Shown here in pieces: positions 1 to 64,000 of a DNA stretch of 64,000 bases. The DNA comes from Astropecten irregularis (Eukaryota > Echinodermata > Asteroidea > Paxillosida > Astropectinidae): positions 14,104,932 through 14,168,931 of the forward strand of contig OZ020254.1 in NCBI GenBank assembly GCA_963971285.1, given 5' to 3'. A program made the position numbers and the translations under genes. A model generated the notes under the pieces. That model did no database searches and had not been told where the DNA came from. It saw only the letters and a program-made list of their open reading frames with translations. Within the stretch, counting starts at the first letter, position 1. Every line of letters begins with the position of its first letter.

Positions 1-122
1 TCGTAACTTGAGTTTCGGAGGATAAGCAATCATATCCTACGATTTTCTACATGAGGCTGCAATGCATCACTAGTCCTACGATTGATAGCAAGTTACGATG
101 AGTTTGGTGAAATCAACCCAGG
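1..122. repeat. MITE fragment, TTTCACCAAACTCATCGTAA family
   Basis: The stretch ends with ACGATGAGTTTGGTGAAATC, the inverted match of the start of the element at 57,247. Related palindromic copies lie at 28,308 and 34,368. The left end is cut by the window edge. Non-coding. Confidence 0.5.
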
Positions 123-3100
123 TCATGTTGCTATGGTATGAGGGATGTACTGTATCACTCCTAGACATGATGATGCAAGGCACCCCTCAACAGGTGCATC
201 CATCACACATCCTACAAAGAGGAAAGCTGTGTCTTTAGTTTATTATACCTGGAATTGTAAGCCTACATCAATGCACCTGCCACCTGTGCTTGATTGCGTG
301 GGGGATTGGGACTGAACTTGCGGAAATTTGCATTAATTCATCATTTTTCAATTGCTTGATTCCTTTCATTTTAGCATTTTAGTTGGATGGGATAGGGATA
401 TTTTACATTCTCCAGGGAAAATTTAATGGAAATGGAAGCACACCCCATGCAATACATTGAGTTAATTACTGTCTAATATTTAACATTGTCTTTGTACCTG
501 TGTCTAATTCTTAAAACCTTAGAATATTTTTTTCAACGGTGCAGCTTTTCACATATTGATTTTCATTATTTTGTTATGTTGCTTTACAGTCAGTTCAGCA
601 ACTCTCTTTAAATGGCATTAAATATGAATTCATCAAACAGTATTCGGTTAGAATTAGTATTCGGTTAATTACTGTAACAATCTTAGGTACAATGTAAGCC
701 TACATAATGTAGGCTTATAATCTGCCTCAGCCTGACCATATATGTAGTTTGTGGCATCGCATCCGGGACATTTGTACAAACTATTGCTGAATGTATAATA
801 CATGTACTTTAGGCAATAACTGGGATTTATGCTGTCAATTGTAAACACTATTATGACAAAAGACTGCAAAATGTGAATGAAATGGAATTTAACCTATAGA
901 CCTTCAGATAAAACTGTATGCACAATTCACCCACTCATCGCACAATATTACACTTTATGTACATGAAACACTTACACGTATTGCCCAGTAGACGTACTGG
1001 TACGTGTATGCATGGACACTGGAGTAACAGACAGCCATAAAAGACCTTATTAATGGACGCTTAATTTGTCTCAGTTACAAGTTAACCAATTGGATACGTC
1101 GTCGAGACTCGGGACAAGGTTTGATGTACATGTAAATGTACAGGTATACATAATATGTCCCTGATCATGTGACGTACATGTAGCATTTTAGACATGATGC
1201 CAACAAATTTCCTTTGTACAGCTATACATCACCAAGGAGACCTGTAACCATGACAACAAGGACAGCATCCATTCCAATTTATTTCATATAGGTAGTTTTT
1301 TATGGTTACATCATCTTCATGATCTACGGATTGGTTCACAGAGATAATAGCTGGATGGAACCTATCCTTAACCATTATTTATCAAACAAATGCACGATAT
1401 ATGCAGGCATACAACCGGCTGTATAATTTATTCAACCATAATTTACATGTAAAATGGTATTCATCAGTTTTTCCACTCCAGCATCATTATAATAAAATAT
1501 GATACAAGTGTAGCACTGCAAAACCATGGTTAGTCTGTGAGCGTGTATGCCTAGCATTCAATAACCATATAAAATGTAATCATAAAAATAAAAAGGAACA
1601 ATTTCTAAACCAAACTCAAATTGCTTGAGTTTGAGGGGAAAAGGAACACATATTTAATATCAAATTACATTAATATTATATTATTACAACAATAATAATA
1701 TTTCCTTATTTCCTTAAAAAAAACTCAAATGAGCAATTCATTTTGAATACCACCAAATATTCAATTCAACATGAACCTAAAAAAACCTTATTGAAGTTTG
1801 AACTTGATACATTGAAAAGACCAGAATGGTCTCCAAAAATTGTACCATGTATGAAATAGGATACGCACAGCGTATGCTCCAATTCATCAAAGCAGTGGGA
1901 CACGGAGTGGATCCTGACAGAAAACAGCAGGACAGCTAGCCTGAAACACCCACATAAAAGAACAACCCCGAAAAACAAAAACCTATAAATACCAACAAAG
2001 GAGGTTACTGCACTTTTAGTACTCCATGTTGAGCCTGGGAAACAAAATACTTTCAGGAAATAATTACATTGAACATGGAATGGAAATTACATACCTAATT
2101 AATATTTAAATCAAATAATATACCGGTATGTGTAGGTCTACATGCACAATGTGGGCACACATACAGTGTACACGTATGCACCATCCAAACTGGGTCACTG
2201 GTAGAGTTATTTGCACACTTGTGGTCTTAACAGCCAGAGATTATATTGGAAATTCATCAATATCAGGCACCATAATCCATGGTTTCTTCTTCTTTTTTTC
2301 TTTTTTTGGTTGGGGGAGGGGTTGTTTCCATTGTTTTTGGGGGTGGTGGTGTCAGTTCAAAGGCCTGTGTTTTTCAAATTTGCTAACAATACATGTGTAA
2401 TATGAAGTTTGCCTCTGAAAATGAATACTTACTTTGAAACATAACAATTGATAATTCAATCCAAGAATTCAGAGTGGAGTGAAATTTGGGAAACATTGTA
2501 GTCAAATAAACACATGAATTTGAATATAGCTTTAGCATCCTGTTTGCTGGGTTTGGGAGGGTTGTGGACACCCTGATTTTCAAAACAAACGAGATCCTAG
2601 CTCAAATCACCTTTCGTGGAGCAGATTTTCTCTCGATGATTTTGAAATTGTTTTGCCAATTGATAGTAATTTGATAAATTAGAAAAGAGGGCTGATTGTA
2701 TAGCCTCCCCCACATACATGATAGTAATGACTCCGCCCCTAAGATCAATCATCCATATAGATCCAACCTATACAACTTGGAAAGTGGAATCAGCATTGCA
2801 TCAGTACATGTGTTTGATAAGTGGCATATTATTTCTCAGCATAGCTAGTCACTATAATTAATTAATCAATGAAATAATGTACATCACTTACATTATATGA
2901 TCCTTTTTCTATTGTACAGCATACATCCATGACTGTGAAGTATAGCAGTCAGTATGTGTGAGGTGGTCGGTGTACAAGTTGGCACTTGTACCATGCAGTA
3001 TGGCTGGTGGCAGAGTGCGAGTTTGTTCGTGGGAGGATCGACTCAAATTCAATTTTTAACTGGGAGAAATCACACTCAGGACAAACCTATGGACAAACCA

Positions 3101-4574
3101 TAGAGCTAGAGCTGTTCCTAGCTCTATGGACAAACTAAGGAATAAAGACTCACACAGAAAAAGAAATGTCACTAATAATGCGCAGTTCCTATATTGTAGA
3201 TAAATATATGAACAAAGCACAGTTACTAGTACATACACACTGTGTATATAAATGTATACTGTTTAGTGCACAACAGGGCCCAACAGTCTCAAAAAAATAT
3301 GGAAGATATTTGCAATTGAAAATTTTTCTCTCTTTTTTCCCAACAATTAATATGAAGAGGATGGTGCATATAATTCCGTCAACAAAGAAAGCTCATGAAT
3401 GTTAGCAAGGAAATAATACAATAAAGGTGGACCCAAATTCATTATTAATTTTAGACGAACACTCGGCAACTAAGGAAAGAGTTAATGATTGATGCGGTTA
3501 CCACATTGCTGGTCTAATGACTAGGACTGGGAACTATGGGATGAAGTGATTTATTAATATTATTTAGTCAGTATTTTCTATTTTAAACGAAAACATGGTA
3601 ATAATCAAAAATAAAAACAAAACTAGATATAAATTGAAATAAATAATATGAGAAAATCTAGATACAAACAGCAACTGCTCATCTGAGTCCTGTGAAACAT
3701 TTTTCACCAAAAAATTGAAAATTTAACTACTATGGAGTAATTTGACTGCTACAGCACGTCAACAGTGCATGGAGATCAATTTATGTCATGTTTTTATTTC
3801 ATTCCTTGCAACCCGAGCTCATACTATGGTAACAAACCAAAACAGAAATCTTCAAGGATTTACTTATAATTTTAATTTACAGGATATAAAGATTGACCTG
3901 GTACAAACTACAAACATACCATTAAAAATCTGCCGCCAGAAATTCTGTATTTATCCAGAAATGATTAATACATATCAAAAGACCTCAAAATGTTTTGATT
4001 TCTGAGATCAAAACCTCACAATTACAAACCTTACAATTTCCCGTAACAATTGGAACAGTTTTACGCTATTTTCTACTGTTTCCAATCATGTCGATTATCA
4101 ATTGAGCTGAACATTTCACAGATTTGTTTTTATTCCATTTTTAATCAAATTATGAACAGACTATCAACTTTACCAGAGTATGATAGGCTAGTACTACCTT
4201 TACAAAAAACACGGTTTGCATAGCTCCTCATAATCCGAGTACTACAACTAATACAAGGGCTTGCCTCTTTTTCACCTGAACATTAAATTCTCATTCAATT
4301 TACACGGGCCACTGGCATGGCTATAAAAATTGACCTGGGAGTAAACAAAAAATATCGAAAATCAAACGAAAGGTGTTTATCAGAAAGTACAGCCATGACT
4401 GCGGCGTGGTGGGAAAGTATTTATAATACGTGTACAAGTAAGTAGGCCTACTACAAAAAGTATTTTAGTGTACGTGACTTCGTCAGTGGCAACGGTGTTA
4501 TAAAATTTTATGACGTTTTGGTTTTACTTCAGTGACTTTTCAACTAGTCTGGGTTTTTTAGATTATGTACTTAC
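123..4574. other. Non-coding DNA, probable intron of a minus-strand gene
   Basis: No convincing exon was found on either strand. The DNA is AT-rich with scattered TACATGTA-type words and short homopolymer runs. If the minus-strand exon at 4,575-4,626 is real, its GT donor faces into this stretch, which would then be first-intron sequence with the next exon to the left of the window. The short open frames here lack splice context and codon pattern. Confidence 0.4.
3880..4175 (-). repeat. Degenerate MITE, second TTAA family
   Basis: The block reads in reverse the landmarks of the copies at 30,614 and 34,861: an AACAGTTTT word near a GATCAAAAC core, CAATTGAGCTGAACATTTCAC, and CAAATTATGAACAG near the end. 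The ends are worn, so limits are approximate. Confidence 0.5.
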
Positions 4575-4626
4575 CTCCTTGATCAAGTTGTTGCTTGGTC
4601 TTACTGTCCGTCTTGGCTGCAGGCAT
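4575..4626 (-). CDS. First coding exon of an unidentified minus-strand gene
   Basis: On the minus strand an ATG at 4,626 opens 17 codons (MPAAKTDSKTKQQLDQG plus one base) and runs into a consensus donor, G|GTAAGT, at 4,575. The peptide is hydrophilic and lysine/glutamine-rich, like many cytosolic N termini, and carries no signal peptide. The bases upstream (4,640-5,050) are richer in CpG than their surroundings, as expected of a promoter. The rest of the gene would lie left of the window, because no partner exon was found in 1-4,500. The protein is not recognised. The call rests on start, donor and context only. Confidence 0.4.
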
Positions 4627-5050
4627 GACTCGTGATGTGCTAAGATTTTCCCAAGGCCTGGCCTGAGCTGGCAGTAACAAAAATCACCACGCTTACTCCT
4701 CACGCTAGACGTCAGACAGGACCGACAACCAAAGCATTGAGTGTGTGTTTCACTGGGGATACGGGCAATTTATACGGCTGGATGGTTGGCTGAGAGAGCT
4801 AAGGTGACATGGGAATAATGTAAACAACTAACTGGCTATTATATGGTTTACTGCGTGTGTGATGTACACCTGCTGGCTGGCAGTCAGCGTGTGTGGTATG
4901 AGTATGTCACACGCACGCTGATGCTACTCGGCTATGATAGCTAGACTTGACTTCCAGTCTGATTGGTGAGGGGGTTGTATGTTGTGCGCCCTCATTAGTC
5001 TGATCATTATAAGTTCTAGATGATTACAAGGTCACGTACGGCACATCCGT
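4627..5050 (-). promoter_or_regulatory. Candidate promoter and 5' UTR of the minus-strand gene
   Basis: This block has more CpG and GC than the flanks, contains several ACACGCACG/CGTGTGTG words, and ends at a poly-G tract near 5,064. It sits immediately upstream of the ATG at 4,626. No TATA box was recognised. Inference from position and composition. Confidence 0.3.
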
Positions 5051-5222
5051 TTTCAGGATGGGGAGGGGGGGGGGGACTTTTAGCGAAACTACGCACATGT
5101 ACAAAGGCTCAATCTCACTTCATCCGGCTTGGATGATCTGAACACTGATTAATTTTTATTTTCACAATACGTCGGTATAATATTGATAAACTGAATGCGC
5201 GCGAACCGCGCGGCGAAACTGA

Positions 5223-5584
5223 ACGTAATATCATACTTTGGTTTTTATCATTATACAGATTCATGGGCAAAAATATTAAGACAGATAGAGTAACAGTCAT
5301 CTGTGAAAATTTCAGTACCATACGGTGCCCACTTTTTGAGAAAACAGTGAAAAACAGCCACAGTATTTCTTAAGTCTTTTCTCTTTTATTTTTGATCTTT
5401 TAAAAGATCACAAAGATTTTCGATCGTTGTTTTACTCATTTCTGGATAAATACACCATTTCAGGCGGAATAAAATTTATTGGTATGTTTCTACCACCACC
5501 ATCTCCATACCCTGTAAGTTACACGTAAATCTGTGAACATTTCTGTTTTGGTTTCTTACCAAAATATGATACTACTTTTAAGCC
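5223..5584 (+). repeat. MITE, first TTAA family (near complete)
   Basis: It begins GTAATATCATACTTTGG and ends AAATATGATACTACTTTTAA, imperfect inverted ends. The interior matches the copies at 36,580 and 41,797: GGTGCCCACTTTTTGAGAAA, TCTTTTAAAAGATC and CCACCACCATCTCCATACCC. Confidence 0.7.
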
Positions 5585-5916
5585 TAATAATGGAGAATTT
5601 ATAATGTTTATGAGCGTAAGTTTGGCATAATAATAATTTATTTGTTCACATAATTATCTCGGGGTGCAAAATGATATGCCCTCCCTCCGTCCCGTCAGGG
5701 TAAACGGATTGTTACGGCAGCCATCTTTCCACGACCTGGACGACAAAAACATCCCCGAAGACAGAATGGGAAGAGCAGGCCTAGAAAACTTTATCAAATC
5801 GAGAAAACAATCAAATCGTCACCTGAAGACGAACATTAGAGAGACAACAACACGGGGTTAAAAATCATTAAGTGCCATTTCGATAAAATCAGGTTCTAAA
5901 CTTATGAGCCGCAATC

Positions 5917-6673
5917 ATGAAGAAGGTGGGGGCTGTAAAACCTATCGAGGGACTGGCTTTACATTCCGACATTACTCTAATTAAAGCGAATTGTGCAGTG
6001 AAGGATGACCGAGATGCATTCTCAAGGGCTGATCTTCGCTTTCCTGTGCATGAGTCAACATTGAGAGGCAGAGTAAGCATCTCTAAGTCCTCAGATCGGT
6101 AAACCCGAGCCAATGTTTAGCCTAGAAGGGGAGGATCGTTTGATTGAACATTTGAAATAATATGGCAGCATATGGATGGCTATAGAGTAGAGCATAAGGT
6201 GATTGATGATCGCAACGACTTATTCTGAGAGACTTCAATTAAAAAACGGAACCAAGACCATCCAGAAATCTCAAAAGTTGTTATCCAGTCCAGTGGCATG
6301 CACCACGAAAACCATGGTGTCTGAAATATCACAGAGTGATGCCAACTGTTCCGAGTCAGTGGTTTCATCTTATTGTTTTCAGACCTGGAGAAAATCCTCA
6401 AAAATACAAGTTGACATCTTCTCCAGAGCGTATACAATGATGAAAAGGAAGTAAAACAAGAACCACCAAAATAATGTAAAAACCACAGCATCCAAACTGC
6501 TACCAGCCATCACACCGGACAAAGGAATCCCACTGACAATTATTGGATGTGGCAAACAATGCCCTGGGCCAGCAAATCTCTCCATACTTCATCTTCCCTG
6601 GACAAAGAATGAGACAAGAACTGCTGCATGGCAGTACACATGGAACAGGGGCCTCCGTCAGCGCTATCGTGGT
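5917..6673 (+). pseudogene. Pogo/jerky-type (DDE_1) transposase, 5' part, broken
   Basis: Three pieces follow the order of a pogo/jerky transposase. At about 5,980-6,100 the frame ends in FPVHESTLRGRVS, like the second half of a psq-type helix-turn-helix (VPKSTLRDRV in relatives). At about 6,519-6,550 comes DKGIPLTIIGCG, and after a frame change ANNALGQQISPYFIFPGQRM, the strand region before the second catalytic Asp in DDE_1 proteins. Frames change and stops intervene, so it cannot make a working enzyme. The frame is open to about 6,673, where a GGGGCCGTCC terminal repeat begins. The match continues at 12,117. An open frame at 5,664-5,861 just upstream could be part of it but was not recognised. 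Confidence 0.65.
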
Positions 6674-6894
6674 TGGGGCCGTCCACGTACGCACGAAATG
6701 CCGACTTTTTTTTTTACCCCCTCCCCCTCTGTACGCATGGCGTACGCAGTGGTTCCCCCTCCCCCCCTTCGTGCGCGCGTACTTTATGGACCGGGAAAAC
6801 CTATAATAATAATATTATTATTATCATCATAATAAAAATAATCATGCAATAACCACCAACCATTAACTGCAAAGGGAAAAAAAGCAAAAGTTAA

Positions 6895-7384
6895 GCAGAC
6901 CGTCAGGTGTTCAGGGGCACGCGATTCACCGGGATTCTTTCACCCGGCTTACCGGCTCCCATAATAGTCCCCATAGGCTTACTGGCAAGCCGACTACTGC
7001 GTATCCTCCCCACCGATTGACACCTTAGCCTGACATGCAAAGCTCTGAAGGACTAAGAGGGAGAAACAAGGCGGCCCCTGGACCATCGCGGTGCCAGGGT
7101 CCGCAAATGCCATGTTCCATTCATGATCAGAGAGTCAGGATCGGGGAATCGAACCCAGGCTGCCGGAAGTCTGAGCGTTGGTACCGTCGCTTATCCCACC
7201 GAGCCACGAAGCGTTGGTGAAATCGCAGCCGTTTATAAATGTACTTAAATAATTATACCTGACGAGTGGCACAACAAAAAATAAATAAGTATTAAAGAAG
7301 TGGGATTCTGAGTCGCGTGATGAGGCTCGAACCCGGTGCACGCGACTCAGAATCCCACGTCCTAACCACTATGCCAGCACGAAC
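6895..7384 (-). repeat. tRNA-like SINE module with fold-back
   Basis: Two minus-strand tRNA-like segments lie in tandem. One (about 7,137-7,216) has box A TGGCTCGGTGG and box B GGTTCGATTCC. The other (about 7,325-7,380) has box B GGTTCGAGCC and is preceded by an inverted copy of its own 3' half. Nearly the same block occurs at 49,540-50,010, and the second half at 39,745-39,930. The repetition argues for a retroposed element, not working tRNA genes. Confidence 0.6.
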
Positions 7385-7472
7385 GTCTAAGATTTAACTA
7401 AGTTATTGTCGATCACTGTTCACGCAAAACCACTCGAGCATGTCCAGTACACTCTCAATGAAGAAGCCTTAA

Positions 7473-7702
7473 GCCCACCGCACACTATACGATCCGACTA
7501 GGACCCGACCGGTTTTTGGAAGGATTGCAAAGCATTCTGGGAGTTTTAACCGTGATTCGACAGTCGAATCTTGCCGACTGGCCATCAGAGTGGGTCTGCG
7601 ACTGGGAACAATCACGGTTAAGACTCCCAGAATGCTTTGCGATCCTTCCAAAAACCAGTCGGATCCTAGTCGGAATGTCGGATCGTATAGTGTGCGGTGG
7701 GC
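7473..7702. repeat. Palindromic MITE, GCCCACCGCACACTATACGA ends
   Basis: The arms GCCCACCGCACACTATACGA and its inverse pair over about 90 bp each, including GCATTCTGGGAG near the centre. A close copy lies at about 50,116-50,345. Confidence 0.75.
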
Positions 7703-7705
7703 TTT

Positions 7706-7845
7706 AGGCTGTGTCCCAAATCTCTGGCTGCGGCCGCAAATAACGCACAAGTCTATGGAAACGGCTGCAGTCACTGGCTAGTGGCTGCCATAGGGGCGTG
7801 TGTAATTTGTGGCCGCCGGCAGAGATCGATTTGGGACACGGCCTA
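7706..7845. repeat. Palindromic MITE, AGGCCGTGTCCCAAATC ends
   Basis: The ends AGGCTGTGTCCCAAATCTC and GATTTGGGACACGGCCTA are inverted repeats around a GCGGCCGC-bearing core. Copies lie at 40,018-40,158 and 50,348-50,481, twice directly beside the GCCCACCG palindrome. Confidence 0.75.
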
Positions 7846-8164
7846 ATAGGCCTTATTCGTGGCGCATCCATTTTGTCACCTTTCTTGTACAGTGTACATG
7901 TAAACCCCGAGGAAAAAATAACACTAATACGAAAACGGTTAACAGACTAATTTGAATCCAAGCCTTTGTTTGGTGCACTGCAAAAACTATGGTGTTAAAT
8001 CGTTACACGAAACGGGTGTTAAGCTATGGGTGTTAAATGTGGTGTTAGGACGGCACTAGCTGACACCACTGGGTGTAAGATCCACTTCACTTTTGTAATC
8101 CTTGTTGGTGTTAACTGTGTGTCCATAAAATGAATGACTTTTAACACCAATATGGTGTCAATCC

Positions 8165-8356
8165 CGTCAAAAGAGATCACGTGCGCGCAATCCGATGGTC
8201 CAATTGGTTGAAAGTTTACAGAACGAAAATTCTCCCGACGACATCACGCGCGCGAACGCGTAACGGCCATCTTGATTCTTGGACAACGTACGTGATCGAT
8301 TGTTCGTGTTTCCGTCGCTTGCCAGGGGTGAAGAATCAGAGAAAGATAGTTGTTTT
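8165..8356 (+). promoter_or_regulatory. CpG-rich promoter-like block inside the GTGTTA element
   Basis: CpG density rises sharply here against AT-rich flanks. Visible motifs are CACGTG at 8,179, a palindromic CCAATTGG at 8,200, several CGCGCG words and GGCCATCTTG, which resembles a YY1 site. It ends just before the ATG at 8,357. Function is inferred from composition and position. Confidence 0.45.
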
Positions 8357-9115
8357 ATGGCGACAACGAGAAGTTCGTAAATAGTGGTAAGTATAGTTTA
8401 TTATAGTTGCAACTGTATATTTTTTCAGTCGTTATTATGCAAGATGTTTGTGATTTTTAGTGATTTGATGCATCGCCTCAATCGCCTCACTGTGTAAAGT
8501 TAGGTTCGTACATACCCTGTATGGCGCCGTGTACGTATTAAAATTTCAAATCTCGTAAACTGCACAATCCGTGGCTAAATAGCCATACCAAGTATTATCG
8601 TTATATTTAGCCTATAATTCCCTAATTTTTCTTCTAATTGGTAAACAGAAAACACCCAGCACTGAAGTAAAAACAAAGTATGCCCGTGGAGTCGTGAACT
8701 TGTTCCCGTCTCTGAAAGATCCGCACACCATAGGAGGTCATGTAAGTATTTTTAGTCATATTTCTATTAAAGCTAATCCACAGAGATGTCGGCCTTCCGC
8801 AGGGAAAATAAAGTCCTGATTACATTAATTTCTTCTCGGCTCCTTATGGTACAAAAGAAAAGAAAAGTGATCATTTTCTGATAGGGCCTACATGTATCAG
8901 GAAATTTTGTGAGTATTTTAGGAATTTTAACTGAAAAAGAGACGTGTCTTGAGGGAAACTTGAACCCAAGACCCTCGTATTAAATGTATGCTTGGGCACT
9001 CGACCACATAAATCACATATAGGGCCTATATTGTTGTTATTATTGATGATTATTATGATGATGATGATGTATTCTTATCATGTGTATTTGTTCACAGCAT
9101 GCAGGTTACCACTGA
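8357..9115 (+). CDS. Candidate three-exon, 39-codon gene inside a transposon
   Basis: A spliced model holds together in phase: 8,357-8,376 (ATG in TTTTATGG, donor GTAAAT), 8,660-8,741 (acceptor CCCAG, donor GTAAGT) and 9,098-9,115 (acceptor TTCACAG, then a TGA). It totals 120 bases. The middle exon (VKTKYARGVVNLFPSLKDPH) is open only in this frame and looks like real protein. It resembles a short charged segment seen in uncharacterised animal proteins, but I cannot name a family. The model uses weaker sites: a stronger GTAAGT donor at 8,387 would include an in-frame TAA, and a nearer acceptor exists at 8,648. It may be the 5' part of a host gene caught by the element, with later exons lost. 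Confidence 0.35.
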
Positions 9116-10969
9116 GAACATCATGATGTCCTAATGTCACTGAATGTACTTGCTGGAACAAAATAATGGTCAGTAGAGATATGGAGAAAACTATTTTTGG
9201 GTATCAGGTTTTGTGTGTGGTTCAAAATTTATGTTTCTTTATAACCATGGTAAATTTTGCAGCTGAAAATGCACTATTTTGAAGATTGAAAATGTAACAT
9301 TGTTATGGTAAACAATTAAGATTGCATGGTGCTAGTTGGGGTAATTAGGCAGTTGCAAGATACATGGCCTTTTTGCATCCAGATTGTTTGACCGATGAGA
9401 CTGATATTTGATATTGCATGTAATACATGTAATATTTCAATACAAATTTCCATTCTGAGCAATTGGGCCATGTACCTTCAATTTGGGTTAGGCCTACCTT
9501 TCCAGAATCAACATCTATACTACCAAGAATGGGAATTGTATTCTGGTTGTCCAGATATTATTTATCCCTCCTCACTTTACTGCTTCAAATCATTAAGGCC
9601 CCAAGTTGTCTCTTGTCCCTGCGTGTTTGCTCATGTAAATTAAAATGTCTACATCAAAATTTATTGATCAATATTTATTCGCCATTTTTCAAGAAAATGT
9701 TCCATAGTCGGTGAAAGAATGGGTCAAACCCTTTTTTTTGGGGGGGGGGGGGGGTTGGGGGTGAGAGCATCAACACTCATCAAACCCCATTTTCTGGTTG
9801 CCAACAACTACATGTACCTACATTTCTCAGTTTCTACAGCCACTGCTGATAAATACATTAAAAAAACAACACTGTATACAGCTTTGCATTTTGAAGACCC
9901 CAGGGACAAGAGACAAACATTATTAGATGTGGCATAGAGGGTCATATTTTGGTCTTAATTTCAGATTGTTTCGAGGCAGCTTACTTGACGAGTTGAACCC
10001 TACTGATCTCATTTTCACACAAAAAGTCAAAAAAGCAGGGAGCCCTGTCAAAAAAAAGGAACAAATTCAAACTGGCCTCCGATTAAAGTGAACATTTAAT
10101 ATATTTTCCCCTGGTGACCCATCTTTCTTACTAGTAGTGACTAAAAATAATTGAAATATCAAGGAAACCATTTTTGTAAAGGTTTCTTTAAAACTGGCAA
10201 AAGCTTCAAAAATGGTTTCATTGACAATCATAAACATTATTTTATTCGCCACTAGTACAAAAACAAAACGCAAAGATGGCCTACCAGGGGAAAATTAATC
10301 AGCTTTCACTAAAAGTGCGGCCATTTTGAAATTGATACATTGCTTTTCTTCGGGGGGGGGGATGTTGTTGTTGTTGTTTTTGTTTTTAATGGGATCAGTA
10401 GACTTCAACTCATCAATTTAGCATGTTCTCTAAATAATCTCTGAAACAATGACGTATATAGCCCACCTTTTTTTTGCCTTATACTAGTTCTACAAATATT
10501 GTTGCAAGTGTTTGTCAAATTTCATATTGTTTAGAATAGGCCGGTGTTGTACACCGTAAGTTGAAATGCATTGTATAAAATTAATTTGAATGATTCAGAA
10601 TTGATGGATTTTGGGGACTATTGAATTGAAATTAATGTAAGTTCTAGAAAGATTGTTGCAAGTGTTTGTCAATTTTATATTTTACAGAATAATTTGTTAT
10701 GCAGTGTATGAATTTGAATGTATTGTTGAGAGTTGAGACTATTAAATTTGGAATTGTCAAAAGAAGTTTATTTCTGTCTTTCTTCCTCTGTAAAAGTGTA
10801 TGCGTGTAACAGAAATTGCTTGTGTTTTCAAATAATTATGTCTTTACCACAAAAGGTATATTTTGCTCAGTTCAAGAGGAATTTCAGGATTACCTTTGTT
10901 TGCAGTCCAACCACCTAATCAAGCAGCCTACAGTATTTGAATTGTAAACGCCATTATGTGAGTATTAAT

Positions 10970-11503
10970 CTACATCACCTACAAATGTTAAATCTACATC
11001 ACCTACAAATGTTAATTTACAACACCCATATGCGTGTTATTATTACACCTATAGGTGTTTTAAATTAACACTAGTGGGTGTGAATTTACACCCAGTGGTG
11101 TTTATTTTACAACACCTATGAGTGTTATTATTACACCTAGAGGTGTTGTAAATTAACACCTGTGGGTGTGAATTAACACACACAGGTGTTAATTTACAAC
11201 ACATATAGGTGTAATAATAACACCTGTGGGTGTGGTGTTCGATTATTGAATCCAGGATGGTGTTGTTTTAACACCAAATAGTGTAAACTAGTTACACTTT
11301 CTGTAGTGTTAAACCAGCACTGTTACCGGTGTTGACTTAGTATAACACCCAGATACACCCAGTGGTGTTGCATTTAACACCAATACTGTAACACCAGTGA
11401 TGGTGTCATTTTAACACTATGTGGTGTGGACCTATAGTGAATCCAAACTAGTGTTAAATTTAACACCCGTGGTGTTGAATTTAACACCATAGTTTTTGCA
11501 GTG
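10970..11503. repeat. Array of alternating GGTGTTA / TAACACC motifs
   Basis: About thirty copies of GTGTT(A/T) or its complement alternate at irregular spacings of roughly 10-25 bp, often as AACACC-N-GGTGTT inverted pairs. They continue into the right terminal repeat. Subterminal motif arrays of this kind usually bind the transposase. Confidence 0.8.
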
Positions 11504-11628
11504 TGGAAGGAAGGAATCTGTTTTCCTTCCTAAGTTCCTCCATGGTTTGGCTGAAGTGCTTCGAACGCAGGATGGATGCACTGTGAAAAACGGTCTATAA
11601 AAACGATGCATCTATAGCTCTCTTAAGG

Positions 11629-11890
11629 GCCGTCCATAAAGTAGGCCTACGTACGCACGAAATGCCGACTTTTTTGCCCCCCCCCCCTCCCCCTCTGTAC
11701 GCATGGCGTACGCAGTGGCCCCCCCCCCCCCTGTACGCATACGCATTCCATATTACGTCAGTTTCACTTCTCGTGGTACCTCGCTTTAGCATCATTAAAA
11801 TGTGACAGTAATCCGTGCCGGTACCGTTATAGGGAAGTCACTTTCAAATTTTGAAATGAATGACTAAAGTGTAACAGGTTTTTATACATT
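11629..11890. repeat. GGCCGTCCATAAAG / GTACGCATGGCGTACGC repeat
   Basis: The consensus order is GGCCGTCCATAAAG, CGTACGCACGAAATGCCGAC, a pyrimidine tract, GTACGCATGGCGTACGC, poly-C, CATTCCATATTACGT, and a tail with GTACCTCGCTTTAGCATC. Closely matching copies are at 43,680-43,925 and 47,687-47,960, and fragments at 6,674, 12,040, 39,695 and 44,230 (inverted). Confidence 0.8.
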
Positions 11891-12116
11891 TTACAGATGT
11901 ATTTTACTATTTCTTATTATGTTGAATAAGAAAAAAAGGAAACAATAAAACAAATCCCGCTGCTTCTTTTTCTCATTTTTTCTCTCTTTTCGCGCGATAT
12001 GATTATGCAAATTTGTTCGTACCGTATTGGCCTGAACCCCCTCCCCCTGTACGCATGGGGTACGCATCGGTAACCCCCCCCCCCCCCCCTTCGTGAGTAC
12101 GTACTTTATGGACGGC

Positions 12117-13192
12117 CCCTTGGTCCAAATCGGAGATCCGTCATGGATTACCTGGAAAACTATTTCCAGAAGTTTGTTCAAGGCCGAACGGATGACAAGG
12201 TTCTCCTCCTTGTATGATGGTCACAAGTCCCCATGTCTCAATTTCAGTAATTGACTGATGGGCAAAACAGCACAATATTTAGCTGTTTGTTTTGCCTCCG
12301 CACACGAGCCATCTTCTCCACCACTGGATGTTGGCTGTTTTAGACCCTGAGACGAAACTCGGCAAGTACGTGCACTGCCATTGACAAATTCTCCATCTGC
12401 GAACTTGCTTGTAAAACATACACAGTGGCATCATCACCAAGCAATCTTCGCAACTCGTTCAAGAAGACGGGGATGTTTCCCTTGACTTTCCCGTAACTGG
12501 GCATGAGCGCTGAGCCACTGACTGACGACAACTTTATAAGTTGTGGTCAGTCAGTGGCTCAGCGCTCATGCCCAGTAAAGCCCTTGTGAATAGGTCAGAG
12601 AGTACCAGTGCGCATGGTCAGTCCAAATGTGTGAAAATGTCTGGAGAAGAAGGACTAACAGTAAGGAAGACTTATTTGGTCACAGAGAGCAACAAATGGG
12701 TCAGAGAAAAAAAAGAACAGAAGAAATGAGGGTACCTGAGCACCATTGTCGGTGGCAGAGCAATCACTGAGGAAACTGTTTATCGGAAAGTCCAAGAACA
12801 CATATCAACTGCATCAAAAAACACAGAACAGCTGACAATACAATGTATCACATCATCAAAGGAAAAGAAATGTTGCCTTAAAAAGAAATCAGCCTGCACA
12901 AAATAATGTGTCACCATCAACACAACTTGAACCATCAACCACTGGAGTTGCAAGTCTTCAATGGCAAAATCTGTCAAGTGGATCTAGTGATGAAAGTGAC
13001 TCTGGTGATAGCTGCTGTGTCTGTCACAGACCAAAGAACTTGCCAATTCTATGTACTTTATATCCTGGGGACAGTGTATGCATGGGACCATGCAGACACA
13101 AGGTTCAGGTTGCTCGACTAAGGACAAATGATACGTTTCATTGCTCCTCAGTACCACATCACCGCAGCGCCGCAGAAGAGTGGGAATGCTAA
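12117..13192 (+). pseudogene. Pogo/jerky-type transposase, 3' part, broken
   Basis: This resumes the frame interrupted at 6,673: MDYLENYFQKFVQ and DDKVLLL are followed after one frameshift by YDGHKSPC, the DGHxS box with the second catalytic Asp of DDE_1 transposases. Then comes PPLDVGCF, matching the conserved PLDVGxF motif near 12,320-12,345. From 12,496 an 81-bp inverted repeat disrupts the gene. At about 12,985-13,190 an acidic serine-rich stretch leads into DSCCVCHRPKNLP, resembling the cysteine-rich tail of jerky-like transposases. Stops and shifts are plain, so it is dead. Confidence 0.65.
12496..12576. repeat. Inverted repeat (hairpin) within the transposase remnant
   Basis: ACTGGGCATGAGCGCTGAGC on the left is matched by its inverse GCTCAGCGCTCATGCCCAGT on the right around ACTTTATAAG. 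It looks like an inverted duplication of transposase sequence, since the frame runs backwards on the left side. Confidence 0.8.
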
Positions 13193-13274
13193 TGGAGGGG
13201 TTCAGTTTGCTATGGTTGCTATAGATATTTACCCAGTGTACAGTACACAAACACTGTCAAAATTGGCAACTTAA

Positions 13275-13650
13275 AGGGATTGCATACGTTTGGTAATTTG
13301 AGCCTATTGTTTGTTTCAAACCAATATAATTGTATATATATACCATAAAACTAACCTGTGAAAGTTTCAATTCAAAAGGTGGTAGCGTTTGTGAGATTTT
13401 GGCGACAAACTAGAGCGGTTATTTCACGCCAGATAACAGTAAGTCAATAGCTGAGAAGCGTTACGGCCATAACGCTTCTCAGATTCATAATTTTTGGAGA
13501 TAAAAAGTGACATATTTTTCCATAACCGCGGTACTTCGAATTGAACGTTTCTCAATATGCATTATACTATCCAAAGCAGCTGTACTTCTCACCAAGTAAG
13601 TTTTTATTGCCATAAATTTTCAGAGTCATTACCAAACGTATGCAATGCCT
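13275..13650. mobile_element. MITE with TTAA target duplication
   Basis: The ends AGGGATTGCATACGTTTGG and CCAAACGTATGCAATGCCT are inverted, and TTAA flanks both sides (13,271-13,274 and 13,651-13,654), as for piggyBac-like and Kolobok-like transposition. A 30-bp palindrome with the arm CTGAGAAGCGTTACGG sits at about 13,452-13,483. Confidence 0.85.
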
Positions 13651-13822
13651 TTAAGAGAAAAAAGAGGTGCTCTAATCCGTCAATGGTTACTTTTTCAAAA
13701 CTTTAATACAAATTAATAAATTATTGAATTAATTCTTAACTGAGTGGAAATGCAAATAAATGTGTTAGAATTAGTAAACATTAGAAAAAGCCCCTTAACC
13801 ATTGATTTGTCTATTGTTTCAG

Positions 13823-13990
13823 ATTGCTTGTTGCCTCCGATTGTTTGTTGTTGTCTCAGCCAACTTAAAATGGCTGGAAATATGGGATAAAGGTACCAAC
13901 ATAATCTTCTTTTCGGGTAGCTGGGATGGGACACGTCCGTACATTTTTTACGATTGGGAAAACAAGTACAGGCCGTGCGTTCGCCGTTCG
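13823..13990 (+). CDS. Possible upstream coding exon of the EVC-like gene
   Basis: The 56-codon frame is open between a TTTCAG acceptor and a GGTGAGT-type donor, and its phase (0 at both ends) fits the exon at 16,220. It starts with a hydrophobic run (CLRLFVVVSANLKW) and ends RPYIFYDWENKYRPCVRRS. No ATG lies in it. It could also be chance: there is no homology support, and the known short EVC N terminus does not need it. Confidence 0.15.
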
Positions 13991-14190
13991 GTGAGTTAAA
14001 AGTTGAAACGTTCGCCATTCCTAGTAACTACATGCGTGATCATCATTTAATATTCTTTGACAGTTCGGAGAAATCTTACATGAAACAAGCTACAATGTCA
14101 AACGTTTGCTTCTGCATGAGTTTTTTTGCAGATGTGCAATGTTCCTTCAACACCACCGTAGAAAGCCCAATCTCTATGCATAATTGATTA

Positions 14191-14268
14191 GATGACGTCA
14201 GAGATTTAGAGGTTGCTTGGATTTGGTAAACATTCTGCGAGGTTGAGAGGATCGCGCGGCATTAGTTG
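14191..14268 (+). promoter_or_regulatory. Candidate promoter / 5' UTR exon for the EVC-like gene
   Basis: A perfect TGACGTCA (CREB/ATF site) at 14,193 is followed by GGTTGCTTGGATTTGGTAAAC, two half-sites resembling an RFX X-box but too far apart, then a CpG-rich stretch ending in TTG|GTAAGG. Such a short non-coding first exon would splice to 16,220. X-boxes are expected at ciliary genes, but this one is imperfect. Confidence 0.25.
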
Positions 14269-14780
14269 GTAAGGGTTTGTGATATTTTGGACCTTTAAGT
14301 GCTTAGCTTTCGTTTTAAGAATCAATGTTTTTATGAGACAATGTTATGTTTAGCTATTTAGACGTCTTTGATATCGAATTTAGTCTCGAACGTGACGTGT
14401 AGCGATATGTGAATTTGTAAGCGAAATGTTATTGACACGTAGGCCTACTCCGTTGGCCTAGCCTAGGCTATATTATAGCAGGCTGTGGTTGTTATTGTCA
14501 CGTGTTTTTCTCTCGCTAGTTTTAAATTTTAATTTTTAAGGCAATAATTTGCCTGCACTGGCAATTCTGCCTGCAAACGCTCTTTTGACGTTCTCTTACT
14601 CTGATTAGCCAAATTGTGGTAGGCCTAGGTGTAGTAACAGGTAGGCCTAGGCCTACAATTTAATTTAAAGGGAATTAGGGCCTAGCCCCTGGGCTGTTGG
14701 TCGGCAACACGTCATTAACTTACTCTAGTATAGCCCTACTATAAAAGTACTAGTACTACTAGCCTACTAGGCCGAATGTC

Positions 14781-14892
14781 AGACAAGTCAACCGCGGGAC
14801 AACTTGACTCGAAACAACTCGACTCCAAAGACAACTCGACTCCGAGACAGCTTGGCTCCAAAGACAACTCGACTCCGAGACAACTCGACTCC
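14781..14892. repeat. Short tandem repeat, GACAACTCGACTCC unit
   Basis: Imperfect tandem copies of GACAACTCGACTCCGA/AAA run for about 110 bp. Non-coding. Confidence 0.8.
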
Positions 14893-15639
14893 ATAGGCTG
14901 GGTGTGCGCGACGAAACAATAATTATATAGGCCTAAACGAAAATGTATGTGATTGTTAATAAAAAAAATTTTGATAGTAGTAAATAAAGAAGCAAAAGGG
15001 CTGCTTGTCGGCATGTAAAAAACAGACTATTTGCGGGCCGTGGCGTCAGGTTGGCCGTGTCAATTTGCGGAGTTGTTCACATGACCGGGGGCAGTGCAGT
15101 GTACCGTACCACGGCTCACGGCTGTGCCGTGGCCGACAGCCAAGATGAGCTTAGCGGGCACGCTGCAGCTGGCTAGTTTGAAGTACACGGGCCGGAGTCA
15201 ATGTTTCAATAATAAACTAGACCTGTGTTTGTTGGTAACAAACACTGAGCTGTTTCGCGTATGTTTTATAGAATATAAAAAAACAAACTTGTATACAATT
15301 GGCCCAGAGATATAGCAGTGTCTGAATTGTTGTAAACATGCAGGAGCGTCATCACTCGTCCATCAATACACGTATAGGCCTACACAAACACACGGCCATA
15401 AGAAACACAGAAATGGCAGAGTCTACTATAGGCCAGCGCACATAGTACACTGTACGTATGGTTGTTGTATATTGGGCAGTGGAAACAGCAAAATGATTGA
15501 TTTTCTAACTCGTCATGCTCCGTTCACGTGTACACAATTGGCCCACTACTACGGATAGCCATATCAGCGGTCCAAAAAGTTCCCAAGCCCGTGTTTTGTG
15601 TTATGTTTGACTCTTATTTTTTTGTTATTTATAAAAAAA

Positions 15640-15950
15640 TCAATAAAAAATCAGCTGATGACGTCATCATGACGTCATTTCACATATAGGATATTAGTAC
15701 CATTTCCTACCTACGCACCAAGTTTCATTACGATCAGATATTCGCTTATATGTGTTTCTGGGAAAAAATGGCAAAATTAATTATTCAAAAATCAATAAAA
15801 AATCAGTCGATGACGTCATCGTGACGTCACCTCACAATTGCAATTCTAGTATCATTCCCTACCTACCCACCAAGTTTCATCATCATGGGATATTCCCTTA
15901 TATGAAAATCTGAAAATCGGCTTTTTGATGACGTCATCATGACGTCACAA
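15640..15950. repeat. Tandem block with three double CRE palindromes
   Basis: Units of roughly 120-150 bp each carry GATGACGTCATCATGACGTCA (or CGTGACGTCA), at about 15,656, 15,810 and 15,928. The intervening DNA repeats TCAATAAAAAATCAG and CACCAAGTTTCAT. The six TGACGTCA-type sites could bind CREB/ATF/bZIP factors, but the unit behaves as a repeat. Confidence 0.7.
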
Positions 15951-16014
15951 CTTTTTGGTATTTTGTGGCATATACCTATAGCCTAACAAACATTTTACGT
16001 TTGAATAAAATAAC

Positions 16015-16135
16015 CTTAAAGGTAATTTATCATATTTTGGGTTTTGTAGAAAATGCAGATTTGTGAGCAAAAATATCAAGAAAAATACAGTAACAGTCAT
16101 CTGAAAATTTCAGTCTGATACGGTGCCCACTGTGA
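16015..16135 (+). repeat. MITE fragment, first TTAA family
   Basis: It begins TTAAAGGTAATTTATCATAT and carries GTAACAGTCATCTG and GATACGGTGCCCACT, matching the family copies. The 3' half is missing. It ends about 85 bp before the first recognised EVC exon. Confidence 0.7.
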
Positions 16136-16219
16136 AAGGAAAAAATCTTGCCAATTCCCCAAACTCTCAGAAAAAGAGCCAAACTGTCATGTATTGTTAC
16201 TTACTTGTTTTGTGTTTAG

Positions 16220-19200
16220 AATGCCAAGATGTCGTGTATCGATGTTGAAGTGGTCTTTCCTGCAAGTTTCTGGACAGTAGATGCTGTGGAAGTCACGCTT
16301 GCTATCATCTTTGGTCTTTTGGTTGGTGTCGTCATTTCAGTGATTGTAGCACGATGTTTCTTCCAGGAATTGGCCAAAGACAGGGTAAGTTGAAGGGGCC
16401 AGGTTGGCAGGTTCACCAGGCACATCATTATAAGCTTAAAAATTAGCTTAGCAATGATTTGACTAAGCAAGCTTAATGTCATCAAATAAGGGAAATTGAC
16501 CAGTTGGTTTATTTGACCAGTCAGTTTACTTCAAGTGGTTATTTGATGATCATATTGATTAAAAAAGTCGCATCCTCTTTGAGTGATCCCCCATGAACTG
16601 TTTCTCAGATTGTAGCATTACTTATGTTGCGCATATCTTCAATGATCCTTGGGATATGGCAGTATGTGAGTGGTTTCATGGCTTCTGACTGCCAAACGAA
16701 CAAAGATAATTGACTATTAGGGACACCACCAACATAGGACTGGATAGCTAAGTTGGTAAATGCCTATTTACACATACGCGACTTTGTTGCAATGATTTTG
16801 TATAGTCGTGTGACAAAGTACGCGATATGTCGCGCCACTTCTTCCAAATTTTAATGATAAAAATAAAAAACAGACTTAACTCTTTTTCAAAAAATTGCCA
16901 CCTCATATGCCTCGTCGTCTCATGCTCAAAAGAATATAGTTTGCTACTGGTATTTTGGCAGCTAGGGAGATGCTTGGAGCATCATACCGTCAGAAGGAGA
17001 TCAGATCATAATTAAGCCTAATTATGTTGTCTTTTGACTCTTTTCACCCAGCATATCTTAGTTGGATGCCTCGTACAATTCATTGTATTTCTGGAACTCA
17101 GTTATTATTTTCTTGTCCATCTTGTCCAATCAATACAGCTGGCACGTAATAGGACATAGGGAAATACGTATGCAACTTTTTTTGTCACGTAACAAAATCA
17201 CTTTTAATTTTATTTCAAGTTGCGCTACTTTGTCGCATAAATGTAAACACGCCCCTTGATTTGTGCATGTTTTTTGTAAAAACGTGCGACAACAAAGTCA
17301 CGTATGTGTAAATAGACCTTTACAGCGCCAGTACGGTATTACGGAGGTTGCTGGTTACAATCTCACTCCAGTCAATTTTTCTTTGTTGACTATTCAAGCT
17401 ACTTCATAAGCAAAGATTATTTTATCAGCCACGATCAATTGAATTTTGTCATTGTGCAAAAGTGTGCATTTCATGTTTGAGAAAATATTTTTAGTGTTAA
17501 GATGTTGAAATATCCAATATATTTCAGATTCAAAGATCGGAGGAGAAAGATTGGACCAACAGTGGCATGTATGAAAAGCGGATTTCTTATGTTCCATCAG
17601 ATGAAGTAAGTGAATTAAAAATGGAGCCTTGTGCGTATAAAAACTTCTTATAAAGTATATTGATATTTGCCAGAATTTCAAAAATCATCTTTGTTTATTT
17701 TCTAATTAATCAGAAGAGAAAACCAATAGAATAAGTGCCACATTTGTCTGAGGCCTTGCTGAAGGTCATATTTGCTACAGATCTTCCTCTAGGACACATT
17801 CGCCACTTTTGGATGCTAGCTAGGCTTGGATCTACAATCTGTTGAGGTTTCTGGTACAAAATCTTGAGTAAAACCAGTTTGATACAATGGACCACTCAAG
17901 TTATGACCACTGTCAATCCACTCAGGACAATATATAAAATTATACAATATACCTATATTCAGATTGCTGGAAAGGAGAATATGATTGGGTCCTGATTTAT
18001 AGTTCAAGCAAGACTTATCGCATAATAAGCCATTTGCAAGTTACATCTGAATAGTATCTGGTACATAGACTTCTCATTGCACATAAACACTCCATTTTGA
18101 ATTTCCCAGACTAAAGACTGTTGCTATATCACGTGATTCGGGGCAAGCTTTTGCATAGTGATACCCACTTTGAAATGGACTGGTTCCCATATGCCACTCT
18201 TATCCATTATAAACAGTGCATTGGTGCAAGACGTCTGTTATGTGACAAAGCAAAAGCTTGCCCGTATCATGTGCCATAGAAGCAGAGTCTAGTCTGGGAA
18301 ATTCAAACTGGGGTGTTTATGTGCAATGAAAGAATCCTGTGTACTATTAGATTTAACTTGCAATGGCTTGTTGGTTAGAGCTTGACATTGTTGCAAACTA
18401 AACGTTAAGACAAAGGAATATGGAGATTGTTCAATTTGATGAAATTGATGTTTTTCTGTCAAAGGTACCACTGACGGATATACAGCATATCAATGAGACA
18501 CCTATGTCTAACAACAAGAGCCGTAGACAGAGTAGTGTAAGTGCTAAAGAATTCCACAGCCAAGTGACGATTGATAGCTATGATGTTGAGAAGCAAGAGG
18601 AGGTGGATATCTACTGCTCTCTGATTGCTGCTCTCACCAAGACATCCATGTAAGTATGCAGGAGATAATCCATGAAAGGTTCAAGGAGATGTATGGCCAG
18701 CATTGTATGAAATACAATGATGGATTGAGAAATATAAGTCCAGATTTAGGCTTGGGCGGTTTTCCAGTTTTTCGGTTTTATTCAGTTTTATGTTATGAAT
18801 ATTAAATTATTTTGGTCAGGAAATAGATAATATGCAAATTAGGCTTGCCGTTCACATGTACGTGGATGAGCACTGCATACTCACACAAAAAAATCACATG
18901 CTGGCTCAGGTGGGTTTCGAACCCACGACCTCCTGCTTACTAGTGCAGATGCCATACAGCTAGGCCACTGAGCTAGCTGGGGTCAGCGGGGTGAATCGAA
19001 TCCAATATCGCGACGGGTACCGCAGTAAATCATGAATATTAAATGATTTTACACATTTACAAAGTCAGGGTCTTATGCTGTTTTGTCATTTTTAATATCT
19101 TTTAAAACCGCCCAACCTTATCCGGATTGTCGGATTGTACTTCAGTGAATTTTAAGGCAAAATGAAGTGTGCATGGTGACCCAGCAATCAACAATTGCTT

Positions 19201-22200
19201 TGTTTTTCCTAATTATGATGCAAGAAACTTCACATAAAGTAAAAACCGGTCTGAAAGTTGCATTTCAAATATATAGCTGTGGCCATATAACACACTAGCC
19301 CACGGAAATGACACTATCACTGGCTAGTGATTGACATGTGTGCATAGACCTTTTCGCTTATAGGTGGCCTGTGGTATTTTGTGCAAACTACTATTTCACA
19401 ATGCATTTCTCCTATACCTTTATTACACTCCTTCCCTATCCATTAAAAGGTTCATGTGTGACAACCACAGCTAGAGATTCAATACATGGCCTATAAAATT
19501 TGTGTGACTTTTACAGGGTGAAAATTCAGACTGAACTGAGCTTGCAAGATTACCGGGAGACACAACTGCTTGAGGAGCAATTGTTCCAAGAGAAGACAAC
19601 TGTAAGCATGAAAATTCAAATTTGGTTTCATTTGCACCATAAGCTCCCTCAAGCCCAAAGAACACTTTGCCAATTTTTGTGTGGCATCAACTAGCTGCAA
19701 ATAAGATGTCTTTGTAAATTGGTCAACATTTCCTATAAAAATCTGGAGTAAAAAGGTGATAAAAACTACTTTAATGGGGCCAATTCCATAGAGCTGCTTA
19801 AACACCAAAATTTGCTTAAGTACCAAAATTCTTGATGAATTAAATCAGTATGACTGCCAAAACTCCTTGTGAATGTAATACAGTAAAACCTCGATGAGTC
19901 GAAACTCAAGGGAATGAATGTAAACTTCGACTCATCCAAGCTTCGACTCACGAATGTTTTGAATGGTGAAGTCAAATTGTGCACATAGAATAGGGGGATC
20001 GACTCACAATAGAAGTGGCATGTTCCGTCGCTCAAATTACATGTACACGCACTTCACTTTCAATTATTTATTTGTATAATGTATGATGAATAATAAATTG
20101 TATGAGGTTTTTATACATTTCTCACCTGAGCGCCGTTATTTGTCTTCTAAAAAAAATACGCGTTTCATATCCGCACCGTTATTGCGATAAAAAAATAATC
20201 CATCGCCATGATCGCGTGAGATCGCTCAATTTTCAAAGAGTTAAGCTTGGATTTTTGTTTGGAAAACATGATTATAAAAATGCATCTTTTATCTTTCTTT
20301 AATTAAAATGAGGTACAAAATGATCTTCAAGCCCGTACTGCAAAACAAACATGTGTAATGTGCGTAACGACTCAGTCAACGAGCTGTCAAAAAACACCAA
20401 ACATGTAAACACACGCTGTACATACAGCGAGCACGTGCGTGTTATGCTCCATAGGGGTTGGAGTCAATGATCAATTGCTGTACCCCCCTTAGTCTTTGCT
20501 CCAGACGTTAAAATAGCCAAACGTGAATGCGGTACATGTACGCGTGCATTATCACGGTAATGTGTGCGTTCAGTGCGGTTGTATTTAGGCTACGTGCGCT
20601 AACCCCGAGTCAGTCTTTGTTCCAGACGTTAAGTTGGCCGAACATGAATGGGGTGCATGTACGCGTGCATTGTCATGGGTTCAGTGCGGTTGCATTTAGG
20701 CTACGTGGATTGCGGAAGTGTTGTGTGTCAAAGCATTGTTGTGTACCGCATGGGGCCAACATAGCATAACCTGCATCGCATGCAGTCAATCTCCACGCAA
20801 TAGGTGACTCATTTCTTCACAATGGGTACGTGAAAGCCGAGTAACCACATTAAAATAGACACCGCGGAGTTTATAGAAAAGTTCTCAAGTCATTATAACA
20901 CCTAATTAAGACAGACTCGGCCACGATTTTTTCATTGTTCGGAACGGGAAATCTTCGACTCAAACGGGCTTTTGACACAGGTAATTCGACATACGAAAGT
21001 ATTTTTGTACACAGAAGCCTATTCTTTCGGCGGGAATAAAGCATCACTTCGACTTAAGCGAGCTTTCGGGTCATACGAGGTTGACTTATCGAGGTTTTAC
21101 TGTACAAGTCAAAAGCAGTAAACATCACACAAAAATTTGGTTGGTAATCCTGTTTGAGCAAGGAAGGCTTTACATGCTTATAAAAGCAATTTTTGTGCTA
21201 AAGCAGTTCTATGAAACTGGCCCCAGATCATACCAATGTGCCTTGCCACAATAAAACTAAAAGGAAACAGGCTAGTTTGCACTACAATGGGGATTGTGTT
21301 ATGATAGATACAATATTGTTCCAAAACCTGGACCTTTGTTTGCGCTGAACCTCCAGTGTGCATTTTCTGCATTCAACGGAAAAGAAACATGCTTGAGTAT
21401 AAAAGTGGATGGGGGTGGTTTCTCTGATCTGTATGAACAAGCAAGGTGTCTTATGATTGATTCTCATCCAAACTGCCTGTAATTTTTATTCTCATCCACT
21501 TTGATGCTCACTTTCAGGTCTTACCTATAAAAAACTAGCTTTGTAACACGGTGAAGGTTGCATTTATGAAGTACACCTGTTTCAAACATTCTAACATAAT
21601 GGCCTTTTTGAAACAGAGGCTCAGACTTAGGCTCCGGCTCCGGCTTCATTTCGTGAATCCATTCTAAAATAAGGGCTATCATAGAAGAGGCTTTTGGCTT
21701 TGGTTCGGAAGTAGATTCTCTGGTTTGAAAATGAAAACAGAGCTACAGCTTCAATGAAAAACCACAACCTATATTTTACAGCACATTGGTGACGGAACCT
21801 AAGCCTGAACCTGAGCCTGAGCTTCCGTTTCAAACAGGCCTAAGCTGTCAAAGGAAATGCTTGTATTCTTGTGCTGTTGAACATTTTCTGTGTTTTTGGT
21901 CTCTGTACAGGTCTTCCTGCAACTTCTGAGGATTATTTTGGGCAAGTTTGTCGCCAAGGAGAGGTTGGAAGAGGAAGAGGTAGAGAGACTCCTTGAGAAG
22001 TACAATGAGGTAAGAAAGATGGTTGAGAAGGCTGAAGGTTTGTGAGAGAGTAGCAAGGTGGTTTAACTTATCGTGTGCCTGCACTAGTAAGCATTCGCTT
22101 TATTGAATCTTGCCTGAGCAACTCTGAAGATTTTATTTGTGTGTTGGGCACATAAAGAGCTTTTAATGGCTGGAAATTTGTTAGGGTAAGCCTTTATTAC

Positions 22201-25200
22201 TTGAATTTTCCTCATAATTGGTTTGTTTTCCCTTTCTTTTAGACTGTCGATGAAACTATGAAGAGTATAGCATCAGAGCAGGCTGCCGCTGAGGAAGAAG
22301 TGAGGCAGAAACCAGACATATCCAAAGACCCACTGGCTTTGGAAGAGGCCCTGGAGAGAACTAGACCAGAGAGCTCTCGCAAGATGGTAAAGACATTTTT
22401 TTTTTTCTGGGAAAACAATGTTTTCTGGAATTTCCAGTTTCAACCATAGTAGAGACTTAACTTCATAACGCTGCTTGAAATTTAAGTGTATTCTATTCAC
22501 AACAAAATTTTGATTGATCAGCAAAAACAACTTACCAACCAAAACTTAATGTTTTCTATGTTGCCCCTAACTAGTTCATAGCTTCATACTAGTTTTTTCT
22601 TGATAGCATGAAAATCTGCTCACCAGAATTTCCTTCTATGCACAGAACTTGGTATCAGTCTTAACGGATCTTTGTGTTGCACAGAAACCTTAGAGATTGT
22701 GGTCAAAAGCCAGAGTCATCAAGATCTAATACAAAGGGCCTGCTGGCATTTGTGTGGTTTTTTTTTCAACAGATGTGACTAATTTTTGAAAGGCGAACAA
22801 AGAAATATTGACTGGAGCGGGATTCGAACAAGTGACCTTCTGAACACCGTTCCTGAACACCGCTCCAGTCAATTTTTCTTTGTTCACCTTTCAATGACTT
22901 AAAAATTCAGTCAGTTTCCCTTGTAGTTATTTGATGATTAGATGTGACTTCAGGTTATATTGTGATCATCGTGTATGTTAATTCAAATGTCAGGCACAGG
23001 TCATTCAGGATGTGCAGCTCAAGATCAGGACTGACTTGGACAATGAGACTGATCTCAGCGAGGAAGAGGTATGGCCCACAAACTGTCCAATCAAAGACCA
23101 TTCAAAACCACCAAGTACTGTATATAATTCATGCATGCCAAAGTTGTTTTTCTTGACAATTGTCTGGGACTGGTTGCCTGTATGTTACTTCATGTTTCTC
23201 TGTGCATGTCATATATCCCATTGAGCTAGGACAAGAGGTCAAAGGAATTATAATGAAACCATTCTTGTCCTCAAACAGGCTTCTTTTGTTCAAAGTTGTC
23301 AAATGTGTGTTTAAAGGTACAGTGCAGGATTGGTAACATACCCAAACAGAAATGTTCACAGATTTATGTATGACTTTCAGGATATGAAGATGGTGCTGGA
23401 TTATACCATTAAAAATATTTCTTCCTGAAATGGTGTATTTATCCAGAAGTTAGTAAACAAAGACCGAAAACAGTTTTGATCTTGGGGTAAGATCAAAACC
23501 ATTTGTTATGTTTTATCAAAAAAATAAATTGAGGCAGGTTTTTGCTATTCTCTCGTGACTCTGATGTCCAATTGAGCTCAAATTTTCACAGGTTTATTAT
23601 TTCATGTACATGTTGGATTAGACAAAATCTGAGCACTGTTCTGTAACCTTTACAGTGTATTATACCTGTAATAGTGTTTGACAGCCTTGTTTTCAGTATG
23701 CTAAACACAAATGTGTGCTTCAGTACACTGTGAGTGGTTAAAATAAGACTTGTTTGTTTTTTGTATGAGCAGATTGATGCATTGGTTGAGAAGCTGACAG
23801 AGAATGTGGCTCAGGCAGAGAGGATGATGGGAGAAGAAGCTGCAAGACAAGCTGCTGTAAGTTCTCTTACTGCTGTGCAGTATTATACTCAGAAAACTAA
23901 AGACCTTTTCACACGACGCTAAAAAACTCTCAACCATTGAGAAATTGTCTCACGGTTGCAAAATCTTACACAAGTGTTATTTTGTGAAAGGACACCAATG
24001 CTTGAGAGTGACCGACGTCCCTGGACTTCCTTGAGAGATTTTGACCTAGGTCCTCACCTACGATGAAATTTCTAAGGGACTCTTAGGACCCTTGTGAAGT
24101 ACTTTGCAATGCCCAGCCAGCGTAAAACCGTTTCGTAAGATTTTTGCAACAATGAGAAAATGTCTCAATGGTCTAAAGACACGAAATGGCTTCAAAGAAA
24201 AGCTGTGACAAAGTGACCAACAAATTCATCAAGGCGCAAAAACTCTGCCAATAGACAACCAAGGTGCCTTCGCTTTGCTAAAACTTTCCCACAACTGACC
24301 AATCCTGGGCCTTGCTTGTACCAATTAATTGGCCCCGACTCCTGGATCCCCCAAAATCATAGAAATAGCTTCAAGATGGAAAACCTTGTAGTCTGAAACA
24401 GCACATTATATGACACTCTGTGTAACTGTTTACATTACATTCAATGATAATGTGGATAGACCAAGATGAATCCCCGACTATTGACACACGTATGTGGCCT
24501 TGCACGTACACACCGTACTTTCAGTACAGACTTCTCATAACATGGTTCTAACTGATTTCTGCCTTGCAACATGGATTAAGCGGAGCCTCTGCAAGGAGAT
24601 AATGGACTAGACCATTGCTGAGTATAAAGCATTTGATCATTAATAGGATCAAATGAATTATATGTGCATGTTTAACAGATTATTTATTGAGGTATTTTCC
24701 TTGAGTAATCAAAATATTCAATAATTATTCATAGATATTGCAAGAAAGACTGGAGCGGCGCAGGGCCCTTGCTCAACAGTATAATTCAATCAAGACCAGG
24801 GAGGAGACAGGGAACCAGACACGTCTGTCTGATGTACAGGAGATCATGGAAGGATTAATCGATGATAAACAGCTTTTAGAGGAGCAGAGCAAAAGGTAAC
24901 CATAGCAACTTGTATACAGCTGTGAAAATGAAAAGATGTTACATGGATATTCTTGGCTACTTTCCCCTAGCCACCAATACACCGATCCAGTAAACCACGC
25001 CCCCTGACAAATTGACCAATCATTTAAGGTTTTTTAAGGTCCGAAAAATTGCCACCATTTTGTCTGACATAACATTGTAAACTTTTTAATCTTTACTAGA
25101 CACTTTTTATTTGAGTTTACTTTTGTTTTGTATGTACAAGGCAATTCTTTTACAAACCCGAGTTTTATACTTATCCATGGTCAAGCGGTGCTTTTATTTT

Positions 25201-28200
25201 CATTGTATTTCTGATTCTCAATGCCCTGGCTGAGAGGAAATGTAAATTTTTGGCCTTTTGCAAAACCAAAGTCCAATGGAGAGATGTGCTTTCAGTGGTT
25301 GAAGGCGTGCAATCTGTCACGTGCTTGATCGTTGCTATATGGTGAGCATTGGATCGGTGTATTAGAATAATACTACACATTGGGAAAAGGCATGAAACAA
25401 TGAGATTTTGATCATCATATTGACATGATTTGCACTTGTGACTGGAAAACGTAAGCAACTTCATTCAGCTGTTTATCACTTTCACAGTGTGTGTCATGGC
25501 ATTTTTGTATATTCCTGTGTTATGTAGACTTGCTTGGGACTTGGGATAGATTCAATTATAGGATCGTATCATCCAGCATACCTTACTTTGCAAACATTTT
25601 CAGTAAAAACAAGCATTCTTTCCTCTTTTTCTTTGCTAGCATAATGAAACAATTTGAAGCTGATTTGGCCCAGATACAAGAGAATCACCAAGCAGGTATA
25701 GTCCCATAGCTCTCTTTCATTGCTTCAAAGACATTTTTATCATCACTATTTCAGCAAGCTTGAATTTTTTGCTTTTCAATGGACTCAATTTTCTGTTTTT
25801 GCTTGAGTTAGGAGGGCCTTTAGCAGGATCTTTATCAGAGGCTTAAAAGCTGTTTATCATCGATTTAGCCTTTGATAAAGATCCTACTAGGATTGAAACA
25901 CATCAAGCCCTCCTAAGTCTGAGCATCTTACATATTTCAGGTCATTATTTTGGCTGATGAGCAGTTTGCAGCAGTTTATTACTTGCATTTTCTGTTTTTG
26001 TTTGAAGATGTGATGAGTCAGAGTCTGCAGCTTAGCGAGAAGCTGCATCGATTCAGGGAGAAAAGACTCCGCAAGCAAGAGAAGCAGCAGGAGGATGAAA
26101 TGGAAGAATTGAGGAACGCTGCCTCTAAGGCTGTCAATGTCTCTGACTTTGTAGAGGTCAGAAAAAATCATACATTCTGAGCAATGGTGTCATTGTCATC
26201 TGTGTATTTGTCATTAATAGGACTGCGCACTTACGCTACAAAAATAGCACCGAACCTCAGACAAACATTGCAACCGGCCATGCAAACGTGTGGTGAGCTG
26301 AGCTGTATGTGTGCGCGTGCATGCATGGTTTGACGTCATTAGTGCGGAACGCTATTGACATTAGGCTCATTCACACACACCCAAATAATCCTGATTGTGT
26401 AGTGATTTGTGCGTCTTTTTACAAATACATGTAATCACGATTATTTGCTGTCTGAACAGTGCTCCCCCCACCCCAAGAAAAACGTTTTTTATATCCATCA
26501 TGCAAGGCGTGCACTATACAAAGTTCCTGTCACAGCATGTTATGTGTAACTACCATTGTACCATTGTTGCATTATAATGTAGATCATTGGTAACTACCAT
26601 ATCGATTCAGTTCATCACGTGCGTAGTACCGGATGTAGGTTAACTTCAGAATCGTGCATGTGCAGTTTCATTAAGAAATCGTACCGGTGCTATTTGGGTC
26701 ACGATTTTTTGGCAAAAAATAATCGCCATTTGAATTTTTTAAAAGATCAAAAATAACAGAGAAAAGACTTCAGGAATACTGTGGCTGTTTTTCACTGTTT
26801 TCTCAAAAAGTGGACACCGTATGGGACTGAAATTTTCACAGATGACTGTGACTGTATCAGTTTTTTGCCCATGAGTCTGTATTTCTTTGACAAAAAACAA
26901 AGTATGATACTACCTTTAATGCCATTGATGTCATCTGTCCAAACGTTGTTTTATTTCTAAACTTGTATTTCTCCCTCATTTCTTGGTTTTTGTTCAGGCT
27001 CATCATAATCTGCTGGAGCAGCATCGTAATAAACGCAATGATCTACTGGATGAATTAGACCACAGAGAAGCAGAAGATATGCTGACACTCAGACAGGTAT
27101 ATATATCATCATAGGAAAGCAATGGTTACCTAGGTAATATAGTAGTGAATTAGTACGGACATAAATGTAAAATGGAAGGGAATTTTTATTACATTATTCT
27201 CCATCAAAATGTTGCACAATTACATTGTAAGGTTACATTATTTTTCACTGTAATTTTCCTTTTGTTGCCATAGCAACTGGAAGTAAGTCGGGAGGAATCT
27301 ATCAACAAGCAGGAGGAGTCTCTCTTTGAGATTCTTGCGGAGAGGGCCCGATTGACTGACAAAGAGGCTGAGAAGATCATCAGACAACATGCAGCTAATG
27401 TTAAAGCTTCTCAAGGTAACATATCCCTCAATCCGCACTAAATGACGTCACTTACAATTGAAATACCCAGAAGTTAGATGAATGTGGCTGTGGGGGTTTG
27501 TATTAATCTGATATCTTTCAGTTTCAAAGACCCTCTTAAGTGCATGGCTTTGTCTGCCAAATACCAACACACTCCAACTAGGCCTCGTCTAAGCCCAATT
27601 TCATGGAATCCGTTCCATCCTATTTTTGTGCTTATGGGCTCTGGTACATGTGAAATCTATTTCATGGAATCCGTAAGCAGGACTTTCAGCGCTTAATCAG
27701 TTAGTGTAGAATTTCTAGACTAACTTTGTTTTGTTTTTTTACTGCTATTAAAAGCGTCATGTACATTTTGCTGAAAGTCCTTGCAATAGAATAAAGAGGA
27801 AGAATACTCTTGGATGAAATGCACTAACCTTAAGCAGAAGAAAGTCTGCTATCATAAGCGAAGAATTTTTGCTTATGGCAATAGTTTCCATGAAATTGGG
27901 CCTAGGTTTGCCTGTGAAAATCCACCACAATTAGGTTTTGGGTGTACTACTCAATTCAACACCAACAACAGACTATCTTGGATCTATTTATCTATCTATT
28001 GGAATATCAATTTTTGTTTCAAATTTTAACAGAGAAGCAAGAAGAGATGAAAAAGAAGCAGCGAGCTGAAATACAGGAACGTCTAGAGCAGCGCAAGGCA
28101 TCTTGGGAAGAACAGCAGCAACGACATGAAGCTGAGCAACGGCAGCTAGCTGAACAGCAGGCTAAGACAGTCAGTCTGCTACTGGACACTCAGAGTGGCT

Positions 28201-31200
28201 TAGATGAAGAGTGAGTTCAGTAGGAGATACCATGATATATCCCTACTTTCCTTAATTAATCAAATTCCTCATCAAGAAATTAGATCTTTTTAATGGTTGC
28301 ATTTCTGCAGTCGATTTCACCAAGCACTAGGATCAATCGTAAATCATAAACCAATCTTAATTGCTAAGCAAAGTATGATGTCACAATGCAAATCACTATT
28401 GTGATATTGACAACTCATCTTAAGATGAATCATAAAGTTTCGTGAAATCTAGCCCTGGAAAAGAGCATAACCTGAAAACCAGCAATCTTTTTTCAGAATG
28501 GGAGTGATCAAGGTAATTTAGACGAAGTTATTTGTGTGCTGAAAATAGTGGGTGTGGTCGTGAAAAGTTAAACAAAAAGGTTATTTATACCAACCTCTTG
28601 TAATTTGGTCGATATTACTCTTTTTGAATTTAAAAGTCTGTTGTTCAAGGAACTGAACTGGTGTGGAAAAATGAATGTTATGATCAGTATACAGTTATGT
28701 CTGAGAAAAAATGCTTTCGAGCGTAAAATTAAAATCTTATATCGACCGTCAAATGGGAACATCTCCATCAGATAAATTTCTTTGTGAGGTTTCGAATGAC
28801 CCTAGTTTCGTTCTCTGTTTCATTGTACCAATTTTTGTATTTGCACCTTAGGAATTTTTTTTTTTTTTTTTCAGGGCTCGGAAACAGATTTTACTTCAAC
28901 ATGAGCAGAACACGGCCACATTGAACAATCAGCTACAGATGACAAAGATGAAACATGAAAAACTGTAAGTTCAACAACTTCAAGCTTCTTCAGATAATCA
29001 AACTAATTCATTATTATTGTAGCCTTCGATAAAGATCCTGGTAGGATCAAAACACGTCAGGCCCTCCTAACTCCAAGCATTTTATATATTTCAGGTCACT
29101 ATTTTGGCTGATGAGCAGTTTGCAACAGTTTTTTACTTGTATTCATAATTATTTCTGTATAGAAGAAACATTGCCTAGGTGTTTAAAAGGTCATTAGTCA
29201 AAAGTGTGGAAGGGTTCATGTCAAGTTGTGTCTTTCCTCATTTGGGTACATTAATATACGGATATGCAAAAAGACAATTTTTTTCACCAAACATTTTGTG
29301 CTTTCATCAGGAAACTATGATAATTGCAACCCTTAACAATGAAATAAACAGTTTTATGCAAACAATTTAATACATACACTTTAAGCATTGAGGTGGTGAT
29401 ATACTCCAATATGTGGGACAATTTAGACATTTTATAGTCACCTTAAACTAGGTCCTGTGAACATTTATGCAGGTTTTGAGGTTTGAGCCCACACATTGTG
29501 ATTTTGTACATGTTTGTGTTCCTGAGAAAGACACTTTGCAGTAATCTGAAGAAAAAAACAAGGCTAAAAGGCTGTGCCATTAATTTTGCATTTGCACACC
29601 TATCCCAGTGGTATCTTTGTTCAGCTGGTGGCTTTACATCAGCCTGGAGATGGAGACTAGCATGGATTTGTTGATTGTTATGATTATTCTGATTTCATAA
29701 TGACAGTCTGGAGGCTAAGTTGGCTCAGCGCCGGGCAAAGATGGAGCTTCTTAAGGAGAAACAAGAGGAAGAACTGGAGGGGGCCAGCTCTGAGAGACAA
29801 ACAGCTCAGCTGAAGGAAAAACATGTGAGTATATGTGTGGGAATTCAGTCATGATAAGACCAACTTAACAAATGTCTCCTGATGATGACTAGAGCAGGTT
29901 AGTCAACATTGAGACCTTACAAGTAGTGCGAACAAAAATAGAAGTGCAAAAGTATGAAAGAATATAACATGATGTTTCCACCAACCGATCCACAAACTTA
30001 ACAAACAGGTCTCCAAATGACAGAGCTTGATTTCCATAGTAGTCATTGCCTTGGTGCTCTAGGCAACACCTTAAAAAATTAATCAAAAATCAAATAAAAA
30101 ATGATTGTTAACAAAGAATCTCAATCAATTACCTGTTCCACCCGCAACTGGACATTTTGAAAATTCAGGGGTCGAATTCACCAAACTCATCTTTGAAAGC
30201 ATGGGTGTCGATCCCGGGGGAGGGGGGGGGGATATATCATGGCGTGTATTATCATCCCCCCCTTATATTTTGAGGTTGAATGTCATTCAAGTTTATTGTA
30301 TAGCAATATTACATGTTCCTTTTGTTTTTTTAGTCTTCGCAGTGAATTTATACTATGTTTAATTCTTCTGAATATCGTTTTAAATGCTCTAAAATGTGAC
30401 TTTTCTACTAAAATGTCCCTGGTTTGGGAGGGGGGTATCCCACTGCCCACAGCGTCCCCCATTCAGTCGCTTCGCTCCGTTGCATAGGACACCAAATCAC
30501 CAATCATCCCCCCCAATCATTAAAAAAAATCGACACAAGTGTTTGAAAGTTAATGTTTATTGAACCATTTATGAAAATTTGGGTCTTTTTATATGATGGA
30601 AATGCATCCCTTTAAAGCTATAGTACATGATTGGATTTTGTCGTGGAATAAAAACAAACCTGTGAAATTTTCAGCTCAATTTATCATTGGAAACGGTAAA
30701 AAAACAGCAAAAACCTGTGAATTATAATTATGAGGTTTTGATCTCGTAGATCAAAACTGTGTTAGGTCTTTTGTTTTACTCATTTCTGGATAAAGACAGC
30801 ATTTCAGATTGAAAAACTTGTAGCGATATGTTTGTACCAGGTCTGTCTCTATACACTGATACACTCTATGTTATGTGTAAATCTAATCCTGTACTGTACC
30901 TTTAAGTAACAGGTTTAGAGTGTACCAAGGAAGTGTATAAATCTTGTATCAGTGTAAGGGTTTCCTTTCTCCAGTGCAATTTATATAAAGAAAAAAAATG
31001 ATAATTATGAAACCAATGTTTTGTTTGTGTGCAGGCCCAAGAGGTCGCTGCTGAGATGAGAGCTATTGAACAGGCAAAGGCCGACCTACGATCTCACCTG
31101 GCTGCAGAAACAAAGGAAGCTTTGAAGGCTCAGGATGAACAGCTAGGAATACTCATTGGCAAGTTGCAGGTGGGACAAGCTCGTAGGCAGAATATCATCA

Positions 31201-34200
31201 CGAAACAAGACAAGACTATCAAGGAACTTCAGGTACTTCAATGTTCATATCAATCTTGTTACAATGAGTGCCCATCTGACACAAAGAAGGGGTGTGGCCT
31301 GTCATATTATGATGAGGAACTAGGTGGTAGTAATAATAATAATAATAATAAATACTTAGAAAGGAAAGGATAAAAGGTAAATTAACACTTGTATAGCGCT
31401 GTATCTAGTTGCAACTATTCAGAGTGCTACCTGTTCTCTCCAAAAACACATAAAAACATATTGGACTTTGCAAAGAAGGCGGTAATTATTTAGGCACATT
31501 CAAAAGTCAAGGTCTTCTTGAAGAATACCTGTGATGGACAAACTGCACTGGAAAATACAAACATTATAAACTTACCTTATGAACAAAAATCTGAAATGAC
31601 AGGAAGAGTGTTTGTATCCTTGAGCAAGCCAGTTGCATCAATCAATCAATCAATGCATTGCCGCATCTACCTTCGAGCTATACTCCTTCGGTCTCCTGAA
31701 AGCCATCCCCCAGGCAGCCATGCCAACGATCCGATCCCCATATCAGCCAAATAACGATCTGTCTGACACAATCACGTGTCATGTTTATGCCCTACCGGGC
31801 GAGTCCTACCAGTAGGTTCTCTCAAAGATAGAATCTGCCTGGCAGGATCACTCACAGGGAATCTAGCCACATGACCGTACAGTCGCATCTGGCACTTTTT
31901 TACATCAGCTCCATTTTGATGTCACTAAAGGCAGTCCGATCTCACTGTGTTTGCTGAATGCATGGCTTGTATTGAACATTTCCAGGACCAGATTGTGGAC
32001 ACGGTGTCTGTGAACCAGGCAGTCTCAGAGCATCAGACTGATCGCATCATCAAGAAGCACATGAGGGAGATAGAAGAGGTACAGGACAAGCTGAGGGATG
32101 CACGGGATCACCAGGCCAGGGTTCTCCAAGAGAAGTACGAGGCCAGGAAGCTAATCAAAGAGAAGTGAGTATGTTAGACTCTCACTGAAACAAAGTCACT
32201 GGAAACGAGCTAAATTTAAGGCTCATTGTGGTCAGTACGGCAATAGACTGGGCACTGCAAACATGCTTGTCAACTAGTGCTGTGCATCAAAAACGGATTC
32301 ACGGGCTCCCGCTTAAAATCTTGCCATCCGGTTTCAAAATTTCAAAAACGGAATACGAAACCAACATTTAAAAAAGTAGACTGACGTTTGCCCAATAAAT
32401 AAACAACCCCAAAAGTGTATACTGTATAATACATACTTGAATTTCAGTTGTTTTGGGTCCATTTTGCCAAGCAGAAACAAACTTTTCGCAAACTTGATTA
32501 AACAAATATTGCGAACAGCCTTCCGAACGCGATGATCGCTCGAAAGAAGACGTAAACATATCGCGTACGATGCATCATGAACACCGCATGCCCACCACGT
32601 GGCCGCATGGCCCGACCCATGCAGCAGCGGCATTGCATCCAGAAAATTCCACGATGTGTAATGTGCGCCGCACCATTCAAAGCATACGTTGTACACCAGT
32701 ACACAGTCGCCAATTCGCAATCAGGCCGGAAGTGGAAGCCTACATGTCGTACGTACAACGTGTGTATTTGGTGCATGCATTCAAGTTGCGCTCGGTACCG
32801 TGGATTTCGGCCGGCTTCAATGCAGATTTTTTGGTAAGAAATGTGACATGTCACGCTGAGCAAGTTATGAAAGATTCTGACTGAATATTCTGTAAGGTTG
32901 CCGGCACCAAATCATCGCAAGATTCCCTAACACGCACGTAGATCGAGACCAGAAACTGAATGTATACGTCGGCGCAACGATCGTTGTAGCATGTTTTACA
33001 CACTCCTACATACAGCGCTATGCATCATTTGATCGTGCACATTATCGACACGTGCGTAATATAGCGCTATCATTCATTTTTATGAATCGGAGCTCGGGCA
33101 ACCGCTAATTTTTTCAAAGCGTTTTCCGGTTTTCAAAAGCTCCGAAAATGCACAGCACTATTGTCAACATATAATAATTTGGGAGGCTAATCATCCTTAT
33201 TGTCATCTGGGGTGCTGAATTGTGAAGGATGCAGCTACCTCGAGATTGAGTTAACAGCAGTGCCCAATGGCTGCCAACACACTTCAACTCATATGATCAC
33301 GGAGCACAGCCTGAGATCGAAAGTGTTTGACTTTTGTGGAGGGAGGAAAACCGGAGAACTCTGACAAAAAACCCTTGTAGCATAGGAGAGAACCAACGCA
33401 AAACTCTACTCACATATGACCCAAGCCGGGATCGAACCCGGGCCGCATTGGTGAGAGGCGAGTGCCTAACGCACTTGCCATCTATGCCCCCCAAAACACA
33501 TGCAACATCAAATTAAAAAGCAATAAAAATAACATGAAGCTTTGGTTGGTAATCATATTTTTACAAAGAAATTGAAATTTTTCATGGCAAGCAAATGTGT
33601 ATGCTTGAGTACCTCTTTGAAATTGGTTTGGTCAAAGTGATACGGTCAAGTTGTCTTTATGTCGTGGTGTGACAACAGATTAAACAGAATGAATGTCTGT
33701 ATTTGTCCTCTTTAACATAATTGCTGCCTCTAACTAACTAGGACATCTTTGTTTGTTTCTGTTTTAAGAACATACGCCTCACAGCTTGAAGAGGAGAAGA
33801 AAGAAATGACCAAGACAAACTCAACGTAAGTATATTCATCATGGGACAATGATAGGAATTCCAATATGGCTGTTCAATACTGTTGAACAATTTTAATGAC
33901 ATGAAATAAGGACCTAAAGCTGAAACACAAAAGCTGATATCTGAAACTTCTTTTGGAATCACTGCGAATCAGTGGTAAGCAGGACATATGCTCTCCACCC
34001 AGGAGTTATTAATGGCTTGTTGTGAATTGTGGGAGCATAAGCCATTTGCAAGTTAAATCTGAATAGTATCTGGTACACAGACTTCTTTCATTGTACATAA
34101 ACACCCCAATTTGAATTTCCCAGACTAAAGACTGTTGCTATATCACGTGATTCGGGGCAAGCTTTTGCATAGCGATATATACCCATCTCTGGAGTGGACT

Positions 34201-36419
34201 GGTTCCTTTGTGCCGTTATTATCCATTATGAACAGTGCATTGGTGCAAGACGTCTGTTATGTAACCAAGCAAAAGCTTGGCCCGAATCATATGATATAGC
34301 AATAGTGTCTTTAGTGTGGAGAATTCAGATTTTGATATCAACCTACAGTGAAAAAATTAGTTCACCAGGGGCCGATTTCACTAACGCTTTGCGATTATCG
34401 TAAAGCCCAAATCCATCGCTAAATGGAAAATTGCTATGCAAAGTAGCGACCGATTTTCCGTTTAGCGATGGATTTGGGCTTTACGATGGTCGCAAAGCGT
34501 TAGTGAAATCGGCCCAAGATATTGTTGAATTTTAATTCCAAAAAGGCTTAGCGATTGTTGTTTTGGGATCAAAACTGGTGCATGTACACAATACAGCCTT
34601 AACTTGCCCTCATTTCTGCTTTAGTTTTGTTCACATTATATTTTCTGTGGTGAAAAATGTATACTGTTGCACACAGTCCAACCACATCAAACATGGCTTC
34701 CTATGTTGTCCTCTGTGCCCCAACAAGGCTAATCAGTGCTTCTTTCATATGAAGTACATGAACATTTGCTTTGCACTCTAAAGGGCCAAGTCCAGGGAAG
34801 ACAACTAAGCAAGGGCATCCTCATTTTTGTTCCATAAAGGAAGTTTCATTCTTTGGTAAAGTTGATAGAACAGCTGCAGTCTGTTCATAATTTGATTTGT
34901 CATGAAATAAAAACAAACCTGTGAAATGTTTAGCTCAATCGATCATTGGAAACAGTAGAAAACAGCCAAAAACCACTGCAATTGTTACTCAAAATTGTGA
35001 GGTATTTGTAATCGGGAGGTTTTGATCTCAGAGATCAAAACTGTTTTCAGTCTTTTGTTTTACTCATTTCTGGACAGCATTTCAGGCAGAAAAATGTTTA
35101 CGGTATGTCTGGTTTTGTGACCACAATCATGACATCCAGGACGGTCTTTCATTCCCCCACTGAATCAGTTCTGATGCATCTTGATTTCTGTTCAGGTCTG
35201 CCCTGGGAATAATGAACCAGATCCTAATGGAGACCAGACACAAGCAGACCATGAACCGACTGGAGCAAGAGATGAAGAGAGAACTTGCCGATCAGAAGGA
35301 GGATCTTAAGCAGCAGCTGGAGCGAGCCATGGTGGAGGAGCTGCAAGTAAGTTCGGTCACTCGATCCGAAAAGCTGGGGCCACAATTTTTGGCATAGGAA
35401 GAAAACCAGCAGAGTTTAACCCTAACCCTTTACACCTACCACAGAAGACAAGAGCTACGAAAGATTTGAGACTTTGCATGTTGACAACAAGGCTCCGCAC
35501 TCGTGACGTCACATTCAGAAGTTCGGTCAAACAAGTCGCACGTTGCACTGTTTACCACACATTACTGCAGTTTCCATAGGGGGACTGGATCATAAACCAT
35601 GCATTACTGTGAAAACCACACTGTGGTGTATTATGATGCCAACATTTACCACAGGAAAAAAAAACATGTGATATGGAGGTGGCCTCTAGCTTGCATACTC
35701 TGATAACTATCCATCCGTCTTTATTAATATCCATCTGCAGGAACAAGAGAAGAATTTCTTGGGTCAGCTGGCTGCAGCAAGTAACATGAGCAATGATGAT
35801 GTGAAAGATATGGTCAACACTGCAGTGACAGGTATGTCAATTGTGTTAGTCTAACTCTAGTGACCTTCTTGTGTGAACTTGCTTATAATAGGGCTCCGCG
35901 CTCATGAAGTCATATTCATGTCTTGAGTACCTGGACAAAAAAACCTTGTACGTATGGCTTAGAAAATGGCGTCAACTCAACCATTGAAAAAGAATACATT
36001 TCACGAAATGTGATGTTCCTGGTGCAAATGTACACACTTCCCATTTTTGTGACTTTTTACATACAAAATTTGCAGCAAACACTACATTCTCGCACCATAC
36101 ACATAAACAAACCTCCAGCTAACTAGAGCTTTCACTTGAGGGCATATTCTATAAATAACTGGAGTGCAGAGCTATATTGAAAAGTCATTTCTGTAGAATA
36201 GAAGACGAGTAAAATACTCTAAATAATCTTGTATTGTCTTCCTAATTTTGATACTGTCCAGAGGGAGGTGGTGACTTGTCTGATGCCAAGAGACTCTCAA
36301 AGGATATGACACAGAGAATCAAGAGTGCCAAGGTGGAACCAGTCTATGATGATGATGATGATGAAGATGATGAACCAAAGCGACGACCAAAGAAGAAAGG
36401 AAAGGGGAAAAAGAGATAA
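16220..36419 (+). CDS. EVC: Ellis-van Creveld protein (EVC)-like, 22 coding exons
   Basis: Coding exons: 16220-16384, 17528-17605, 18465-18649, 19517-19601, 21911-22009, 22243-22386, 22994-23068, 23773-23856, 24735-24895, 25640-25695, 26008-26156, 26998-27096, 27274-27415, 28033-28210, 28875-28964, 29707-29824, 31035-31232, 31986-32164, 33769-33825, 35196-35346, 35741-35831, 36262-36419 (TAA). All junctions are AG/GT and in phase. From the ATG at 16,229 the protein is about 910 residues: a membrane segment at about 20-43 (VTLAIIFGLLVGVVISVIVA), then nearly continuous coiled coil, then an acidic run and a KKKGKGKKR tail. Family support, from remembered human EVC: QEKTTVFLQLLRIIL, LTENVAQAERMM, FVEAHHNLLEQHR and ELQEQEKNFLGQLAA align in order with EVC segments. 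EVC acts with EVC2 at the ciliary base in Hedgehog signalling. The short N terminus favours EVC; EVC2 (limbin) is not excluded. The first exon starts at an acceptor, so 5' exon(s) lie upstream. Confidence 0.7.
16565..17395 (+). repeat. tRNA-derived SINE, split by a MITE
   Basis: The head (16,565-16,760) matches 43,960-44,160 and 50,750-50,945: GCATCCTCTTTGAGTGATCC, TTTCATGGCTTCTGACTGCC and a degenerate box A (TAGCTAAGTTGG). The tail resumes at about 17,320 with GCGCCAGTACGG, box B-like GGTTACAATCTC and CACTCCAGTCAATTTTTCTT. Confidence 0.75.
16761..17319. mobile_element. MITE, CTATTTACACATACGCGAC ends
   Basis: The left end CCTATTTACACATACGCGAC and the right end CACGTATGTGTAAATAGACC are inverted repeats. 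It sits inside the tRNA-like part of a SINE. The interior has no coding frame that looks real. The exact edges are uncertain by a few bases. Confidence 0.7.
18027..18369. repeat. MITE, AAGCCATTTGCAAGTTA ends
   Basis: The ends AAGCCATTTGCAAGTTACAT and TTTAACTTGCAATGGCTT are inverted. The interior has an inverted AAACTGTTGC/CACGTGATTCGGG-AAGCTTTTGC arrangement. A second copy lacking its right end is at 34,037-34,335, in another intron of the same gene. Confidence 0.75.
18747..19120. mobile_element. hAT-type MITE carrying a tRNA-like segment
   Basis: The ends TAGGCTTGGGCGGTTTT and AAAACCGCCCAACCTTA are inverted, with 8-bp flanks TCCAGATT and TCCGGATT (one mismatch), the hAT signature. Inside, at about 18,902-18,980 on the minus strand, lies a tRNA-like block with GGTTTCGAACCCACC reading around box B and GCTCAGTGGCCTAGC-like box A sequence. 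Confidence 0.75.
19881..21102. mobile_element. Pogo/Tigger-type non-autonomous element with TA duplication
   Basis: The left end CAGTAAAACCTCGATGAGTC is inverted at the right as GACTTATCGAGGTTTTACTG, flanked by TA on both sides. These termini fit the Tigger/pogo group. The 1.2-kb interior has no transposase. Nested in the GGGGCCAATT MITE, itself in an EVC intron. Confidence 0.8.
20483..20708 (+). repeat. Tandem duplication of about 110 bp in the Tigger-type element
   Basis: Both halves contain TCCAGACGTTAA, ATGTACGCGTGCATT and TCAGTGCGGTTG followed by ATTTAGGCTACGTG. The unit is CpG-rich compared with the intron. Confidence 0.75.
22786..22945. repeat. Inverted SINE 3' ends
   Basis: GCGAACAAAGAAATATTGAC-TGGAGCGG on the left is the inverse of CCGCTCCAGTCAATTTTTCT on the right. 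The outer part continues as TTCAGTCAGTTTCCCTTG, as after the SINE at 50,664. Box B-like TTCGAAC is kept. Confidence 0.65.
23311..23690 (+). repeat. MITE, second TTAA family
   Basis: It starts TTTAAAGGTACAGTGCAGGA and carries ATGGTGTATTTATCCAGAA, a GATC-centred palindrome with AAACAGTTTTGATC, and CCAATTGAGCTCAAATTTTC. The right end is degenerate. Confidence 0.7.
23905..24190. repeat. Inverted-repeat element with CCATTGAGA arms
   Basis: CTCAACCATTGAGAAATTG with TTGCAAAATCTTAC on the left is matched inversely by GTAAGATTTTTGCAAC and GTCTCAATGG on the right. It is about 280 bp and lies in an EVC intron. Confidence 0.6.
25800..25990. repeat. GATAAAGATCCT repeat abutting an EVC splice acceptor
   Basis: TTTGATAAAGATCCTACTAG, CAAGCCCTCCTAA and ATTTTGGCTGATGAGCAGTT are shared in the same order with 29,020-29,140 and 57,498-57,615. 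An inverted partner (AGGATCTTTATCAGAGGC) precedes it here. The repeat ends some 20 bp before the acceptor at 26,007. Confidence 0.75.
26737..26924 (-). repeat. MITE fragment, first TTAA family
   Basis: Reverse-strand copy from TTTAAAAGATCAAAAATAAC to CAAAGTATGATACTACC and TTTAA, including CCGTATGGGACTGAAATTTT. It is about half the full element. Confidence 0.75.
27582..27908. repeat. MITE with GCCCAATTTCATGGAA ends
   Basis: AGCCCAATTTCATGGAATCC at the left and TTTCCATGAAATTGGGCCTA at the right are inverted. A second ATTTCATGGAATCCGTAAGC lies inside. Intronic in the EVC-like gene. Confidence 0.7.
28308..28456. repeat. MITE, TCGATTTCACCAAG ends
   Basis: GTCGATTTCACCAAGCAC at the left and TTTCGTGAAATCTAGCCC at the right are inverted. 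Same family as 1-122, 34,368 and 57,247. Confidence 0.6.
29020..29140 (+). repeat. GATAAAGATCCT repeat, second copy
   Basis: It carries CCTTCGATAAAGATCCTGGT, CAGGCCCTCCTAACTCCAAG and TTTGGCTGATGAGCAGTTTG in the family order. Intronic. Confidence 0.75.
30186..30536. repeat. Element with GGTGTCGAT / ATCGACAC ends
   Basis: GGGTGTCGATCCCGGGGGAG at the left and an AT-run followed by ATCGACAC at the right are imperfect inverted ends. G-runs and C-runs inside pair as well. Non-coding, in an EVC intron. Confidence 0.5.
30614..30907 (-). repeat. MITE, second TTAA family (near complete)
   Basis: The left end TTTAAAGCTATAGTACATGA and the right end TAATCCTGTACTGTACCTTT with AAG are imperfect inverted ends. 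Landmarks GAAATTTTCAGCTCAATTTA and GTTTTGATCTCGTAGATC lie inside. Confidence 0.75.
31329..31351. repeat. (TAA)n microsatellite
   Basis: Seven to eight TAA/AAT triplets in an EVC intron. No other feature. Confidence 0.9.
32275..33160. mobile_element. hAT-type MITE with perfect 8-bp duplication
   Basis: The ends TAGTGCTGTGCAT and ATGCACAGCACTA are exact inverted repeats, flanked on both sides by TTGTCAAC (32,267-32,274 and 33,161-33,168), the classic hAT signature. The inner ends also pair (CCGGTTTCAAAATTT with TTTTCCGGTTTTCAAAAGC, loosely). The CpG-rich middle (32,530-32,880) has open frames over 100 codons on both strands but no transposase motif. Confidence 0.9.
33418..33494 (-). repeat. 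tRNA-like SINE fragment
   Basis: On the minus strand a GGCATAGATGGCAAGTG box A region and CCGGGTTCGATCCCGGC box B stem are 50 bp apart. The acceptor stem does not close and no tRNA identity is clear, so it is called a retroposed fragment. Confidence 0.5.
34037..34335. repeat. MITE, AAGCCATTTGCAAGTTA family, right end lost
   Basis: It is colinear with 18,027-18,330 and shares CAGACTAAAGACTGTTGC, TATCACGTGATTCGGGGC and TGGTGCAAGACGTCTGTTAT. The right end fades near 34,335. Confidence 0.8.
34368..34515. repeat. Near-perfect palindromic MITE
   Basis: GGGCCGATTTCACTAACGC with CTTTGCGA, and further in AAGCCCAAATCCATCGCTAA, are mirrored almost exactly by the right half. The 148-bp unit would fold into one long hairpin. 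Confidence 0.85.
34861..35110 (+). repeat. MITE fragment, second TTAA family
   Basis: It carries AACAGCTGCAGTCTGTTCAT, CAAACCTGTGAAATGTTTAG and the palindrome TTTGATCTCAGAGATCAAAA. Intronic. Confidence 0.7.
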
Positions 36420-36575
36420 ACAAACAAGACGGAACAGTTTGCCCATTTAAGTTCAGTTTTGCTGGCAGTGCCTACAAATCTAAAAGCTCCGGGTTCCTGA
36501 AAATCTTACTCAGGGTTTGATGATGGCATGATGACTGTTGGGTTCAATTTTATATTTTGGCTAGGTAAAGTCCGG
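36420..36575 (+). other. 3' UTR start of the EVC-like gene
   Basis: DNA directly after the TAA at 36,417. No AATAAA is present before the MITE at 36,576, so the transcript end is not located. It may run through the repeats toward 39 kb. Confidence 0.4.
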
Positions 36576-36923
36576 TTAAAGGTAATATCATACTTTGGTT
36601 TTTATCAAAGAAATACAGATTAGTGGGCAAAAATATCAAGGAAGATACAGTAACAGTCATCTGTGTAAATTTCAGTCCCATACAGTGCCCACTTTTTGAG
36701 AAAACAGTGAAAAATGGCCACAGTATTTCTTAAGTCTTTTCTCTTTTATTTTGGATCTTTTAAAAGATCTAAAAGATTTTCGGTCGTTGTTTTACTAATT
36801 TCAGGCGGAATTTTTGTAATGGTATTTTTCTACCACCACCATCTTCATACCCTGTGAGTTATACGTAAATCTGTGAAAATTTTTTGGTTTTGGTTTCTTC
36901 CCAAAGTATGATACTACCTTTAA
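36576..36923 (+). mobile_element. MITE, first TTAA family, complete copy
   Basis: TTAA at 36,576 and 36,920 flanks inverted ends AGGTAATATCATACTTTGG and CCAAAGTATGATACTACCT. This copy defines the family. The interior has GATCTTTTAAAAGATC-type and CCACCACCATC words. No coding capacity. Confidence 0.85.
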
Positions 36924-37260
36924 AGGCATTATGCAGGATTGGTAAAGGTGACAGAACAGCTGCAGACTGTTCATAATTTGATTTGTCATGGAATAAGAAA
37001 CAAACCTGTGAAATATTCAGCTCATGTCATCAATGTAACTTAAGAAGACAATGAAAAATTCTCACATTTTTTTCAAATCTATTCACAGGAGTTTTGATCT
37101 CACCCCATGACCAAAACTGTTTTCAGTCGTTGTTTTATTATTTCTTGATAAATATACCATTTCAGGTGGAAATATTTTAACGGTGTGTTTCTACCAGCAT
37201 CATCTTTATATCCTGGAAGTTATATGCAAATCTGTGACCATTTCTGTTTGGTTTGGTGCA
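36924..37260 (+). repeat. MITE, second TTAA family, next to the first
   Basis: It begins AAGGCATTATGCAGGATTGG directly after the previous element and carries ACAGCTGCAGACTGTTCAT, TTTTGATCTCACCCCATGA and ATATACCATTTCAGGTGG. Confidence 0.7.
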
Positions 37261-37734
37261 AATTACTCGAGCTCAGTGCTATCCTCAGCATCACTATCAT
37301 CTGTACGTTTTTGCTGAAAAACTCCCCTTGTGCAAACCTCGGTTGACAAAAGTGTTGGGTCAGGATTCATGTAATATGGTTTACTGTAGTTCTTCTGTGA
37401 TGTTGCTTTAGGACTATCTAAATAGCAATTAAGCACTCAGGAACAATGATCACATATTTCTGACACATTGTCTTTGACAGAAATTTCAGAAACTGTTTGT
37501 TGTTGATGTATTTTTCCTGTGTTATCTCGTATCAGAGCTCAATAATTATGTGCCACCCAAATTTGATCTATTTTTACACTACAAGTTGGCTCAGGCAGTG
37601 AAATTAGATCTTGAATTCAACCAGGTTAAGTATTTACAGATATTTGCTATGTTTTTTTTACCAGAGGCTGGTTTCCGTATTTATACTTTTTCTTTAATAT
37701 CATGTATATAATCAATTGTGTGTAGCCTACTATA

Positions 37735-38751
37735 CAGGGTGTCCCAGAAAAAACGAAACCGATATCTGTCAGTGTTTAATCCTATTTTAATTTCACTTTT
37801 GAATAATAAATGACACATATCTGAAAAGCTTATTTCCTCAGCTTTCATTTGATACCATTCATACGAGCCATACGTCATGTATGAGTGAGTAAAGACAATA
37901 TGAAGCAAAGTTATCAAAAAGTAATTTGCACAACGATATTTATATTTTAAAGAATCAATCACTTTTCTAGAAAGTGCATTTCCTGGCCTTTCAAATGATG
38001 CCTCAGTCAAAGAAAATGAGCAAGGGATGACAGAGATATCTGCCTTTAAATATGGATTGAATTTTCATTGTTTTTTTTGTTTTTTCAAATCCTTTTTTAC
38101 ACCTAACCGATTTTTCCCATGAAAGGATGCGGAGATGAAATAAACTTGTTATGATTAATCACACAATCTTGATTAATAAATGATACATCTGGAAAGCTTA
38201 GTTCCCCCTCTTCAATTACATACCTCTCAGGAGATTCATACTTCACGCTTGTGTGAATAAAAATAATAGAAAAGAAAGACTTGGTGAATAAATCCGAGCT
38301 AGAAAGAAGGAATGGAATGATGGCAGGGGTTTTAACACGCACGTTCTTAATGGACATAATGGATCCGCATCCATTCATGCAAAAGATCGGTCAGGTATAA
38401 ACGAAGGATTTGAAAAACACGAATTTTCAATCCATTTTAAAGGCAGATATCTCTGTCATCCCCTGCTCATTTTTCTAGACTGAGGCATCATTTGAAAGGC
38501 CAGGAAATGTAGTTTCTAGAAATGTGATTATTTTTTTTAAAATAAAAATATCGTTGTGCAAATTACTTTTTGATAGCCTTGCTTCATATTGTCTTTACTC
38601 ACTCATGCGTGCACTATGGATCATATGAATGGTACCAAATGAAAGCTGAGGAAATAAGCTTTCCAGATATGTATCATTTTTTAATCAAAAGAGAAATTAA
38701 AATAGGACTTAACACTGACGAATCTCGGTTTCGTTTTTTTTGGACACCCTG
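37735..38751. mobile_element. Mariner/Tc1-type fold-back element with TA duplication
   Basis: The ends CAGGGTGTCCCAGAAAAAAC and the inverse TTTTTTTTGGACACCCTG are flanked by TA on both sides. Inverted arms of about 350 bp follow (TTTGAAAGGCCAGGAAATG, TAATTTGCACAACGATAT, GAAAGCTGAGGAAATAAGC). A diverged further copy of arm sequence lies in the centre (38,150-38,250). No transposase frame. Confidence 0.85.
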
Positions 38752-38994
38752 TATACCAGAACTTACGCTTTCAGCACAAATCTTGTCAGAATGTGGTTAA
38801 TTTTAACAGAAATACTATCATGATGCATTACATTTACCAACAATGTATTAACTGATTTGAAACTTAGAAACTAAACAAAATCAATGATTCAACTGTTAAC
38901 GTAGTATTTATGGAATGATATGAAAATGTGCCTTTTTGTGTAATCTGTGTAGTATGCACTTTACAGCTTGGTCAGTTTGAATTTTAACATTGCG

Positions 38995-39680
38995 AGATTA
39001 AGGGGGAAAGATGCAGGAATGCGGGTACAAAGGTCTACATTAAAAAAAATTCTTGACAAGATTTATTCCCTTTATGCAGTGCAAAATATGTTCCGATTAA
39101 TGAATCAATGATTGTATTTCATGTAGAATATTTGATCTTCTGTCTAGATTGTAAGATATGTAAATGGTTATTTTAACACCTGTATGGAAACATGTGTTTT
39201 TTAACAGCAGCGCAAAGATTAAAATGAAATCTTGAATTAATTCCCGTGAATGTTTTCTTATTCAGAGTTTCTTTTTTTTTGTTAAAAGAATTGTTATGAC
39301 AAAGACAGAAAGAAAGAAATGTGGTGAAAGAAAGTTTTGTAGTCTGGTGACAATTTGTTCAATTAGTGAAAAAATTAGCCTGGAATTGGAGGCCATGCCC
39401 AAATTCATATACAAGACTTTATATATATATATGTATTTATATTTTTATTGTGGGGGGGGGGTAGGCCTGGCACCTTCTTCATATTTGATTGCATGTTAAT
39501 CATCATAACTCACCTTAATTTTGCAACAATGAAAATTATTGGGAAACAACAAATTTATACCGATTTTTCAATTGCAAATTGTCGCAGGGATTAAATTATT
39601 CCTCTTCCACGGATTACGGAGAAAGTGCTGTAGTTTTGTATTAGCTGTGGATGTGGTTTAGTCATCGAGTCAAATAAAAA
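38995..39680 (+). repeat. Duplicated segment, copy 1 (partner 46,740-47,580)
   Basis: It shares in order GCAGGAATGCGGGTACAAAG, ATGAATCAATGATTGTAT, ATATTTGATCTTCTGT, TTGTTATGACAAAGACA, GTCTGGTGACAATTTGTT and GGCTGTGGATGTGGTT-like sequence with 46,740-47,580. Unique-looking DNA, not a known MITE. No coding frame. Confidence 0.8.
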
Positions 39681-39689
39681 CCAAATGTC

Positions 39690-40260
39690 GACTTTTTTGA
39701 CCCCCTCCCCCTCTCCCTCTCCCTCTGTACGCATGGCATACGCAGTGAAGTTTGAAATCGCAGCCGTTTATAAAATTACTTATACCTGACGAGTGGCACA
39801 ACAAAAATAAATAAGTATTAAAGAAGTGGGATTCTGAGTCGCGTGCACCGGGTTCGAGCCACAAGGCTCGAACCCGGTGCACGCGACTCAGAATCCCATG
39901 CCCTAACCACTAGGCCAGCACGAAGGTCTAAGATTAAACTTATAGTATTTGAGTGAAGTTATTGTCACTGTTCACACAAAATCACTCGAGCATGTCCAGC
40001 ACACCGTGAAGAAGCCTTAGGCCGTGTCCAAAATCTCTGGCTGCGGCCGCAAATAGCGCCCAAGTCTATGGAAACGGCTGCAGTCACTGGCTAGTGGCTG
40101 CCATAGGGGCGTGTGTAATTTGTGGCCGCCGGCAGAGATCGATTTGGGACACGGCCTAATAAGCCTTATTCGTGGCGCATCCATTTTGTCACCTTCCTTG
40201 TACATGTAAACCCTTCGGAAAATATAACACCAATTCTAACAAGAAAACGGGTAACTATGA
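39690..40260 (-). repeat. Fragment of the GGGGCCGTCC composite family
   Basis: It has a piece of the GTACGC repeat (39,685-39,745), the tRNA-like fold-back (39,745-39,930, arms GGATTCTGAGTCGCGTGC and ACCGGGTTCGAGCC) and the AGGCCGTGTCC palindrome (40,018-40,158). Order matches 7.1-7.9 kb, without the GCCCACCG palindrome. Confidence 0.7.
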
Positions 40261-40324
40261 AGCCCTATTCGTGCCACTTGACCAGTAGATGTTTGTTTCC
40301 CCACGTGCGATGTATTTCATTTTA

Positions 40325-40637
40325 CCGCCACTTATATCTCGCGGCCGCCACTTAGTAAGTCGCAGTCGCCATTTATTATCTCGCGGCCGCCACTTAGTAT
40401 CTTGTGGCCGCCACTTAGTAAGTCGCGGCCGCCAGTTACTATCTCGAGGCCGCCACTTAGTTGCGGCCGCCAGTAATTATCTCGCCGCCGCCACTTATTA
40501 TCTTGCGGCCGCCAGTTACTATCTCGGGACCGCCACTTAGTGGCGGCCGCCAGTAATTATCTCGCCGCCGCCACTTATTATCTTGCGGCCGCCAGTTACT
40601 ATCTCGCGGCCGCCAGTTACTATCTCGCGGCCGCCAC
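40325..40637. repeat. Minisatellite, GCGGCCGCCACTTAGTATCTC unit
   Basis: About 15 imperfect units of roughly 20 bp alternate GCGGCCGCCA with CTTAGTATCTC or GTTACTATCTC. Most units keep a NotI site (GCGGCCGC). The long plus-strand frame across it is just the repeat read as codons. Confidence 0.9.
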
Positions 40638-41321
40638 TTTCAATGCAATTGAAAACATGCGCAAAACATGCTAGAAAATAATAATTTATATACTGGATTT
40701 TCTACGGTTCTCTGCTGGGGTCTGCCCCCCCCCCCCCACTCCCCCCCCCCCTCCCCTCCCCCCAAAAAAATGCATTTGAAAAAAGAAATGCTGAAAAATA
40801 TTGGATCTTCTTCACACTGAAACGGTCTATGGGCTTCAAAAGTGGACATCTGCTTTTCTGCTCTCCAAGTAGCAGAAAAGCAGATCGAAAGCTTTTGTAA
40901 AATGCGCTTTTCTACTTTTCTACTTTTCTACTTTTCTGTTAGCAGAAAAGCAGATCGAACGTTTTGTTTAAAATGCACTTTTCTGCTTTTCTGCTTCCAG
41001 AAAAGCAAATGTTACTTTTTACTCGTAACTGGCGGTTCAAAAGTGGACATCTGCATTTCTGACTTGCAGAAAAGCAGATTGAACCTTTTGGATAGATCCA
41101 CTTTACTGCTCTCCTGCTTTCAAGAAGTCGGACATCCTCATATCAAGCAGACTTTCACGTTGGAATATCTTAGAGGGGCTGTCCAATTTATGTAGGCCTA
41201 TCATGAATTTTCCGTCTATAATTAAAATTAGGGGAGGAGAGGGCGACTGGGGTGGGGCAACGAATTTTCATGGGCGTGACCGGGACGTGTGGGCTTTCTG
41301 TCCCTTTGTTTCGGGCCGGTA

Positions 41322-41596
41322 TCAGGTGCGGATCTAGCTTTTTGCTAGGGGGGGTTTACCCGGAGTTAAATGTTTTAGCAAGGCACTGCGAGGGAGCGGA
41401 GCGACCAAGCCCGAAGGCGCGAAGCGCCCGAGGGGAGAAGGTGTGGGTAGGTCTTTGGTAGGGAGCTTTTTCACTTTGACAGTTGAATTTAGATATTTTT
41501 TTTTGGTTGATTTTGTTAATTTTTTTTTTAGGGAGCCCAAGGGGGTGGGGGTTAACCCCCCCCCCCCCCCCCCCCGTAGATCCGCCACTGGGTAGA
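41322..41596. mobile_element. hAT-like MITE, CAGTGGCGGATCTAC ends
   Basis: CAGGTGCGGATCTAGC at the left and GTAGATCCGCCACTG at the right are inverted. The middle has the palindrome CGCGAAGCGCCCGAG and G/C runs. The 8-bp duplication is not clear. Confidence 0.65.
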
Positions 41597-41796
41597 CGTC
41601 AGCATAATGTCCACTGTGTTTTAGGACTTTTTAAACGTAGTCTGAATCCAAGACCCCCCACACCCATTGTTGGGGAGGGGGGCTAAGAATTCCGGGGGGG
41701 GGGCTTGGATTCCCCATGTAAGATGGAAAAGAAACTAAGGCAGGAGCAAATCATGGAAAAATTGGATTTCTCCAGGAGCCATTTAATATGGACTCT

Positions 41797-42160
41797 TAAG
41801 ATAATATCATACTTTGGTTTTTGTTAAAGAAATACAGATTCATGGGCAAAAATATCAAGGAAGATACAGTAAAAGTGTATTCTGTGAAAATTTCAGTCCA
41901 ATACGGTGCCCACTTTTGAGAAAACAGTGAAAAACGGCCACAGTATTTCTTAAGTCTTTTCTCTTTTATTTTCGATCTTTTAAAGATCAAAAAGATTTTC
42001 GGTCGTTGTTTAACTAATTTCTGGACAAATACACCATTTCAGGCGGAAACGTTTTAACGATATGTTTCTACCATCACCATCTTTATACCCTGTGAGTTTT
42101 ACATAAATATGTGAACATTTCTGTTTTTGATTCTTATAAAAGTATGATACTACCTTTAAA
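41797..42160 (+). mobile_element. MITE, first TTAA family
   Basis: It runs from TTAAGATAATATCATACTTT to AAGTATGATACTACCTTTAA, with all family landmarks in order. Inserted in the left arm of the fold-back element. Confidence 0.8.
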
Positions 42161-43559
42161 TTACACGTCATTATCCCGCCAGCTGAATTGTCAGTAAGAA
42201 CGATATTTTATGTTCAATGATCCCCACCTTCCTGCCTTTCGATATTTCTGGGTCCAACGGCAGTTTGAGAAATCTCTTCCAAACCAACGGGATTTCCGCT
42301 GTTGGTGCGTCGTATAGTATTCCCCTTTTGGCGTGACGTTTCCTGCTTACAAGTTACAGTCTACCCATACCATACACAATAACCTCTACCTTTTTTACAA
42401 GACAATAGAGCCACCCCCCCCCCCCCCCCCTCCCGTTCACATAGAGATAGAATATGGAGGTTCAAAAGTGGACATCTGCTTTTGTGACCTCCAAGTAATA
42501 GAAAATCAGATATGGAGGACGAAAAGTTTTCTGCTCTCGGAGTAGCCAAAAAGCAGATTTTACGTTTTTGTTGGATGCACCTTTTCACTTTTCTACTTAT
42601 TTGCTACCTCAAAAGCAGAATTAACTGTTGTAGAAAGCAGATCTCAATTCAGTGGCCGAAAAGTGGCCATCGGCTTTTCTGCCTTCATAAAGAGAACCGC
42701 GCCCTTCTCCTACTAGCGCTGAACCGCATCTCAAAGAATGATTTATATTAGCAGAATTATTAATTAATCATCTAGCCACCATTCAATAGACAGTCTACAT
42801 GATCGGGAAATCATTCATATGAATAATAGGGTGGACCATGGTTATAATGGGTTTCCACAGCGATCGTCTTCTTCACCGTCAGCGCATACAGGAAGGCGCG
42901 GTCCTCTTTATGAAGGCAGAAAAGCCGATGGCCACTTTTAGGCCGCCGAATTAAGATCTGCTTTTCCGGTGGCAGAAAGCAGAAAAATTAGTTTCTACGA
43001 AAGTTCGATATGCATTTGAGGTAGCAAAAAAAAAGAAGCAAAGTGGAAAATTGCATCTAACCAAAACGTAAAATCTGCTTTTTTGCTACTCTGAGAGCAG
43101 AAAAACAGATGGCTACTTTTCGTCCTCCATACCGCCAGTTACGGGTAAAAGTAACTCGCTTTTGTAAAATGCGCTTTTCTACTTTTCTACTTTTCTGGAA
43201 GCAGAAAACCAGAAAGGTGAATTTTACCAAAACGTTCGATCTGCTTTTCTGCTAACAGAAAAGTAGAAAAGTAAAGCGCATTTTACAAAAGCGTTCGATC
43301 TGCTTTTCTGCTACTTGGAGAGCAGAAAAGCAAATGTCCACTTTTGAACCCCCATAAACGGTCATAATGTAACATAACTGCAATGCACTGCAACTAATTA
43401 CAAGCCGGCCTCATCGAACTGGAATAAAAACAGGAATTTTGGCGGCTTATTTTTGCAATTTTGGTGGCAAAACGGTTGAATTTATTAGCCCCTCCCCCTC
43501 TAAAATATGCCCAATGCGTGTAACTGTCAACGCTGGCTACCAGTGAAACAATTACATGT

Positions 43560-43925
43560 TTATTTCATGCGTGCGTAACAAGTGTACCAGTCTGTTTTCC
43601 TTCCTGCATTGTGTGGTTGAAGTGCTTCGAACGCAGGATGGATGCACTGTGAATAAGGTCTATAATGATGCATCTATAAGTACGTACGCACGAAATGCCG
43701 ACTTTTTTTACCCCTCCCTTCCCCTCTGTACGCATGGCGTACGCGGTGGTCCCCCCCCCCCCCCCCCACCCCCCGTAGGCATACGCATTCCATATTGCGT
43801 TTTACACTTCTCGTGGTACCTCGCTTTAGCATCATTAAAATGTCACAGTAATCCGGGCCGGTACCGTTATTGGGACGTCAAATTTTGAAATGAATGACTA
43901 AAGTGTAACAGGTTTTTATACCTTT
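43560..43925 (+). repeat. GTACGC repeat copy with its 5' flank
   Basis: GAAGTGCTTCGAACGCAGGA, TGGATGCACTGTG and the GTACGCATGGCGTACGC block follow as at 11,520-11,890. The GGGGCCGTCC end itself is missing here. Confidence 0.75.
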
Positions 43926-43956
43926 ATGGGGGATAACTCAAAGAGGATACGGCTTT

Positions 43957-44226
43957 TTAAAAAGCCGTATCCTCTTTAAGTGATCCCACATGTACCGTTC
44001 CCAGGTTGCAGCATTGTTGCGTGTATCATTGAAACGATCCCTGAGGTATGGCGGTGTGTGTGTGGTTTCATGGCTTCTGACTGCCAAACGAACAAAGATA
44101 GTTGACTATTGGGGTCACCACCAACATAGGGCTGGATGGCTCAGTTGGTAGAGCGCCTGTACGGTATTCAGGAGGTCGCCGGTTCGAATCCCGCTCCAGT
44201 CAATTTTTCTTTGTTCACTTTTCAAT
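43957..44226 (+). repeat. tRNA-derived SINE, best copy
   Basis: A tRNA-like domain at 44,130-44,201 has a closing acceptor stem (GGCTGGA/TCCAGTC), box A TGGCTCAGTTGG and box B GGTTCGAATCC, 72 nt. A non-tRNA head precedes it and CAATTTTTCTTTGTTCAC follows. The anticodon loop is abnormal (no T33). Several copies in the window show it is a SINE. Confidence 0.8.
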
Positions 44227-44364
44227 GTATAAAAACCTGTTACACTTTAGTCATTCATTTCAAAATTTGAAAGTGACGTCCCAATAACGGTACCGGCCCG
44301 GATAACTGTGACATTTTGCAGTTAATGGTTGGTGGTTATGCATTTTTTTTTTTTATTATGATAA

Positions 44365-45582
44365 TATAGGTTTTCCCGGCCAAATTCAGCAAAGGAAAGT
44401 TCATTTTCGTGAAAATGCATTCAGATTCGGACAGATTTTTCAACTCTGTGCAAACTCATGTTTCTTTTTCTCATTATTACATTCTATTTCGTGTTCGTGT
44501 ATTCAGGATTTGTGTCTTACCATTCAGGTTCGCTTTGGTGCGTTCTAGTTCGTTTATAGGCATTCAAGACCACACTTCCACCATTCAAAAATAGGATCTT
44601 TTCTGTCTTTTGACGATTGGAGCAATCAAATTAAAAGTCAGGGACGCGAGCACGGTATTTTGTCTGCTCATGCTTTTCTTTTTCGTTTTCAGACAGTCTA
44701 TTTAGCACTTTAAATTTTCGATTTAGATGTCACAAGGCCCGGTTCTAGAGCCAATATTTTTGGGGGCTAGAAGAGCCAATATTTTCTTTCTTTTTTTTTT
44801 TTTTTTTTTTTTTGGGGGGGGCTAGAAGAGCCACTTATTTTGGGAGGCTAGAATTTTTCAATTGCATTTTTTTCAGTGGGGGTAGAAACATTGGGGTTTT
44901 TTTTGTGGGGGGAGGCGTCAAGCTCCCCCTTGACCTCTCCCGTAGAACCGCCACTGGATGTAACTTGGATAAATCAAGTAAATCTGCGGGTCATTTCTGG
45001 TGAAACAGAGTTGGCCTTCATGATACATACTTTTAGTTAACCTCATCATTGTACTGCCCATACTCATGCACGGTAATTCTAATTAAATTTAGGCAGCGTT
45101 TCGTGTTTTCACACTCACTTCGTGTTAAAACTTTACAAAATGGGCAAAACATAACGGGTAATTGGATAATTTTACAACGAAAAGATTAAATTTCTAATTA
45201 TGTTTGTAGCCCTTTGTACATATTTTGTCTGTATGCATTTAGTTTTTCTACAGTTTTTTTGCTTAGCCCTCCATTTCCTGATACGCAAGGCATCTTGCCA
45301 TGTAGATTTTAATTTGAATTTACATGTTTGAAAAGTGAATGCTTATTCACGAAGTTGAATGTCAGATCGGCGTTTAAGGCCTTGGACGAATTTGAATGCA
45401 CGACAGGACGATCTGAATTTGAAAGACCGGTTTCATGGAAAGAATGCTTCAATAACGAAATTGAACGACTTAGTTTTAATTTCGAATGCCCATGTGGACG
45501 AGCATTCATTTTAAAACGAACTTGATTGAACCCCGTGTTAAAATGAACGCTTCTTTGCTGAAATTGGCCGGGAAAACCTATA
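44365..45582. mobile_element. CATTC-rich inverted-repeat element, copy A
   Basis: The ends TATAGGTTTTCCCGGCCAA and TTGGCCGGGAAAACCTATA are inverted. The inner ends are dense in CATTC/GAATG and TTCG/CGAA words (ATTCAGATTCGGACAG; CGAATGCCCATGTGGACGAG). Copy B is at 48,448-49,492 in opposite orientation. A hAT-like piece sits at 44,734-44,956. No transposase. Confidence 0.8.
44734..44956. mobile_element. hAT-like MITE within copy A
   Basis: The ends GGCCCGGTTCTAGAG and GTAGAACCGCCACTG are imperfect inverted repeats. The flanks GATGTCAC and GATGTAAC are an 8-bp duplication with one mismatch. Inside are poly-T/poly-G runs and CTAGAAGAGCC repeats. Confidence 0.7.
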
Positions 45583-45591
45583 TTATAGGTT

Positions 45592-46665
45592 CCCGCACAT
45601 TTTCAAACTTTTTTTTATTCAATTTCCTAAGCACTTCACTTCAATTTCGTCCCAAGAAGACTGGAATGTGCAAAAATGCTACATTCAATTTAGTCGTTGG
45701 TCATTCGAATTGATCAATGGTCAATCGGTTTCGTAAGTTTTCATTCGTTTTCGTCATATGTCACTACATTCGTCTCACTTGATCATCATCTACATAATGA
45801 ATGATCAAATTCGTCTTTTGTCAAGCCATTTCAAGAATTTGTCGTTCAAATTAAACTGAAAATCTGACTGAAACAGCTTTGTAAAAAAGCCTACAGGTAT
45901 GCACTTTATAAGCCCCTTTTTATGTAAAATGTAGTTTCTTTCACTTGCTCTCATGATTCCGAACTGTCTTACACCACTTTATACTACAAACATCAGAAAT
46001 CTTCGTAACGTATAGGCAAATGGATCCAAATGGAAACCGGGCCAGAGGGCAATACAATTAGTGATGGTTTGAACTATGTGAAATAACGCATACATCTTCT
46101 TTTATTTTGATGAAGTAAATAGGCCTGCTTATTTCTTGTATGCATATTTTAAAAACCATCTTTCCTCTACTGAGGTTTTTCCAGCCAAACAAAAATACCC
46201 ATCTGAATGTATACACATTCAAATAGGCTAACATTATTTTCGAAAAGCACATCATACATTCTCAGTTCGGGTGTGTTTCTGCGTCAGACAAAATATTCTT
46301 CCGATAGTAGAAAGTAATGTTTAATGTGAAAATGAAAATATGAAACGTAAAAAAAAAATGAAGGACGGCATATAATCATGTGACGAATTTAAATGAATGT
46401 TATACGAATGTGATTGCAAAACGATGAAATTGATTCGTCTATCGTTCGTTTGGCAACTGAGGGCGACGAAATTGAATTGTCTTTGATCAAAATGTATGGC
46501 AAATGATCAAATTGGTTGGCAAAGTGTCAAAATGGACGACCAAAGACGAAATTGAACATGGGATATGCAAGGTTAGGAATCTCCGAGACGAAATAGACCG
46601 GTTACTCGCTTTGGAAATTGAATGAAAAAAAAAGTTTTAAAATGTGCAGGAAAACGTATAGTATT
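45592..46665. mobile_element. Inverted-repeat element with CGCACATTTTCAAACTT ends
   Basis: The left end CCCGCACATTTTCAAAC, then TTATTCAATTTCC, is matched inversely by GGAAATTGAATG and AGTTTTAAAATGTGCAGG at the right. Subterminal DNA is rich in CGTC/GACGA and GAAATTGA words. It adjoins copy A directly. Confidence 0.65.
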
Positions 46666-46739
46666 CTCTTGTAGTACATATATTTCCTTTGGTCCGTTTG
46701 CCAGGAATTTGAAATATACATGTATATGTAAAGGTGAGA

Positions 46740-47580
46740 TTTAGGGGACAGGAAGCAGGAATGCGGGTACAAAGGTCTACAGTTTTAATATAGAATTGCT
46801 TGAAAAAATTGTATTCCTTTTATGCAGTGGAAAATATGTTCATAGATTAGTGTGATTAATGAATCAATGATTGTATATTTCATGTGGAATATTTGATCTT
46901 CTGTTTAAGTAATTTAACTAATATCTTGATTCTATGATCTGTTCATCATTATTTTAACATTTGTTTGGGAAAATGTGGTTTTTAACAACCAATAAATTAT
47001 AATAAAAATCTTCCCCTCAAATGTTTCTCATTCAGAGTTTCTTTTTTTGCAAAGAATTTGTTATGACAAAGACAAACTGTGCTGAAAGAAAGTTTTGTTT
47101 GTCTGGTGACAATTTGTTTAAAAAATGGTGGAGGTTTGGAGGTTGTACCCCCCACCTCCCTCACCTCCCTTAGCCGCAGACCAATGTTATTACTTATATC
47201 AGTAAAATCATTTACTCCAGTGTATATTTCATACCTTATTTGACAACTGTAATATGATTGTTTGCAAGATATGCTCTATATTATTTTGAGAACGATCTCG
47301 ACAAAAATCGTCTATTTTGTAAACGGATAATTGAGGCCGTCACCAAATTCATACTATAGCTTTTATAATATATACGTCCCTCGATCTGTTTAGGCCCGCG
47401 TCTATTGCATGTTTATCATCATACATCACAATCAGTTACAACAATGCAAATTATGGGGAAACAACAAATTAATTGATAGCGATTCTTCAACTGCTAATAC
47501 CGCTGAGATGAGAGTAACTCTTCCGTGGACAAAGCGTTGTAGTGTTGTAGGCTGTGGATGTGGTTCACTCATCCAATCGA
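46740..47580 (+). repeat. Duplicated segment, copy 2 (partner 38,995-39,680)
   Basis: Colinear with copy 1 over at least 650 bp with many small indels, so the duplication is old. All mobile elements at 39.7-46.7 kb lie between the two copies. Confidence 0.8.
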
Positions 47581-47686
47581 AACGATTCTAAGGCGCTATG
47601 AAAAAAATGTGCTTTGATATTACGTAATATGACATCGGTTACGTTGTACACTATATGCATGACTAGGAACCTGTGTTGCGGATAGG

Positions 47687-48445
47687 GGCCGTCCATAAAG
47701 CACGTACGCACGAAATGCCGACATTTGTTTTTACCCCCCCCCCCCCCCCTCTGCCCCTCTGTACGCATGGCGTACGCAGTGGTCCAACCCTCCTCCCCCT
47801 GTACGCATACGCATTCCATATTACGTTTTTCACTTCTCGTGGTACCTCGCTTTAGCATCATTAAAAGTGTCACAGTATTAAATCCGGGCCGCGTACCGTT
47901 ATTGGGACGTCACTTTCAAATTTTGAAATGAATGACTAAAGTGTAACAGGTTTGTATACATTTAAAGATGTATTGTACTATTTTTTATTATGTTGAATAA
48001 GAAAAAAAGGAAACAATAAAACAATTCCGCAGGAGCTGTTCTACGGGGGGGGGGGACTAGGGGTGGGGGGCTGGCCCCCCCCAAAAAAAAAAAATTTGTC
48101 TAGCCCCCAATAAAATGCAAGTGAAAAAAAATTCTTGAAAATACTGGATTTTTTCAGTTATTAAATGCCAATTACATTTTTAAAAAACGCGTTGTGTGGC
48201 CTACAATGTGCATGTTTTTCGACCCCTAATAAGACATAGCAGAAGCGAGTGTTAGAAGAACCCAACATAATTGGGTCTTCTAGCCCCCCCAAAAATGTTG
48301 TCTCTAGAACCGCGCCTGCAATTCCGCTACTTTTGTTCTCTCTTTTCGCGCGATATGATTATGCAAATTTTGCGTTTGCGGGGGACGGTCCAACCCCCCC
48401 CCCCCCCCTGTACGCATGGCGTACGCATCCGACAACCCCCCTCCC
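47687..48445 (+). repeat. GGGGCCGTCC / GTACGC repeat with long tail
   Basis: It runs GGGGCCGTCCATAAAG, GTACGC blocks, TTATTATGTTGAATAAGAAA, CGCGCGATATGATTATGC and again GTACGCATGGCGTACGC, as at 11,629-12,110. A hAT-type MITE interrupts it. Confidence 0.8.
48030..48318. mobile_element. hAT-type MITE with exact 8-bp duplication
   Basis: The flanks are CAATTCCG (48,022-48,029 and 48,319-48,326). The ends CAGGAGCTGTTCTAC and CTAGAACCGCGCCTG are inverted. The uninterrupted target is visible at 11,960 in the sister repeat. Confidence 0.85.
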
Positions 48446-48447
48446 CT

Positions 48448-49492
48448 TATAGGTTTTCCCGGCCAATTTCAGCAAAGAAGCATTCATTTTAACACGGGGT
48501 TCAATCAAGTTCGTTAAACTGAATGCTCGTCCACGTGGGCATTCGAAATTAAAGTATTTTCAATTTCGTTATTGAAGCATTCCGTTTCCATGAAACCGGT
48601 CTTTCAAATTCAGATCGTCCGCTCATGCATTCAAATTAGTCAAATACCTTAAATGGTGATCTGACAAGCATTCAACTTCGTGAATAAGCATTCACTTCAG
48701 TCTAACAAATGTACATTCAAATATTAAAATCTACATGGCAAGATGCCTTGCACGTCAGGAAATGGAGGGCTAAGCAAAACAAATGTAGAGAAAGTAAACA
48801 CGTACAGAAAGAGCTACAAATATAATTAGAAATTTAACCTTTTCGTTGTAACATTTTAAAAAGTTTTAACACGAAGTGAGTGTGAAAACTCGAAACGCTG
48901 CCTAAATTTAATTAAAATTACTGTCCAGGAGTGAGGTATGGGCATAAAGAACAACGATGACGACATAAAAGAAGCCAGATATGATAGAAGAAGGGTCTAA
49001 GCCCTCAAAATAAGTGGCTCTTCTAGCCACCCCAACCCCAAAAAAAAAACCAAAACAAAAAACAAAACACAACAACAACAACAAAAACAAATAAATTGGC
49101 TCTTCTAGAAAATATTGGCTCTAGAACCGCGCCTGGTGACATCTAAATGGAACATTTGAAGTGCTAAATAGAGTGTCTGCAATCGAAAAAGAAAAGCACG
49201 CACAGACAAAATACCGTGCTCGCGTCCCTGGCTTTTAATTTGATTGCTCCGATCAAATCCTATTTTTGAATGGTGGAAGTGTGGTCTTGAATGCCTATAA
49301 ACGAAATAGAACACACCAAAGCGAATCTGAATGGTAAGACACAAATCCTGAATGCACGAACACAAAAATAGAATGTGATAATGAAGAAAAAGAAAGCTGA
49401 GTTTGCACAGAGTTGAAAAATCTGTCCGAATCTGAATGCGTTTTCGCGAAAATGAACTTTCTTTTGTTGAGTTTGGCCGGGAAAAACCTATA
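48448..49492. mobile_element. CATTC-rich inverted-repeat element, copy B
   Basis: Its left end (TATAGGTTTTCCCGGCCAA, CACGGGGTTCAATCAAG) matches the right end of copy A inverted, and its right end matches copy A's left. It also contains the hAT-like CTAGAACCGCGCCTG end at about 49,120. Confidence 0.8.
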
Positions 49493-49539
49493 TTATCATA
49501 ATAAAAATTAAAATGTGCAAAGGAAAACAAAAAACAAAA

Positions 49540-50500
49540 GTTAAGCAGACCCGTCAGGTGTTCAGGGGCACGCGATTCACCGAGATTCTTTTACCCGGCT
49601 TACCGGCTCCCATAATAGTCCCCATAGGCTTACTGGCAAGCCGACTACTGCGTATCCTCCCCACCGAACGACACCTTAGCCTGACATACAAAGCTCTGAA
49701 GACTAAGAGGGAGAAACAAGGCGGCCCCTGGACCATCACGGTGCCAGGGTCCGCACATGCCATGTTCCATTCATGATCAGAGAGTCAGGATCGGGGAATC
49801 GAACCCAGGCTGCGCTTATCCCACCGAGCCACGAAGCGTTGGTGAAATCGCAGCCGTTTATAAAATTACTTATACCTGATGAGTGGCACAACAAAAATAA
49901 ATAAGTATTAAAGAAGTGGGATTCTGAGTCGCGTACACCGGGTTGGCTCGAACCCGGTGCACGCGACTCAGAATCCCATGCCCTTACCACTAGGCCAGCA
50001 CGAACGTCTAAGATTTAACTTATACAATGTAGTATTTGAGTGAAGTTATTGTCGATCACTGTTCACACAAAATCACTCGAGCATGTCCAGTACACTCTCA
50101 ATGAAGAAGCCTTAAGCCCACCGCACACTATACGATCCGACTAGGACCCGACTGGTTTTTGGAAGGATCGCAAAGCATTCTGGGAGTCTTAACCGTGATT
50201 CGACAGTCGAATCTTATCGACTGGCCATAGAGTGGGTCTGCGACTGGGAACAATCACGCTTAAGACTCCCAGAATGCTTTGCGATCCTTTCAAAAACCAG
50301 TCGGGTCCTAGTCGGAATGTCGGATCGTATAGTGTGCGGTGGGCTTTAGGCTGTGTCCCAAATCTCTGGCTGCGGCCGCAAAAGTCTATGGAAACGGCTG
50401 CAGTCTCTGGCTAGTGGCTGCCATAGGGGCGTGTGTAATTTGTGGCCGCCGGCAGAGATCGATCTGGGACACGGCCTATAGGCCTTATTCGTGGCGCATA
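49540..50500 (-). repeat. Composite module copy: tRNA-like plus two palindromes
   Basis: Closely matches 6,895-7,880: AAAAGTTAAGCAGACC start, CACGCGATTCACCG, tRNA-like segments, the fold-back at 49,917-49,978, the GCCCACCG palindrome and the AGGCCGTGTCC palindrome. Part of the first tRNA-like segment is deleted near 49,812. Confidence 0.85.
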
Positions 50501-50592
50501 AATTTTGTCACCTAATACACGGGTTTACACTTCTAAAAAAGCGCATGCGTGGTAGTGCCTCGTTTCGAAGTCGCGATCAAAACCGCCGAAGT

Positions 50593-51010
50593 GTTTGGAT
50601 GGCTCAGTTGGTGGAGCGCCTGTGCGGTTTTCGGGAGGTCGCCGGTTCGAATCCTGCTCCAGTCAATTTTTCTTTGTTCACATTTCAATGTCTTTAAAAT
50701 TCAGTCAGTTTCCCTTGTGGTTATTTGATGATTATATTAATTAAAAAGCCGTACGGTATCCTCTTCGAGCGATCCCACATGTACCGTTCCCAGGTTGCAA
50801 CAATTGTTGCGTGTATCATTGAAACGATCCCTGGGGTATGGCGGTGTGTGCGTGGTTTCATGGCTTCTGACTGCCAAACGAACAGAGATAGTTGACTATT
50901 GGGGATTTGGGGTCACCACCAACATAGGGCTGGATAGCTCAGTAGAGCGCCTGTACGGTATTCGGGAGGTCGCCGGTTCGGGTCCCGCTCCAGTCGATTT
51001 TTCTTTGTTC
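50593..51010 (+). repeat. Two tRNA-derived SINE units in tandem
   Basis: Two tRNA-like domains lie at 50,593-50,664 and 50,928-50,995, the second with a deletion in the D arm. Both keep box B and the CAATTTTTCTTTGTTCA or GATTTTTCTTTGTTCA tail. Confidence 0.8.
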
Positions 51011-52118
51011 ATTCATTTTCTTAAAAATTAATAATTATTATAACATGAATGCACTTTTTGAAGTCCAAGAAAAAAAAGTATGCCATGATTGTTTTATGTA
51101 GTGCATAGGCATTTATTATGTCACATCACTCGAGCTTTAGTTTAATTCCGTGATCCCGTGATATTAATCTAAAATCATGAAGTGTCGACATCCTGAGGTA
51201 ATTATTTTATCATGGTGGTGACGACATCCTAAAATCAAGGTGACGATATCCCGAAAAAAATTTATCTCAGGATCTCAACAAGTCGGATGGCACCTCTAGA
51301 GCTCCGTAGATTAACCGTTTGACAACCACCAATAGTTGTGAAGTTAGTCACGGTCACGTGACTCACGATTGTTGTTTGGCGTGGTTGGATTGGAATGCTA
51401 CACTCGCCTTGAGTCATTCATATTTCATCACCTACTCCCCTAAAAAATATCTTTACAAAAATACCAAATTATTTCTTTGGTTTTCATATTTTGGCAAAAA
51501 TTACAAAAGGAGATTGCGAAAATAAATTTATTTTACCATAGAATATAGTTTTGTCGGTAGAATATACAATAATAATGATAAAAACCGGTATCATTCCGTA
51601 CATAAATGCGTAGGTTCAGTTATTGTAACGGCAAACCGGAAGTTAAGGTGTTTTGACTGATATCACAGTTGCAGATGTAAAGAAGTTCAACTGATGTGAA
51701 GTTACACGCTGGTTTGTGAGTGAAATCGACACAAAAAAGGTTTGATTTCGTTCGTTTCTTAAATAAACTATAGTTAAGAGTTGAAATACTTTAGAAAGAA
51801 CATCGGTTGAAGGACATCCTGAAATCTAGAGCCAGTTAAATGATTAGGGCTATTCGTTAATGAAATTGAAAGTTGTCAAAACTCGCTGCGTAAGCTTCAA
51901 TGACTCACTGTACAATGTATATGTCCTTTGCCCAATATCCGGACATCGGTTCAAAAACGTTCATTTTATTTTTAGGCCTAGGCCTACTTAGTTTTGGGCT
52001 AAACATTTAGAATTCGAGTGCACATTTATTTCATAAAATGCGTGATAAGTCACCATTTCATCACTTCTTTTGTGTCATTAGGTTTAATTAAACAGATGAA
52101 ATTAAAAGTGTCAACAAC
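51011..52118. other. Gene-free DNA, nothing recognised
   Basis: AT-rich with a GACATCCTGA(G/A)-like word recurring near 51,187, 51,225 and 51,813, but no inverted ends, coding frame or family match was seen. Confidence 0.4.
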
Positions 52119-52312
52119 GACCGGAAATCTTTTTGATCTTTTTAAAAGATCAAAAATTAAGAAAAGACTTAAAAAATACTGTGCCTGTTTTTCACTGTTT
52201 TCTCAAAAAAGTGGGCACCGTATGGAACTGAAATTTTCACAGATGACTGTTAGTGTTACTGTATCTGTCTTGATATTTTTGCCCATGAATCTGTATTTCT
52301 TTGAATAGATGA
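52119..52312 (-). repeat. MITE fragment, first TTAA family
   Basis: Reverse copy carrying TTTTAAAAGATCAAAAATTA, AGTGGGCACCGTATGGAACT and TTTGCCCATGAATCTGTAT. The outer end is missing. Confidence 0.75.
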
Positions 52313-53240
52313 ACTTTCTTTTTGTAGGCTGGATTGCCTGCACCACAGCGAAAAATTCCCCCATGCCTATGTACTGTAACACAGAGAGAAACAGTGCTGT
52401 GTGTGAAAAGTGCCGCGCTGATTGGTCAACGCACAAGGCAGTGCTCATTACGCACGCATGGCCGTTGAAAAATACAGCTGACCAAAGTTCAAATACAACC
52501 GTTCGTGAGTTCTCGAACGTCAGGTGACACCACAAAAAATGGTCAAAAGGTCGAAGAAATCTACACATTTGTACGTTTTTGGTACCATTCGAAAGATCGT
52601 GGCAATGTCTGTTGAAGTGTCAATGATTCGAGTGGGCATTGCTGAGTGTGTGCCCATGCATGTCAGTTTCATTCATGAAAACAGTTTCCATTTTTGGTCA
52701 GTGCGATGACGTCACATAATGAGATGATCGTGACGCCCTCTTGCTGCCGTTTCGTGCCAATTCGTGTAAGGGATTTTTCGCTGTGTGCATTGCAGTGCAT
52801 GCTTGGTGGATGTGGAATGTCAGTCAGACAAGTCGACTGCGCACAGCAAAAAATCTCCCATATGTACTGTAACACAGATTGGAACAGAGCCGTGTGAGAC
52901 AAGCGCCGTGCTGATTGGTCAACGCACAAGGCAGTGCTCGTGATGTCACGGAAACCATGTGCTGGCCCAACTCGTTACGCACACACGCAGGTCCGTTGCA
53001 GGCATGTACAGAGCACGCATCGAGCGATGTGCCTCTGATGCAGACACACACGGTGTACGACTACGATATCTCTGGGCGACCATGCAATTTTAAGCATTCA
53101 TGTGGCGCTCTCATTTTACTCAACCAACAGACCCAACACACGTTGCTACTGTGGCCGGCCTTGGTGGACTACTGTATTTGGGAGTTGGATTTGCTAGGCC
53201 AGGCATAACAAGTTAAGGATAGGTCCTTGCTCCGAAGCAG
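52313..53240 (+). promoter_or_regulatory. CpG-rich upstream region of alpha-catenin
   Basis: CpG density and GC content rise here. It contains TGACGTCA at about 52,708 and two copies of GCTGATTGGTCAACGCACAA (52,418 and 52,910), each with an inverted CCAAT box, inside a duplicated block. It lies 0.3-1.2 kb upstream of the ATG exon. A non-coding first exon is needed, since the ATG exon starts after an AG, but it was not placed. Confidence 0.4.
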
Positions 53241-53516
53241 GTCAACTTATATGCCGACCATTTTGTACGCCTTTTGACCAACTCTCATGCCATTCTACTC
53301 TGTTCATTACGCCACTGCTTCACCATCGGTCTCAGGGTAGTGTTTTGGTATTGGAGGAAAGAAATATTGCTGGTCATATTCACATTTCTGTCTTTATAGA
53401 AATCATTGTCCAAATCTAAACAGTTTTGTGGTGCTTATTTGCATCATGTTTAATGGTGTTGTTGTCATTTATTTGAATTGTGAATAATAGGGTGCAGTAA
53501 ATTGGAAGCTGTCAAG

Positions 53517-56500
53517 ATGACTGCTAAGGGGAGCCCTATGGGCAGTCTGGTCTTTAAATGGGATCCCAAGAATCTGGAGATCCGAACCTACTCAGTGGAG
53601 AAGACTCTGGAACCGTTGGTCATGCAGGTATGTAAGCATAATGTGTCTTTCATGGCATGGTGCAGAATTGTTACGACCCCCACGAGGATTGTTTATTTCC
53701 TGTGTAAGAAAGTGCTGTATGTGAAGTTGATATTTGTATTTATTCTCCTATGAAGTATTTTCCTGTGAAATGCTCTAATCGTCAAGATTTAAACTGCATC
53801 TAATTTGTTAATGCCACATATAAATTACACTGGCTGAATTTGGTTGTTACAAACAAAATTTCATCTAATAGGGAAACAGGAACATGCGCAAAATCATTAT
53901 AAAAACAGAAGCCTTTATTCACTGTTTTCTTAAAATTCCCATTTTGATGAAATTTTCTAGAACTCCCTAATTTGTCATGTACGTTGGCTGGATGGATTTG
54001 ATTCCCTCTGATAACTATTTTCTTCTGTCATAAGGTTCCAAGTTTTAATAGATGAGGTGTTGGGCCAATAAAATTTTGAACTCTGCATTCCCCGTTCTGT
54101 CCAGGTCACCACTCTTGTGAAGACTCAGCCGTCCAACCGAAAGAAAGGCCACTCCAAGAAAGCCCACGTCCTAGTGGCAGCCGTTGCCAAGGCAACAGAG
54201 GCCTTCATCAAGAAGGGGGAGGAGATTGCCAATGAAATTCATGAGATCCGGGAGCAGATGCTGGAGACAGTGGCTGATGTTAGAGAGAAAGGTCAGGACA
54301 GGACTGTGTGATACTATGGATTATTCACAATGTATTTTGAACATTATAGTCCTGTAATGAACTGTCAATGTAATAGGTTTTGAGGATGATCATTTACACT
54401 GCCTAAACCACTTACATATACACCTACATATTTGATTGAGCACTCATAATTTTGAGAGCTGAATGGCATATGCGTAGCATTCTAGAGTTTCATTGCAGTG
54501 TTGGTTTATGACTTTTTATCACACAGCTACATGTATGGAGGAATCTGTATGCATTCCAACTAATCTAAAACACACTTGCAAAGTATAAATTCAGCTGGCA
54601 TTTGGTATGACGGTTTAGCATGTTCTAGGCTGTATATTCCACCCATTTTCCAAAGGATATGTGTGCCACCTGGGGCCTAATTTAATGGCACTGCTTGCTG
54701 AAAGCGTACAGTTTTTATTTCATGGAATAGTTAGGGATATTCAGCTGTGCGTGTGCATAGTTCATGTTACAAAGGATTGCACACTTTCTAGCATAGACAT
54801 TCGGCGCTAGGCCAGTAAGCAAAGAATGAAGATTATAAGTGCAGGAATATGCCGTAAGCAGAGCTGGAAGCATTAGCATACGTGTAGCATACTTGTAGTC
54901 ATCCTTCAGAAATCAATATATTCACCTGCAACAGGAAAATGCAAGAGTAATTCTATAGAATATTAATAGGATGGTTAGGTGACGTTTCACTGACACCGTA
55001 CACTGACCAGACTGCCTTTTCCCCCCATAGGAGACATAATGCACAAGGCATCCTCAGAGTTTGCCGATGATCCGTGCTCTTCCATGAAGAGGGGATCCAT
55101 GACCAGGGCAGCCCGTAATCTCCTGTCAGCAGTAACAAGACTCTTGATCATGGCTGACATGGTAGACGTACACCTGCTCCTCAAATCTCTCCAAGTGGTG
55201 AGTTTAACATGCTAACTTTGCCCCAGCTCCTAATGGCTTAAACCTGAACTTCCCAGATGCTTTAAGGATAAGTCTTTTGGGGGACTGTGAAATCAACTTT
55301 CTGATACCAGAACCCTTCAAACTTTAAGTATGTCCTTCATTGTCAGGTGGAAGGGGACCTTGCTCAGATCATGAGATCCAGCAATCAGAAGGACCTGGCA
55401 TCCAGCTTCAAAACCTTTGGCAAGGACATGATGGAATTCAACAAGCTCCTGGCTCGGCGACAAAATGACCTGAAAGATCCACGCCAGCGCGATGAGATGG
55501 CAGCCGCCAGAGCAGACCTGAAGAAACATAGCACGATGCTGCTGACTGCATCTCAGGTACAGTCAGGTCACGTGGGCCTATTCTTTATACCCTCGACCCA
55601 GGATTTTTTTTTGGAGGGAATCACCATCAAACTTCCAAACACCAACAATGTGCTGCATCTCTTACCTGGTCTTCAAGCCCCAAAACTAATATGTCTGGGT
55701 CTTATGGACCTTTGGCTTCAATCTCTGTGTCTAGGTCATGCCACTAAGCCCACATAAAAAGATGGTATCAGGGCCTTACAAAACACTGTTCATCAAAGTC
55801 CAACTTTATGCTGAGAGGGGCATTGGTGAGGCTAGTGTTAATGATGACTATGTTAATGATATTCTATGTGAGAATAAATGCCTTAGATTGAATTGAATTA
55901 TCAGACCTGAGAATGCAGGTACTTCAATGAATGGTTTCTGTGGAAGTAAAAACAACTGAGGGAAATGTCTCACCCTCTAAACTAAACTGTGACATTGATG
56001 CAAAACTAAAGTTGGTAGTGACAAGTAGTTTCCATTCAACAAGAAAAAAATATTCAAAGTTAAAGATTGCTGTTACAGTCTAGAATTAAAGCTGATTTTC
56101 AATGATTGTATGATTACAGGTCTTTTAACACAAATTCTTCCAAACTGTACTTTGCAGGCTTATCTTCGACATCCAGATGTGCCTGCTGCCCGTGAGAATC
56201 GTGACTTTGTCGTGAAGCAGCTAGAGGGCGCTATGAACACCATCTCGTCCGTGTCGCAGGCTCGTGCAGACCAGCCACTGCACGCTGATGTTGAGGGAAC
56301 TGGTGAGCTGATAGCTGCATTGGATGACCTGGATGTAAGTTTCCTTAGGCAGCAATCACTTCCTGCATATCGTTCCTGGCTTCCTCTTCTGACTTCCCAA
56401 CTGAAAATGGAAAATTTTCATTAAATTTGTTTGTATGGTTAACCCCTTCTGCCCATTTTGTTTTGTTTTGCTTTGTTTTTACCGGCTGGGCTATGTGGTC

Positions 56501-59500
56501 AGAGATCTCAGTTGAAACAATATGGACACACAATTGTTGAATACTGCTGGACAGTAGCCCAAATCTCAGGTGTCATTGCAGCTGTGTTTGGAACTCACAG
56601 ATTGCATCTGCATGAAAATGCCGATCTATTCAAATGCAAATCAAGGGAGTAAATGTACCACAATGAACAAATTTAAGGGACAATTTAAATGTTCATTTAA
56701 CCTCTTGTTCCAGACAGTACCCAAATTCAGTGTGTTTCAATGGAAATAACAAAGCATGGATATTATCATGCCATGAGGTGAACTTCTATGTCAGCTGCTT
56801 CCGGAGCAGAAGGGGTTAAAGATCATGCTAACTTCTAGCCTTTAAGGATAATATGTGTATGTCTTGCATCTTGCTACTGTGTTGCACATCAGATATCATG
56901 TCATAGAACGTTCTAAATGTATGCACTTATCAAGTAACTTTCAACTAAATACTTTCAATCTAAATACCAATTTTGTGTTAATACCTTGTTCCTCAATGAC
57001 GTGCCCCCTCTCTTCCCCCTAGCGTAAGATCAAGATGAGTCCCACAGAGTACAATGAGGTAAGGACCCGACCCTCCTTGGAGGAACAGCTAGAGAGTATC
57101 ATCAGTGGTGCAGCCCTGATGGCTGACTCCTCCTGCACTAGAGATAACAGACGGGAGAGGATTGTAGCAGAGTGCAACGCTGTCAGACAGGCCCTACAGG
57201 ACCTCTTGTCCGAGTACATGAACTGTGTAAGTAGTACAGGCAGGGGTCGATTTCACCAAACTTATCATAACTCATCGTAAACTCATCGTGACTATCAGTT
57301 GTAGGACTTATGATGCATTGCAGCCCTACATTGGATATCATGGTTTATCCTTCATAAGTCTAGTTACGATCGATTGTAGGGCTTCGTGAAATCTACCACT
57401 GAGAAAGTACGATTCTAATACCACATTTTAAAACCTGATTAAAAACCTACCATTTTATGTGTATCTTTTACTTGCATGTTCATGTCCTCTTGTCATTTAG
57501 CCTTCGATAAAGATCCTGCTAGGATCGAAACGTATCAGGCCCTCTTACTCCAAGCATTTTATAAATTTCAGGTCATTATTTTGGCTGATGAACATTTTGC
57601 AGCAGTTTTTACTTATAGTAAATACCTATAAAATGAAAATTGCCATAGATGATGGTTTTCTTAATAAATGTTTGGTTGAATTTTGTTGTTGTGTTCCAGG
57701 CTGGTCGCAAAGATCGCAGCGACCCTCTGGATCAAGCCATCGATCAAATGTGTGGCAAAACCAAGGACCTACGTCGACAGGTACATGTGAATTTTGGCCC
57801 TTTGCTTCTTAATTAAAGTTTTGACCATATTACATTCTTTACAATCATGTAAATACGGTAAGAAGTAGTCTTTTTGTTTTAATTGTTCATTTTATTTCAT
57901 ATTAGTATCCGTACTCTTCCATTTATGTTGGTTAATCAATAAGACTTAGTGGTATTCAAACCTGACACCTTTAGCTTGCCAGTATTACCCAGAGTTTTTC
58001 GGAACTAGAGATAGATGCTATGTGTTGCGTCTGGCCAGATGAAAGGGGCTACCTGTACATTTTATAGATGTTGTGGCGCATCCTGGAGGGGGGGGGGGGG
58101 GGTTGTTGGAAGCATGATGGGTATAGACATGTGCAAATCCTATTATGCGTGGATCCGGATATCTCAACAATAATGAAAATTATAAATAACTTCCTAGGGC
58201 CCTTGTTTTTTTTGTACGTGTTTGAATTGTGCTTAAAACAAACGTTTACATGGTGTTCTTGAGGTGAAGGATATGCAGGATGGTAAGAATGTGGATAAGA
58301 TATCCCCCCCCCCCCCCCCCGCCAGTGACCAATAAAAGACAATGACACCATGGACCGTGTGTTGAGTGGCCTGACATAAGAGTAACGTTTATATTTTGGA
58401 AAAGTCTGTTGACCTCCGAAGTATATACAGTATTTAAGATAATTATTAATTTTTTTTTATCAATGAGGGTCCAAACGTGAAGCATTTGTGGAGGAGTACA
58501 TGTATGATCCAGCAGGAAGTATACTCCCCTCGCAATGGCGATTGCTTCATTGTCATAATTATGTATGTCATCACTCACAAAGTGAAGCAAGTATGGGAGC
58601 AAGGGAACAACCTCTCGAGAGGAGTATGGGGGGAAGTGTCGTGGCAGTATTGGAATGCCCTTATAGGTACACTCCCCTGGAGAGTGTACCTATAAGGGCA
58701 ATGTGAACATCAGAATTCTGCACCAGATGCATGCGTATTTACTGTACGGTGTAAATTAATGACCCGAAATTTCCCGATATTTGAGTATACTTTGGCGTTA
58801 TAAATCAACATTTTCTCTAAGCATGACAGGCTGCTGAATTTGGTACGAGATGAACACGTGGGGTAAATGTGCCATGATTCGGACACTTAAGCAATTTGGG
58901 ATTATTTGATTTTCTTAATGTTTGTTTCTCTCAACTATTTTCACTTATGAACAACAAAGTGTAGTTATTATATCAAGGTTGATATGTTATGAAAGTTTTT
59001 TGTGTCCTTGAAATGAAATTGACTTGAAACATAACCTTAATTTTTGCCATGATTCGGACACCCTGTCCATGATTCGGACACACATGAACAAATGCTGAAA
59101 AAACATGCCTTGCAAAATAAATAATACCTCATTCAATGCAGTGGGCAAATTCTTAAGTTGCCACCATTTATTTTCCCCCAAAAAGTGTAATTTGACTGCT
59201 CAGAACTCAAAAAAGAAAATTGGTGCATGGACACATCCAGGACTTATTTTCAGAGTTTTTGAAGGCAATGCCCTGATAAAAACGGGCCATTTCAGCCATA
59301 TCGTGAAATTGGACTCCATTCCGTCCGTGTGATCCCGTGCGCTCGACTCTAGTGTGTACAAAGTCAATGGCGTAGATATTAGACTCCAGCCATTGACGAA
59401 ATGAACGGCAGTCAATGGAGTGGAGTGTAAATTCGGGAGATGCCGGCATTTCTTCTAAAATGGAACACACACAAGCCCAAAATTATTTTGGCATATTTGT

Positions 59501-62500
59501 TAGCGTCTCTGGGGGCCTGGGTAGCATAAATCAATGGAGTGTCAAAAATCATGGCACATATACCTTGGCTTCTGGACAAGGAAATTTATGCAAGTTCAAA
59601 TTGGCAACGCAGCTCTCCATAATTTGGACCTTGATGGTATATTGATGAACAGAATATACCAGTTTCAAATAAAAAAAATCCTGTTAAATTTAATTAATTT
59701 TCTGTGTTTTTAAATAATGCATTTTCTCACAACCCTATTTTTAACAGGGCTCTTAAGTTAAGGATCACCCTTTTTTTTTAACTTGAGGTTGTGCCCCAAT
59801 TTCCTATCAGAAAATGTGACATTTTATAATAGGAATTGGATCATGTAAAGTATGTGGCACCGTTGTTTAGTCAAATAGGCCCTAGTGCACCTATCGGAAA
59901 GAATTCCACTGATGACCATAATTTGTGCACAACTCTATAGAACCAACAGAGGGCGTTTTGAGCAAACTGGCTTTGTACAGTTTGTAGGTAAAAGAACCCT
60001 ATAAAACTCACTTTTCAGATATTCTACGCAAGTTTCCCACACCTGAAATGGAGGTTTATCATAATTTGTATCCAATAAGTTAACTCTTGGAGGATATAAT
60101 CCTTTTTCCGTAATGGTGATCAGTGGAATTCTTTCCCATTTGCATTTGCACATTTCCGAGCATCCGAATGCTTCCGAAAACGTTGCTTCCGAAGACCTGC
60201 CGAAGATGACGTTCGTTGTGACGTCACAGGTCATTTAAATAAAGTAATAAAATCCACTTTTTGGCTCAGGTATATACTGTTTCGTATTTTTTTCAGCGTT
60301 TCCAACCCTCTTGAAACCATTCTAAGGCGTTCCATGAGAAACAATGTCAAAATGTTGACTACAACATACATATCTGGGGCATTTTTGATCATTACCAGAT
60401 TTTTTTCTACGAAAGTAATTAAGAGTGTTCCGATAAAGCCCTAGTCGTGTGCAGCGCCACCTACCGGTGGTTCCGGGAACATTGCGTCTAGTAAGTAACA
60501 AGCTACAAAATGTCAACTTATCCACTATCTGCCAATTAACAGGGTTTTAAACCCACCATAAACGATTCTTATTCATTTTATCCAAACTGGAAAGTCATCA
60601 GTTGAGATGTCGTCAGGCTGTTTAGCTTTTCAAAGACAATAAACATGGTTTTTCTCTAATTGTTTCAGTTAATGTTGATAGCAACTTGGGTATTGTGTAT
60701 ACCATCTGAAAAGCTCTTGTTTTAGCTCATTTCATTGGTAGTAATATGATGTACTCTAATCCGACGAGCGATTCATGTAGTTGGCCGTGCGGTGTATGTA
60801 TACCCCACAGAAATAGTGTGATGAAACGTAAATCCTTTTGTTCTCATAGAAAAGACAGGCGAGGACACTGCAGTAATGGCGGATGGTATATATATCTCAA
60901 TATGGGTGATGTGCATTCTCCCTTGAGTTTCAGGATGCCTAGCCAGAAATGTTCATACAGCATTTTTTTCAGATAAATCATTTTTTGTTTGTTTGTTTGT
61001 TTGTTTTGTCAATAGCTGCGGAAGGCTGTTGGTGATCACGTTTCAGACACCTTCTTGGAGACAAACATGCCCCTGCTGGTGCTGATTGAGTCGGCCAAGA
61101 GCGGAAATGAACGAGAAACTGAACACTATGCCGGCGTCTTCAGAGAGCACGCTCAGAAACTGGTGGAGGTACGTAAACAGGAACCTGATTGGCCAGTTAT
61201 ATGGAGCTGACACTGGGACTAGGGTGGATGATTGAGAACAGACAGCGTGTTCTGTTGAAGGTGTTGTACCACACTCAACATGGTATAATATCAGTCTATT
61301 AACAGTGCTTTATTTATGAGAGACTGGCATTACTGTGTACTGTCTGGAGTTGCTGTGGTCACAGACATGCTGTGTCAGTCATGAACTTAACGCTCATAGT
61401 TCTGTTCATCATATCATCCTACCAACTTAACCTCTTGGCTGGGATCATCTAGGTGAATTGGAATGTGTGTAGAGCGGGGTACCTCAGTCTGACATGAGTG
61501 TGATGTTACGATTTCTGCCATTGAGAATATACTGTTAAAATGAGATCTTGCCTTGGTTGTTTGCACAGGTTGCTCATCTGGCCTGTTCCATGTCTAACAA
61601 TGAAGATGGCGTGAAGATGGTGAGGATGGCCGTAGCACAGATAGAGACACTCTGCCCTCAGGTGAGAATCCCCTCCCCAGTCCCCACCTCCCTCATGATT
61701 GACATTTAATTCAAAGACCCATGCAGTGATAATGTCTCGCTTCAGTTACATTTGCACTTTTCATGTTGAGGTCGCCAGGGACACAAAAGACCTGTTTGTT
61801 TAATGCACAAGGATACAAATCCTGCAGATCCGGTCCCCATTTTAGCGCAGGAACCCCAAATCTGGGATCCTAGATTTGTGCATTAAACAAACAGGCCCAA
61901 GATTCTAAGCTCTGTTGAACAACACTTGTGTAAAGACGTGCTTACAAAGGTCCGTTCAGGTTTCTTTAGATAACTTCCTCTTGTGTGTAGCTTTTACCTT
62001 GAGAGACCTTAAAGGTGCAGTTGTACAAGATATTATTAACATTCGATGTACCAGCCTATTTAACATCAGCACGCCACATGTGGCATAATTGATCTGTGGC
62101 AACTGTCTTCCTCATGTATCCAGGTCATCAATGCGGCTCGTACCTTGGCGGCCCGTCCCAGGAGCCAGGTAGCCTTGGAGAACATGGATGTCTTCAAGGG
62201 CCAGTGGGAGACACAGGTCAAGCTGCTGACCGAGGCTGTAGATGACATCACCACCATTGACGACTTCTTAGCTGTGTCTGGTCAGTCCATTTAGACAATA
62301 ATGGCGTAATGTTTGATTCTTCTAAGTCTTCTAACTTCCAATGTTTCATCGCTTACCCTTCTAGTCATGATAATGAGTATAATACACACTGTAATTTGAT
62401 CGAAAATTTGATTGCATCTTCAGAGGGTCACATCTTGGAGGATGTGAACAAGGCTGTCCTGGCCTTGCAGATGGCGGATGTAGATGGCCTGGATCGGACC

Positions 62501-63881
62501 GGTGGGGCCATCAGGGGACGGGCAGCCCGCATCTGTGGAGTGGTGGATGCCGAGATGCAGAATTACGAGCCTGGCCTGTACACGGACAAAGTCAAGGAAG
62601 CCGTACTGATGCTGCAGGATCAAGGTGATACATTAACCCTTCCTGCCTAAGTCCTTAAATCCCTAAGTCCTTGTAGTCAGTACTGCTTCAAACCATTTTC
62701 TCGACCCTGTCTGACCAACAGATATGTCTGGCATATGTTTAGCTGATGGGTTCAGGTCGGAGGACATCCATAGCAGTCCCCCGTCATGGCCTGAGAATAT
62801 TCATGATTGCTTTGTTATTTCCATTGAAATGCATTGAATGGGGTTACTGTCTGGCACAAGAGGTTCTGGGAACCTTTATTGTCCACAAAGATACGCTCAT
62901 TGTGGTACATTCATCTCCATAATTTGCATTTGAAAAGATCTGCATTTTCGAGTGGACCGCAATCTCTGAGTTCCCAACATCTGGGCGTGAACGGATTAGA
63001 GTGCGCCTTAAATGCGATCTTTTGTGCAGTGCTATTCAAACAATGCGTGCCTTTATTGTTTATGCCGAGCACCCTCCACACAAAGCCGGGCCAGATGACC
63101 TCGGAACAAGCATGGCTGAAAATAATCCCGGGCTGAAGGGGTTAATGAGTACTCAGTGCTTTAATCATTGCAATATCAATCGATATTCCTCAGTTTTTTT
63201 TTCTGTCTAGTTGCCTGTCTCTGCCTCAGTCCTGTAAATCATAATCACTGCCTCGGACGCCCAGAATCGATCAATACTTCTTGCTTTTGTTCTGTCATAC
63301 AGTGACCAAAGAAATGTCAGTAGATCAAAAGTCAGTGCAAATTTGCACAATAGATGTTTAAACCTATAACATCATGAGGGCGCCCTTTGGTAGATGGAAA
63401 AGGCAGTTACAGTGGATCGCTACTATCATGAACACCGCTATACCAAACATTTGGCTATACCGAACATCATCCTTGACTCCCAATTTGTGTGTACAATACA
63501 TACCCAATATGGTTCTTTAAATCACTATAACGAACGACCACTTTAACAGACATTATCTGTGTATCCCATCGTGTTTGTTATAGTGATGTTCCATTGTAGC
63601 TCATTGGCCCATCCTGTTTGATTTGATTATTTCATCACCGTTTTGCCTCCAAGATATTGATGTGATGGCGCCAGTACATAATACTCTCTGACTAAATGTC
63701 CTGATTGTTCTTGTTCTTCTCTGTGATAGTTATGCCACATTTCACTGCCAGGGTGGAGATTGCAGTTTCTGCCCTTAATTCCAACAACCCACAGGACGTA
63801 GATGAGAATGAGTTCATTGACGCATCCCGTATGGTGTATGATGGTGTGAGGGATGTCCGAAGAGCTGTACTCATGAACAGG
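53517..63881 (+). CDS. CTNNA1: Alpha-catenin, 12 coding exons, 3' end beyond window
   Basis: Coding exons: 53517-53627, 54105-54291, 55031-55197, 55347-55556, 56158-56334, 57023-57226, 57700-57780, 61016-61168, 61569-61661, 62124-62280, 62424-62624, 63730-63881. Every junction keeps phase and gives 631 residues from ATG 53,517. Identity is secure by order and wording against vertebrate alpha-catenin: FKWDPKNLEIRTYSVEKTLE, KKAHVLVAAV, FADDPCSS, LLSAVTRLL, EEQLESIISGAALMADSSCT, RRERIVAECNAVRQALQDLL, DTFLETNMPLLVLIE, DDITTIDDFLAVS, DVDGLDRTGGAIRGRAAR, DENEFIDASRMVYDG. Residues about 55-260 are the beta-catenin-binding/dimer N domain and about 280-630 the M region, whose vinculin-binding helix is conserved. 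The F-actin-binding domain lies to the right. It links cadherin-catenin complexes to actin. Donors at 54,291 and 62,280 are GTCAG rather than GTAAG. Which vertebrate paralogue it matches best cannot be told; invertebrates usually have one. Confidence 0.97.
57247..57402. repeat. MITE, TCGATTTCACCAAACTTATC family
   Basis: GGTCGATTTCACCAAAC at the left and TTCGTGAAATCTACCAC at the right are inverted. Alpha-catenin intron. Confidence 0.65.
57498..57615 (+). repeat. GATAAAGATCCT repeat, third copy
   Basis: Same order of words as 29,020-29,140: CCTTCGATAAAGATCCTGCT, CAGGCCCTCTTACTCCAAGC, TTTGGCTGATGAACATTTTG. Here too it lies near a splice acceptor (57,699), about 85 bp away. Confidence 0.75.
58080..58335. 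repeat. Poly-G / poly-C bounded repeat
   Basis: CATCCTGGAGGGGG at the left and a long C-run with CGCCAGTGACC at the right suggest an element with G-rich inverted ends like those at 30,186 and 41,322. No target duplication found. Confidence 0.35.
58657..58703. repeat. Perfect short palindrome
   Basis: TGCCCTTATAGGTACACTC and its exact inverse GAGTGTACCTATAAGGGCA are separated by only a few bases (CCCTGGA). It would form a strong hairpin. Alpha-catenin intron. Confidence 0.85.
58850..60240. other. Intronic DNA with a GATTCGGACAC repeat and an inverted pair
   Basis: CATGATTCGGACAC occurs at about 58,873, 59,050 and 59,070. GGAAAGAATTCCACTGATGA (59,898) and its inverse TGATCAGTGGAATTCTTTCC (60,117) enclose about 240 bp. 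No coding frame with splice context was found in this 3.2-kb intron. Confidence 0.45.
63410..63596. mobile_element. Pogo/Tigger-like MITE with TA flanks
   Basis: The left end CAGTGGATCGCTACTAT with GAACA and the right end TGTTTGTTATAGTGATGTTCCATTG are imperfect inverted repeats, flanked by TA. It is 187 bp, in an alpha-catenin intron 130 bp before an exon. Confidence 0.65.
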
Positions 63882-64000
63882 GTGAGTTGGTGTTCATAAC
63901 GCCTTGTGCCAGTTTGTATACTGACTTGATTTCATTACAGCATGCTATGTGTTCTGTATTTCATTTCTGCTGACCAAAGGCACTGACGCTGCATCACAGG

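Follow-up and report, generated by a model that had tools for sequence, protein, structure and literature searches.

The locus examined here raises a simple question: where does a putative mini-gene that sits inside a transposon come from? At positions 8165 to 9115 of a 64,000-nt stretch of the genome of the sea star Astropecten irregularis (hereafter, the window, which is part of contig C18), a CpG-rich block is followed by three short exon-like segments, and the whole lies between two arrays of the motif GTGTTA. The first-pass annotation read these segments as a spliced mini-gene carried by a nonautonomous element and offered two origins for it, the captured start of a host gene or a micro-protein encoded by the element itself. 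We addressed this question by comparing the element with its copies and relatives in the 475.7-Mb genome assembly. The feature is very probably a defective, internally deleted CACTA/EnSpm-like (CMC-type) transposon that retains remnants of the exons of its own ORF1.

A young nonautonomous element

The element occupies positions 7976 to 11503 (plus strand; 3,528 bp) and is flanked by a TG/TG target duplication. It is bounded by perfect 25-bp inverted repeats that start with CACTGCAAAAACT, the 5' copy at 7976 to 8000 (plus strand; CACTGCAAAAACTATGGTGTTAAAT) pairing with the 3' copy at 11479 to 11503 (minus strand). The GTGTTA/TAACAC motif is found 6 times in the first 200 bp (7976 to 8175) and 16 times in the last 550 bp (10954 to 11503), as opposed to means of 0.1 and 0.4 expected in these two ends from mononucleotide shuffles, and is absent from the 2,778-bp interior, so that the two arrays do lie on both sides of the CpG-rich block, as originally described. 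This clustering at the ends resembles the subterminal repeats of CACTA elements, as characterized in PMC2613891.

Five copies of the element were found in the genome, on C18 (the window copy), C12, C29, C9, and C22. Identity to the window copy is 99.5% for the C12 copy, 99.1% for C9, and 99.4% for C22, while the C29 copy aligns in two pieces around an insertion (98.8% over 3,392 bp and 100% over 171 bp). All five copies have the same CACTG...CAGTG ends, and each is flanked by a 2-bp target duplication (TG, AA, TG, TT, and CA). The inverted repeats, the copies, and the target duplications bear out the presence of a nonautonomous DNA transposon around the putative mini-gene. The family of the window element is young, well delimited, and nonautonomous, with five copies found and full-length relatives in the same genome.

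The insertion in the C29 copy, at element position ~171, is ~0.5 kb long and displays an apparent 13-bp duplication (element positions 159 to 171 are present on both sides), a retroelement-like mark.

Full-length relatives encode a transposase

Two full-length relatives of the element were identified, one on C4 (C4:180747-190140; 9,394 bp; target duplication TA) and one on C2 (C2:63534-73495; 9,962 bp; target duplication CA). In both, the terminal repeats match those found in the window element, and the 5'-to-3' order is the same: a GTGTTA array, a CpG-rich block, exon 1, further exons of ORF1, and a transposase ORF. The ORF1 exons include a counterpart of the middle exon of the putative mini-gene, which is found at 3,173 bp in the C4 element and at 2,844 bp in the C2 element. 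The transposase ORF comprises 798 amino acids in C4 and 789 in C2, and the two are 55% identical to each other. The C2 transposase contains one in-frame TAA within the aligned range, so the C2 element itself may be dead. When seven transposases of this genome are aligned, the D, D, and E residues and the H(3)H motif are found in all seven and the C(2)C motif is found in six; the matches to Pfam Transposase_21 are weak (E = 0.0056 and 16.3 bits for C4; E = 0.027 and 14.1 bits for C2; curated cut-off, 28.6). The earlier statement that no transposase explains the mini-gene is contradicted by these long, transposase-bearing relatives in the same genome.

ORF1 may resemble proteins annotated as SAMD3-like. 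A Pfam search with the joined C2 ORF1 peptide returned only MMS19_N, at an E value of 0.13, below the cut-off, and a PDB sequence search with the same peptide returned nothing. A literature search for SAMD3-like or EnSpm transposons in sea stars yielded no paper, a result that concerns that search and not absence from print or from Repbase. We infer that the ORF1 product is a TNPA-like binder of the subterminal repeats. At loci on C25, C1, C10, C12, C14, and C19, the transposase comes first and is followed by an ORF1-like exon on the same strand, which is the reverse of the order in the C4 and C2 elements.

The CpG-rich block

The block at positions 8165 to 8345 (plus strand) has a CpG observed/expected ratio of 1.84, versus 0.67 in the whole window. 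As many CpGs are found in just 10 of 6,382 sliding 181-bp windows, of which 3 represent the block itself and 7 fall at 40.3 to 40.5 kb. This other CpG peak of the window is a CpG-rich tandem array at positions 40325 to 40639, which consists of 21-bp units (in an 80-bp higher unit, with 89% matches) and contains a NotI-like GCGGCCGC.

The motifs reported previously are all present in the block: CACGTG at 8178, CCAATTGG at 8200, and, at 8266, GCCATCTTG, which we take to be YY1-like. All four elements compared, the window element and three relatives, have a CpG-rich block at ~150 to 450 bp from the 5' end and an ATTGG at a similar position. The full-length C4 and C2 elements have CpG observed/expected ratios of 1.5 to 2.0 at 151 to 450 bp. 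CACGTG and CCAATTGG are also kept in a partial relative at C4:94119, and the YY1-like GCCATC core is shared, among the four, by the window and C2 elements only. The suggestion that the block is a promoter fits its position, where a promoter could be expected, and the block was probably the promoter of the ancestral ORF1.

It is conceivable, if unlikely, that this block still serves as a mobile promoter and first exon, with the CpG-rich sequence and the strong GTAAGT donor firing in the germline or embryo and the transcript being spliced into neighboring host DNA or the truncated ORF1 exon. The 5' block and the middle-exon region occur together also in a deletion derivative on C8 (see below), as might be expected if the layout recurs under selection and not by chance. 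If this were the case, the resulting transcripts, chimeric or regulatory, could bind to the GTGTTA arrays that related elements carry or compete for them. Beyond the transposon annotation of this species, the element matters little unless the retained promoter proves active.

The middle exon belongs to ORF1

The middle exon is located at positions 8649 to 8741 (plus strand). It is open over its 93 nt (31 codons), reads KTPSTEVKTKYARGVVNLFPSLKDPHTIGGH, is preceded by CAG and followed by GTAAGT, and shows no variants among the five copies. A genome search for this exon retrieved the five element copies and 14 other places. The best of the latter are C4:183922 (58% at the amino acid level; E = 3.4e-6) and C2:66377 (63%; E = 1.2e-5), both within the full-length relatives, and the remaining matches have E values from 0.013 to 1.2. 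The donor, CAT|GTAAGT, is common to the window and C4 elements, whereas the acceptor phase is 0 in the window element and 2 in the relatives. Nucleotide differences fall mainly in third codon positions (9, 8, and 16 in the first, second, and third positions, respectively, versus C4 and 9, 9, and 17 versus C2), and dN/dS, calculated over 31 codons only, is ~0.29 versus C4 and ~0.20 versus C2, as expected of an exon that was once under selection. Thus, the middle exon is indeed open and protein-like, as first proposed, and its homology to the C4 and C2 exons identifies it as an internal exon of the transposon ORF1.

The first-pass annotation had also asked whether any related protein exists and whether other copies carry stops in this exon. 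A related protein does exist, but as a transposon ORF; the exon is free of stops in all five copies of the element, but stops are found in the related C8 derivative. A Pfam search with the 36-amino-acid joined peptide retrieved no family, and a tblastn search of phage records with the mini-peptide retrieved nothing, as expected.

These matches bear directly on the proposal that the transposon has captured the start of a host gene, i.e., a CpG promoter with the first exons. Plant CACTA elements capture pieces of host genes, and a promoter-like CpG block with splice-like exons inside a transposon is what such a capture could look like. However, full-length transposons of this genome contain counterparts of the block, exon 1, and the middle exon alike, arranged in the same order. 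Furthermore, a same-strand transposase is located within 4 kb of 11 of the 14 noncopy matches and within 10 kb of 12 of them, counts that were obtained by comparing coordinates with 56 listed of 139 transposase candidates; the other two matches, C1:5660487 and C1:10364201, have no neighbor among these 56. None of the 19 genome-search matches represents a host gene outside transposons that contains the middle exon. Because the related exons sit in transposons, the captured host gene start is not borne out and is very unlikely, and the preferred reading of the mini-gene is that of a remnant left by a transposon gene after deletion. The case illustrates how pieces of a transposon's own gene may be mistaken for the start of a host gene when no autonomous relative is available for comparison.

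The joined exons

In a micro-protein reading, the element would encode a functional product, such as a truncated ORF1 protein that, like truncated transposon repressors, would control related elements and bind to the subterminal repeats. The selection that acted on ORF1 in the past, the middle exon that is unchanged in all five copies, and the intact GTGTTA arrays as possible targets would all suit such a protein. However, with copies this young (~0.5 to 1%), 93 unchanged nucleotides are no sign of selection, and the reading frames around the middle exon make this explanation highly improbable.

The end of exon 1 is located at positions 8338 to 8386 (plus strand), with the donor GT at 8387; in the relatives, this segment is coding, with a phase 1 donor. 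Exon 1 of the C4, C2, and C4:94119 elements has the same GGTAAGT donor and a related peptide, and the coding exon 1 of the full-length relatives ends with ...TKIVSFKGDREEFAEN in C4 and ...RKKIVLFSGEYEDFVEN in C2. The respective terminal peptides are GDNEKFVNS in the window element, GEYEDFVEN in C2, and GDREEFAEN in C4. In all five copies of the window element, the residues K-I-V-V that precede GDNEKFVNS are in another frame, so exon 1 is frame-shifted with respect to the relatives, and no ATG opens its phase 1 frame. When exon 1 is joined to the middle exon in the phase used by the relatives, a stop follows after five codons (ENTQH); this is seen in the four copies in which exon 3 was located, and the fifth copy shows the same stop.

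The frame that was originally drawn fares no better. The three exons had been said to join in phase into 39 codons and a stop; the actual count is 38 codons (2 + 31 + 5) between two stops, as this frame has a TAA two codons upstream of the first junction and no in-frame ATG. The sole ATG of exon 1 yields MATTRSS*. The third exon (positions 9098 to 9115, plus strand; HAGYH*) has no homologue in the relatives compared, with no match in the C4 or C2 element, and carries a 2-nt insertion in one of the five copies, the one on C22. Judging from these comparisons, the parent gene probably had no such exon. The micro-protein as drawn is therefore not supported, and, as far as can be told from the sequence, the remaining exons of the window element make no protein.

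Openness alone is not unusual in the window: on its plus strand, an open, YAG-bounded stretch of 80 to 200 nt ends at 42 of 99 GTRAG donors and at 13 of 24 GTAAGT donors, so it is homology, not openness, that makes the middle exon real. Although these 42 donors show how easily exon-like stretches arise, two independent elements give significant protein matches to the middle exon, with the same donor position and a third-position bias, which leaves a negligible probability that it is a chance segment with no coding history.

Probable origin by internal deletion

The order of the ends, promoter block, exon 1, and middle exon is shared by the window element and the C4, C2, and C4:94119 elements. 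The last of these (minus strand) is a partial relative of the 5' part of the window element, 79 to 80% identical, with the 5' end, including the promoter and exon 1, matching at 80% over 535 columns. Along C4:94119, the 5' end is followed by an ORF1 exon at 7.2 kb, which is missing from the window element, and then by the end of the middle exon at 10.0 kb. The end of the middle exon and the following intron of the window element (positions 8702 to 8824, plus strand) are collinear with it, at 74% over 133 aligned columns. Similarity to this relative extends to 8557, and the middle exon starts at 8649, which would place the junction of a 5' internal deletion between 8558 and 8648. C4:94119 looks decayed, with an in-frame TAG in exon 1, and contains no convincing transposase in the 14.1 kb examined, its 3' end being outside that stretch.

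The clearest parallel is the 3,358-bp element on C8 (C8:31754218-31757575; target duplication CG), which aligns with the C2 element in three collinear blocks (C8 positions 1 to 461, 904 to 2091, and 2089 to 3358 correspond to C2 positions 1 to 471, 2790 to 3893, and 8663 to 9962, respectively). The stretches between the three C2 blocks have been lost, including nearly the whole transposase, and the C8 element is, on this alignment, an internal-deletion derivative of a C2-type element. Like the window element, it is short (3.4 kb) and keeps the 5' end with the promoter and exon 1, the middle-exon region, and the 3' end. Unlike the window element, it is of C2-type origin, has stops in all three frames of the middle-exon region, and still contains the following ORF1 exon and the last transposase codons. 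Since the layout of the window element is of this kind too, the simplest account of its structure is that an autonomous element of this group underwent internal deletion. The main gap in this account is the ~2.1-kb interior at positions 8825 to 10950, most of which lacks a clear counterpart in C4 or C2. No direct autonomous parent of the window element was found, C4:94119 being the closest relative of its 5' part, so that the deletion is deduced from comparison with mostly diverged elements.

Three loci with near-identical 3' ends, C9:22435261, C11:10790835, and C15:4564294, were considered as possible parents but probably do not qualify, as there is no transposase match in ~1.5 kb on each side. 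At three more, C9:6443974, C9:6562719, and C30:776431, ORF1-like matches with 1 or 2 stops each are found ~1.4 to 1.5 kb before matching 3' ends, and these may be further deletion derivatives.

Based on these comparisons, the ancestral autonomous element would have been ~9 to 10 kb long and would have consisted of a terminal repeat, a GTGTTA array, the CpG promoter, the ORF1 exons, the transposase ORF, a second GTGTTA array, and the other terminal repeat. Internal deletions would then have eliminated the entire transposase together with two sets of ORF1 exons, those from intron 1 up to the middle exon and those that follow it, leaving the 5' end with the promoter and exon 1, a single ORF1 exon (the middle exon), and the 3' end. 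Such a shortened element would keep what a transposase needs in cis, namely, the terminal repeats and the subterminal array; it has recently spread to at least five sites, presumably by means of a transposase that a related element provided in trans.

Classification and comparison with known elements

According to PMC12730594, elements of the CMC/CMCT clade have CA..TG termini, 2- to 5-bp target site duplications, and a DDE transposase in which C(2)C and H(3-4)H motifs are located between the second D and the E. The window element has 5'-CA..TG-3' termini (CACTG...CAGTG, with the perfect 25-bp repeat), and its target duplications are 2 bp long in all five copies, as they are in the C4, C2, and C8 relatives. 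The DDE transposase is found in the full-length relatives, the window element itself having lost it. With these termini, this duplication size, and the DDE motifs of its relatives, the element is assigned to the clade that comprises CACTA/EnSpm, Mirage, Chapaev, Transib, and their relatives as a whole, rather than to a tree-based branch of it. Plant CACTA elements make 3-bp target duplications. None of the five copies has one, and the tnp2 (Transposase_21) matches of the C4 and C2 relatives fall under the Pfam cut-off.

Among known systems, a close parallel is with the defective Spm/En elements of maize (dSpm/I), which, in PMC2613891, are described as generally being internal-deletion derivatives that keep the terminal and subterminal repeats and are moved by proteins acting in trans. 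The window element is likewise shortened, with its ends and subterminal repeats kept, and would likewise be mobilized in trans. It differs from dSpm/I in its animal host, its CACTG rather than CACTA ends, and its 2-bp rather than 3-bp duplication.

Neighborhood of the element and the assembly

Directly upstream of the element, two MITE-like foldback repeats are arranged end to end at positions 7465 to 7710 and 7704 to 7846, with arms that are 94 to 97% and 79% complementary, respectively. A near-perfect hairpin at positions 12496 to 12576 has 39-nt arms (97% complementary) and a 3-nt loop. An Rfam search of positions 6000 to 12500 returned nothing. The mitochondrial COX1 on C168, when translated with AAA as Asn, TGA as Trp, and AGA as Ser, a code associated with echinoderms, has the usual STNHKDIG start, which makes an echinoderm host probable. 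Elsewhere in the assembly, a second COX1 gene at C131:32162-33484 is open without TGA, and the mitochondrial COX1 on C168 needs TGA to be read through; the second COX1 suggests that C131 is a bacterial contig. Farther right in the window, plus-strand exon-like ORFs at positions 55305 to 62647 have matches in the Vinculin family (E = 2e-18, 4e-13, and 9e-23), which points to a vinculin or alpha-catenin type gene.
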